Source: Acidobacteriaceae bacterium
Lineage (GTDB): Bacteria; Acidobacteriota; Terriglobia; Terriglobales; Acidobacteriaceae
NCBI GenBank assembly: GCA_030039035.1
Contig: JASHQQ010000208.1
Span: 1-37,123, forward strand
DNA length: 37,123 bases
Reading direction: 5' to 3'
This document shows positions 1-37,123 of this stretch, in pieces. The notes under the pieces were generated by a model, which did not search any database, was not told the DNA's origin, and saw only the letters and a program-made list of their open reading frames with translations. Made by a program: the position numbers and the translations under genes. Every line of letters begins with the position of its first letter. Within the stretch, counting starts at the first letter, position 1.

Positions 1-1148
1 ACACCCGCAGCCACGGCCAGCAGAATCGAAAGCCCGATCGACCGGCCGTTCAGCGAGATGTTCGACCACCCCGCCATGTAGCGGGCCACCTTCTGCGGCA
101 TCGAGATCACCGTGAAATGCAGATACGCCTGGGCATAGACCAGTCCGAATGCCGCGCCGGCGAGCCCCAGCACGACGCTCTCCGTCAAAAGTTGCCGTAC
201 CAGACGCGACCGGCCCGCGCCCAGCGCCGTGTGCACGGCGATCTCCGGGCGGCGCGCCATGCCGCGCGCAAACTGCAGGTTGGCGATGTTGGCGCACACC
301 ACCAGCAGGACAAACAGCGTGGCGGCCTGCACGAGGTTCATGTAGAGCGGCGTCAGGTCGCCGTTCATCTCCGCCAGCAGCGGCGTCACGCGCACGCTCC
401 ATCCCTTGTTGGTAGCCGGGTATTGCTGTTCGAGCCGCCTGGCGATGATGTCCAGCTCGCTCTGCGCCTGTTTCGCGGTTACGCCGCTCCGCAGCCGGCC
501 GATGACGATGGTATCGTGCGCGCTGCGGTTGGCAAGCTGCGCATCGGTGGGCGCAAAGGGAAGAAACAGATCGACCGTCGACGGGTATTGCATCGTCTTC
601 GGCAGAACGCCGATGACCGTGTACGCGTGCTGGTCGAGCTCGATCGTGCGGCCCACGATGCCGCCGTCGCTGCCGAAGTGGTCCCTCCAGAACGCGTAGC
701 CGAGCACGGCGACGTCGTTGCGTCCGCGTGCGGTCTCGCCCTGCGTAAACACGCGCCCCAGAAACGCGTTGGTCCGCAAGACGCTGAAGAATGCCGGCGT
801 CGTGAAATCCGCCGAGACGTGCGCGGCATCGCCGGCGCCGGTCAGGCTCATGTCGGCCGGCTCGCGCACGGCCAGCTCCTCGAACGACCGGCTCTGCTGT
901 TGCCAGGTCACGAAATTCCCCAGGGCAACCTCTTCGTCGTCGTCCTGGCCATGATGTTCGAAGATCGTCACCACCTGGTTGAGATCCGGCACTGCCAGGG
1001 GACGAAGCACCACGGCATCCATCACGCTGAAGATGCCGGTGTTGGCGCCGATGCCGACCGCCAGGGTCAGCACGGCCGTAATCGCGAATCCGGGCGACTT
1101 GCGAAGCTGCCGCAGCGCGAAGCGCAGGTCCTGGAGAAAGCTGTGCAT
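1..1148 (-). CDS. ADOP-type MacB/FtsX permease, 5' part (cut by window edge)
   Basis: About 382 N-terminal codons are present and the gene continues past base 1. The ATG at 1148-1146 follows a strong GGAGG about 6 bases upstream. The protein opens with MHSFLQDLRFALRQLRKSPG, then a first membrane segment at about residues 22-45. A periplasmic MacB-type core domain follows, then a second hydrophobic stretch with the FtsX-like pattern ANIANLQFARG and ALGAGRSRLVRQLLTES. That layout is typical of acidobacterial duplicated orphan permeases, a family (TIGR03434, from memory) resembling MacB transport subunits but lacking a linked ATPase. No ATPase gene is visible here. It starts directly at the permease and lacks the charged roughly 80-residue N-terminal extension seen in three other copies in this window. 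The substrate is unknown. Confidence 0.9.
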   Translation of the reverse strand, partial: MHSFLQDLRFALRQLRKSPGFAITAVLTLAVGIGANTGIFSVMDAVVLRPLAVPDLNQVVTIFEHHGQDDDEEVALGNFVTWQQQSRSFEELAVREPADMSLTGAGDAAHVSADFTTPAFFSVLRTNAFLGRVFTQGETARGRNDVAVLGYAFWRDHFGSDGGIVGRTIELDQHAYTVIGVLPKTMQYPSTVDLFLPFAPTDAQLANRSAHDTIVIGRLRSGVTAKQAQSELDIIARRLEQQYPATNKGWSVRVTPLLAEMNGDLTPLYMNLVQAATLFVLLVVCANIANLQFARGMARRPEIAVHTALGAGRSRLVRQLLTESVVLGLAGAAFGLVYAQAYLHFTVISMPQKVARYMAGWSNISLNGRSIGLSILLAVAAG

Positions 1149-1357
1149 CGGAATCCTCCGGCGGGAATCGACTCTTGCCGCATTGATCCGTTCACGCTGA
1201 TCGCACGTATCCAGCCAATCTTCCGGGCCGATTCACTTTGAATCCAAAAGGTTTATCCGGGTCGTCGCCGACCGGACCGGCTCCGGCTTGTCCGCATGCG
1301 GATTCCCATGTCCGTTATTGGACAGTTACGCAGCGCGGATCGCACCGTTCCCGAACC

Positions 1358-1386
1358 TTGACACATCGGGCAAACCCCTTGATGCT
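1358..1386 (+). promoter_or_regulatory. Candidate sigma-70-like promoter for the DHH gene
   Basis: A perfect TTGACA lies at 1358-1363, and 17 bases further is GATGCT (1381-1386), with TGCTAA as a shifted alternative. It sits about 50 bases upstream of the DHH phosphoesterase start in the divergent gap between that gene and the minus-strand permease. The -35 box is convincing; the -10 box is weak. Confidence 0.35.
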
Positions 1387-1433
1387 AAACAGTTCCGGCT
1401 CTGTGTTTTTCTGGTCCTTGAGGGGGTGGGTTT

Positions 1434-2423
1434 TTGCAGGTTTGTGTCTTCTACCACGACAAATGCTTCGATGGAGCTTGTTCGGCATCTCTCTTCACGC
1501 GCTTCCACCGCGAGCGCATCGCGCCCGGCGCAACCTACGATTACCACGGCCTGGTGCATCGCGCCGGCGCGCTTTTCGACGAGAGCGAGTTCACCGGCGA
1601 CGAAAACGCGATCGTCGACTTCAAGTATTCGGCCTCGCCGCGCATCACCTGGTGGTTCGACCATCACCTTTCGGCGTTCCTCACGCCGGAGGACCAGCAG
1701 CACTTCCAGCGCTGCCAGCAGGATCCCGTCTGCGCCTCGCGCAAATTCTTCGACCCCGGCTTTATCTCCTGCACCAGCTTTCTCGCCCACATTGCCTCGA
1801 CCCGCTTCGGCTTCGATACCGCGCCGGTCAGCGAACTGATCCACTGGGCCGACGTGGTGGACGGCGCGCGCTACGAAAGCCCGCAGGCGGCCGTGGAAAT
1901 GGCCCAGCCGGCCATGAAACTCACGCTCATCATCGAGGCCACCGAGGACCCGCATTTCATCCCGCGCCTCATTCCTCTGCTCACCGGGATGCCGCTTGCG
2001 CAGGTGCTCGGCCAGCCTTTTGTGGCGGAACTGCTGCCGCCGCTGCTCGATCGGCACCGTCGGGCGCTCGAACTCATCCGCGAGCGCAGCGAAGAGCGCA
2101 ACGGCACCGTCTTTTTCGACATCACCGACGTTCCCCTCGAGGGTTACAACAAGTTCATCCCTTATTATCTGTATCCGCAAGCTACCTATTCGATCGGCCT
2201 GTCGAAATCCAGTTTCCGCACCAAGGTCTCGGTCGGTTCCAATCCCTGGACGCCGGCAAAGCCCGAGCGCATGGTGAACCTCGCCGCCATCTGCGAGCGC
2301 TACGGCGGCGGCGGCCACGCCCGCGTCGGCGCCATCAGCTTCGCTCCCGACCAGGCGGATCGTGCCCGCACCGCTGCGGCGGAGATCGTTGCCGGGCTGC
2401 GCGCGAAAAACCCGCTGGCATAG
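1434..2423 (+). CDS. DHH/DHHA1-family phosphoesterase
   Basis: 329 residues. DHH proteins are Mn-dependent phosphoesterases acting on nucleotides, oligonucleotides or similar phosphodiesters. Visible motifs are an N-terminal H8-D9-x3-D13-G metal site (YHDKCFDGACS), D62 in VDFKYS, the DHH triad at residues 76-78 (WWFDHHLSAF), and the C-terminal DHHA1 signature GGGGHARVGAISF from residue 291. It is close in size to NrnA-like and oligoribonuclease-like members, but the spacing in motif I differs, so the substrate cannot be assigned. The start is TTG at 1434, preceded by a GGGGGTGGG purine run; no ATG offers a better site. It stands alone, divergent from the first permease and followed by a repeat-containing gap. 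It is cytoplasmic, with no signal peptide. Confidence 0.85.
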   Translation: MQVCVFYHDKCFDGACSASLFTRFHRERIAPGATYDYHGLVHRAGALFDESEFTGDENAIVDFKYSASPRITWWFDHHLSAFLTPEDQQHFQRCQQDPVCASRKFFDPGFISCTSFLAHIASTRFGFDTAPVSELIHWADVVDGARYESPQAAVEMAQPAMKLTLIIEATEDPHFIPRLIPLLTGMPLAQVLGQPFVAELLPPLLDRHRRALELIRERSEERNGTVFFDITDVPLEGYNKFIPYYLYPQATYSIGLSKSSFRTKVSVGSNPWTPAKPERMVNLAAICERYGGGGHARVGAISFAPDQADRARTAAAEIVAGLRAKNPLA

Positions 2424-2540
2424 GGAAACGGGTATCGACTTCCGGGTTCGCCAGGCCGGGGCGATTCCGCTGATGATTGAGTTTCGTCCAAAAACAACCC
2501 GGTTCATTGCGAAGCTCGTTACAGCTTGTTTCAAAAACGC

Positions 2541-2680
2541 CTTGTAGCAGGGCGCGACTTCAGTTGCGCCGATCCAGGTCCTTCATTTATGAATTCCTCG
2601 CGGGCTTCAGCCCGCCAGGAACCGCTATGCCATCGGTTTTTCCGCAGCCGTTTCAGTCGTGCCGTGAGCGACCCCGAAAA
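2541..2680 (+). repeat. Dispersed palindromic repeat, family A (composite copy)
   Basis: Most of the 388-base gap 2424-2811 is repeat and promoter. Three modules are visible. The first, at 2550-2570, reads GACTTCAGTTGCGCC at its core, an imperfect palindrome. The second, CGGGCTTCAGCCCG at 2601-2614, is a perfect short hairpin. The third, at 2637-2664, starts TTTTTCCGCAGCC and ends CAGTCGTGCCG. The same modules recur at 11800-11948, in argS at about 29974-30035, and at 32689-32765. No ORF with a credible ribosome site lies in the gap. Confidence 0.7.
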
Positions 2681-2754
2681 TCCTGAACGGTCTTGATCCC
2701 TGAGGTTCAAAATGCGATCGGATGCAACGATCCAAAACAAGGCTCCCTGCCGAT

Positions 2755-2807
2755 TCTCCTTGACAGCTTAGGAGAGTTCGCGGTAATCTCCTAATCGTTT
2801 TAGGAGA
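2755..2807 (+). promoter_or_regulatory. PadR promoter with two tandem palindromic operators
   Basis: A perfect -35 TTGACA is at 2760-2765 and a -10-like TAATCT at 2784-2789 (18-base spacer). Two palindromes of the form TCTCCT-N9-AGGAGA lie at 2755-2775 and 2787-2807. Their starts are 32 bases apart, about three helical turns. The first covers the -35 box and spacer; the second covers the -10 edge, the expected transcription start and the Shine-Dalgarno AGGAG of the PadR gene. The second also extends to an 8-5-8 repeat (TCTCCTAA / TTAGGAGA) that could fold in RNA and mask the ribosome site. PadR proteins commonly repress their own promoters; that this one binds here is inference. Confidence 0.65.
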
Positions 2808-2811
2808 GCCC

Positions 2812-3153
2812 ATGCCTGACCAGGCGCAGATTCTTCCCGGAACCCTCGATCTTCTCATCCTCAAAGCCGTCTCGCTGGGGCCGCTGCACGGCTACGGCGT
2901 GCTGCTGCGCATCGGCCAGATCTCGGACAGCGCGCTGCTCATCGAGCAGGGCGCGCTCTATCCGGCGCTCTTCCGCCTGGTGCGCCAGGGGCTGCTAAAG
3001 GCCAGTTGGGGAGTGTCGGAAAACAACCGCCGCGCCAAGTTCTACGAGCTGACCGCAGCGGGCCGAAAACGGCTGCGCGAGGAGACGGAAAGCTGGAACC
3101 GGCTGGCCGCGGCCATGGCCGCTTCGCTGGCGGCGCGCGCGGAGGGAATATGA
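2812..3153 (+). CDS. PadR-family transcriptional regulator (first PadR-ADOP module)
   Basis: 113 residues, the usual short PadR length. A winged helix spans about residues 10-85: LILKAVSLGPLHGYGV is the first helix region, GALYPALFRLVRQGLL the recognition region, and RRAKFYELTAAGRKRL the wing and following helix. The C-terminal helix (residues 85-110) would serve for dimerisation. It resembles the acidobacterial PadR subgroup that sits beside ADOP permeases (TIGR03433, from memory). The ATG at 2812 has AGGAG with good spacing, inside an inverted repeat. It ends 44 bases before the next permease, in the same direction, so the two are probably cotranscribed. The inducing ligand is unknown. Confidence 0.92.
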   Translation: MPDQAQILPGTLDLLILKAVSLGPLHGYGVLLRIGQISDSALLIEQGALYPALFRLVRQGLLKASWGVSENNRRAKFYELTAAGRKRLREETESWNRLAAAMAASLAARAEGI

Positions 3154-3197
3154 ACGAGGGCCAGGGAACAGAAATCAGGGACTAAGGGAAGAAGAAT

Positions 3198-5852
3198 ATG
3201 TTCGCGTATCTGCGAAATCTCGGCGTGAAGTTGTTCCGACGCGATCAGGTCGCCGAAGACATGGAAGAGGAGCTTCGCTCGCACATCGCGCACCGCGCCG
3301 ACGATCTGGAGCATTCCGGCCTCGGCCGCGCCGAAGCCGACCGCCGCGCGCGTCTCGAGTTCGGCGCCCGCGAACGCTACAAGGAGGAGAGCTACGCGGC
3401 GCTGGGCGGAAACTTCCTGGACACGCTCCTGAAGGATGTGTTTTATTCCCTGCGCGCACTGCGCAAATCGCGCAGCTTCGCCGTCACGGCGATTCTCACG
3501 CTGGCCATGGCCATCGGCGCCAACGCGGTCGTCTTCGGCGTGCTCAACGCGCTCGTCCTGCGCCCCATCAATGTACCCAATGCCGACAGTCTCTACGGCA
3601 TCGAGCGATCCGACACCAGCGACCCGGTCCAATCGTATCCGGACTATCTTGATTTGCGCGACCGGAATCGAAGCTTCGAAAGCCTGGCGGCCTATCGAAT
3701 CATAGAAGCGGGATTGGACTCGGGCAACAACCCGATCCGTAGCTTCGGGTATGAGGTCAGCGGCAATTACTTCGACATGCTGGGCATTCAGCCTTACCTG
3801 GGCCGTTTCTTTCACGGCTCCGATGAGCACGGCCCGAACAGCGCGCCGTATATCGTCCTTTCCTACGCCTTCTGGCACAGCCGCTTTCAGGATGATCGCG
3901 GCATGGTGGGCCGCGTGTTGCTCGTGAACAAGCATCCCTTCACGGTCGTCGGCATCGCTCCGCCCGGGTTCCACGGTACGTTGGTCTTTGCCTTTGGAGA
4001 TTTCTTCTTGCCCATGGTGGACACAGAAGAGGTGGATGGACAGGACCTTCTGAATTCGCGCGAGACCAATTGGATTTATCTGGCGCTGGGACATCTGAAG
4101 CCGGGCGTCAGTCCTGCGCAGGCCGTTGCCGACCTGAATTCGATAGCCGGTTATCTCCAAAAAACGTATCCCAAAGAGCATGGAAGTTTCCATTACTCGC
4201 TGTCCCGCCCCGGACTGTATGACGAGGCCCTTGGCCGACCGGTGGAGATGTTTCTGACGGGGCTGATGCTGCTCGCCGGCCTGATCCTGCTGGCGGCCTG
4301 CGCCAACCTGGGCAGCCTCTTTGCCGCGCGCGCCGCCGACCGCTCGAAAGAAGTCGCGCTTCGCCTGGCGCTCGGTTCCAGCCGCAATCGCATTCTGCGC
4401 AGCCTGTTTACCGAGGCGGCGATGATCTCTCTCGCCGGCGGGACGCTCGGGCTTTCCGGGAGCGTCGTGCTTCTGCGCGCGCTCAGCACCTGGCGGCCCC
4501 TGCCTCGATATCCGATCTCTGTGCCCGCCGACCCGGATCCAAATGTATACGGTGCGGCTTTGTTGCTGGCCCTGGTGAGCGCAATCCTCTTTGGCGCCGT
4601 ACCGGTTCGCCAGGTGCTCAAGACCACGCCGTACCAGATCGTCAAAGCCGGGTGGCAAGCCGCCGTGGGGCGCAGAATCTCGCTGCGCGACGTATTGCTC
4701 GTCATCCAGATTGCGCTCTGCGCCGTGCTGGTTACCTCGTCCATGGTCGCCGTGCGAGGCCTTGTCCGTTCGCTGCACAGCGATTTTGGATTCGACCCCG
4801 CCAACGTCACTATCGTTACGAGTGATCTCAGGATGGCCGGCTACAGCGGCGAACGCGTGCCGGAGATGCAAAAGCGCATGCTCGGCGCCATGCAGGCCAT
4901 TCCGGGGGTGGAAGCCGTGGGTTTGATTGACTGGCCGCCATTGATCAGCGGCGTTTACGAACAGGTGGATGTTTACTCGGACCAGGCCGGCGACCTGAGT
5001 CCGGCAAATGCCGTCTCCTCACCCTTTTCGTTTCGGATTTCGCCCGATTACTTCCGGGCCGCGGGCACCACGCTGCTGGCCGGCCGGACATTTTCCTGGC
5101 ACGACGACGCGAATGCGCCGCGGGTGGCCATTGTGAATCCGGCATTCGCAATCAAACTTTTCGGCTCAACGGCAAACACGCTCGGCAGCTCCTTCAAGTT
5201 GCAGGATGGAGCGCGCGTCCTTGTGGTGGGCATTGTCGAAGGAGGCAAATACAGGGGACTTGCGGACGATGCGGCTCCGGCGATGTTTGTTCCCGTTTTG
5301 CAGTCGCCTGCGCTAGGGACCAATCTGCTGATCCGCTCCAGCCGCGAACCGCAGCAAGTAGCGGGCGCCGTCAGGAAGACGCTGCGATCTCTCGATCCCG
5401 GTTTGCCTTCCTACATCGAAACCTGGAATCAACACATGGACGACTTCACCCTGTTTCCAACCCATGTCGCGGTTGTTGCGCTGGGAGTGTTAGGCATCAT
5501 GGGCGCGTTATTGTCCATCACCGGCATCTTCGGCCTGGCTGCGTACACCGTCAGCAAGCGGGTCAAAGAGCTGGGCATCCGCATCGCGCTGGGAGCGCAG
5601 AAGAGCGAGTTGTTGCGGGCCGCATTGGGGCGGGCGATCAAACTGCTCGCCGTGGGTTCGTCGGCGGGATTGATTCTTGGGATTTTGGCCAGCGGGGTTC
5701 TGTCTCACATCGTCTACCAGGCCACGCCGCGTGATCCGCTGGTTCTCGCCGGAGTAGTGCTGGCCATGGCGCTGCTTGGATTGATCGCCACGTGGATTCC
5801 CGCGCAGCGCGCTCTTTCGGTCGATCCTTTGATTCTGTTGAGGGAAGAGTGA
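3198..5852 (+). CDS. ADOP-type MacB/FtsX permease, first tandem copy
   Basis: 884 residues. The N-terminal roughly 80 residues are a charged cytoplasmic prefix (AEDMEEELRSHIAHRADDLE), followed by a first membrane helix at about 94-118, a MacB-like periplasmic domain, and a central FtsX-like block containing ACANLGSLFAARAADRSKEV. A second periplasmic domain and a C-terminal FtsX-like block (SKRVKELGIRIALGAQKSEL) follow, ending in the four-residue tail REE preceded by ILL. The duplicated permease halves are typical of the family. The ATG at 3198 has a GGAAGAAG ribosome site. The 44-base spacer after padR contains AGGG-rich low-complexity sequence. It is the likely regulatory target of the upstream PadR. 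Transport or signalling role is unknown. Confidence 0.92.
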   Translation: MFAYLRNLGVKLFRRDQVAEDMEEELRSHIAHRADDLEHSGLGRAEADRRARLEFGARERYKEESYAALGGNFLDTLLKDVFYSLRALRKSRSFAVTAILTLAMAIGANAVVFGVLNALVLRPINVPNADSLYGIERSDTSDPVQSYPDYLDLRDRNRSFESLAAYRIIEAGLDSGNNPIRSFGYEVSGNYFDMLGIQPYLGRFFHGSDEHGPNSAPYIVLSYAFWHSRFQDDRGMVGRVLLVNKHPFTVVGIAPPGFHGTLVFAFGDFFLPMVDTEEVDGQDLLNSRETNWIYLALGHLKPGVSPAQAVADLNSIAGYLQKTYPKEHGSFHYSLSRPGLYDEALGRPVEMFLTGLMLLAGLILLAACANLGSLFAARAADRSKEVALRLALGSSRNRILRSLFTEAAMISLAGGTLGLSGSVVLLRALSTWRPLPRYPISVPADPDPNVYGAALLLALVSAILFGAVPVRQVLKTTPYQIVKAGWQAAVGRRISLRDVLLVIQIALCAVLVTSSMVAVRGLVRSLHSDFGFDPANVTIVTSDLRMAGYSGERVPEMQKRMLGAMQAIPGVEAVGLIDWPPLISGVYEQVDVYSDQAGDLSPANAVSSPFSFRISPDYFRAAGTTLLAGRTFSWHDDANAPRVAIVNPAFAIKLFGSTANTLGSSFKLQDGARVLVVGIVEGGKYRGLADDAAPAMFVPVLQSPALGTNLLIRSSREPQQVAGAVRKTLRSLDPGLPSYIETWNQHMDDFTLFPTHVAVVALGVLGIMGALLSITGIFGLAAYTVSKRVKELGIRIALGAQKSELLRAALGRAIKLLAVGSSAGLILGILASGVLSHIVYQATPRDPLVLAGVVLAMALLGLIATWIPAQRALSVDPLILLREE

Positions 5853-5911
5853 AGGTGAGAGGGACTAGGGATCAGGGTTTTGACTGCTGAAGATGTACCA
5901 GGCTTGGGTGC

Positions 5912-5937
5912 CCCGGGTCCGTGTTTTCGGACGCGGG
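5912..5937 (+). other. Hairpin in the gap between the tandem permeases
   Basis: CCCG-G-GTCCG-TGTTTT-CGGAC-G-CGGG can fold into a 5-bp inner stem and 4-bp outer stem separated by a G-G mismatch. It lies 50 bases upstream of the second permease start and is not followed by a U-tract, so it is not a classical terminator. It may tune downstream expression or be another small palindromic repeat. Confidence 0.4.
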
Positions 5938-5986
5938 AAAGGATGATCATTGGTACGAATCCGTGCGGTCTGAGGACGCGATCAAC

Positions 5987-8635
5987 ATGCTCGCTTATCT
6001 TCGAAATCTTGGCTCAAAGTTGTTCCGCCATCGGCAAATCGCCGAAGAGATGGACGAGGAGCTGCGCTCCCATATCGCGCACCGCGCCGACGATCTGGAA
6101 CGCTCGGGACTCGATCGCGCCGAAGCCGGGCGCCGGGCCCGCCTCGAGTTTGGCGCGCGCGAGCGGTACCGCGAGGAAAGCTACGAAGCCCTGGGCGGCA
6201 GATTCTTCGAAAGCCTGCTCCAGGACGTGCGCCTCGCGCTGCGCGTTTTGCGCAAGTCCCCGGGATTCGCTCTCGCCGCTGTGTTAACGCTCGCGCTGGC
6301 CATCGGCGCCAACGCAGTGGTCTTCGGCGTAATGAATGCGCTGGTGCTCCACACCCTCAACGTGCCCGACGCGAAGAGTCTGTACGGGACGCAATATGGC
6401 GTCGATGCGCCATTTCAGTCGTATCCCGGTTACCGGGACCTGCGCGACCGCAACCACAGCTTTCAGGACCTCGCGGCATTCAATTTCACCCTGGGCACGG
6501 CACTCGACACCGGCAACGACCCGCAGGCTGCCGGCGGATTCGCGACCACGGGAAACTACTTCACGGTGCTCGATGCGCATCCCTACCTGGGCCGGTTGTA
6601 CACCGCGGCGGACGAGCACGGGCAGGGAAGCGCGCCCTATCTTGTGCTGAGTTACGGATACTGGCACTCGCGCTTCCAGGAGGATCGCCGTGTGATCGGA
6701 CGCGTGGTGAGCGTGAACAAGCATCCCTTCACCGTGATCGGCGTGGCGCCGCCGGGGTTCGCCGGAACGATCATGTTTGTTTCGCCGGATTTCTTCATAC
6801 CGGTCGTGGAGCAGGAGGTGATCGGCGGGAACTCGCTGACCGATCGCTCCAATACGGCTGCTCTCTTCGAAACCTTCGGCCATCTCAAGCCGGGCGTTAC
6901 CGCGCGGCAGGCCGAGGCGGACGTGAACCGCGTGGCGGCCGAGTTGGCGAAAGCGTATCCCAAGGAATTTGAGGCCAAACACATCGTCGTGGGGCGCACC
7001 GGTCTGACGGCATTCGGCGGGGCTGTGCACGGCTTCGTGGCCGCGCTCATGGCGCTGGCCGGGATGATCCTGCTGGCGGCCTGCGCCAACCTGGGCGGGC
7101 TGTTTGCGGCCCACGCTTCGGATCGCGCCAGGGAAGTGGCACTCAGGCTCGCGCTTGGCTCGCCGCGACGCCGCATCCTGCGGCAACTGATGACCGAAGC
7201 CATGCTGCTGGCGCTGGCCGGCGGCACGCTTGGAGTCATGGGAGGCATGCCGCTTTTACAAAGACTGGGCGCGTGGCATCCGTTTCCGGGAGCGCCGCTG
7301 CACATCCCGGTGACGACCGACTGGCGCATTTACGCGGCGGCGCTGGCGCTCGCGCTGCTCAGCGGATTCCTGTTCAGTATCGTGCCGGTGCGCATGGTGA
7401 TGCGCGCGCATCCTTACGAAGTCGTAAAGGCCGGCTCGACCGCCAGGGCCGGCCGCAAATTTACAGTGCGCGACGCGCTGCTGGTGGCGCAGATTGCGAT
7501 TTGCGCGCTGCTGGTAACGGCTTCGCTGGTTGCGGTGCGAGGGCTGGTGCGAAGCGTGAATGCCAGCTACGGCTTCGATCCGCGCAATGCAATGACGGCC
7601 GGCGTGAACCTGGCCAACGCCGGTTACGCCGGCGCGCGGATTCCGCAATTCAACCGCAGGATGATCGACGCAGTGGCTGCGATTCCGGGAGTGGACGCCG
7701 TGGGCCTGGTGAACAACTATCCACCGCTTGCATATGCGGCTGCGTGGCGCGAGAGGGTGTTTACGGAACAGACGCGGGACTTGACGACATCGCACGTGGC
7801 GCTGCGGCCCTACCGGTTCAATGTCTCGCCGGGATATTTGAAAGCCGCGGGAACCACGCTGCTGGCGGGCCGCGATTTCGCCTGGAGCGACGATAAAAGC
7901 GCGCCCGTGCCGGCGCTGGGCAACCGGCAGTTCGCGCTGCGGATGTTTGGGAGCATCAACGCAGCGATGGGAAAGCACTTCCGCATCGGCGACGGCACGC
8001 TGGTCGAAATCGTCGGGATTACCGAAGACGGGAAATACTTATCGCTGACCGAGGACCAGGAACCGGCGATCCTGATGCCGTCGATGCTCTATGACGATCC
8101 ACAGAGCTATCTCATCGTGCGATCGAGGCGCGATCCGCAGCAACTGCACCGGCTGATGCGAGCGAAGATCCACGAGCTCGATGCCGGGCTAACATTGGAT
8201 ATCCAGACCTGGAACCAATTGCTGGAGGTGGTGCAGTTCCCGGCGAAGGTGGCGACGATGGCGCTCGGCGCGCTGGGATTGATGGGCGCAATCCTCTCCA
8301 TCACCGGCATCTTCGGCATGGCAGCCTACTCGGTGAGCAAACGCCTGCGCGAGCTCGGCATCCGCGTGGCGCTCGGCGCAAAGCGGCGGGAGGTGCTCAA
8401 GGCGGCGCTGGGCCGCGCCGTCCGGCTGTTGGCATTCGGCTCGGTCGCCGGACTGGTCCTGGGCCTGTTGGCCACGCGCGTGCTCGCCTCGATCGTTTAC
8501 CAGGCCACGCCGCGCGATCCATTTGTCCTCGCCGGAGTGGTGCTGGCCATGGCGCTGCTCGGCCTGATCGCCACCTGGACTCCCGCCCAGCGTGCTCTCT
8601 CGGTCGATCCCATGATCCTGTTGCGCGAAGAATGA
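5987..8635 (+). CDS. ADOP-type MacB/FtsX permease, second tandem copy
   Basis: 882 residues from the ATG at 5987. A GTG at 5921 would add 22 residues, but the protein from 5987 (MLAYLRNLGSKLFRHRQIAE) lines up exactly with the upstream paralogue's start, and TGAGGA lies about 10 bases before this ATG. Domain order is the same as in the first copy: charged prefix, first helix, periplasmic domain, central FtsX-like block (ACANLGGLFAAHASDRAREV), second periplasmic domain, C-terminal FtsX-like block. The two share high identity at the ends and diverge in the periplasmic domains. The last roughly 100 bases of coding sequence are nearly the same in both, suggesting recent duplication or gene conversion. 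No ATPase partner is nearby. Confidence 0.92.
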   Translation: MLAYLRNLGSKLFRHRQIAEEMDEELRSHIAHRADDLERSGLDRAEAGRRARLEFGARERYREESYEALGGRFFESLLQDVRLALRVLRKSPGFALAAVLTLALAIGANAVVFGVMNALVLHTLNVPDAKSLYGTQYGVDAPFQSYPGYRDLRDRNHSFQDLAAFNFTLGTALDTGNDPQAAGGFATTGNYFTVLDAHPYLGRLYTAADEHGQGSAPYLVLSYGYWHSRFQEDRRVIGRVVSVNKHPFTVIGVAPPGFAGTIMFVSPDFFIPVVEQEVIGGNSLTDRSNTAALFETFGHLKPGVTARQAEADVNRVAAELAKAYPKEFEAKHIVVGRTGLTAFGGAVHGFVAALMALAGMILLAACANLGGLFAAHASDRAREVALRLALGSPRRRILRQLMTEAMLLALAGGTLGVMGGMPLLQRLGAWHPFPGAPLHIPVTTDWRIYAAALALALLSGFLFSIVPVRMVMRAHPYEVVKAGSTARAGRKFTVRDALLVAQIAICALLVTASLVAVRGLVRSVNASYGFDPRNAMTAGVNLANAGYAGARIPQFNRRMIDAVAAIPGVDAVGLVNNYPPLAYAAAWRERVFTEQTRDLTTSHVALRPYRFNVSPGYLKAAGTTLLAGRDFAWSDDKSAPVPALGNRQFALRMFGSINAAMGKHFRIGDGTLVEIVGITEDGKYLSLTEDQEPAILMPSMLYDDPQSYLIVRSRRDPQQLHRLMRAKIHELDAGLTLDIQTWNQLLEVVQFPAKVATMALGALGLMGAILSITGIFGMAAYSVSKRLRELGIRVALGAKRREVLKAALGRAVRLLAFGSVAGLVLGLLATRVLASIVYQATPRDPFVLAGVVLAMALLGLIATWTPAQRALSVDPMILLREE

Positions 8636-8653
8636 GCCGCGTCTCCGAACCTC

Positions 8654-8686
8654 TCGCCAAAACCGGACGAAAAGGGTGGGACAACC
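8654..8686 (+). repeat. Dispersed repeat, family B (copy 1)
   Basis: About 33 bases with the core CCGGACGAAAAGGGTGGGAC, matching 31501-31533 with only two or three differences. Both copies lie in gaps between convergent genes; this one separates the plus-strand permease end (8635) from the minus-strand permease end (8711). Confidence 0.6.
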
Positions 8687-8710
8687 GCGAATTGTGCAAT
8701 GACCGCGCGC

Positions 8711-11320
8711 CTACTCGTAGCGCAGCGCGGCCATCGGATCGACGCGCGATGCGCGCCGCGCGGGAAGATAACAGGCAATCAGCGCGACGACGAGCAGCAA
8801 CGCGCAGACGCCGCAAAAAGTTGCCGGGTCCCTGGGAGTCACGCCGAAAAGGAACGCGGCGAGCAGGCGCGAAGTGACAAGCGCCGCGACGATACCCGGC
8901 GCAATACCCGCACAAGCCAGCACGGCGCCTTCGCGAACCACCATGCGCGTCACGTTTCGCCGGCCGGCGCCCAGCGCCATCCGAATGCCGATCTCCTGCC
9001 GGCGCTGGACTACGGAGTACGACATCACGCCATAAATGCCAACCGCCGCAAGCATCAGCGCGAGCAGAGCGAAGATGCCCAGCAGCATGGCGTTGAACCG
9101 CCTCGGCGCGATCGCCGATGCGATCACGTCGTCCATCGTGGCGACGTCGATCACCGGCTGATTCTTGTCCATTTGCTGGATGACGCCTCGGACCGCCCCG
9201 GCGAGCGCGGACGGGTCCGATACGGTTCGCAGCGCAAAGGTCATGCTGAACGACGGCTGCTGAAGATAGGGCAGAAACATCTCCGCTCCCGGTTCCTCTT
9301 CCAGCGAGTCGCTTCTCTGGGCGGAGACGACCCCAACCACCACCATCCATGTCGTCGGCGTCGAAAGAAAGCTGACACGCTGTCCGATAGGGTCGCGGCC
9401 ATGAAAGAGCGTCCGCGCCAGCACGTCGTTGAGGATGACAACGGGCTGGGTGATTGCCGTATCCGTGTCGTTGAAAACGCGCCCGTCCAAAAGCCGGATC
9501 CTCATCGTGCGAAAGTAATCGGGGCTGATGCCGGTAACGCGAAACCCTTGAGGCGGACTCGCCTGTTCGGCGCCTTGAATGTTGAGCCGTGACATGCCGT
9601 TGTGAGGCGGTCCCAGCGGATATTGCGATATCAGGGCGGCGCTCGTCACTCCAGGCAGTTTCTGCACGCGTTCCAGCGCCATCCGGAAAAACTCCGCAAA
9701 TTCGTTGGGGTCGGCGATCGTCACTGGCCTCTGCACTGTGCTGATCAGGATTCCGTGGGGATCGAATCCGAGAGGCGCTTCGCTCAGGCGCAGCAAACTG
9801 TGCGCCAGAAGACCGGAGCCAACCATCAAAACCACCGACAGGCCAACTTCCCCGGCGGTGAGAAGGCGGCGCAGACGATGCGAATGGCGGTCGGTCCGAA
9901 TGCCGACGCCCGAATTCCTGAGCGCTTCGCCGGGCTCGATCCGCGAAGCGATCACAGCGGGAGCCAGTCCGAAGACGAGCACGGCGAGCACCAGGGCGGC
10001 GGCGCAAAACGTGAAGATACGCAGGTCCAGGTGAAGATCGACAGAAAGCGTGGGAGGTATCAGCGGCTTCAGAATCGCCGTCGCCAAATAACCCGCCAAA
10101 CCTCCCAATCCGCATCCCGGCAATGCCAGCAGCAGCGCTTCGGTGAGCGACTGCCGGATCAACCGAAGCCGCCGCGCGCCGAGCGAGGCACGCACGGCCA
10201 TCTCCCTGTCTCGAGCCAGGCCTCGCGAAAGCAGCAAATTGGCCACATTGGCGCAAGCAATGAGTAACACGAGCGCAGCGGCGCCCTGGAGCATGAGCAG
10301 GAGCGGCCGAACGTTATGCACAAGAAACGCCTGCAGCGGGAGGACTTCCACGCTTTCATGAGCCCGGAATCGGGCGGCCTGCACCGGATATTGCTGATCC
10401 ATCTGGTGCGTAATCACCATCAGGTCCGACTGAGCCTCCCGAATGCCTACGCCGGACCTCAGGCGGGCGACAACGCTCAGAAGGGCCCAATTCGGCGATT
10501 GGGGCGAAAACCGTGCCTCATCCATCGCGAAGGGTGTCCAGAGGTCCGCGGCTGGGCGCAGGCTCGCGGGCATGACGCCGACGACCGTATAGGCCTTGCC
10601 GTCGAGCTGAATTGTCTTTCCCAGGACTCGAGAATCTCCGCCAAACTGATTGCGCCACAACTTCTCGCTGAGCAGCGCTACGTGCTCATTCCCGACTCGT
10701 CCTTCTTCCGAAGCGAATAACCGGCCGATGATCGGCCGCACACCCAGCATCGGAAAGAAGCTTACGGTGACGTTTCCGATGCCGACGCGCGTGGCCTCGC
10801 CGACCCCGGTGAGGTTTGCACTGTCGCCGCTGCTCGATGCGCCGATTTGTTCGAAGACACGGTTGCGGCTCTGCCACGCCGCGAAATCCGGACTGATCAC
10901 TCCGCCGCCTCCGACTGCGAAGCGCTCGGTGGCCCAAACCAGGCGCGAGGGGTCCCTGTAGGGCAATGGCCGCAGGAGGACCGCATCCAGCACCCCGAAA
11001 ATCGCCGTATTGGCGCCAATGCCCAAGGCCAGCGTGAGCACCGTAACGACGGCAAATCCGGGGTTCCGGCCCATTTGCCGCAGTGCATATTTCAGATCAT
11101 GAAGAATCGAAACAGCCAGCATCGTTCCGCGGCTTTCGCGGCAATCTTCTTTCACCTGTTCGTGCCCGCCGAACTCCAGGCGCGCTTCGCGCCGCGCCTC
11201 TTCCGCGGTCATGCCGGATCGGATCTTCGCGGCCACCAGAAGGTCGAAGTGATGTTCGAGCTCGGAGTCAAGCTCCCGGTCCATCCGCTTTGCGTGGAAA
11301 AGCCGCTGCATCCAGCTCAT
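8711..11320 (-). CDS. ADOP-type MacB/FtsX permease (second PadR-ADOP module)
   Basis: 869 residues from the ATG at 11320. The reading frame stays open to 11704, but the upstream part overlaps padR. The start MSWMQRLFHAKRMDRELDSE matches family starts and has GAGGGG nearby. A charged prefix (LEHHFDLLVAAKIRSGMTAEEARREARLEFG) is followed by a first helix at about residues 90-115, a periplasmic domain, a central FtsX-like block (ACANVANLLLSRGLARDREM), a second periplasmic domain and a C-terminal FtsX-like block (QRRQEIGIRMALGAGRRNVT), ending ALRYE. It starts 5 bases after the padR stop codon, so translational coupling is likely. Its sequence is clearly distinct from the tandem pair at 3198-8635. 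Confidence 0.93.
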   Translation of the reverse strand: MSWMQRLFHAKRMDRELDSELEHHFDLLVAAKIRSGMTAEEARREARLEFGGHEQVKEDCRESRGTMLAVSILHDLKYALRQMGRNPGFAVVTVLTLALGIGANTAIFGVLDAVLLRPLPYRDPSRLVWATERFAVGGGGVISPDFAAWQSRNRVFEQIGASSSGDSANLTGVGEATRVGIGNVTVSFFPMLGVRPIIGRLFASEEGRVGNEHVALLSEKLWRNQFGGDSRVLGKTIQLDGKAYTVVGVMPASLRPAADLWTPFAMDEARFSPQSPNWALLSVVARLRSGVGIREAQSDLMVITHQMDQQYPVQAARFRAHESVEVLPLQAFLVHNVRPLLLMLQGAAALVLLIACANVANLLLSRGLARDREMAVRASLGARRLRLIRQSLTEALLLALPGCGLGGLAGYLATAILKPLIPPTLSVDLHLDLRIFTFCAAALVLAVLVFGLAPAVIASRIEPGEALRNSGVGIRTDRHSHRLRRLLTAGEVGLSVVLMVGSGLLAHSLLRLSEAPLGFDPHGILISTVQRPVTIADPNEFAEFFRMALERVQKLPGVTSAALISQYPLGPPHNGMSRLNIQGAEQASPPQGFRVTGISPDYFRTMRIRLLDGRVFNDTDTAITQPVVILNDVLARTLFHGRDPIGQRVSFLSTPTTWMVVVGVVSAQRSDSLEEEPGAEMFLPYLQQPSFSMTFALRTVSDPSALAGAVRGVIQQMDKNQPVIDVATMDDVIASAIAPRRFNAMLLGIFALLALMLAAVGIYGVMSYSVVQRRQEIGIRMALGAGRRNVTRMVVREGAVLACAGIAPGIVAALVTSRLLAAFLFGVTPRDPATFCGVCALLLVVALIACYLPARRASRVDPMAALRYE

Positions 11321-11325
11321 GGTCG

Positions 11326-11661
11326 TCACCCCTCGTTGAGAATGAGCGCTACGGCTTCGGTCAGCCGCGCCCAGTCCTCGGTTTCGCTTTTCAGATGGGC
11401 TCGCCCTTTGGCGGTAAGCTTGTAGAACTTCGCTCTCCTGCCCGACTCGGACTCGGCCCAATCGGCGGCGAGCAGCTTCCGGTATTCGAGCCGATGCAAC
11501 GCGGGATAAAGAGAGCCCTGCTGGATTTGCAAAGCCTCGCGGGAGATCTGCTGGATCCGCTGGGCTATGGCGTAGCCGTGAATCGGACCGTGTGCGACGG
11601 TCCTCAGGATCAGCAGGTCCAGCGTGCCCTGGGGGAGATCGGATTTCGCCGGGGAGTTCAT
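11326..11661 (-). CDS. PadR-family transcriptional regulator (second module)
   Basis: 111 residues from the ATG at 11661 ([17 protein letters not shown]). The frame is open to 11832, but the extra residues are unlike PadR and would run through the promoter palindrome. Winged-helix features are [37 protein letters not shown] and [16 protein letters not shown]. The ribosome site is weak, and the predicted promoter places the transcription start within about 10 bases of the ATG, so the leader is very short. It is upstream of and almost touching the minus-strand permease, giving a regulator-permease operon. The operator immediately upstream suggests autoregulation. Confidence 0.92.
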
Positions 11662-11667
11662 ACCGTT

Positions 11668-11701
11668 CGCTTCTACATATACGCCAGAATATGTAGAAGC
11701 G
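11668..11701 (-). promoter_or_regulatory. 13-8-13 palindromic operator overlapping the second PadR promoter
   Basis: CGCTTCTACATAT (11668-11680) and its exact reverse complement ATATGTAGAAGCG (11689-11701) flank 8 bases. On the minus strand a -35-like TTGCGC (11704-11699) and a -10-like TATATG (11681-11676) are 17 bases apart, so the palindrome covers the whole core promoter. It ends 6 bases before the padR ATG. The inner ACAT/ATGT pair resembles PadR-type boxes in composition, though the order of the half-sites is reversed from the consensus I know. Confidence 0.7.
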
Positions 11702-11799
11702 CAAGGTATTTGTGATGGCGGGTCGTCCGGACGGTACGGGTTTCGCAGCCCGCGGAAAAAAGAGCGACGCCGGGACCTATTGCACCGCGGGATACCGCA

Positions 11800-11948
11800 C
11801 AGGGGCTGAAGCCCGCATTCTCCTTGCGGCATTGGCGGTACGGCTGAACAGGCTGCGGAAAAACTCTCCGGGGCGGGGCTTTGTAACAGGGCATGACTTC
11901 AGTCGTGCCGAAAAATCGCCCGGTTTCATCGCGGGCTTTAGCCCCTGC
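11800..11948 (+). repeat. Dispersed palindromic repeat, family A (inverted doublet)
   Basis: The 378-base gap 11662-12039 is mostly this doublet. CAGGGGCTGAAGCCCGC at 11800-11816 is matched in inverse by GCGGGCTTTAGCCCCTG at 11931-11947. Between them are a module at 11836-11864 (GGCTGCGGAAAAAC at its end, the inverse of 2637-2664) and GACTTCAGTCGTGCC within 11888-11910. No coding sequence is supported in the gap. Confidence 0.7.
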
Positions 11949-12039
11949 GAGACCCCCGGCGACGCCATTCATCTCAGCTTCGCCCTTTTTCCGCGGCCTC
12001 TGAAGTTGCGCCCGGTTACAAGGCCGATGCGATGATTCG

Positions 12040-12837
12040 CTACACCTTGCTGTGCAGGCTGGGCCACTCGGGGCGGCGATGCTCGAGGAAAGACCGGATA
12101 CCTTCCTTGAAATCCTCGGTCGAGCGCTGCGTGGCGTTGGCCAAAATCGCGTCCTCGATCTCCTCGTCCAGCCGGCGCCGCGCGTGCTTGGCCAGCAGAC
12201 GCTTGACGGCCATCATGGCCTGCGGGCTGTTCTGAAGCAGTCCCTGCGCCAGCGCCTGCGCGCTCTGCAACAGGTCGTCGGCGGGCACAATCTGCGTCAC
12301 CAGCCCCAGGTCCATCGCGTCCTGCGCCTTGATGATCTTGCCGGTAAGCAGCAGCTCGCGGGTGCGCTTCTCGCCGATCTGGCGAAGCAGAAACGATGCT
12401 ACGATCGCCGGGACGAATCCGATGCGCACTTCGGTATAGCCGAACTTCGCCTCGGGCACGGCCAGCGTGAAGTCGGGAATCGTGGCCAGGCCCATGCCGC
12501 CGGCGATCGCCGGCCCGTTCACCGCGGCGATCACCGGCTTGGGAAAGTCGTAGAGCGTCCGCAGCACGTGCGCCACGTTCTCCGAGTCGCGGCGGTTTTC
12601 CTCATGGGTGTGGGCTTCCAGCGTCTTCAGGTGTTCGAGATCGAGCCCCGCGCAGAATGCCGGCCCGGCGCCGGTGAGGATCACCACGCCGCACTCGCAG
12701 TTCTCCGCGTCGTAGAGAGCCATGGCGAGCTCTTCGATCAGCTCCGGATTCAGCGCATTGCGCTTGTGCGGCCGATTGAGAGTGATGGTCTGGATGCCGC
12801 TTTCGGAATGGATGAGAAGATGCTTGAATCGCGACAT
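12040..12837 (-). CDS. Enoyl-CoA hydratase/isomerase (crotonase) family protein
   Basis: 265 residues from the ATG at 12837, with GGGGAGG 6 bases upstream. Crotonase-fold proteins act on acyl-CoA thioesters. The oxyanion-hole regions are visible as GAGPAFCAGLDLEHL (56-70) and NGPAIAGGMGLATIPDF (107-123). By eye, the position of the first catalytic Glu of classical enoyl-CoA hydratase is Gly116 here, while the second is kept as Glu136 (GYTEVRIGFVPA). That pattern occurs in related hydratases that are not ordinary short-chain enoyl-CoA hydratases, so the exact reaction is open. The tail RSFLEHRRPEW is usual for the family. It is a cytoplasmic single gene following a 137-base gap from the next gene upstream. 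Confidence 0.9.
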   Translation of the reverse strand: MSRFKHLLIHSESGIQTITLNRPHKRNALNPELIEELAMALYDAENCECGVVILTGAGPAFCAGLDLEHLKTLEAHTHEENRRDSENVAHVLRTLYDFPKPVIAAVNGPAIAGGMGLATIPDFTLAVPEAKFGYTEVRIGFVPAIVASFLLRQIGEKRTRELLLTGKIIKAQDAMDLGLVTQIVPADDLLQSAQALAQGLLQNSPQAMMAVKRLLAKHARRRLDEEIEDAILANATQRSTEDFKEGIRSFLEHRRPEWPSLHSKV

Positions 12838-12974
12838 GGAGCGCCTCCCCGGACGACTGAATACATTATCAGTTCCAGGGAGAATTCCGGAATGAACATC
12901 GCAGGAAGGCGGCTCGGCCGCATCTGCGCCGATTCGGATATCGATTCCGGAGGGTGGAATCCGGAGGACCTCCC

Positions 12975-13451
12975 TCAGTGCAGCACGCCGTTGCCTAGCG
13001 CCGTGCAGACCAGCAGGATCTGCGCAATGCCGAGGAAATGATAGAGCAGAACCTGCCCCGCCACGCCGCGCAAAGTGACCCGCCCTTTCAGAAACCTCTT
13101 GGCTGCAAACCCTTCGAACGGGAATTGGGCATAGAGCACGATCTGGGGCAAAAGCTGCTTCAGCTCGTCGCCCAGATGCAACTCGGGGCGCTCGGAAAGC
13201 GACACGAAGGGAAAGACCAGCCACATGCCCCAGGGCTTGAAATTCTCCAGCAGGTCTTTCATCATCGGCGCGCAAAGCGAGAGGCAGATTCCCAGGGCAA
13301 TAGGCCAGGAACGGATCAGGCTATCGATGCGCTTGTTGCGCCGTTGTACCCTCTGCTGATCGTCGAGAAGAACCAGGCCCGTCGCGATTTCGGCGTCCAT
13401 TCTCCGGGAGGTGTCGGTGACGCGGGACATGCCGGCGATCAACTCGTTCAT
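12975..13451 (-). CDS. Small integral membrane protein, unknown function
   Basis: 158 residues. I do not recognise the family. The first roughly 45 residues are hydrophilic and charged (MDAEIATGLVLLDDQQRVQRRNKR), followed by hydrophobic segments at about 49-65 (SWPIALGICLSLCAPMM), 73-86 (WGMWLVFPFVSLS), 100-115 (PQIVLYAQFPFEGF) and 130-157 (AGQVLLYHFLGIAQILLVC). Two or more of these are likely membrane helices. The ATG at 13451 has GGGAG about 13 bases upstream. The upstream gap has a short inverted repeat and a tandem repeat that may be regulatory. Confidence 0.7.
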   Translation of the reverse strand: MNELIAGMSRVTDTSRRMDAEIATGLVLLDDQQRVQRRNKRIDSLIRSWPIALGICLSLCAPMMKDLLENFKPWGMWLVFPFVSLSERPELHLGDELKQLLPQIVLYAQFPFEGFAAKRFLKGRVTLRGVAGQVLLYHFLGIAQILLVCTALGNGVLH

Positions 13452-13477
13452 AAAGCCTGACTCCCGCCAAGTGAGAA

Positions 13478-13545
13478 ATTCCTAATATTGCAGGAATGGG
13501 GAAGAATGTAACTCCCACTTTGGCTCCGGATACTCCCACTTTCGG
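13478..13545 (-). promoter_or_regulatory. Inverted repeat and 21-base-period direct repeat upstream of the membrane protein
   Basis: ATTCCT-N8-AGGAAT occupies 13478-13497. Beyond it, ACTCCCACTT occurs at 13511-13520 and again at 13532-13541, a 21-base period (two helical turns), each followed by a T-GGC-like sequence. The arrangement suggests paired protein-binding sites for the minus-strand gene at 13451, or the worn end of a mobile element. No transposase is present. Confidence 0.35.
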
Positions 13546-13644
13546 CATTGGATGCGCGGAAGTTCAGGGCGGAGAGGCGCCGATGCCCAAAACGGATTAA
13601 ACTCTTGTAACCAGAATCCGGGAGCCAGGAAACGAAGCGGGCTC

Positions 13645-14256
13645 TTACAGCCCCAGCTCCCCCGCCCGTTTCTTCATCGCCTCAAGGCAGAAAGCGATGT
13701 GGGCGTCGAGATCGACCCCCAGTTCCGCCGCGCCCTGAATCACGTCCTCGCGGTTGACGCCGCGGGCGAAGGCCTTGTCCTTCATTTTTTTTCTTACGCC
13801 CGCAACCTCCACGTCGGCGATCGCCCTGGTAGGCTTGACCAGCGCACACGCGGTCAGAAATCCGGCCAGCTCGTCGCAGGCGAAGAGGGCCTTGTCGAGG
13901 TGCGTGACTCGCGGCACGCCGGAGTACTGGGCATGTCCAAGGATCGCGGTGCGCACTTCCGGCGGCCAGCCCAGCCGTTCCAGCTCGCGGACGCCGACAA
14001 ACGGGTGTTCTTCCTTGGTGGGGTGCCGCTCGTAGTCGAAGTCATGAAGAAGCCCGGTAACGGTATAGAGCCGGACGAAATCGGCGCCGGCCTGGCCGCT
14101 CAGGCCCAGCCGTTCCGCCTCGGCCTCGCCGCTGGCGGTCAGACAGATTTCCACAGCCAGGGCGTGCTTGCGCAGGCTTTCGCTCTGGGTCCACCCGGTC
14201 AGCAGTTGCCACGCCTGCTCCCGTCCATAGGGGATTCCGCCATTTTCTTCGGCCAT
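13645..14256 (-). CDS. HD-domain protein (putative metal-dependent phosphohydrolase)
   Basis: 203 residues from the ATG at 14256, which has AGGAG 8 bases upstream. The open frame extends to 14430 but without a better site. HD-superfamily residues are H31 (LRKHALAVE), H71-D72 (GLLHDFDYERHP), a His in AILGHAQYSG and an Asp in LFACDELAGF, the order H...HD...H...D expected for the fold. Proteins of this size and motif set are often annotated as HDIG-domain hydrolases; the substrate is unknown. It is divergent from the XRE regulator at 14467 across a 210-base AT-richer gap. It is soluble and has no signal peptide. Confidence 0.85.
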   Translation of the reverse strand: MAEENGGIPYGREQAWQLLTGWTQSESLRKHALAVEICLTASGEAEAERLGLSGQAGADFVRLYTVTGLLHDFDYERHPTKEEHPFVGVRELERLGWPPEVRTAILGHAQYSGVPRVTHLDKALFACDELAGFLTACALVKPTRAIADVEVAGVRKKMKDKAFARGVNREDVIQGAAELGVDLDAHIAFCLEAMKKRAGELGL

Positions 14257-14355
14257 CGATTCGGCTCCTGATCCAGGAATATATCTCCCGGCCTGTTGAC
14301 TCACATGGTTCGTGTTTTTGAGGCATTTCCAGGTTATTATGGGTTGTTCTTGGGA

Positions 14356-14384
14356 TTGACACCAGGAATCTACTTGACAATTAT
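14356..14384 (+). promoter_or_regulatory. Candidate promoter for the zinc-ribbon/XRE regulator
   Basis: TTGACA at 14356-14361 and AATTAT at 14379-14384 are spaced by 17 bases. A second TTGACA begins at 14374. The region is clearly less GC-rich than its surroundings. Transcription from here would start near 14391, which favours the ATG at 14467 over upstream in-frame ATGs. Confidence 0.45.
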
Positions 14385-14466
14385 GGTTCACTCCGTCGAA
14401 ATTAGCACATATCGTGGTGCAGAAAGGCACCGCGGAGGGCTAGCTCTGGCGCTCCGCACGCAGCCG

Positions 14467-15000
14467 ATGGCGACCACCCTAGTCAGCGTGGAGACACGCG
14501 AAGTCCTGCGTTGTGACCGTTGCAGCCTGGTGCAGTTTCGAACCATCAACTCCCTTTGCAGAAGATGCCGGCATCCGCTCGACCTGGAGGAGCGCATGCC
14601 TCTGGCGCCGCAACTGGTGGCGTCGCCGTTTGCCCAGGCCGCCGAGGCCGGACTGCAGGTTGCCGGGCAGGTGCGCGAGATTCGCCGCGCCCGTCACCTG
14701 AGCCAGCGGCAGCTCGCCAGTCGCATGCAGGTACCCCGGACCTACATCTCCAAGATTGAAAACGGCAAGGCGATTCCCACACTGGGTTCGCTCGAGCGGC
14801 TCGCCGCAGCCCTCGGCGTAGGCGTCTGCCACCTGGTGCGCGATGCCCGCAGCCGCCGCGAGGAAGAAGTGGCCGCCATCCTCGCCGACCCGTTTCTGGC
14901 CGAGATTGCCGCCCTGCTGCCGCGCCTGGATTCGTTGCATCGGACGCTGGTTTATGGCCAGGTGCGCGACATCGCCACCGGGCGCCGCCGCACGGCGTAG
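14467..15000 (+). CDS. Zinc-ribbon plus XRE-type helix-turn-helix regulator
   Basis: 177 residues from the ATG at 14467. An N-terminal zinc ribbon has C16-x2-C19 and C31-x2-C34 (RCDRCSLVQF, LCRRCRHPLD). An XRE-type HTH follows at about residues 75-130: VREIRRARHLSQRQLASRM is the first half, VPRTYISKIENGKAIPTLGS the recognition part, and LERLAAALGVGVCHLV the end. The C-terminal tail is helical and leucine/arginine-rich. The reading frame is open to 14296, but the predicted promoter overlaps that extension. The ribosome site is weak. The combination suggests a DNA-binding regulator, possibly metal-stabilised; targets are unknown. It is divergent from the HD-domain gene and 357 bases upstream of uppS. 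Confidence 0.8.
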   Translation: MATTLVSVETREVLRCDRCSLVQFRTINSLCRRCRHPLDLEERMPLAPQLVASPFAQAAEAGLQVAGQVREIRRARHLSQRQLASRMQVPRTYISKIENGKAIPTLGSLERLAAALGVGVCHLVRDARSRREEEVAAILADPFLAEIAALLPRLDSLHRTLVYGQVRDIATGRRRTA

Positions 15001-15270
15001 GCGAGAGCCGCTTGCAGACCGGCGGCGAGCGGCAAAGCCCGGGCCGCAGTTCGCCCGTGGCCCTGCGCCCGCGGCGCCACGCCGCCGAACGCAGGTGTGA
15101 TTGCGACGCATCGGCGCATGTGCTAGGGTCGATGTTGCCGCACTTTGTATTCCGGTCGTCAGCGAAGGCTCGCCGGGCGAGGATGGTGGCGGATCCGGGC
15201 GCCCGTCCGGAGCCGTATTGGCATTGAGTACAGCAGTTCTCGAGATAGTTCAGGGCGAAAAGGGGTCGCC
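15001..15270. other. Non-coding stretch ahead of uppS
   Basis: GC-rich sequence with no convincing gene. Short ORFs on both strands lack ribosome sites and show no recognisable motif. The only strong structure in the gap is the hairpin at 15271-15303. Confidence 0.5.
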
Positions 15271-15303
15271 AGGCGGCTTTTTTCCCTCGGGAAAAAGCCG
15301 CCT
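15271..15303 (+). other. Strong GC/AT hairpin in the uppS leader
   Basis: AGGCGGCTTTTTTCCC, two loop bases, then GGGAAAAAGCCGCCT. The arms pair over 15 bases with one extra T bulged. The downstream side on the plus strand is TGAAACG, with no U-run, so a simple terminator is unlikely in that direction. It lies 55 bases before the uppS start and could be a 5' leader structure or a two-sided boundary. Confidence 0.6.
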
Positions 15304-15357
15304 TGAAACGAACTCAAAACGCCTCATGGTATTTCGGGGAACGCTCCAGGGGCGAGT

Positions 15358-16194
15358 TTGTTGGTTCTCACTGACAGTCTGCGCGTCGATGAGCTCTCGG
15401 CCGAGGAGCGCGCGATCTACGCCACGCTGAAGCCGGAGCGGATTCCCGAGCACGTGGCCATCATCATGGACGGCAACGGCCGCTGGGCCGGCCGCCGCTC
15501 GCTCAAGCGCTTCTTCGGACACCAGCAGGGAGCCAGAAGCGTGCAACTGGTCACCGAGACCGCCTCGCGCATCGGCCTGCCCTGGCTCACCCTGTACGCA
15601 TTCTCGCTGGAAAACAATCTTCGCCGACCGCGCGCGGAGGTCAACTTCCTCATGCGCCTCCTCAGGAGCTATCTGGAGAGCAACCTGCAGCGCATGATGG
15701 ACAACAACGTGCGCATCCGCTACATCGGGCGCACGCACGAGCTACCACCGGAAGTCCAGGACAAGATGCGCTGGGCCGCCGACGCTACCGCGCGCAACAC
15801 CGGCACCACGCTGACGCTGGCCCTGAACTACGGCAGCCGCTCGGAGATGGTCGACGCCTTTCGCGCGTTGCAGGCCGAAATCAAGGCGGGGCAGATCAGC
15901 GCCGATCGCATCTGCGAGGAGGATATCCATCGCCATCTCTATACCGCGCACATGCCCGATCCCGATCTGCTCATCCGCACTTCGGGCGAGATGCGCGTCT
16001 CGAACTACCTCTTGTGGCAGATCGCGTATTCCGAGATCTACATCACCGACCGGCTCTGGCCGGACTTCCGCGGCATTCATCTGCTCGAGGCGATCGCCGA
16101 CTTCCAGCGCCGCGAGCGCCGCTACGGCGGCCTGAGCGAGAGCGTGGGCGAAGTGGAAGAAGATCCCGATCAGATTCGGATCGCGGCCGGATGA
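15358..16194 (+). CDS. uppS: Isoprenyl transferase (undecaprenyl diphosphate synthase)
   Basis: 278 residues. This cis-prenyltransferase condenses isopentenyl diphosphate units to make undecaprenyl diphosphate, the lipid carrier for peptidoglycan and other envelope polymers. Signatures are the catalytic D38 in IIMDGNGRWAGRR, then FSLENNLRRPRAEV, and the C-terminal DLLIRTSGEMRVSNYLLWQ followed by YITDRLWPDF. Length is slightly above the usual 240-260 because of an acidic C-terminal tail (EVEEDPDQIRIAAG). The start is TTG at 15358 after AGGGG; a second TTG follows directly. It would normally lead into cdsA, but two oppositely oriented genes intervene. Confidence 0.96.
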   Translation: MLVLTDSLRVDELSAEERAIYATLKPERIPEHVAIIMDGNGRWAGRRSLKRFFGHQQGARSVQLVTETASRIGLPWLTLYAFSLENNLRRPRAEVNFLMRLLRSYLESNLQRMMDNNVRIRYIGRTHELPPEVQDKMRWAADATARNTGTTLTLALNYGSRSEMVDAFRALQAEIKAGQISADRICEEDIHRHLYTAHMPDPDLLIRTSGEMRVSNYLLWQIAYSEIYITDRLWPDFRGIHLLEAIADFQRRERRYGGLSESVGEVEEDPDQIRIAAG

Positions 16195-16213
16195 GGCGCA
16201 CGCCGCGCCGGCT

Positions 16214-16639
16214 TCAGAGAATCGACGAATTGAAATCCGCGATGAACTGGATGCCTGGAACATCCAGCTTCGCGAGTTGCTTGTCGCCGGTGAGAAAGAG
16301 ATCGATCCCGGCCGATGCGGCGCACGCGAGATGGATGGAATCGGCAATCTTGAGCTTCAGCCGTCCGCGCAGAAGGCTGAATGGCTGCACCGCCCCCGCG
16401 TCGAATGGTAGAAATCGAAAGCCGATTTCATTGAGCGTCTCGCGCACCGCCGTCGCCTTGATTGGTTGGTCGAATCGTTCCACCCCAGCCATGACCTCGC
16501 CCACAGCCAGGTAGCTCGTATACAGGGCGTCGCTCCGCGTGCGAGAGCGCGCCAAAAGAGCATCTGCTCGTGGCCGGAAGGCAGGATTGCCTTCGAGCAG
16601 GTATATCAGGAGCATGGTGTCCCAATAGACCCGGCTCAT
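16214..16639 (-). CDS. PIN-domain protein, VapC-type putative RNase toxin
   Basis: 141 residues, standard VapC size. PIN domains are Mg-dependent ribonucleases. The four conserved acidic residues are visible: D7 (VYWDTMLLIYLLEG), E48 (SYLAVGEVMAG), D100 (LKIADSIHLACA) and D119 (LTGDKQLAKL). The ATG overlaps the stop codon of the upstream gene as ATGA (16636-16639), the tight coupling typical of toxin-antitoxin pairs. It converges on uppS, with 19 bases between the two stop codons. The order (partner first, toxin second) fits a type II module; the partner is not a recognisable VapB. Confidence 0.9.
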   Translation of the reverse strand: MSRVYWDTMLLIYLLEGNPAFRPRADALLARSRTRSDALYTSYLAVGEVMAGVERFDQPIKATAVRETLNEIGFRFLPFDAGAVQPFSLLRGRLKLKIADSIHLACAASAGIDLFLTGDKQLAKLDVPGIQFIADFNSSIL

Positions 16640-17133
16640 TTCTCATCGTCCTCATTTTCCGACCGTACCCATCGCAGAAACGCCTCTCCGCCGCCAAACG
16701 CGGCAAACTCGTCCTTCATCAGACCAAAGATCTTTCCAGTCATCCGGTGCGCCCATTCCTCGGGGGTTTCTCCGGGGGGAGGAACGATGGATTGGGTTCC
16801 GGGAGTGCGCCCGCCAGTCGACCCGCTGGTTCCGGCGACCCGATAATGAACCACGACCGTCGAACTTGTCCCGGACGGCGGCCCATCCACGCCTTCAATC
16901 TCCAGGTCATTTGCCCGCAGGAACTTTTCAGCCTGGATTGCAGAACAAATCTGGTGCCAGTTCTTGTCGGGAAATCCCATTGGCCGCAAATCGTCCATCA
17001 AGTCCCGAGCGGCCACTGAGACCCGGGTTTTCCCTGCTCGAATCGCAGGCTCGACATATTTATTCCGTGCGACTGAGCGTACCTGATCGCTCAATCCAAA
17101 ATTGATTCTGCTTCCCTTTCCTGGCGCTCCCAT
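16636..17133 (-). CDS. Uncharacterised partner of the PIN protein (candidate antitoxin)
   Basis: 165 residues from the ATG at 17133, with GAGGAG about 8 bases upstream; a GTG at 17142 is in frame but lies over that ribosome site. The N-terminus is basic (PGKGSRINFGLSDQVRSVAR). A middle region, VSVAARDLMDDLRP and NWHQICSAIQAEKFL followed by a strand-rich segment ending STVVVHYRV, looks like a small winged or helical nucleic-acid-binding domain. I recall a similar short conserved domain in unannotated proteins but cannot name it. The C-terminal 60 residues are Gly/Pro-rich, then helical (EEWAHRMTGKIFGLMKDEFAAF) and acidic. No AbrB, RHH, Phd or HTH antitoxin signature is seen. Role as antitoxin is inferred from the overlap alone. 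Confidence 0.7.
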   Translation of the reverse strand: MGAPGKGSRINFGLSDQVRSVARNKYVEPAIRAGKTRVSVAARDLMDDLRPMGFPDKNWHQICSAIQAEKFLRANDLEIEGVDGPPSGTSSTVVVHYRVAGTSGSTGGRTPGTQSIVPPPGETPEEWAHRMTGKIFGLMKDEFAAFGGGEAFLRWVRSENEDDEK

Positions 17134-17190
17134 TCCTTGCACTCCTCTGCGGTGCTGATCTCAGCGTACCATAAATAGATATTGTATAAA

Positions 17191-17209
17191 TGAACACTTT
17201 ATCTGTTCA
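17191..17209. promoter_or_regulatory. Inverted repeat in the divergent PIN-module/cdsA gap
   Basis: TGAACA-N7-TGTTCA is a perfect 6-7-6 inverted repeat in an AT-rich patch (17161-17210) between the candidate antitoxin start and cdsA. It could be an operator for the module, as antitoxins commonly bind their own promoter, but this is inference. Confidence 0.4.
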
Positions 17210-17290
17210 GGGATCGGAAGGACAACGAGCGAGCAAGTTCAATTCCGCACCCTTTTCGATCTGCCCGTGCAGTGTATCCTCAACCGTGGA

Positions 17291-18142
17291 ATGAAACGCG
17301 TCCTCACCGCCCTCGTTCTGATTCCGCTGGTGTTGTTCCTCGTCTTTCTGGGGCCCGGGTGGGATGGCGTCTTCACGCTCTTTACCGCAGGCATTGCCAT
17401 GCTGGCAGCCTGGGAGTATCTGGGCCTGACGACGCACATCGGAGCCAATCCGCCGCGGCTGGCGGTCATTCTTGCCATCCTGCTGCTCTTCGGATCGCGC
17501 ATCTTCGCCGACAGCTTCGACGTGCTGCGTCAGACCGAGGTGGTTTTCGGCTTCCTCGCGCTCGCATTGCTGGTCTTCTGCACCTGTCGATCACCCGTGG
17601 AACGGATGTTGGCCGACGCCTCGGCGTCGATCTTCTGCCTTTTCTACCTCGGATTGACACTTCTCACGCTTCCGTCCCTGAAGCAGGATCCCGAAGGCAG
17701 CGGCGCATCGCTGCTAACGTTTTTGTTTTGTGTCGTCTGGGCAGGGGACATCGCCGCGCTCTACGTGGGCCGAGCCTGGGGACGTCGAAAGCTGGCGCCA
17801 ACCCTGAGCCCCAACAAGACGTGGGAAGGAGCGATTGCCTCGGTTGCCGGCAGCCTGCTGATCACCGCTGGCCTGCTGGCGCTGGCGGAGCAGTTGCCCA
17901 GGCTGAATGTCACCCGGCTCACGTTTTCCGGCGAGAACTGGTACTGGTACATGATGGCGGTGATTCTGAACGTTGCCGCACAGGTGGGCGATCTGGCCGA
18001 GTCGGCGCTGAAACGCTCGGCCGGTGTCAAGGATTCCGGATCGCTGCTGCCCGGCCATGGAGGCGTTCTCGATCGCGTCGACGCACTGCTGCTGGCCGCT
18101 CCGGTGCTGTGGTACGCTCAGATCGTTCGCCAGCGATTCTAG
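17291..18142 (+). CDS. cdsA: Phosphatidate cytidylyltransferase
   Basis: 283 residues from the ATG at 17291. A GTG at 17267 is in frame but has no ribosome site. CdsA makes CDP-diacylglycerol from phosphatidate and CTP in the inner membrane, feeding phospholipid synthesis. Several hydrophobic helices are visible from MKRVLTALVLIPLVLFLVF onward. The family signature is complete near the C-terminus: LKRSAGVKDSGSLLPGHGG followed by VLDRVD. GRRKLAPTLSPNKTWEGA is the other conserved block. It belongs to the uppS-cdsA-dxr-rseP cluster common in bacteria. The gap to dxr is 175 bases and contains inverted repeats. Confidence 0.95.
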   Translation: MKRVLTALVLIPLVLFLVFLGPGWDGVFTLFTAGIAMLAAWEYLGLTTHIGANPPRLAVILAILLLFGSRIFADSFDVLRQTEVVFGFLALALLVFCTCRSPVERMLADASASIFCLFYLGLTLLTLPSLKQDPEGSGASLLTFLFCVVWAGDIAALYVGRAWGRRKLAPTLSPNKTWEGAIASVAGSLLITAGLLALAEQLPRLNVTRLTFSGENWYWYMMAVILNVAAQVGDLAESALKRSAGVKDSGSLLPGHGGVLDRVDALLLAAPVLWYAQIVRQRF

Positions 18143-18299
18143 CTATCAGCTCTCGGCTTTCAGCGATCAGCTCCCAGGCGATCCGGATCATGGCGCTGAT
18201 GTACGGCGCTTCACGTCTGACTTCGCTCCGGGATGTCCTTCCTTCGGACTTCGCGGGAAAGCGACAGGCTGAAGGCTGGAGGCTGAGAGCTGAAAGCTC
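18141..18299. repeat. Inverted pair of AGCTG-type low-complexity repeats (family C)
   Basis: 18141-18173 carries AGCTNTCAGCT-like units, and 18267-18299 carries the complementary GAGAGCTGAAAGCT-like units. The two arms, about 95 bases apart, can pair imperfectly over roughly 25 bases. The left arm begins at the last bases of the cdsA stop codon; the right arm ends about 10 bases before the dxr ribosome site. Confidence 0.55.
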
Positions 18300-18317
18300 A
18301 AACTTGCTGGAGCTCAT

Positions 18318-19490
18318 TTGAAGCGACTGACAATCCTCGGCTCCACGGGTTCCATCGGACAAAGCACCCTTTCCATCGTCGAACAATTTCCCGAGCGCTT
18401 CGAAGTGGCTGCTCTGGCTGCCGGCCGAAATGTGGAGTCGGCGTTTGCCCAGGCAGTTCGATGGCGGCCGCAATTGGTTTCTCTGGCCACCGAGGAGCTG
18501 GCAGATCGGCTTTCGACGCGGTTGAAGGGTGCCGGAGTTACGGAAGTCCAGGTAACATGCGGGACCAAAGGAACGGTCGACTGCGCCACTCTGCCTTCCG
18601 CCGATTTCGTCGTCTCCGCCATTGTCGGTGTCTCTGGGCTGGAAGCGACCCACGCGGCTATCCTTGCCGGCAAACCGGTTGGCCTCGCCAACAAAGAGTG
18701 CATGGTGGCTGCGGGCGAGATCCTCACGCGTGCGGCCCGCGAGCGCAATGTGCCGCTGCTGCCCATCGACAGCGAGCACAATGCCGTTCATCAGTGCCTT
18801 CGCGTCGGCGCCCGTAACGAAGTCAAAACGATCTGGCTGACGGCCTCCGGCGGGCCGTTTCGCCAGCTTCCCGTCGAGCAGTTTGCCTCGATCACGCCCG
18901 AGCAGGCGCTGAAGCACCCGACTTGGGTGATGGGCCGCCGCATCACCATCGATTCGGCCACGCTGCTGAACAAGGGCCTCGAGGTCATCGAGGCCTGCCG
19001 GCTCTTCGACGTCCGCCCCAGCCAGGTGCGCGTGACGGTACACCCGCAATCGACGATTCACTCGCTGGTCGAGTTCATCGACGGTTCCATTCTGGCGCAG
19101 ATCTCGGTCACCGATATGCGCCTGCCCATTCTCTACGCGCTGGCTTATCCCGAAAGGCCTGCGTCCACGCTCACCTTCGATCTGGCCGCGCTGCGGCAGC
19201 TCGACTTCGAACAGCCCGATTTCGAGCGTTTCACCTGCCTGCGGCTGGCTTTCGAGGCCGCGGAAGTCGGTGGGGTCCACCCCATTGCCCTCAACGCGGC
19301 CGACGAGGTGGCCGTCGACGCATTTCTCGACCGGCAAATCTCTTTCACAGGAATCCCGGATACAATTGAACAGGTACTGGCGTCCACGCCGGAGGCACAC
19401 CCGACCACGATCCCGGAGGTGCTCGCCGCAGACCGCGTGGCGCGTCAAACGGCTCGGGAGCTGGTGGCGCGGGCCGCGCAGGGAAGATAG
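18318..19490 (+). CDS. dxr: 1-deoxy-D-xylulose 5-phosphate reductoisomerase
   Basis: 390 residues, the normal length. The enzyme converts DXP to 2-C-methyl-D-erythritol 4-phosphate with NADPH, the committed step of the MEP isoprenoid pathway. The N-terminal nucleotide-binding motif is LGSTGSIGQSTLSIVEQFP. Substrate and metal regions are ANKECMVAAGE, PIDSEHNAVHQC, TASGGPFR, and HPTWVMGRRITIDSATLLNKG (written here only in part as a recognisable block). HPQSTIHSLVEFIDGS and the C-terminal helical domain follow. The start is TTG at 18318 with GGAG 5 bases upstream. It supplies precursors to uppS and the polyprenyl synthase in the same window. Confidence 0.96.
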   Translation: MKRLTILGSTGSIGQSTLSIVEQFPERFEVAALAAGRNVESAFAQAVRWRPQLVSLATEELADRLSTRLKGAGVTEVQVTCGTKGTVDCATLPSADFVVSAIVGVSGLEATHAAILAGKPVGLANKECMVAAGEILTRAARERNVPLLPIDSEHNAVHQCLRVGARNEVKTIWLTASGGPFRQLPVEQFASITPEQALKHPTWVMGRRITIDSATLLNKGLEVIEACRLFDVRPSQVRVTVHPQSTIHSLVEFIDGSILAQISVTDMRLPILYALAYPERPASTLTFDLAALRQLDFEQPDFERFTCLRLAFEAAEVGGVHPIALNAADEVAVDAFLDRQISFTGIPDTIEQVLASTPEAHPTTIPEVLAADRVARQTARELVARAAQGR

Positions 19491-19524
19491 CAAAACATAA
19501 GAAGAGGAAACCTGTTCCGCACCT

Positions 19525-20904
19525 ATGCACGAGTTTCTGATTTCGACCGCCGCCTTCATTGTTCTGCTGGGCATCATGGTCGTCGTCCACGAATTTGGCC
19601 ACTTTGCGGTCGCCAAGCTGTGCGGCGTGCGCGTCGAGGCCTTTTCGGTCGGCTTTGGCCCGAGGCTCTTCGGCATCAAGTATGGCGATACCGACTACAA
19701 GGTCTGCTTGCTGCCGCTGGGCGGCTACGTGAAGATGACCGGCGAAACTCCCGACGCAGGCGTTGCCGCGGGAGTCGAAGAAACCGATCCGGCGCTCGCC
19801 AACGATCCTGGCGCCTTCACTTCGCATCCGCGCTGGCAGCGAATGCTGATCGGCCTGGCCGGGCCGGTGGCCAACTTCATCCTGGCCTTTGTCGCCATGG
19901 CGTGCTACTTCGCCTGGATCAACGAATCTCCGGCATTTGAAGTACCGGACACGCGCGTCGAATGGGTGGCGCCGGGTTCGCAGGCCGCGACCGCCGGCCT
20001 TCAGTCCGGCGATGTGATTCGTGAATTCGCCGGTTCGGGCAACCCGAGCTGGTACATGATCGACGCGCGCGCCAGCCTCAACCTGAACGAAACCGTGCCG
20101 GTGGACGTGGATCGCGACGGCAAGTTGCTGCACCTGTCGCTGTATCTTCCCTCGGAGTCTCATTCCGACGAGTTCGACGTTTCGGATATCGGCCTGTATC
20201 CGCAGCAAGTGTCCGGCCCCATCGACGTCGCGGCCGTGGTGCAAGACGCGCCCGCCGCGCAGGCCGGCTTGCAGCCCGGCGACGCCATCGAGTCCGTCGA
20301 TGGCCATGCCTTCCATACCGTGCCTGTGCTCCTGGCCTATCTGCAGGCCGGAAAGGGCAAACCCATTTCGGTGGTAGTGATGCGCAAAGGGCAGATCCTG
20401 CCGCCCCTTGTGATGCATCCCGTGCATTCCTCCGCTCAGCTTGGTTCGGGTTGGAAGCTCGGCTTCGAGGCCGTTCCGCCGCCGATGCGCGACGAGCCGC
20501 TGCCCTTCGGCAGGGCGCTGGCCAAGTCGAATTCGTTTTGCGGCGACAGCTCGACGCTGATTCTCGATGTGCTGAGGGGCATCTTCACGCACCGGGTTTC
20601 CATCTCGCAGCTCACGGGTCCGGTCGGCATCGCGCGCATGGCCGGCGAAGCGGTTCAGATGAAAGGGTGGTATCCCAGTTTCGCGCTGGCGTCGGAGATC
20701 AGCCTCAACCTCGGCATCCTGAACCTGCTTCCGTTTCCGATTCTCGATGGCGGCCTCATTCTGCTTCTGGCCATCGAGAGCGGAATCCGCCGCGACATCA
20801 ACACGCTGGTCAAGGAGCGCATCTACCAGGCCGCATTTGTCATGCTGGTAGCCTTCGCCGCGTTTATCATCTTCAACGACATCACCAAGCTGAACGCCCA
20901 CTGA
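19525..20904 (+). CDS. rseP: Site-2 protease, RIP metalloprotease RseP
   Basis: 459 residues. RseP is an inner-membrane zinc protease that cleaves transmembrane segments, such as anti-sigma factors and leftover signal peptides. The zinc motif HEFGH is at residues 22-26 within the first helix, and the third ligand is D408 in NLLPFPILDGG. Two PDZ domains lie between: one around residues 140-210 (GLQSGDVIREFAGSG), the other around 230-300 (AGLQPGDAIESVDGHAF). The segment GPVGIARMAGEA precedes the last catalytic helix. The ATG at 19525 is 34 bases after dxr; the purine-rich AGAGGA is rather far upstream. Gene order after dxr is the usual one. Confidence 0.95.
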   Translation: MHEFLISTAAFIVLLGIMVVVHEFGHFAVAKLCGVRVEAFSVGFGPRLFGIKYGDTDYKVCLLPLGGYVKMTGETPDAGVAAGVEETDPALANDPGAFTSHPRWQRMLIGLAGPVANFILAFVAMACYFAWINESPAFEVPDTRVEWVAPGSQAATAGLQSGDVIREFAGSGNPSWYMIDARASLNLNETVPVDVDRDGKLLHLSLYLPSESHSDEFDVSDIGLYPQQVSGPIDVAAVVQDAPAAQAGLQPGDAIESVDGHAFHTVPVLLAYLQAGKGKPISVVVMRKGQILPPLVMHPVHSSAQLGSGWKLGFEAVPPPMRDEPLPFGRALAKSNSFCGDSSTLILDVLRGIFTHRVSISQLTGPVGIARMAGEAVQMKGWYPSFALASEISLNLGILNLLPFPILDGGLILLLAIESGIRRDINTLVKERIYQAAFVMLVAFAAFIIFNDITKLNAH

Positions 20905-20929
20905 CGTTCTTGCTTGTGGAGCACGCCGG

Positions 20930-21346
20930 ATGCACGTAACGACGTCGGCGCGGGTGCGCTATGCCGAAACCGACCAGATGGGCATCGTCTACTACGCGAA
21001 CTTCTTCGTCTGGTTCGAGATTGGCCGTGTGGAGCTGCTGCGATCTCTTGGCCTGACCTACAACGAGATGGAAACCGAACACCGCTGCATTCTGCCGGTG
21101 GTCGAAGCCAACTGCCGCTATCGCGCTCCGGCGCGATACGACGACGAGATCCTCATTGAAACGCAGCCGATCCTCCTGCGCCAGCATGTGATCAAATTCG
21201 CTTACCGCGTGCTGCGCAAAGAGTCCAATGGCGCAGAGCCGACGCTTCTGGCCGAGGGCGAGACCGCGCACGTGGTTTGCGACGAAAACCTGAACAAGAG
21301 AGATATTCCCGAGCGGTATGCGGTCGCACTGCGTTCGATGATGTAA
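20930..21346 (+). CDS. ybgC: YbgC-type acyl-CoA thioesterase (4HBT hot-dog fold)
   Basis: 138 residues. The signature RYAETDQMGIVYYANFFVWF (residues 10-29) is characteristic of 4-hydroxybenzoyl-CoA thioesterase-like proteins, with D15 at the catalytic position. These enzymes hydrolyse short or branched acyl-CoA or acyl-ACP thioesters; in many bacteria they are linked to the Tol-Pal system, but no tol genes are here. The ATG at 20930 has GGAG 8 bases upstream. It begins 25 bases after rseP, so it is probably the last gene of that transcription unit. Symbol assigned by family resemblance. Confidence 0.88.
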   Translation: MHVTTSARVRYAETDQMGIVYYANFFVWFEIGRVELLRSLGLTYNEMETEHRCILPVVEANCRYRAPARYDDEILIETQPILLRQHVIKFAYRVLRKESNGAEPTLLAEGETAHVVCDENLNKRDIPERYAVALRSMM

Positions 21347-21399
21347 CGCGCGCTTCCGCGCTGCTTCACCACTTGGCTTAAATCGTCCGGAGGTCCCGC

Positions 21400-23835
21400 A
21401 TGTTCCGGCTCCTTCGCCACGCCTTCCGCCAACTCCGGCAAAGCCCCGGCTTCGCCGCAACCGCGATCCTTACGCTGACGGTTGGCATCGGCGCCACGGT
21501 CGCCATCTTCGCGATCCTCGATGCGGTGTTGCTGGAGCCTTTGCCGTTTCCGCAGCCCGACCGGCTGGTCGCCGTCGAATCGCAGCCGGATCGCGTGGCT
21601 TCCATCCCCACCATGCAGGACTACGAGTCGCGTTCGACCAGCTTCGCGAGCCTTGCTGCTTATCGCGACTGGTCACCGGAGCGAAAAGGCGCGGACGCCC
21701 TGGCCGCCCGGCGAATCCTCGTCGCGAGCCAGGACTTCTTCGCAACGCTTGGCGTTCGATTCGCGCTGGGCGCGAACTGGGCCGTCACCGGCAACGAGAA
21801 GGACTGCAGTCTGCAGGCGATTGTCAGCGGTGCGTTCTGGAATCGCATCGGCGGGGGATCGGAGCTGGGGAATAGATCGCTGAATCTGGACAACCGGACT
21901 TTTCGCGTTGCCGGCGTACTTCCGGTCGAGCAGGAGATCGAAGGCTCCGGCGAGCTCAATCGGCCCGAGGTCTTCGTGCCGGTGGGCTGCGATACGCAGG
22001 TCCACCCGGCCGAGCGCGGCGACTGGGACTTCAATCTCATCGGAAGGCTGCGTCCGGGCGTGACGCTGGAGCAAGCGAACGCCGATCTGGCGCGCGTGGA
22101 CCAGACGCTCCAGAAGGACTATCCGGATGACTACCCGGCCTACAATGCCGCGTTTCACAGACCAACCCTTGTCTTTCCCTATATCGAGCTGTTAGTCGGA
22201 ACGGATGCCCGATCCGGGCTGCTGATGACTTTTGCCGCTTGCGGGCTCCTGCTTCTTATCGCGTGCAGCAACCTGGGCAATCTGCTGCTGGCGCGCACCA
22301 CGCGCCGGCGCGGCGAATTCGCTACGCGAACCACGCTGGGCGCGGCGCCCCGGCATCTGCTCGCCCAACTGGTCTCCGAGAACGGACTGATCGTCGCGCT
22401 TGGCGCGGGAGGCGGCGTCGTCCTGGCCCTGCTGGTTTTGAAGCTCGTAAAGGCTTCCGCGCCCATCCACATGCCGCGGCTCGCGCACGCGAGCCTCCAT
22501 CCGGCGATTCTCGCGTTCATCGTCCTGCTCTGTGCAAGCGTCGTCTTCCTGCTTACGGTTTTGCCGGCAGGGCGAGCGATCCGGCCCGGGTTGCTCGGTG
22601 ACCTGCAGGTTGCCGGGCGCAGCACCTCATCGCGAAGTCTGCGCATCGCCGGCCGGCTGCTCGTGATCGCGCAGATCAGTCTCACCCTGGTGCTGCTGGC
22701 CTGCGCCGGCTGGATGATCGGCGGCGTCTGTCTGCTCCTGCATCAGCCGCTCGGCTTCGCGCCCGGTCACCTGTTCATGGCCGAGGTGTGGACCGGCTCG
22801 CGCGCATTGACGCCGGAGCAGACGACACAGGCCGAACTCGAGCTGGAGCAGATGGCCGCGAGCTTGGGCGCGCTTCCGGGAGTGAACTCCGCCACAATCA
22901 CAGATCATCCACCGCTCGGCCACGCCGTCAATCGCTACGACTTCTGCTCCGACGTGCATCCGGAGCAATGCGCGCGGCAGGTAACCATCAATCCGGATTC
23001 CTATGCGGTAACTCCCGGCTACTTCGCGACCGTTGGACAAACGCTGCTGGCGGGACGCGATTTCACTGCTGCGGACGATGCCCGCGACCACGTCGTGATC
23101 GTGAACCAGGTGCTGGCGGCGCGCGAGTGGCCGGGACAGAGCGCGCTCGGCCATCGTATTCACACGGGCGAGATCCACATTCCGGAAGGGCAAAGCTGGG
23201 CCACGGTCGTCGGCGTCGTGGGCAACGTGCACAGCTACGATCTGGTTTCCCCGCCTGGGCCAGACCTCTACGTGCCACGCAGCGAGAATCCCGGCGATTC
23301 CGGCGCCCTCCTTCTCGAGGTGAGCGGCGACCCGGCAGCTCTCCGGCAGACGGTGAGGAACCGGTTGAAAGAGCAGTTTCCGTCGGCCCGGGTTCTTAAA
23401 ACTGAGACGATGGGCGAGGAGATGGCCAGCGAAGTGGTGTTGCGCGTCTTCCTGATGCGCGTGACCATGGCGTTCGGAGCGATCGCCCTGTTTCTTTCGA
23501 TCCTGGGAACCTATGGCCTGCTTGCCTATGAAGTCTCGCTGCGCGAGAAGGAGATCGGCATCCGGCTGGCGCTCGGTTCCTCGCGTCAGCGCGTGGTCGG
23601 TCTGCTGCTCCGCGAGGAGGGTGTTTGGCTGGCATGCGGCACGCTGTTGGGGCTGGCTTGTGCCGCGGTCGCGGGATACGCACTGAGGTCGCGCTTCTAC
23701 GGCGCGCATTCCACGTCGGGGATGGTCCTGGCCGGATCCGCCGTGCTGCTCTTCGCTCCGGCGCTGCTGGCCATCGCGCTGCCGGCGCACCGCGCGGCGC
23801 TGCAGGATCCGGCGCAGACGCTGCGAAGGGAATAA
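21400..23835 (+). CDS. ADOP-type MacB/FtsX permease without prefix domain
   Basis: 811 residues. It starts directly at the first permease block (MFRLLRHAFRQLRQSPGFAA), without the charged prefix of the 3198, 5987 and 8711 genes. The first helix is at about residues 20-45. A periplasmic domain follows, with more cysteines than its paralogues (for example GCDTQVHP). A central FtsX-like block contains ACSNLGNLLLARTTRRRGEF, then a second periplasmic domain and a C-terminal block with SLREKEIGIRLALGSSRQRV, ending TLRRE. The ATG at 21400 has GGAGG 7 bases upstream. It follows ybgC by 53 bases; no PadR gene is adjacent, so its regulation differs from the two PadR modules. Confidence 0.92.
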   Translation: MFRLLRHAFRQLRQSPGFAATAILTLTVGIGATVAIFAILDAVLLEPLPFPQPDRLVAVESQPDRVASIPTMQDYESRSTSFASLAAYRDWSPERKGADALAARRILVASQDFFATLGVRFALGANWAVTGNEKDCSLQAIVSGAFWNRIGGGSELGNRSLNLDNRTFRVAGVLPVEQEIEGSGELNRPEVFVPVGCDTQVHPAERGDWDFNLIGRLRPGVTLEQANADLARVDQTLQKDYPDDYPAYNAAFHRPTLVFPYIELLVGTDARSGLLMTFAACGLLLLIACSNLGNLLLARTTRRRGEFATRTTLGAAPRHLLAQLVSENGLIVALGAGGGVVLALLVLKLVKASAPIHMPRLAHASLHPAILAFIVLLCASVVFLLTVLPAGRAIRPGLLGDLQVAGRSTSSRSLRIAGRLLVIAQISLTLVLLACAGWMIGGVCLLLHQPLGFAPGHLFMAEVWTGSRALTPEQTTQAELELEQMAASLGALPGVNSATITDHPPLGHAVNRYDFCSDVHPEQCARQVTINPDSYAVTPGYFATVGQTLLAGRDFTAADDARDHVVIVNQVLAAREWPGQSALGHRIHTGEIHIPEGQSWATVVGVVGNVHSYDLVSPPGPDLYVPRSENPGDSGALLLEVSGDPAALRQTVRNRLKEQFPSARVLKTETMGEEMASEVVLRVFLMRVTMAFGAIALFLSILGTYGLLAYEVSLREKEIGIRLALGSSRQRVVGLLLREEGVWLACGTLLGLACAAVAGYALRSRFYGAHSTSGMVLAGSAVLLFAPALLAIALPAHRAALQDPAQTLRRE

Positions 23836-23852
23836 TGTAGAAGCGCTGAGGC

Positions 23853-24362
23853 TCAGGCTGACTCCGAACGGTCCAAATCCTCCACCTCTCGTTTCAACCG
23901 AGAAAGTTCGCGGCGAGACATTCTCCACTTTTTGCCCGTCGTATCCCACACGAACACCTGTTTGGTACGTTCGTCCAGGATCGAAAGGTCCTCGGTATAT
24001 TCAGTGGCAAATTCGCCTTCCTTCAGCATTTTGGGCAGAGATCTTGGCATGTAAACGAAGTGGTCATGCCCTGACTTTTTCTTGTCACTCTTGATCGCCC
24101 GATTCAAAACCAAAACCGGACGCCTGCCGGTGTTAGTGACAGTCAGGATAAAGTTCGGTGCGGCCTGGCTCACATTCAGGTCCTTTGCCAGGCCTTGCGA
24201 AAAGGCGAACGCCTTTCCTTGGCTCTTTACTGGTTGGCCAATCATGCCTGAAAGCTCGATCCTCGCTCTATCATGCGAGTCTCGACAGATGTTCCAGCCA
24301 AGTACAAGTGAGGAAAGGAAGGCCCCATATATTGCCAGTATGCTTGTCAAGTCCGAAGCCAT
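23853..24362 (-). CDS. Small membrane-anchored protein, unknown function
   Basis: 169 residues. One N-terminal hydrophobic segment (about 6-23, SILAIYGAFLSSLVLGWN) is followed by a soluble domain with NFILTVTNTGRRPVLVL, a beta-strand-like pattern seen in many single-pass unannotated proteins. The C-terminus is charged and helical (RRELSRLKREVEDLDRSES). No catalytic motif is apparent. The ATG at 24362 follows GGGGA closely. Codon use and base composition are noticeably less GC-rich than the flanking genes, suggesting transfer. It lies 84 bases beyond the polyprenyl synthase and ends 17 bases from the convergent permease. Confidence 0.7.
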   Translation of the reverse strand: MASDLTSILAIYGAFLSSLVLGWNICRDSHDRARIELSGMIGQPVKSQGKAFAFSQGLAKDLNVSQAAPNFILTVTNTGRRPVLVLNRAIKSDKKKSGHDHFVYMPRSLPKMLKEGEFATEYTEDLSILDERTKQVFVWDTTGKKWRMSRRELSRLKREVEDLDRSESA

Positions 24363-24446
24363 AGGTCCCCATTGCGATGCAGGATGCGGACGGGCGACCG
24401 AAACTCAAGAAGCTAATCGGCACCGATCAGATTCGCCGCAGGCCGG

Positions 24447-25436
24447 TCATTTCTCTCTCGCCACCACAAAATCCGGCACCCAGAGCAGCGCCCGCTTGAA
24501 CTCCGAATCAGTGAATCCGGCGATCGCCTGGCGCGCCTGCTCCGCGTAGCGATCGGCGGCGGCCATGGCGTATTCCACCGAGCCGTTGCGCGCCAGGATT
24601 TGCTGGATTTCGGCCCGGCAGGCATTGTCGAAGCTGCAATCGTCGAGAACGCGCCGGATGGTGCGCCGGTCGGCGGCCGTGCCATGCGCGAAGGAGTGAA
24701 TCACCGCCATCGTCGCCTTGCCTTCGCGCAGATCGCTGGCGACGGGCTTGCCCAGCACCTCTTCTGTCGCTGTCAGGTCGAGCACGTCGTCGACGATCTG
24801 GAAGGCCAGGCCCACGGCGCGGCCATAGGCTCCCAGGTTTGCTTCCTGGGACTCGGTCGCGTCGGCCAGCACCGCGCCCAGCCGCATCGAGACCGAAAAC
24901 AGGCAAGCCGTCTTGCGGTAGATGAGGTCGTAGTACTCGGCTTCCGAGACGGCTTTGCCGAGCTTCTGGATTTGCAGCAGCTCGCCTTCGACCATTTGCT
25001 GCGTAAGCCCGATGAGCAGGTCGAGGACCCGGAAGTTGCGCTCCTCCAGCGCCACCCTGAAGGCCTGCATGTAGAGCCAGTCGCCGGCCAGCACGCACTT
25101 CTCGTTACCCCACGTCGTGTTCGCCGAGGGCCGGCCGCGGCGCGTGTCGGCGCCATCGATGATGTCGTCGTGAACCAGCGTCGCCGTGTGCACGAGCTCG
25201 ACCACGGCGCCCAGGCGGATGGCGCCGAATCCCGAATACCCCAGCAGGTGCGCCGACAGCAAAAGCAGCGACGGCCGGATGCGCTTGCCTCCGCCTTCGC
25301 GCAAGTATTCGGCAATCTCGGTAATCGTGTCGACGGTTGAGGCGGCGTCGCGGCCCAGTTCCTGCTCCACCGCGACAAGATCGTCGCGCAGCAGATCGAA
25401 GACCTCTCTCGCCGTCGCTATCGCCAGTGTGCTCAA
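24447..25436 (-). CDS. Trans-polyprenyl diphosphate synthase (octaprenyl/heptaprenyl type)
   Basis: 329 residues. It extends allylic diphosphates with IPP, most likely for quinone side chains. The first aspartate-rich motif is D90-D-I-I-D94 (LVHDDIIDGADTRRG) and the second is D216-D-V-L-D220 (AFQIVDDVLDLTAT). GGGKRIRPSLLLL (48-60) is the IPP-binding block. The start is TTG at 25436 directly after GGAGGACC. Chain length cannot be fixed from sequence alone, so ispB, hepT or similar are all possible and no symbol is given. It follows yajQ by 102 bases in the same direction and may share its transcript. Confidence 0.92.
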   Translation of the reverse strand: MSTLAIATAREVFDLLRDDLVAVEQELGRDAASTVDTITEIAEYLREGGGKRIRPSLLLLSAHLLGYSGFGAIRLGAVVELVHTATLVHDDIIDGADTRRGRPSANTTWGNEKCVLAGDWLYMQAFRVALEERNFRVLDLLIGLTQQMVEGELLQIQKLGKAVSEAEYYDLIYRKTACLFSVSMRLGAVLADATESQEANLGAYGRAVGLAFQIVDDVLDLTATEEVLGKPVASDLREGKATMAVIHSFAHGTAADRRTIRRVLDDCSFDNACRAEIQQILARNGSVEYAMAAADRYAEQARQAIAGFTDSEFKRALLWVPDFVVAREK

Positions 25437-25538
25437 GGTCCTCCGGTGCCGGGGATCGCCCCGCGATTCTGCTGCGAATCACCGATATGCGTGGTTGTGG
25501 CTCCCGCCTCCAATCGCCAACGAATTCGATGGCGACCG

Positions 25539-26039
25539 CTAGAACGTACGATAGTTTGTGAACTGCAGATCGAGGCCCAGGTCCTTGCCGCGGAGCAGGG
25601 CGATGATCTCCTGCAGGATGTCGCGATCCTTGCTGCTGATCCGCACCGAGTCGCCCTGGATGCTGACCTGCGCCTTCTTCTTCGAGTCTTTCACAATGCG
25701 AACGATCTCTTTCGCCTTTTCCGCCGGAATGCCCTGCTGCAACGCGATCTTCTGCCGCACGCTCTGGCCTGCCGCAGGTTCCATCTTGCCATAGGTAAGA
25801 TTCTTGAGCGACACGCCCCGTTTCACCAGCTTCTGGCCGAGGATCTCCTTGACCGCCTCCAGCTTGTATTCGTTGGCCGAAGCCAGTTGGATGGCGTCGT
25901 TGCCCTCGAGATGAACCTCCGAGTGCGAGTCCTTGAGGTCGAACCGCTGGCGAATCTCCTTCATGGCCTGGTCGATGGCGTTGCGGACCTCCTGGATATC
26001 GACCTTGCTCACAATATCGAACGAATTGTCCTGCGCCAT
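25539..26039 (-). CDS. yajQ: YajQ-family nucleotide-binding protein
   Basis: 166 residues, full length. Opening MAQDNSFDIVSKVDIQEVRN and the block KEIVRIVKDSKKKAQVSIQG are diagnostic of YajQ. Members bind cyclic di-GMP (shown in Xanthomonas) or RNA/nucleotides, and are cytoplasmic. The ATG at 26039 has GGAGAAG upstream. It is 48 bases downstream of tatD and likely in the same operon as metG and tatD. A function in this organism cannot be deduced further. Confidence 0.95.
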   Translation of the reverse strand: MAQDNSFDIVSKVDIQEVRNAIDQAMKEIRQRFDLKDSHSEVHLEGNDAIQLASANEYKLEAVKEILGQKLVKRGVSLKNLTYGKMEPAAGQSVRQKIALQQGIPAEKAKEIVRIVKDSKKKAQVSIQGDSVRISSKDRDILQEIIALLRGKDLGLDLQFTNYRTF

Positions 26040-26087
26040 GGTCTTCTCCGTGCCTGCCCTCTCGCAGGTCTTGCGACGGCAACTTCT

Positions 26088-26915
26088 TTAGTTTCCCACG
26101 TCAGGGGGAAGGCGAAACAGCCGGAAGAAGTTTTTCGTGGTCGCGGCGGCGATTTCCTGGTCCGGGACGCCCAGCAGGCCGGCCAGCACGTGGGCCGTCT
26201 GTGCCACCCAGGCCGGCTCATTGCGCCTGCCGCGACTTGAAGCCGGCGCCAGCCATGGCGCGTCGGTTTCGACCAGAATGCCGTCCAGCGGCATGCGCGC
26301 GGCCACGTCGCGAAGGGGCTGCGCTTTGGGGTAGGTCAGGTTGCCGGCGAACGAAACCAGAAAACCGAGATCGAGCGAGCGCCGCGCCTGTTCCCATTCG
26401 CCGCCAAAACAATGCATCACGCCGCCCAATCCCGTGCCGCGCCAATGCTGTTCCAAAACGAGGAAAAGATCGTCCCAGGCATCCGTGGTTCCTTCTTTGG
26501 CCCGGCAGTGGATGAGAATGGGCCGCCCGCGCGCCGCGGCGATCTCAAGCTGCGCGATCAGGCCCTTGCGCTGGACGTTATGCGGCGCGCCTTCGTGGTA
26601 GTAGTCGAATCCGATCTCGCCGCAGGCAATCACCTCCGGTTCGGCCAGAAGGCGGTCGAGCTTTGCCAGAGCCGCATCGTCGGCTTCGTCTGTCGCGTGG
26701 GGATAAATCCCGGCGCTGGCGTAGAGCTTCGGTATGCCCGGCTGGCCGTTGTACTGACGGCAAAGATCGAGCGCCTGGTGCATCTCCGCCGGTCCCTCGC
26801 CGATGCCGATGGCCAGCACCGCTCCCACGCCGGCAGCCTGGGTGCGGGCCAGCATTTCGGCGCGGTCGCCGTCATAGCGATGGCTGTCGAGGTGGGCGTG
26901 GGAGTCGATGAGCAT
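26088..26915 (-). CDS. tatD: TatD-family metal-dependent hydrolase (DNase)
   Basis: 275 residues. TatD proteins are metal-dependent nucleases of the amidohydrolase fold. Metal ligands are visible: H6 and H8 in LIDSHAHLDSHRY, E in ACGEIGFDYYHEG, H in PILIHCRAKEG, H in GVMHCFGGEW and D in ILVETDAPWLAP. The N-terminus is intact; the ATG at 26915 lies 10 bases after the metG stop codon. The metG-tatD pairing is common in bacteria and supports cotranscription. C-terminal ATTKNFFRLFRLP is the typical family end. Confidence 0.94.
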   Translation of the reverse strand: MLIDSHAHLDSHRYDGDRAEMLARTQAAGVGAVLAIGIGEGPAEMHQALDLCRQYNGQPGIPKLYASAGIYPHATDEADDAALAKLDRLLAEPEVIACGEIGFDYYHEGAPHNVQRKGLIAQLEIAAARGRPILIHCRAKEGTTDAWDDLFLVLEQHWRGTGLGGVMHCFGGEWEQARRSLDLGFLVSFAGNLTYPKAQPLRDVAARMPLDGILVETDAPWLAPASSRGRRNEPAWVAQTAHVLAGLLGVPDQEIAAATTKNFFRLFRLPPDVGN

Positions 26916-26925
26916 CTGCGAGAGA

Positions 26926-29193
26926 CTACTTCAGCCTTGCCCCCAGCGGCACATCTTCAAGGAACCCGGCCAGCACCGGCGCGCCGTCGGGCAACGACGC
27001 AGCCAGCAGCATTCCGTTCGATTCCAGGCCGCGCATCTTGCGCGGGGCCAGGTTGGCCACGATGACGATCTTGCGGCCGATCAGCTTCTCCGGCTCGTAT
27101 TGCTGCGCGATGCCGGCCAGAATCTGCCGCTTCTCGTAGCCCAGATCGATCTCGAGACGCAACAGCTTGTCGGCCTTGGGAACGCGCTCGGCCACGAGCA
27201 CCTGGGCCACGCGGAGATCGACCTTTGCAAAATCGTCGATGCTGATCTTGGCGTCGGCGGCCGCCGGTTGCGCGGCGGGTTCGCGGACGGCTTGCGCAGG
27301 GTGGAGGGGTTTGCCGGAAGGCGCATCGGCCGGCGTGGTGCTCGGCCGGCTGCTGGCGAACTCCGCCGGAACCTGGTGGACTTTCGCCGTCGGCAGCGGT
27401 TGGTCGGCGTCGAGAGGGGCGCTGGTGGTTGGCGTGAGCGCCGCGCCTCCGGCTTCGTTCTCACGGCCCGGTGCCGTCACCGCGGCCACCGAAGGCGATG
27501 CCGTAGGAGGCGCCGGCACGACAGGACCGACGGAGCGGGAGGGCGCGCTTTCCGCCTTGCTGGCAGCTTCAATGGCGCTGCGGTTGTTCTCTTCCTCAAG
27601 TTTTTGCATACGCTCGATTGCGTCCTGTTCCACGCGGGGAAACAGCGGCGCCGGTTCGCCGAAGCGGGTTCCGGCCGTGAGTCCGCCCCACGCGAGATCG
27701 ATCAGGAATCCCGTCCTTGCCGCATCCTGTATGTCGCCCAGTCCAAGCTGCCGCCAAACCTTCGATGCGGATTCCGGCAGTATGGGATACACAAGCGCGG
27801 TAACGACGCGAATGGCCTCGGCGGCGTTGGCCAGCACGCGCGCCTGGATCGCCGCGTGATCGGCTTCGGAGCGGTCCGCGGGCTTCTTCCACGGCGCGTT
27901 CGCGGTCAGGTACCCGTCGGTCTCAGCCACAAAGCTCCAAACTGCTTTCAGCGCATCGGAGAAATTCAACGCATCGAACGCGGGCGCAAACCCGGCGATC
28001 GCCCGCGCGGCATTTTCGCGCAGCGCGGCTTCGGCTTCTGACCCGCCGCCGGTCTCCGGCGCCACTCCGCCGAAATACTTGTGCACCATGTTCACCACGC
28101 GGCTCACCAGGTTGCCGTAGCCGTTGGCCAGGTCGCCGTTGTAGCGCTGCACCAGCGCGTCGAAGCTGAAGTTGCCGTCCTGGCCGAAGGGAATCTCGCG
28201 CAGCAGGAAGTAGCGCAGCGCGTCTGCGCCCAGCACCTCCTGCACCGTCTCGGCGCGCACAATGTTGCCGCGCGACTTCGACATCTTGCCCTGGTCGAAG
28301 AGCAGCCATCCATTGGCTTTGACCGATCGCGGCGGCGCAATGCCCGCGGCCATCAGATACGCCGGCCAGTACACGCAGTGAAAGCGCGTGATCTCCTTGC
28401 CTACGAGATGAATGTCTGCGGGCCAGAACTTCGCGAAGCGCGCCCGATCCGCTGGCTCGTCCGATCCGTATCCCAATGCCGTGATGTAATTCACCAGCGC
28501 GTCGAGCCAGACGTAGATCACGTGTTTCTCATCGCCCGGGACGGGAATGCCCCACGCAACGCTGGTGCGGCTCACCGACAAATCCTTCAAGCCGCCGCGC
28601 ACGAATGAAATCACCTCGCGCCGCGTGGACTCCGGCGCCATGAAATCCGGGTTCGCTTCGTAAAACTCGAGCAACTTGCGCTCGAAGGCCGAGAGTTTGA
28701 AGAAATAGTTCTCCTCGCTCACCGTTTCGGTAAGCCGGCCGCAATCGGGGCACAGCGTGCCGGGCGGGCCTTCCACGTAGGCCTCGTCGAAAATGCAGTA
28801 CTGCCCCGAATACCAGCCCTTGTAAATGAAACCCTTGTCGCGCAGCGTGGCAAAGAGCTGCTGCACGCCGCGCTTGTGCCGCGGCTCGCTGGTGCGGATG
28901 AAGTCGTCGTATCGGATGCCCAGCCGGTCCCACAACGCGCGAAACTCGCCTGCTATGGCCGTGGCGAACTCCTGCGGCGAGCGCCCGGCCTGCCTGGCCG
29001 AGCGCTCGATCTTTTCGCCGTGCTCGTCGGTTCCGGTCAAAAACCAGGTGTCGATTCCCAGAGCGCGCTTGCGCCGCGCGATCGCGTCGCACACGATCGT
29101 CGAATAGGCGTGGCCGAGGTGCGGCCGCGCGTTCACGTAGTAGATCGGCGTGGTCAGATAGAAGCGTTCGGCGCTGGAGTCGTTCGTGGGCAT
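26926..29193 (-). CDS. metG: Methionyl-tRNA synthetase with C-terminal tRNA-binding domain
   Basis: 755 residues. It charges tRNA-Met. Class I motifs are HLGH at 25-28 and KMSKS at 303-307 (FDQGKMSKSRGN). A CPDCGRLTE zinc-type knuckle sits in the connective domain, the one-knuckle arrangement. The anticodon-binding helical domain runs to about residue 525. An unusually long Ala/Pro/Ser/Thr-rich linker (about 530-648) then leads to a C-terminal EMAP/Trbp111-like tRNA-binding domain (649-755, FAKVDLRVAQVLVAERVPKA). The start is ATG at 29193, with a weak ribosome site. It is divergent from argS across 155 bases and heads the metG-tatD-yajQ group. Confidence 0.96.
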   Translation of the reverse strand: MPTNDSSAERFYLTTPIYYVNARPHLGHAYSTIVCDAIARRKRALGIDTWFLTGTDEHGEKIERSARQAGRSPQEFATAIAGEFRALWDRLGIRYDDFIRTSEPRHKRGVQQLFATLRDKGFIYKGWYSGQYCIFDEAYVEGPPGTLCPDCGRLTETVSEENYFFKLSAFERKLLEFYEANPDFMAPESTRREVISFVRGGLKDLSVSRTSVAWGIPVPGDEKHVIYVWLDALVNYITALGYGSDEPADRARFAKFWPADIHLVGKEITRFHCVYWPAYLMAAGIAPPRSVKANGWLLFDQGKMSKSRGNIVRAETVQEVLGADALRYFLLREIPFGQDGNFSFDALVQRYNGDLANGYGNLVSRVVNMVHKYFGGVAPETGGGSEAEAALRENAARAIAGFAPAFDALNFSDALKAVWSFVAETDGYLTANAPWKKPADRSEADHAAIQARVLANAAEAIRVVTALVYPILPESASKVWRQLGLGDIQDAARTGFLIDLAWGGLTAGTRFGEPAPLFPRVEQDAIERMQKLEEENNRSAIEAASKAESAPSRSVGPVVPAPPTASPSVAAVTAPGRENEAGGAALTPTTSAPLDADQPLPTAKVHQVPAEFASSRPSTTPADAPSGKPLHPAQAVREPAAQPAAADAKISIDDFAKVDLRVAQVLVAERVPKADKLLRLEIDLGYEKRQILAGIAQQYEPEKLIGRKIVIVANLAPRKMRGLESNGMLLAASLPDGAPVLAGFLEDVPLGARLK

Positions 29194-29305
29194 TTGCGCG
29201 GCATTGCTTTGGGAGCCGCGTTCGGGGCGAACTCGCTGGCAATCTTCCTTTTATCTTAGGGTGAGGCGCCGGGAGCGTCAAACCTGCGGCACATCGTGGC
29301 TCTGT

Positions 29306-29311
29306 TAGAAT
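29306..29311 (+). promoter_or_regulatory. Candidate -10 element for argS
   Basis: TAGAAT at 29306-29311 matches TATAAT at five of six positions. It lies 38 bases before the argS start in the metG/argS divergent gap. No good -35 is found at the usual spacing. Confidence 0.35.
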
Positions 29312-29348
29312 CGCCCTTGAAAATCAGGGTTTTCTGAGGCCTGTTCCC

Positions 29349-31448
29349 TTGTATTTGGAAACGCAGAAACACTTCGAGGCGCGAATCCGGAGCCTGTTGG
29401 AGGAGCGATACGATCTTCGTGTCGACTCGGTCCCGAGCGGAACTCCGCCCGATCTCAAATTCGGCGAACTGGCTACTCCGATTGCCTTCGAGCTGGCGCG
29501 AAAGCTGCGCAAGGCGCCGAAGATCATCGCCCAGGAGATCGCCGAAGCGCTGGCCGGGCTCGAGGGTTTCGCAAAATTCGAGGTCGCCGGCGCGGGCTAC
29601 ATCAATGCGTATCTCGACCGCCCTGCAAGCGTGCGCGCAACGGCAACCCCGCGCCCGGCAACGCCGCCCGAAAGCCCGTTCCATGCAATGGTCGAGCACA
29701 CCAGCATCAATCCCAACAAGGCCGCGCACATTGGCCATCTACGCAACGCCATTCTCGGCGATACGTTCGTGCGCCTGCTGCGCGCCGCCGGACAAACCGT
29801 CACCGTGCAGAATTACATCGACAACACAGGCGTGCAGGTGGCCGATGTGGTCGTCGGCTTCCGGCACCTCGAGGGCAAATCGCTTGCCGATGTTCGCGCG
29901 CTGATTGATCAATCGCTGAATAGAGAGATGAGTCGGGGCACCAAGACTCCTGCCGATAATCGCGATGCTTTGAAAGGGCGCGACTTCAGTCGTGCCATGA
30001 GCGAAACCCAATTGCCCGGGGCTTCAGCCCCTGCGGCTCTTCGACCGTTTGATTACTACTGCTGGGATCTTTACGCGCGTGTCTCGCAATGGTACGACCA
30101 TGGCGCCGACGACGAGAAAGCAGCGCGCAAGAAACTGCGCCTCGACACGCTGCGCGAGATCGAGCATGGAGAGAATGAGACCGCCGAAATGGCCGAGCTC
30201 ATCTCGACCGCCGTCCTGCGCCGTCATCTGGAAACCATGCAGCGGCTCGGCATCGAGTACGATTTTCTGCCGCGCGAGAGCGAAATCCTGCACCTCAAAT
30301 TCTGGGAGGCGGCCTTCGAGCAGTTGAAGCGGAAAAGCGTTCTCTACTTCGAGACGGAAGGCAAGAACAAAGGCTGCTGGGTGATGCGCCGCTCCGGATC
30401 GGAAGCCGCGCAGGGCGAAGTCGACGAAGACGCGAAAGTCATCGTGCGCTCCAATGGCACCGTAACGTATGTCGGCAAGGACATCGCGTATCACCTTTGG
30501 AAATTCGGCCTGCTGGGGCGCGACTTCGGCTACAAGCCGTTCTTCCGGTACCCGGACCACGAGTGCTGGATTTCGGCCGGACGCGGCGAGGAGCCGCATC
30601 CGCGGTTCGGAAGCGCCAGCGCGATCTACAACGTCATCGACGTGCGCCAGACCGATCCTCAAGCCAATCTGGTCCAGGCTCTGCGCGGCATGGGATACAC
30701 CGGCCAGGCCGACCACTGCATCCATTTCGGCTACGAGAAGGTCGCTCTCACGCCGCGCTGTGCGCTCGAGTTGGGCTTTGAAGTTGCGGACGAGGATCTG
30801 AACAGCCCGTACATTCTCGTCAGCGGCCGCAAGGGCTTCGGCGTCAAGGCCGACGACCTGATCGACAAGCTCATGGCCGCCACGCGCGCCGAAGTGGACG
30901 CGCGCCAGACCGGGGCCTCCGCCGGGCGACAGCGCATCGCCTGGCAGATCGCCGTCGGAGCGCTGCGCTACTTCATGCTCAAGTTCACGCGCAATTCGGT
31001 CATCGCCTTCGACTTCAGGGATGCGCTCAGCTTCGAGGGCGAGACCGGCCCGTACATTCAATACGCGGTCGTGCGCATCCGCAACATCTTCCGAAAGGCG
31101 GGGCTGGCGGAGTCAGCGGCGTTAGCGGAGTTCGCAAACCTGTCCGCGCCGGATCTGGAAAGCTTTCTTTGCGGCGAAGAGAACGAGGATATCTGGACGC
31201 TTTGGCTGCGTTGCGCGCGCCGCTCGCAGGTGCTGGAGCAGTGCATCGCCACCTCGGAGCCGGCGCATCTTGCCAAACACGCCTTCCAGTTGGCGCAGGA
31301 GTTCAACAACTTTTATCACAAGCACCACATCCTCACCGAAGAGATTCCGGCGCGGAAGACTTTCCTGCTGGCCACAGCCGCTGTCGCCCTGCGGGAGCTG
31401 ATCGAATCGCTGGCCTTGCTGGGCATCGGGAGCCCGGAGGCGATGTGA
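29349..31448 (+). CDS. argS: Arginyl-tRNA synthetase, with a repeat-derived in-frame insertion
   Basis: 699 residues, long for this enzyme. The N-terminal tRNA-contacting domain (KFGELATPIAFELARKLRKA) is followed by the class I HIGH at H127-I-G-H130 (AHIGHLRNAILGD). The KMSK equivalent appears degenerate (SGRKGFGVKADDL), and the C-terminal DALR anticodon domain contains GPYIQYAVVRIRNIF and EFNNFYHKHHIL. Between the conserved blocks VADVVVGFRHLEGKSLADV and FDYYCWDLYARVSQWY lie about 43 extra residues (about 190-232) encoded by 29916-30044. Their DNA includes a family A repeat, in frame and without stop codons. The rest of the protein reads as intact and functional. The start is TTG at 29349 with GAGG 9-10 bases upstream. 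Confidence 0.95.
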   Translation: MYLETQKHFEARIRSLLEERYDLRVDSVPSGTPPDLKFGELATPIAFELARKLRKAPKIIAQEIAEALAGLEGFAKFEVAGAGYINAYLDRPASVRATATPRPATPPESPFHAMVEHTSINPNKAAHIGHLRNAILGDTFVRLLRAAGQTVTVQNYIDNTGVQVADVVVGFRHLEGKSLADVRALIDQSLNREMSRGTKTPADNRDALKGRDFSRAMSETQLPGASAPAALRPFDYYCWDLYARVSQWYDHGADDEKAARKKLRLDTLREIEHGENETAEMAELISTAVLRRHLETMQRLGIEYDFLPRESEILHLKFWEAAFEQLKRKSVLYFETEGKNKGCWVMRRSGSEAAQGEVDEDAKVIVRSNGTVTYVGKDIAYHLWKFGLLGRDFGYKPFFRYPDHECWISAGRGEEPHPRFGSASAIYNVIDVRQTDPQANLVQALRGMGYTGQADHCIHFGYEKVALTPRCALELGFEVADEDLNSPYILVSGRKGFGVKADDLIDKLMAATRAEVDARQTGASAGRQRIAWQIAVGALRYFMLKFTRNSVIAFDFRDALSFEGETGPYIQYAVVRIRNIFRKAGLAESAALAEFANLSAPDLESFLCGEENEDIWTLWLRCARRSQVLEQCIATSEPAHLAKHAFQLAQEFNNFYHKHHILTEEIPARKTFLLATAAVALRELIESLALLGIGSPEAM
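29974..30035 (+). repeat. Dispersed palindromic repeat, family A, inside argS
   Basis: GGGCGCGACTTCAGTCGTGC (from 29976) and GGGGCTTCAGCCCCTGCG (30018-30035) match the intergenic copy at 11888-11949 in sequence, order and approximate spacing. It is translated as residues about 209-230 (KGRDFSRAMSETQL, then PGASAPAA). Confidence 0.75.
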
Positions 31449-31490
31449 ATCGCGAAAAAGAGCAAGGCTGGCTTTTGCAGGCAGTCGCGA

Positions 31491-31533
31491 TCCCACCCGT
31501 TCGCCAAAGCCGGACGAAAAGGATGGGACAACC
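31491..31533. repeat. Dispersed repeat, family B (copy 2)
   Basis: TCCCACCC (31491-31498) and GGATGGGA (31521-31528) are imperfect inverted arms around GCCAAAGCCGGACGAAAA, with inner TTCG/CGAA pairing. It matches 8654-8686. It lies in the 100-base gap between convergent argS and the threonine aldolase, so a bidirectional terminator or transcript-end role is possible. Confidence 0.6.
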
Positions 31534-31548
31534 CTGGATCAGGTAGTG

Positions 31549-32622
31549 CTACGCGGCGTGAGTGGGATGCGCCGCCGCCGATTCGACGATTTCTGTGAGC
31601 GCCTCTGCTGCGGCAACGCAATCGCCGCGGCTCACATCGCGATGCGTGACCAGACGAATGGAATCCGGGCCGACGGTGCTGCCAAGAATGCCACGCTCCT
31701 TCAACCGCGCCACCAGCTCCGCGGCGCTCAACATTCCGGTCGGGGCGCCGGTCATGCGGAAGATGACGATGTTGGTCTCCACCGCGTCGAGGTCGATGGC
31801 GACGCCCTCCATCTGCGAGAGCGCCTCGGCCAGCAGGCGCGCGTTGGCGTGGTCCTCATGCAGGCGCTTCGGGCCCTGCTCGAGCGCGATAAGGCCCGCC
31901 GCCGCGAGCACTCCCGCCTGGCGCATGCCGCCGCCCAGCGCCTTGCGGTAAAGACGGGCCTGGTCCATGAGCTCGGCCGAGCCGGTCAGCATGGAACCGA
32001 CGGGCGCGCCCAGGCCCTTGGACAAACAGAACATCACCGTGTCGAAGCCGCGCGTCAAGGTCTTCACATCCGTGCCGAGCGCGGTCGCCGCGTTGAAGAT
32101 GCGCGCGCCGTCGAGATGCACCGGAAGATTGCGCTCTTTCGCGTTGGCCCAGATCTCTTCCGTCACCGCGAGCGGCGTGACGCTGCCTCCGGCGAGGTTC
32201 GCGGTGTTTTCCATCTCGATGAGGCCGGTGGGCGCGCGATGCGGTCCGCGCTTGAAGATCGCCGGCTCAATGTGCTTCCAGGCCAGGATGCCACGCGGCG
32301 CGGCGACAGGCCGGATGAGGCAGCCCGAAAAGAGGGCCACTGAAGCCATCTCCCAGTCGAAGATGTGGGCGCGCGACTCGCAGATCACTTCCTGGCCCGG
32401 CCGGGTGTGCAGGCGGATGGCGATTTCGTTGCCCATCGTGCCTGAAGGCACAAACAGCGCTGCCTCGCGCCCGAAGATCTCGGCGGCGCGTTTTTCGAGC
32501 AGGTTGACCGTGGGGTCTTCGCCGTACACGTCGTCGCCCACCTCGGCGGCGGCCATGGCCGCGCGCATTTCCGGAGTGGGACGCGTTACGGTGTCGGAAC
32601 GGAGATCGATGTGCGCGGCCAA
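31549..32622 (-). CDS. ltaE: Low-specificity L-threonine aldolase
   Basis: 357 residues. This PLP enzyme splits L-threonine or allo-threonine to glycine and acetaldehyde. The N-terminal block [19 protein letters not shown] and [15 protein letters not shown] are family hallmarks. The PLP-binding lysine lies in [13 protein letters not shown], and [11 protein letters not shown] contains the conserved Asp. The start is TTG at 32622 with AAGGA upstream. It is separated from the secretin operon upstream by 166 bases that contain a family A repeat, so it may be transcribed on its own. Confidence 0.93.
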
Positions 32623-32688
32623 TTCACGCTTCCTTGGGTGACTTCATCATCTTACAGCGCATTTCAAAGGACGATTGTCATCGAAGGC

Positions 32689-32765
32689 CTCTCCGGGGCG
32701 CAAGGGTTAAAGCCCCTCTGCTCCCGGAGAGTTTTTTGTACGGCACGACCGAAGTCGCGCCTTGT
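32689..32765 (-). repeat. Dispersed palindromic repeat, family A (minus orientation)
   Basis: Read on the minus strand, 32761-32742 gives GGCGCGACTTCGGTCGTGCC, followed by an A-run and then GGGGCTTTAACCC. On the plus strand CTCTCCGGG (32689-32697) and CCCGGAGAG (32723-32731) form a 9-bp stem followed by six Ts, which looks like a terminator but has no plus-strand gene upstream. Confidence 0.65.
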
Positions 32766-32788
32766 GGCGGAACGTCCTGGATCAGGCT

Positions 32789-33316
32789 CTAGTCCTGGCT
32801 GTCCTCGCGCCAGTTCTTCTTTCGCACAAAGAAGACGAACTCGCCCGGCTTGGCCTCAATCTTCAGCTTGTCGGCGTCCTTCTTTTTCAGGCAGCCGTTC
32901 GGCGCCACAATGCCGGCGGCGAGGATATCCGTAAGCGAATACCAATGGTCGGGAGATACGGGCGTCTCCATCAATCCCTGCTCCTCGAGGACTCCTTTGC
33001 CCTTTTGACTGTCGCAATTGACAAAGATCGACATGGAGCTGTCGTACATTCCATGGATCGAGATTTCCGTCGCCTCGGGCGGAAGAGCCAACTTGCCGGT
33101 GCCGTCCTCGTTCAGCGTCACCCAGTTGGCGTGCTGCTCCTTCTCGTGGTTGATCTGCACCAGGAAGTCGCTCGTGGCGATGATGCGGCCGGTGCGGCCC
33201 TCGAGCATGCGCACGGTAACGGTCTTGCCAGCCTGGGCGGAAAGATGAGCACAGAGGAATGCGAAGGACGCAAGAATGGCCGCGGAGACTCCGCGCGCAC
33301 AGCGGCTGGGGATCAT
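32789..33316 (-). CDS. Small exported protein, unknown function
   Basis: 175 residues. A signal peptide is apparent: basic MIPSRCARG, a hydrophobic stretch SAAILASFAFLCAHL and a likely cut near SAQA. The mature part has beta-rich sequence (KTVTVRMLEGRTGRIIATSD, LVQINHEKEQHANWVTLNED) and two cysteines (in FVNCDSQ and APNGCLKKK) that could form a disulfide. I do not recognise the family; the N-terminal mature part resembles small extracytoplasmic beta-sandwich domains. The ATG at 33316 is 9 bases after the pseudopilin stop, so it is the fourth gene of the secretin operon. Its place suggests an exported accessory factor, by context only. Confidence 0.75.
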   Translation of the reverse strand: MIPSRCARGVSAAILASFAFLCAHLSAQAGKTVTVRMLEGRTGRIIATSDFLVQINHEKEQHANWVTLNEDGTGKLALPPEATEISIHGMYDSSMSIFVNCDSQKGKGVLEEQGLMETPVSPDHWYSLTDILAAGIVAPNGCLKKKDADKLKIEAKPGEFVFFVRKKNWREDSQD

Positions 33317-33325
33317 GCCCGCATT

Positions 33326-33733
33326 CTACCAACTGGAATACGGCTGGCCGTCGGTGCCCGTCTCCTGCGAACCTGAATGGACATCATCGATTCCGGGATC
33401 GGTCTCGTCGACCGAGCGCATCGCGTCGCTGGTGTCGGTCACCCAGGTCTCGGTGCTCCTGGTCATGGGATCGACGGGTATGGCCTTCAGATAGCCATCG
33501 TCGATCAGGTCCTGCAGCGATTGCGGCCCCTTCTGCTTGTCCTCGGTGTAGGAGTCGATGGCTTCCCGCATCGTCTGCAGGTCCGACTTGAGCACGGCTT
33601 CCTTGGCCGATCGCAGCGCGCCGATGAAGCTGGGCACGGCCAGCGTGGCCAATATGCCGATGATCGCCATGACGATCATCAGCTCCATCAGCGTAAAGCC
33701 CGCGTCGTTTCGACTGGTTCTACCGCTACGCAT
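33326..33733 (-). CDS. GspG-like type II secretion pseudopilin (second copy)
   Basis: 135 residues. A short basic leader ends in the prepilin peptidase motif AGFTLMELMIVMAIIGILAT, with E at position +5. Then comes an amphipathic helix (AKEAVLKSDLQTMREAIDSY) and the GspG-like region: DDGYLKAIPVDPMT, followed by an Asp-rich loop and final PYSSW. GspG forms the pseudopilus of type II secretion systems and binds calcium in that loop. The ATG at 33733 has GGTAGG upstream and is 8 bases after the previous gene. No GspE or GspF is nearby, so it must work with components encoded elsewhere. Confidence 0.88.
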   Translation of the reverse strand: MRSGRTSRNDAGFTLMELMIVMAIIGILATLAVPSFIGALRSAKEAVLKSDLQTMREAIDSYTEDKQKGPQSLQDLIDDGYLKAIPVDPMTRSTETWVTDTSDAMRSVDETDPGIDDVHSGSQETGTDGQPYSSW

Positions 33734-33741
33734 GGCTCAAC

Positions 33742-34218
33742 CTACCAATCCGAGTACTTGGTTCCGTCCAGGGCCGTTCCCGTGGACTTGGAATAGACAT
33801 CGAACACGCTTTGCCCGCCCCAGGAGTCGGAGTTCGGATCGTCCTGCATCGAGCGCAGCCCCCACTCGGCCTTGCCCGTCATGGGATCGACGGGAATCCG
33901 GCGCAGGAACTTCACTTTCTTGTCCTGCACGTCCACGCCATTCACCAGCGTCTCCAGGTCGGGCGGATAGTTCTGGCTGTCGACCTTGGTCTGAAAGGCG
34001 CCGCGGTCGGCCGCATCCTTGTATTTGTCGATGGCGGCGCGCATCTCCCACAGGTCCTGGCGCAACAGCCGTTCGTTCTGGCGCTTCACGCGGTACATCT
34101 GCACCGGAATGGCGGCCGAGGCAAGGATGGCGAGGATTGCCACGGTCACGATGAGCTCAACCAGCGTGAGTCCGCGCTCGCCGCTCTTCACTGTACGGAT
34201 TGGTCTGGTAGCGATCAT
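33742..34218 (-). CDS. GspG-like type II secretion pseudopilin (first copy)
   Basis: 158 residues. The prepilin motif is RGLTLVELIVTVAILAILAS after a basic leader. A longer helical stretch (RQNERLLRQDLWEMRAAIDK) leads to LETLVNGVDVQDKKVKFLRR and VDPMTGKAEWGLRSMQDD. The C-terminus SVFDVYSKSTGTALDGTKYSDW is closer to the GspG pattern (shown here in full only because it ends the protein; key features are D-x-Y-S, T-D/G spacing and terminal W). The ATG at 34218 has a weak ribosome site. It lies 21 bases after the secretin stop codon. With the next gene it forms a paralogous pair with different sizes, which may mean major and minor roles. Confidence 0.88.
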   Translation of the reverse strand: MIATRPIRTVKSGERGLTLVELIVTVAILAILASAAIPVQMYRVKRQNERLLRQDLWEMRAAIDKYKDAADRGAFQTKVDSQNYPPDLETLVNGVDVQDKKVKFLRRIPVDPMTGKAEWGLRSMQDDPNSDSWGGQSVFDVYSKSTGTALDGTKYSDW

Positions 34219-34239
34219 CGTCGCGATGTCCCACCGGGC

Positions 34240-36678
34240 TTATTGCACCTGGATGCTGGCCTGGCCGCCGGTCGCCTGCAACGGTTGCTGCGCGCTGTTC
34301 AGGACCGCCGGGCGGGTGATGGCCACCTTCGTTTCGCCGGATGTTTTGGCCGTGAAACTGAGCGTGCACACCGTCCCGGCGCCGTTCACTCCCGCCGCAC
34401 CCGGCGGAAGCGCCGTATTGATCGTGATGTTGCCCGACCCGTCTTCGCGGTGAACCAGGGCCACGGACTGGCCGCCGCGGCTCAAAAAGTCGCCCTGATC
34501 CACATTCACCAGCGACAGCTTCGCCGGGTCGTATTGGACCTGCAGCGGCACCGCGGCGACATCCCTGCCGCCGCTCAGGACCACCGGAACCTTGAACGTC
34601 GACCCCACGGCGACGGGGCCGTTGGGCTGGAGGAGCGAAAGATTCACCTGCTGCGGGCCGGATGGGGGCGCCGCGCCCGGCTGGGCCTGCGCCTGGGTCG
34701 CCGCTTCGGCTGTGGCCACGGTTCCGGCTGCATCGGCGGCCTGGTGCAACTGCTGCAGCGCGGCGGGAGCCGCTGCCTCGGCCGATTGTCCCGGCACCGT
34801 GCCGACACCGGGTCGGCTGGGCGACGGCGGCCGGACGGGAAGAATGGCCGGCGCCGAAGCACCCTGCGGGCCCGGAACGGAGACATGCCGCAACTCGATC
34901 TGGTTGCCCACCCCGGTGTCGATGGTGCGCAGGTTCACGGGATCGAGCTGCTCGGAACGCACGATGTGCGGCACCAGCAGAAACACCAGATCCTCGTCGT
35001 TGATGGTGTGATCCTTCGAACCGAAGAGATACTTCAGAATGGGAATCGCGCTCAGGCCGGGAATTCCGTTCCAGCTCTCCGTCTCCTGCTTCTGCTCGAT
35101 GCCGCCGAGAATGCTGGCCTCGCCCTCGCGCAGCCGGATCACGTGGTCGACGATGTTCTGGGCGATGATCGGCTCGGTCACGCCGCTGATGGTTGTCGAG
35201 CCGGCCTCGGAGGAGACCTCGATCTTGACCTTGAGCGTCACGTCGTTGTCGTAGTGCACGCTCGGCGTCATTTCAACCTTCACGCCGACCTCTTCGAACT
35301 GGAACTGGGTGTTGACCAGCGAGCTCACCAGCGCCGTCGCCGCCCCCGTCTGGTAGGAACCGGTCGCGATGGGGATCTTCTCGCCGACCGTCAGGGTCGC
35401 CTTTTGCCCGTCGGTGGCGCGGATGCGCGGGTTCTGCAGGATTTTGGTGTTCGAGTTGGTCAGCAGCAGGTTGGCCGTCGCTGCACCGATGGTGACAGCG
35501 AAGTCCGACGCCTTCAGATGGCTCAGGTCATAGAGGCTCGGCGTCGTGCCGGTCGTACCGCTCGTGGTCCCGGTCTGGTCGGTTGTGGTCGAGCTGTTGT
35601 TGCAATCGGACGAATTGCTGCTGGTGCACGGCGGCTGCAGCGCGACGCCGATGCTGCTGGGCCAGGCGATGCCCAGCGTCCGCTCCCAGTTCTTGCTCAC
35701 TTCGAGTACGGCGATATCGACGACCACCTCGGGCCGCGCCTTGTCGAGATCGTTCACCAGCTTCTGCGCAAGCAGCAGCTCGTCCGGGGTGCCGCGGATC
35801 ACGATCGCGTTCTGGCTCGCCACACCGTAGACCTTGACCTGGGTGAGCACGTTGCGCAGTGCCGTCTGCACGTCGTTCAGATCGTTCTGCTGCCAGGCGT
35901 TGCTCAGGTAGAAGGTCTGGACCGCCTGCTCGTCGAGTTCCGTGCGCTTGGCGCGCGTGTTCTGGGCCACGAAGATCGTATTCGGCGTAATGGGACGCCA
36001 GAATGTGCCCGACTCCGTGGCCACGATGCGCAGGGCATCGAGGAGAGAGGAGTTGTTCAGATCCACCTGGATGTGCTTGGAGTTGTAATCGGGGTCGAAG
36101 AGAACGTTGATCCCGGCAGCCGTGCCGATGGCCTGATAGACGATTTTGGCGTCCTGGGAGTAATGGAGCGTCAACGGCTCGTTGGAGAGCGGCTTGAGGG
36201 TCACCGGCGGCCCCAGGGAATCGATCTCCTCCTGCGCGCCCGGCGCTTCGGGAATGCCGGCCTCGCGTTCCGGCTGCGTCTGGCCCTGCAGCGTGCGAAT
36301 GCGCGCGATCTCCTGCTGCGCGGCTTCGTTGCCGGGATCGATTTCCGCCGCGTGCAGGAACTCGGCCAGCGCCCCGGTCTGGTCGCCGGCCTGCAGCAGC
36401 TTGCGCCCCTTGGTCATGTGCAGGCCCGAGGCCGACACACGGATGCGGACGAGCGCCGTCCGGTAGGTTAGGTCCTTCGGATTCTTGGCCGCCGCCTGCT
36501 GGTAATTTTCGAAAGCCGCGTCGTAGTCCTGGCGGGCCTCGGCGGCCTCGCCGCGCTTGTAGAGCGTCTTGGCCGACTGCGCATGGAGCGGCGAGCCGTT
36601 AATGACCACCGCGAACACGAACGCAAGAATTGCGGCCAGCAACGCCGCCCTGAGGCGCGGAAGCACGGAACCGTTCAT
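34240..36678 (-). CDS. TPR-secretin-cohesin fusion protein (GspD/PilQ-like outer membrane channel)
   Basis: 812 residues from the ATG at 36678, with GGAG 5 bases upstream; the frame is open to 36978 but only this start gives a signal peptide ([20 protein letters not shown], to about residue 34). TPR-like repeats occupy about 36-130 ([20 protein letters not shown]). Secretin N-domains are at about 165-310 ([40 protein letters not shown]), and the beta-barrel secretin domain runs to about 590 ([34 protein letters not shown]). A Ser/Thr-rich loop interrupts it near [16 protein letters not shown]. An Ala/Pro-rich linker leads to a cohesin-like domain at 676-812 ([20 protein letters not shown]). 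It heads the secretin-pseudopilin operon. Confidence 0.9.
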
Positions 36679-36868
36679 CGAACTCCGATGCGCCGCCCTC
36701 CCCAATCCGGCCAGGGAAGTCGCGCCGTGGAGGCAGCGCCGGTCGCCGGCGACGCAGGTTGTCTCGCGAAGGATTCTCAAGCGAAGATGCCTCATTTTAG
36801 CAAAGCTCCGCTGCGCAGCAGCCGCAAGCTGCGCCGATGCTACGATGAAGATTCGAAGAGCGTGCGCC

Positions 36869-37123
36869 ATGCCCCGCCAATCCAGCCATGTCATAGCCCA
36901 GTCCGGCGCGCCTGCGGCCAAAAAGCCCGTGAAGCCGCGCGACCCGGTGGCGAGCGGCGAACGCGACGCCGCGCACAACCGCGCCGCCGGCCATAATTAC
37001 TTTCTTCTCGAGCGCTTCGAGGCGGGCGTGGCCCTGCGCGGCACCGAGGTCAAGTCGATCCGTGAGGGCAAGGCGAATCTGAAGGACGCCTATGGCCTCA
37101 TCAAGGATGGAGAGGCGTTTCTG
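36869..37123 (+). CDS. smpB: SsrA-binding protein SmpB, 5' part (cut by window edge)
   Basis: 85 codons are present from the ATG at 36869, and the gene continues beyond the window. SmpB binds tmRNA and is needed for trans-translation, rescuing stalled ribosomes. The conserved core begins with [20 protein letters not shown] and continues [20 protein letters not shown], matching the SmpB beta-barrel. The N-terminal roughly 35 residues ([20 protein letters not shown]) are a longer, basic, low-complexity extension than in many homologues. It is divergent from the secretin gene across 190 bases. GAAGAG upstream serves as ribosome site. Confidence 0.95.

Follow-up and report, generated by a model that had tools for sequence, protein, structure and literature searches.

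Gene organisation of the locus

The window, a 37,123-nucleotide stretch of contig JASHQQ010000208.1 from a soil acidobacterium (Acidobacteriaceae bacterium, assembly GCA_030039035.1), carries on its minus strand a two-gene unit in which the gene for a predicted antitoxin, here called the partner, comes first and the gene for a VapC-like PIN-domain protein comes second (Table 1). The partner frame opens with an ATG at 17133 and closes with a TGA ending at 16636, and an alternative GTG start at 17142 would lengthen the protein by three residues. The PIN frame runs from an ATG at 16639 to a stop codon at 16214-16216. The coordinates and the ATGA overlap given in the initial annotation are right, and the overlap may couple translation of the toxin to that of the antitoxin. 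Purifying selection acts on both genes, as indicated by the pN/pS values of 0.19 (partner) and 0.15 (PIN) obtained against the nearest relative. Open reading frames antisense to the pair were dismissed because conservation and selection follow the minus-strand frames.

Table 1. Features of the partner-PIN locus and its surroundings (window coordinates).
Feature	Position	Strand	Remarks
Predicted antitoxin (partner) gene, stop included	16636..17133	-	165 aa; same architecture at 36 distinct loci including the window's
N-terminal winged-helix-like domain, residues ~13-101	16831..17097	-	AlphaFold2 prediction; common to McrB proteins
C-terminal VapB-like toxin-binding tail (predicted), residues 121-165	16639..16773	-	G137, G147, G148, E150 and R157 invariant
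ATGA stop/start overlap	16636..16639	-	4 bp in 40/41 rows, 36/37 distinct loci
PIN-domain (VapC-like) predicted toxin gene	16214..16639	-	141 aa; PF01850, 59 bits; four invariant acids
Candidate operator, perfect inverted repeat TGAACA-N7-TGTTCA	17191..17209	.	starts 76 nt before the partner ATG
Flanking gene, presumed uppS	15358..16194	+	context
Flanking gene, presumed cdsA	17291..18142	+	context

The partner carries a domain shared with McrB

Sequence searches with the partner against Pfam, NCBIfam, PADLOC, PHROGs and the PDB return nothing significant, and a Pfam scan of all 11 members of the first partner alignment also gives no match. No named antitoxin DNA-binding family, whether RHH, AbrB or Phd, matches the partner in Pfam or NCBIfam. 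These results agree with the initial annotation, which had described a protein of about twice the usual VapB length, lacking the common antitoxin DNA-binding folds and possibly representing a new class of antitoxin or some other PIN-linked system. The AlphaFold2 model of the partner consists of a confident N-terminal domain, a disordered linker and low-confidence C-terminal helices. Modelled alone, the N-terminal domain reaches a mean pLDDT of 88, and its order of elements, helix-strand-helix-helix-helix-strand-strand (H-E-H-H-H-E-E), fits a winged helix. Foldseek gives no significant match for either the whole model (best E 0.096) or the N-terminal domain alone (best E 0.41). VIA-align rows for the domain are mostly winged-helix proteins (Stn1, CtsR, cullin WHB, MCM2, RepE, DpnI and CodY), mixed with Alba, Smr and S8, and their Z scores, up to 6.4, stand at background level. 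On this weak structural evidence, residues ~13-101 may be described as a winged-helix-like domain, an assignment that rests mainly on the order of secondary structure because the structural matches do not rise above background. The small nucleic-acid-binding type of N-terminal domain suggested at the outset is supported in kind, with the fold amended to winged-helix-like and the domain recognised as one common to McrB proteins.

The link to McrB comes from plasmid searches, which find the N-terminal domain in proteins annotated as AAA family ATPases. These are 36-38% identical to the window protein over its residues 15-100 and 32-39% identical to the standalone relative L021. In the seven ATPases that were read, the domain is found immediately or a short way ahead of the Walker A motif (profile E 1e-15 to 1e-18). 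The next gene is annotated as McrC family, McrBC component or restriction endonuclease in five of the seven, and one of the ATPases (L113) is itself annotated as 5-methylcytosine-specific restriction enzyme B. In proteobacterial McrBC operons, then, the domain sits just before the GTPase domain of McrB, and in L020 and L021 it stands alone.

The McrB-associated domain has no Pfam name in the relatives scanned (L025-L027 and L110-L113), and it is common on enterobacterial plasmids and present on rhizobial ones. Two further proteins end in it: one of 258 aa that matches HEPN_Swt1 below threshold (L018:979-1755), and one of 367 aa (L127:655-1758) whose neighbours look nuclease-related, possibly marking a defence locus.

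A VapB-like tail in the partner

Among 40 aligned partners, R154 is nearly invariant, alongside the five invariant residues of the tail listed in Table 1, giving a conserved motif G..GG.E...R..R, or in fuller form L.G...GG.EA(F/Y)LR..R. An hhalign comparison of partner tails with VapB-type tails aligns 26 columns with a probability of 64.5% and an E-value of 6.3e-5, a score reached by none of 300 column-permuted controls; a PDB search with the tail profile finds no VapB. At the level of sequence, the partner tail accordingly appears to be a relative of the tail with which ordinary VapB antitoxins bind their toxins, and the AlphaFold2 model of this region is of low confidence (pLDDT 61-68). In solved VapBC and FitAB structures, Arg64 of the VapB tail or its FitAB equivalent occupies the PIN active site (PMC3384007), and by analogy R157 may do the same here. 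The initial annotation had proposed that an acidic C-terminal helix blocks the PIN site. The C-terminal part probably does inhibit the PIN protein; its acidic end, though, is not the conserved element, and the likely inhibitory element is instead the conserved VapB-related tail.

Across the 32 loci fetched through the tail, the tail occurs only with a PIN gene or as a remnant. One of them (L058) has a tail-only open reading frame before its PIN gene. At L083 the partner is 69 residues long and its tail is intermediate (LRGICKDIYAELGGSEAVLQEIRESWEH). Two tail-only remnants without N-terminal domain or PIN gene lie at the uppS-cdsA site, one of them still an open frame of 61 aa (L055:4067-4252; the other is L057:3803-4084).

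The PIN protein and its relatives

All four PIN acidic residues had been reported as present, and they are indeed invariant (D7, E48, D100 and D119 in 41 of 41 aligned PIN rows) in a protein that Pfam places in PF01850. Across the comparisons made, pN/pS of the PIN gene ranges from 0.13 to 0.33, which indicates strong purifying selection. The genome from which the window derives has 28 PIN-domain matches, and those inspected show several different antitoxin types. One PIN gene, on contig C396, belongs to a second copy of the pair, being preceded by a partner that is 30% identical.

Among the closest PIN relatives (115-150 bits) the partner, likewise unnamed and ~165 residues long, is a different one; RGLGRELWADEDADSYVRRLREGWE is an example of its tail. 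PINs at greater distance go with RHH (PF22513) or AbrB/MazE (PF04014) antitoxins, whose tails are similar. A tree of 74 PIN proteins, built on few columns and with many weak forks, groups the loci by antitoxin type, and the types require 8 changes on it compared with 33 when the labels are shuffled. The two clades with a McrB-type partner are not united in this tree, so that one or two acquisitions of the domain are both possible.

The second unnamed partner family (VADEVWIATALLHREHP..., with a VapB-type tail at its end) accompanies a sister group of PIN toxins. It is found at L001 and L002 (in the window's own genome, on contigs C374 and C388), L071-L082 and L090-L093, and the member tested has no match in Pfam or on plasmids.

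Conservation of the pair

A search with the partner protein finds matches in 14 of 396 genomes of the phylum. Across 84,980 species genomes, a scan based on the partner alignment yields 32 loci, all titled Acidobacteriota or their subgroups; because it depends on an exact match to the tail pattern, forms that have diverged further may have escaped it. At 29 of the 32 loci, a full partner has a PIN gene directly after it. The other three are the tail-only partner with its PIN (L058) and the two remnants without PIN (L055 and L057). Pooling both searches gives 41 PIN-bearing rows, and with four loci present twice these reduce to 37 distinct loci, 36 of which have a full partner, all in Acidobacteriota. 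The association also holds from the side of the toxin: within the 396 Acidobacteriota genomes, each of the 13 PIN matches above 180 bits is preceded by the partner, in a divergent form at two of them (L069 and L070). Seventeen N-domain matches occur in the same genomes, 13 beside such a PIN and four without one. Two weak partner matches (L022 and L023) were discarded; they fail the profile search and overlie frames of other large genes. Searches of phages and viral contigs found no relatives.

Conservation of the gene pair, a check that the initial annotation had called for, thus exceeds what chance would give, and a chance neighbourhood of partner and PIN gene is rejected on the 29 full pairs among the 32 tail-fetched loci and on the conserved overlap. 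Membership of the partner in a housekeeping family is likewise rejected. The partner is neither such a protein nor rarely found beside a PIN gene, the two outcomes named beforehand as counting against the proposal.

Upstream region and chromosomal site

A perfect inverted repeat upstream of the partner gene is a candidate operator (Table 1). Upstream of 18 window-type loci, the window included, the half-site TAGACA/TGTCTA is found 16 times against 1.4 expected, with a maximum of 5 in 200 shuffles; these upstream regions are mutually related and not independent, so the enrichment is support rather than proof. Most relatives have TAGACA as their half-site, unlike the window, whose repeat is built from TGAACA. 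The N-terminal winged-helix-like domain may bind such inverted half-sites in its own promoter, by which the complex would control the operon.

The genes on either side of the pair are presumed to be uppS and cdsA. Fifteen distinct pairs, the window's among them, adjoin uppS, with cdsA nearly always on the other side. Others lie near coaD or a gene of zinc-protease-like type. In many members of the family the gap between uppS and cdsA is only 10-423 bp and the pair is absent, which marks the pair as an accessory module, one that has long resided at a few sites.

Interpretation

With a probability of roughly 0.8, we interpret the pair as a VapBC-like toxin-antitoxin module of type II, located on the chromosome, in which the DNA-binding domain of the antitoxin has been swapped for a McrB-associated one. 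The PIN protein would be a toxin that, in line with other VapC proteins, probably acts as an RNase, and the partner would be its antitoxin. The sequences themselves show the pair and its conservation, the active-site residues, the arrangement of modules, the relationship between the tails and the enrichment of half-sites. We infer that the PIN protein would be toxic by acting on a target RNA, that the partner would neutralise it and rescue the cell, and that operator binding would repress the operon. The tail would wrap around the PIN domain, with the invariant Arg157, together with Arg154, probably put into the four-acid site as in VapB and FitA. Such a module may have arisen when a VapC lineage kept its tail and took the DNA-binding domain of a family found in McrB proteins.

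The presence of the same domain before the GTPase in McrB of McrBC operons raises another reading. Here the pair would be a nuclease defence system with the partner as its targeting or sensing subunit: nucleic acid that is foreign or modified would be recognised by the McrB-type domain, and the PIN nuclease would thereby be directed or released. The HEPN_Swt1-like fusion and the occurrence beside nuclease-like genes (L018 and L127) point the same way, as does VapKSC, which ties a VapC antitoxin to a DNA-damage signal (PMC13373217). The pairs, however, are isolated among housekeeping genes, in many cases uppS and cdsA, and an unsystematic look at their flanks showed no defence genes beside them. 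They have no phage or viral-contig copies in the searches made, their tail is of the VapB type and half-sites resembling a self-operator are present, all of which makes a defence subunit improbable. A related suggestion would keep the toxin-antitoxin arrangement and let the McrB-type domain still sense modified or invading DNA, the antitoxin being a sensor that frees the PIN toxin on infection. We consider this, too, a long shot; if true, the pair would be an abortive-infection module assembled from restriction-system and VapBC parts.

The fixed position by uppS in 15 distinct pairs, and the remnants there (L055 and L057) that keep only tail fragments and no PIN, would suit a domesticated or decaying pair in which the PIN protein is no longer a toxin and the partner has become a local regulator, perhaps of uppS-cdsA expression. 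Four invariant acids and the low pN/pS of the PIN gene speak against such decay, as does the accessory nature implied by the many gaps without the pair, and we give this reading slightly less credence than the defence subunit. Finally, the four of 17 Acidobacteriota matches in which the N-terminal domain occurs without PIN might suggest that the two genes are unrelated, a winged-helix regulator lying before a PIN gene by chance. All 37 distinct loci with both parts nevertheless have them paired, 36 with the 4-bp overlap and at several chromosomal sites, and the confinement of the tail to PIN loci and remnants adds to this; because the pair is conserved, this explanation is close to refuted.

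Read as a module of the VapBC kind, the pair extends the antitoxins of PIN toxins by a family not described before and places one domain in both antitoxins and McrBC-type restriction proteins. It also suggests that the antitoxins of closely related PINs retain a common type of inhibitory tail and have their N-terminal domain exchanged, this being McrB-type, of the second unnamed type or missing altogether. A short antitoxin may in addition serve as an easy handle for studying the McrB-associated domain.

Comparison with known systems

A 2009 survey lists RHH, AbrB, PHD, COG2442, COG2886, COG2880, COG1753 and MerR among the partners of PIN proteins and does not mention McrB (PMC2701414), and the open-access literature searched yielded no description of a McrB-type domain in an antitoxin. 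The window partner has its N-terminal domain in common with McrB of McrBC type IV restriction, in those variants that carry this domain before the GTPase. Neither the McrB GTPase nor McrC is present at the window locus, where both neighbours are the other-strand uppS and cdsA, and the nuclease is a PIN protein, a fold different from the PD-(D/E)xK nuclease of McrC.

VapKSC resembles the proposed module in that its VapC is held in check by an antitoxin whose folded domain is unusual and whose C-terminus is needed for inhibition (PMC13373217). VapS is a kinase-regulated STAS protein that acts without arginine displacement (PMC13373217), unlike the mode suggested for the window pair. VapKSC has a GHKL kinase upstream of its STAS antitoxin; the window partner has no Pfam STAS match, no kinase gene adjoins the pair and the gene that precedes it is cdsA, in the opposite orientation. 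The PIN-COG2442 (DUF433) systems, such as VapBC10 of Synechocystis, join a PIN toxin to an antitoxin that has been described as a winged-helix protein (PMC3834315, PMC2701414). That PIN-COG2442 pair is functional in E. coli, which shows that a winged-helix antitoxin can serve a PIN toxin (PMC3834315), and COG2442/VapB10 is thus a precedent for combining the two. COG2442 domains, however, are 70-80 aa long, whereas the window partner is made of a McrB-shared domain and a separate tail, and none of the 11 members scanned has a Pfam match to DUF433.

The canonical VapBC and FitAB systems differ from the window pair in that the window antitoxin is about twice as long, its N-terminal domain is McrB-associated and matches no RHH or AbrB family, and its tail has a GG.E motif with one extra residue. 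In common with them, it has a four-acid PIN toxin, an antitoxin gene that comes first and a VapB-related C-terminal tail with conserved glycine and arginine. Of the features that define VapBC systems, autoregulation through an operator in the promoter would be in keeping with the repeated half-sites enriched upstream, in related regions, and an N-terminal DNA-binding domain may be present, given a winged-helix-like element order with structural matches at background level. A C-terminal tail of the toxin-binding type, with R157 invariant, is recognisable at the level of sequence, and the PIN protein with intact acids and the overlapping two-gene operon with the antitoxin first are both present.
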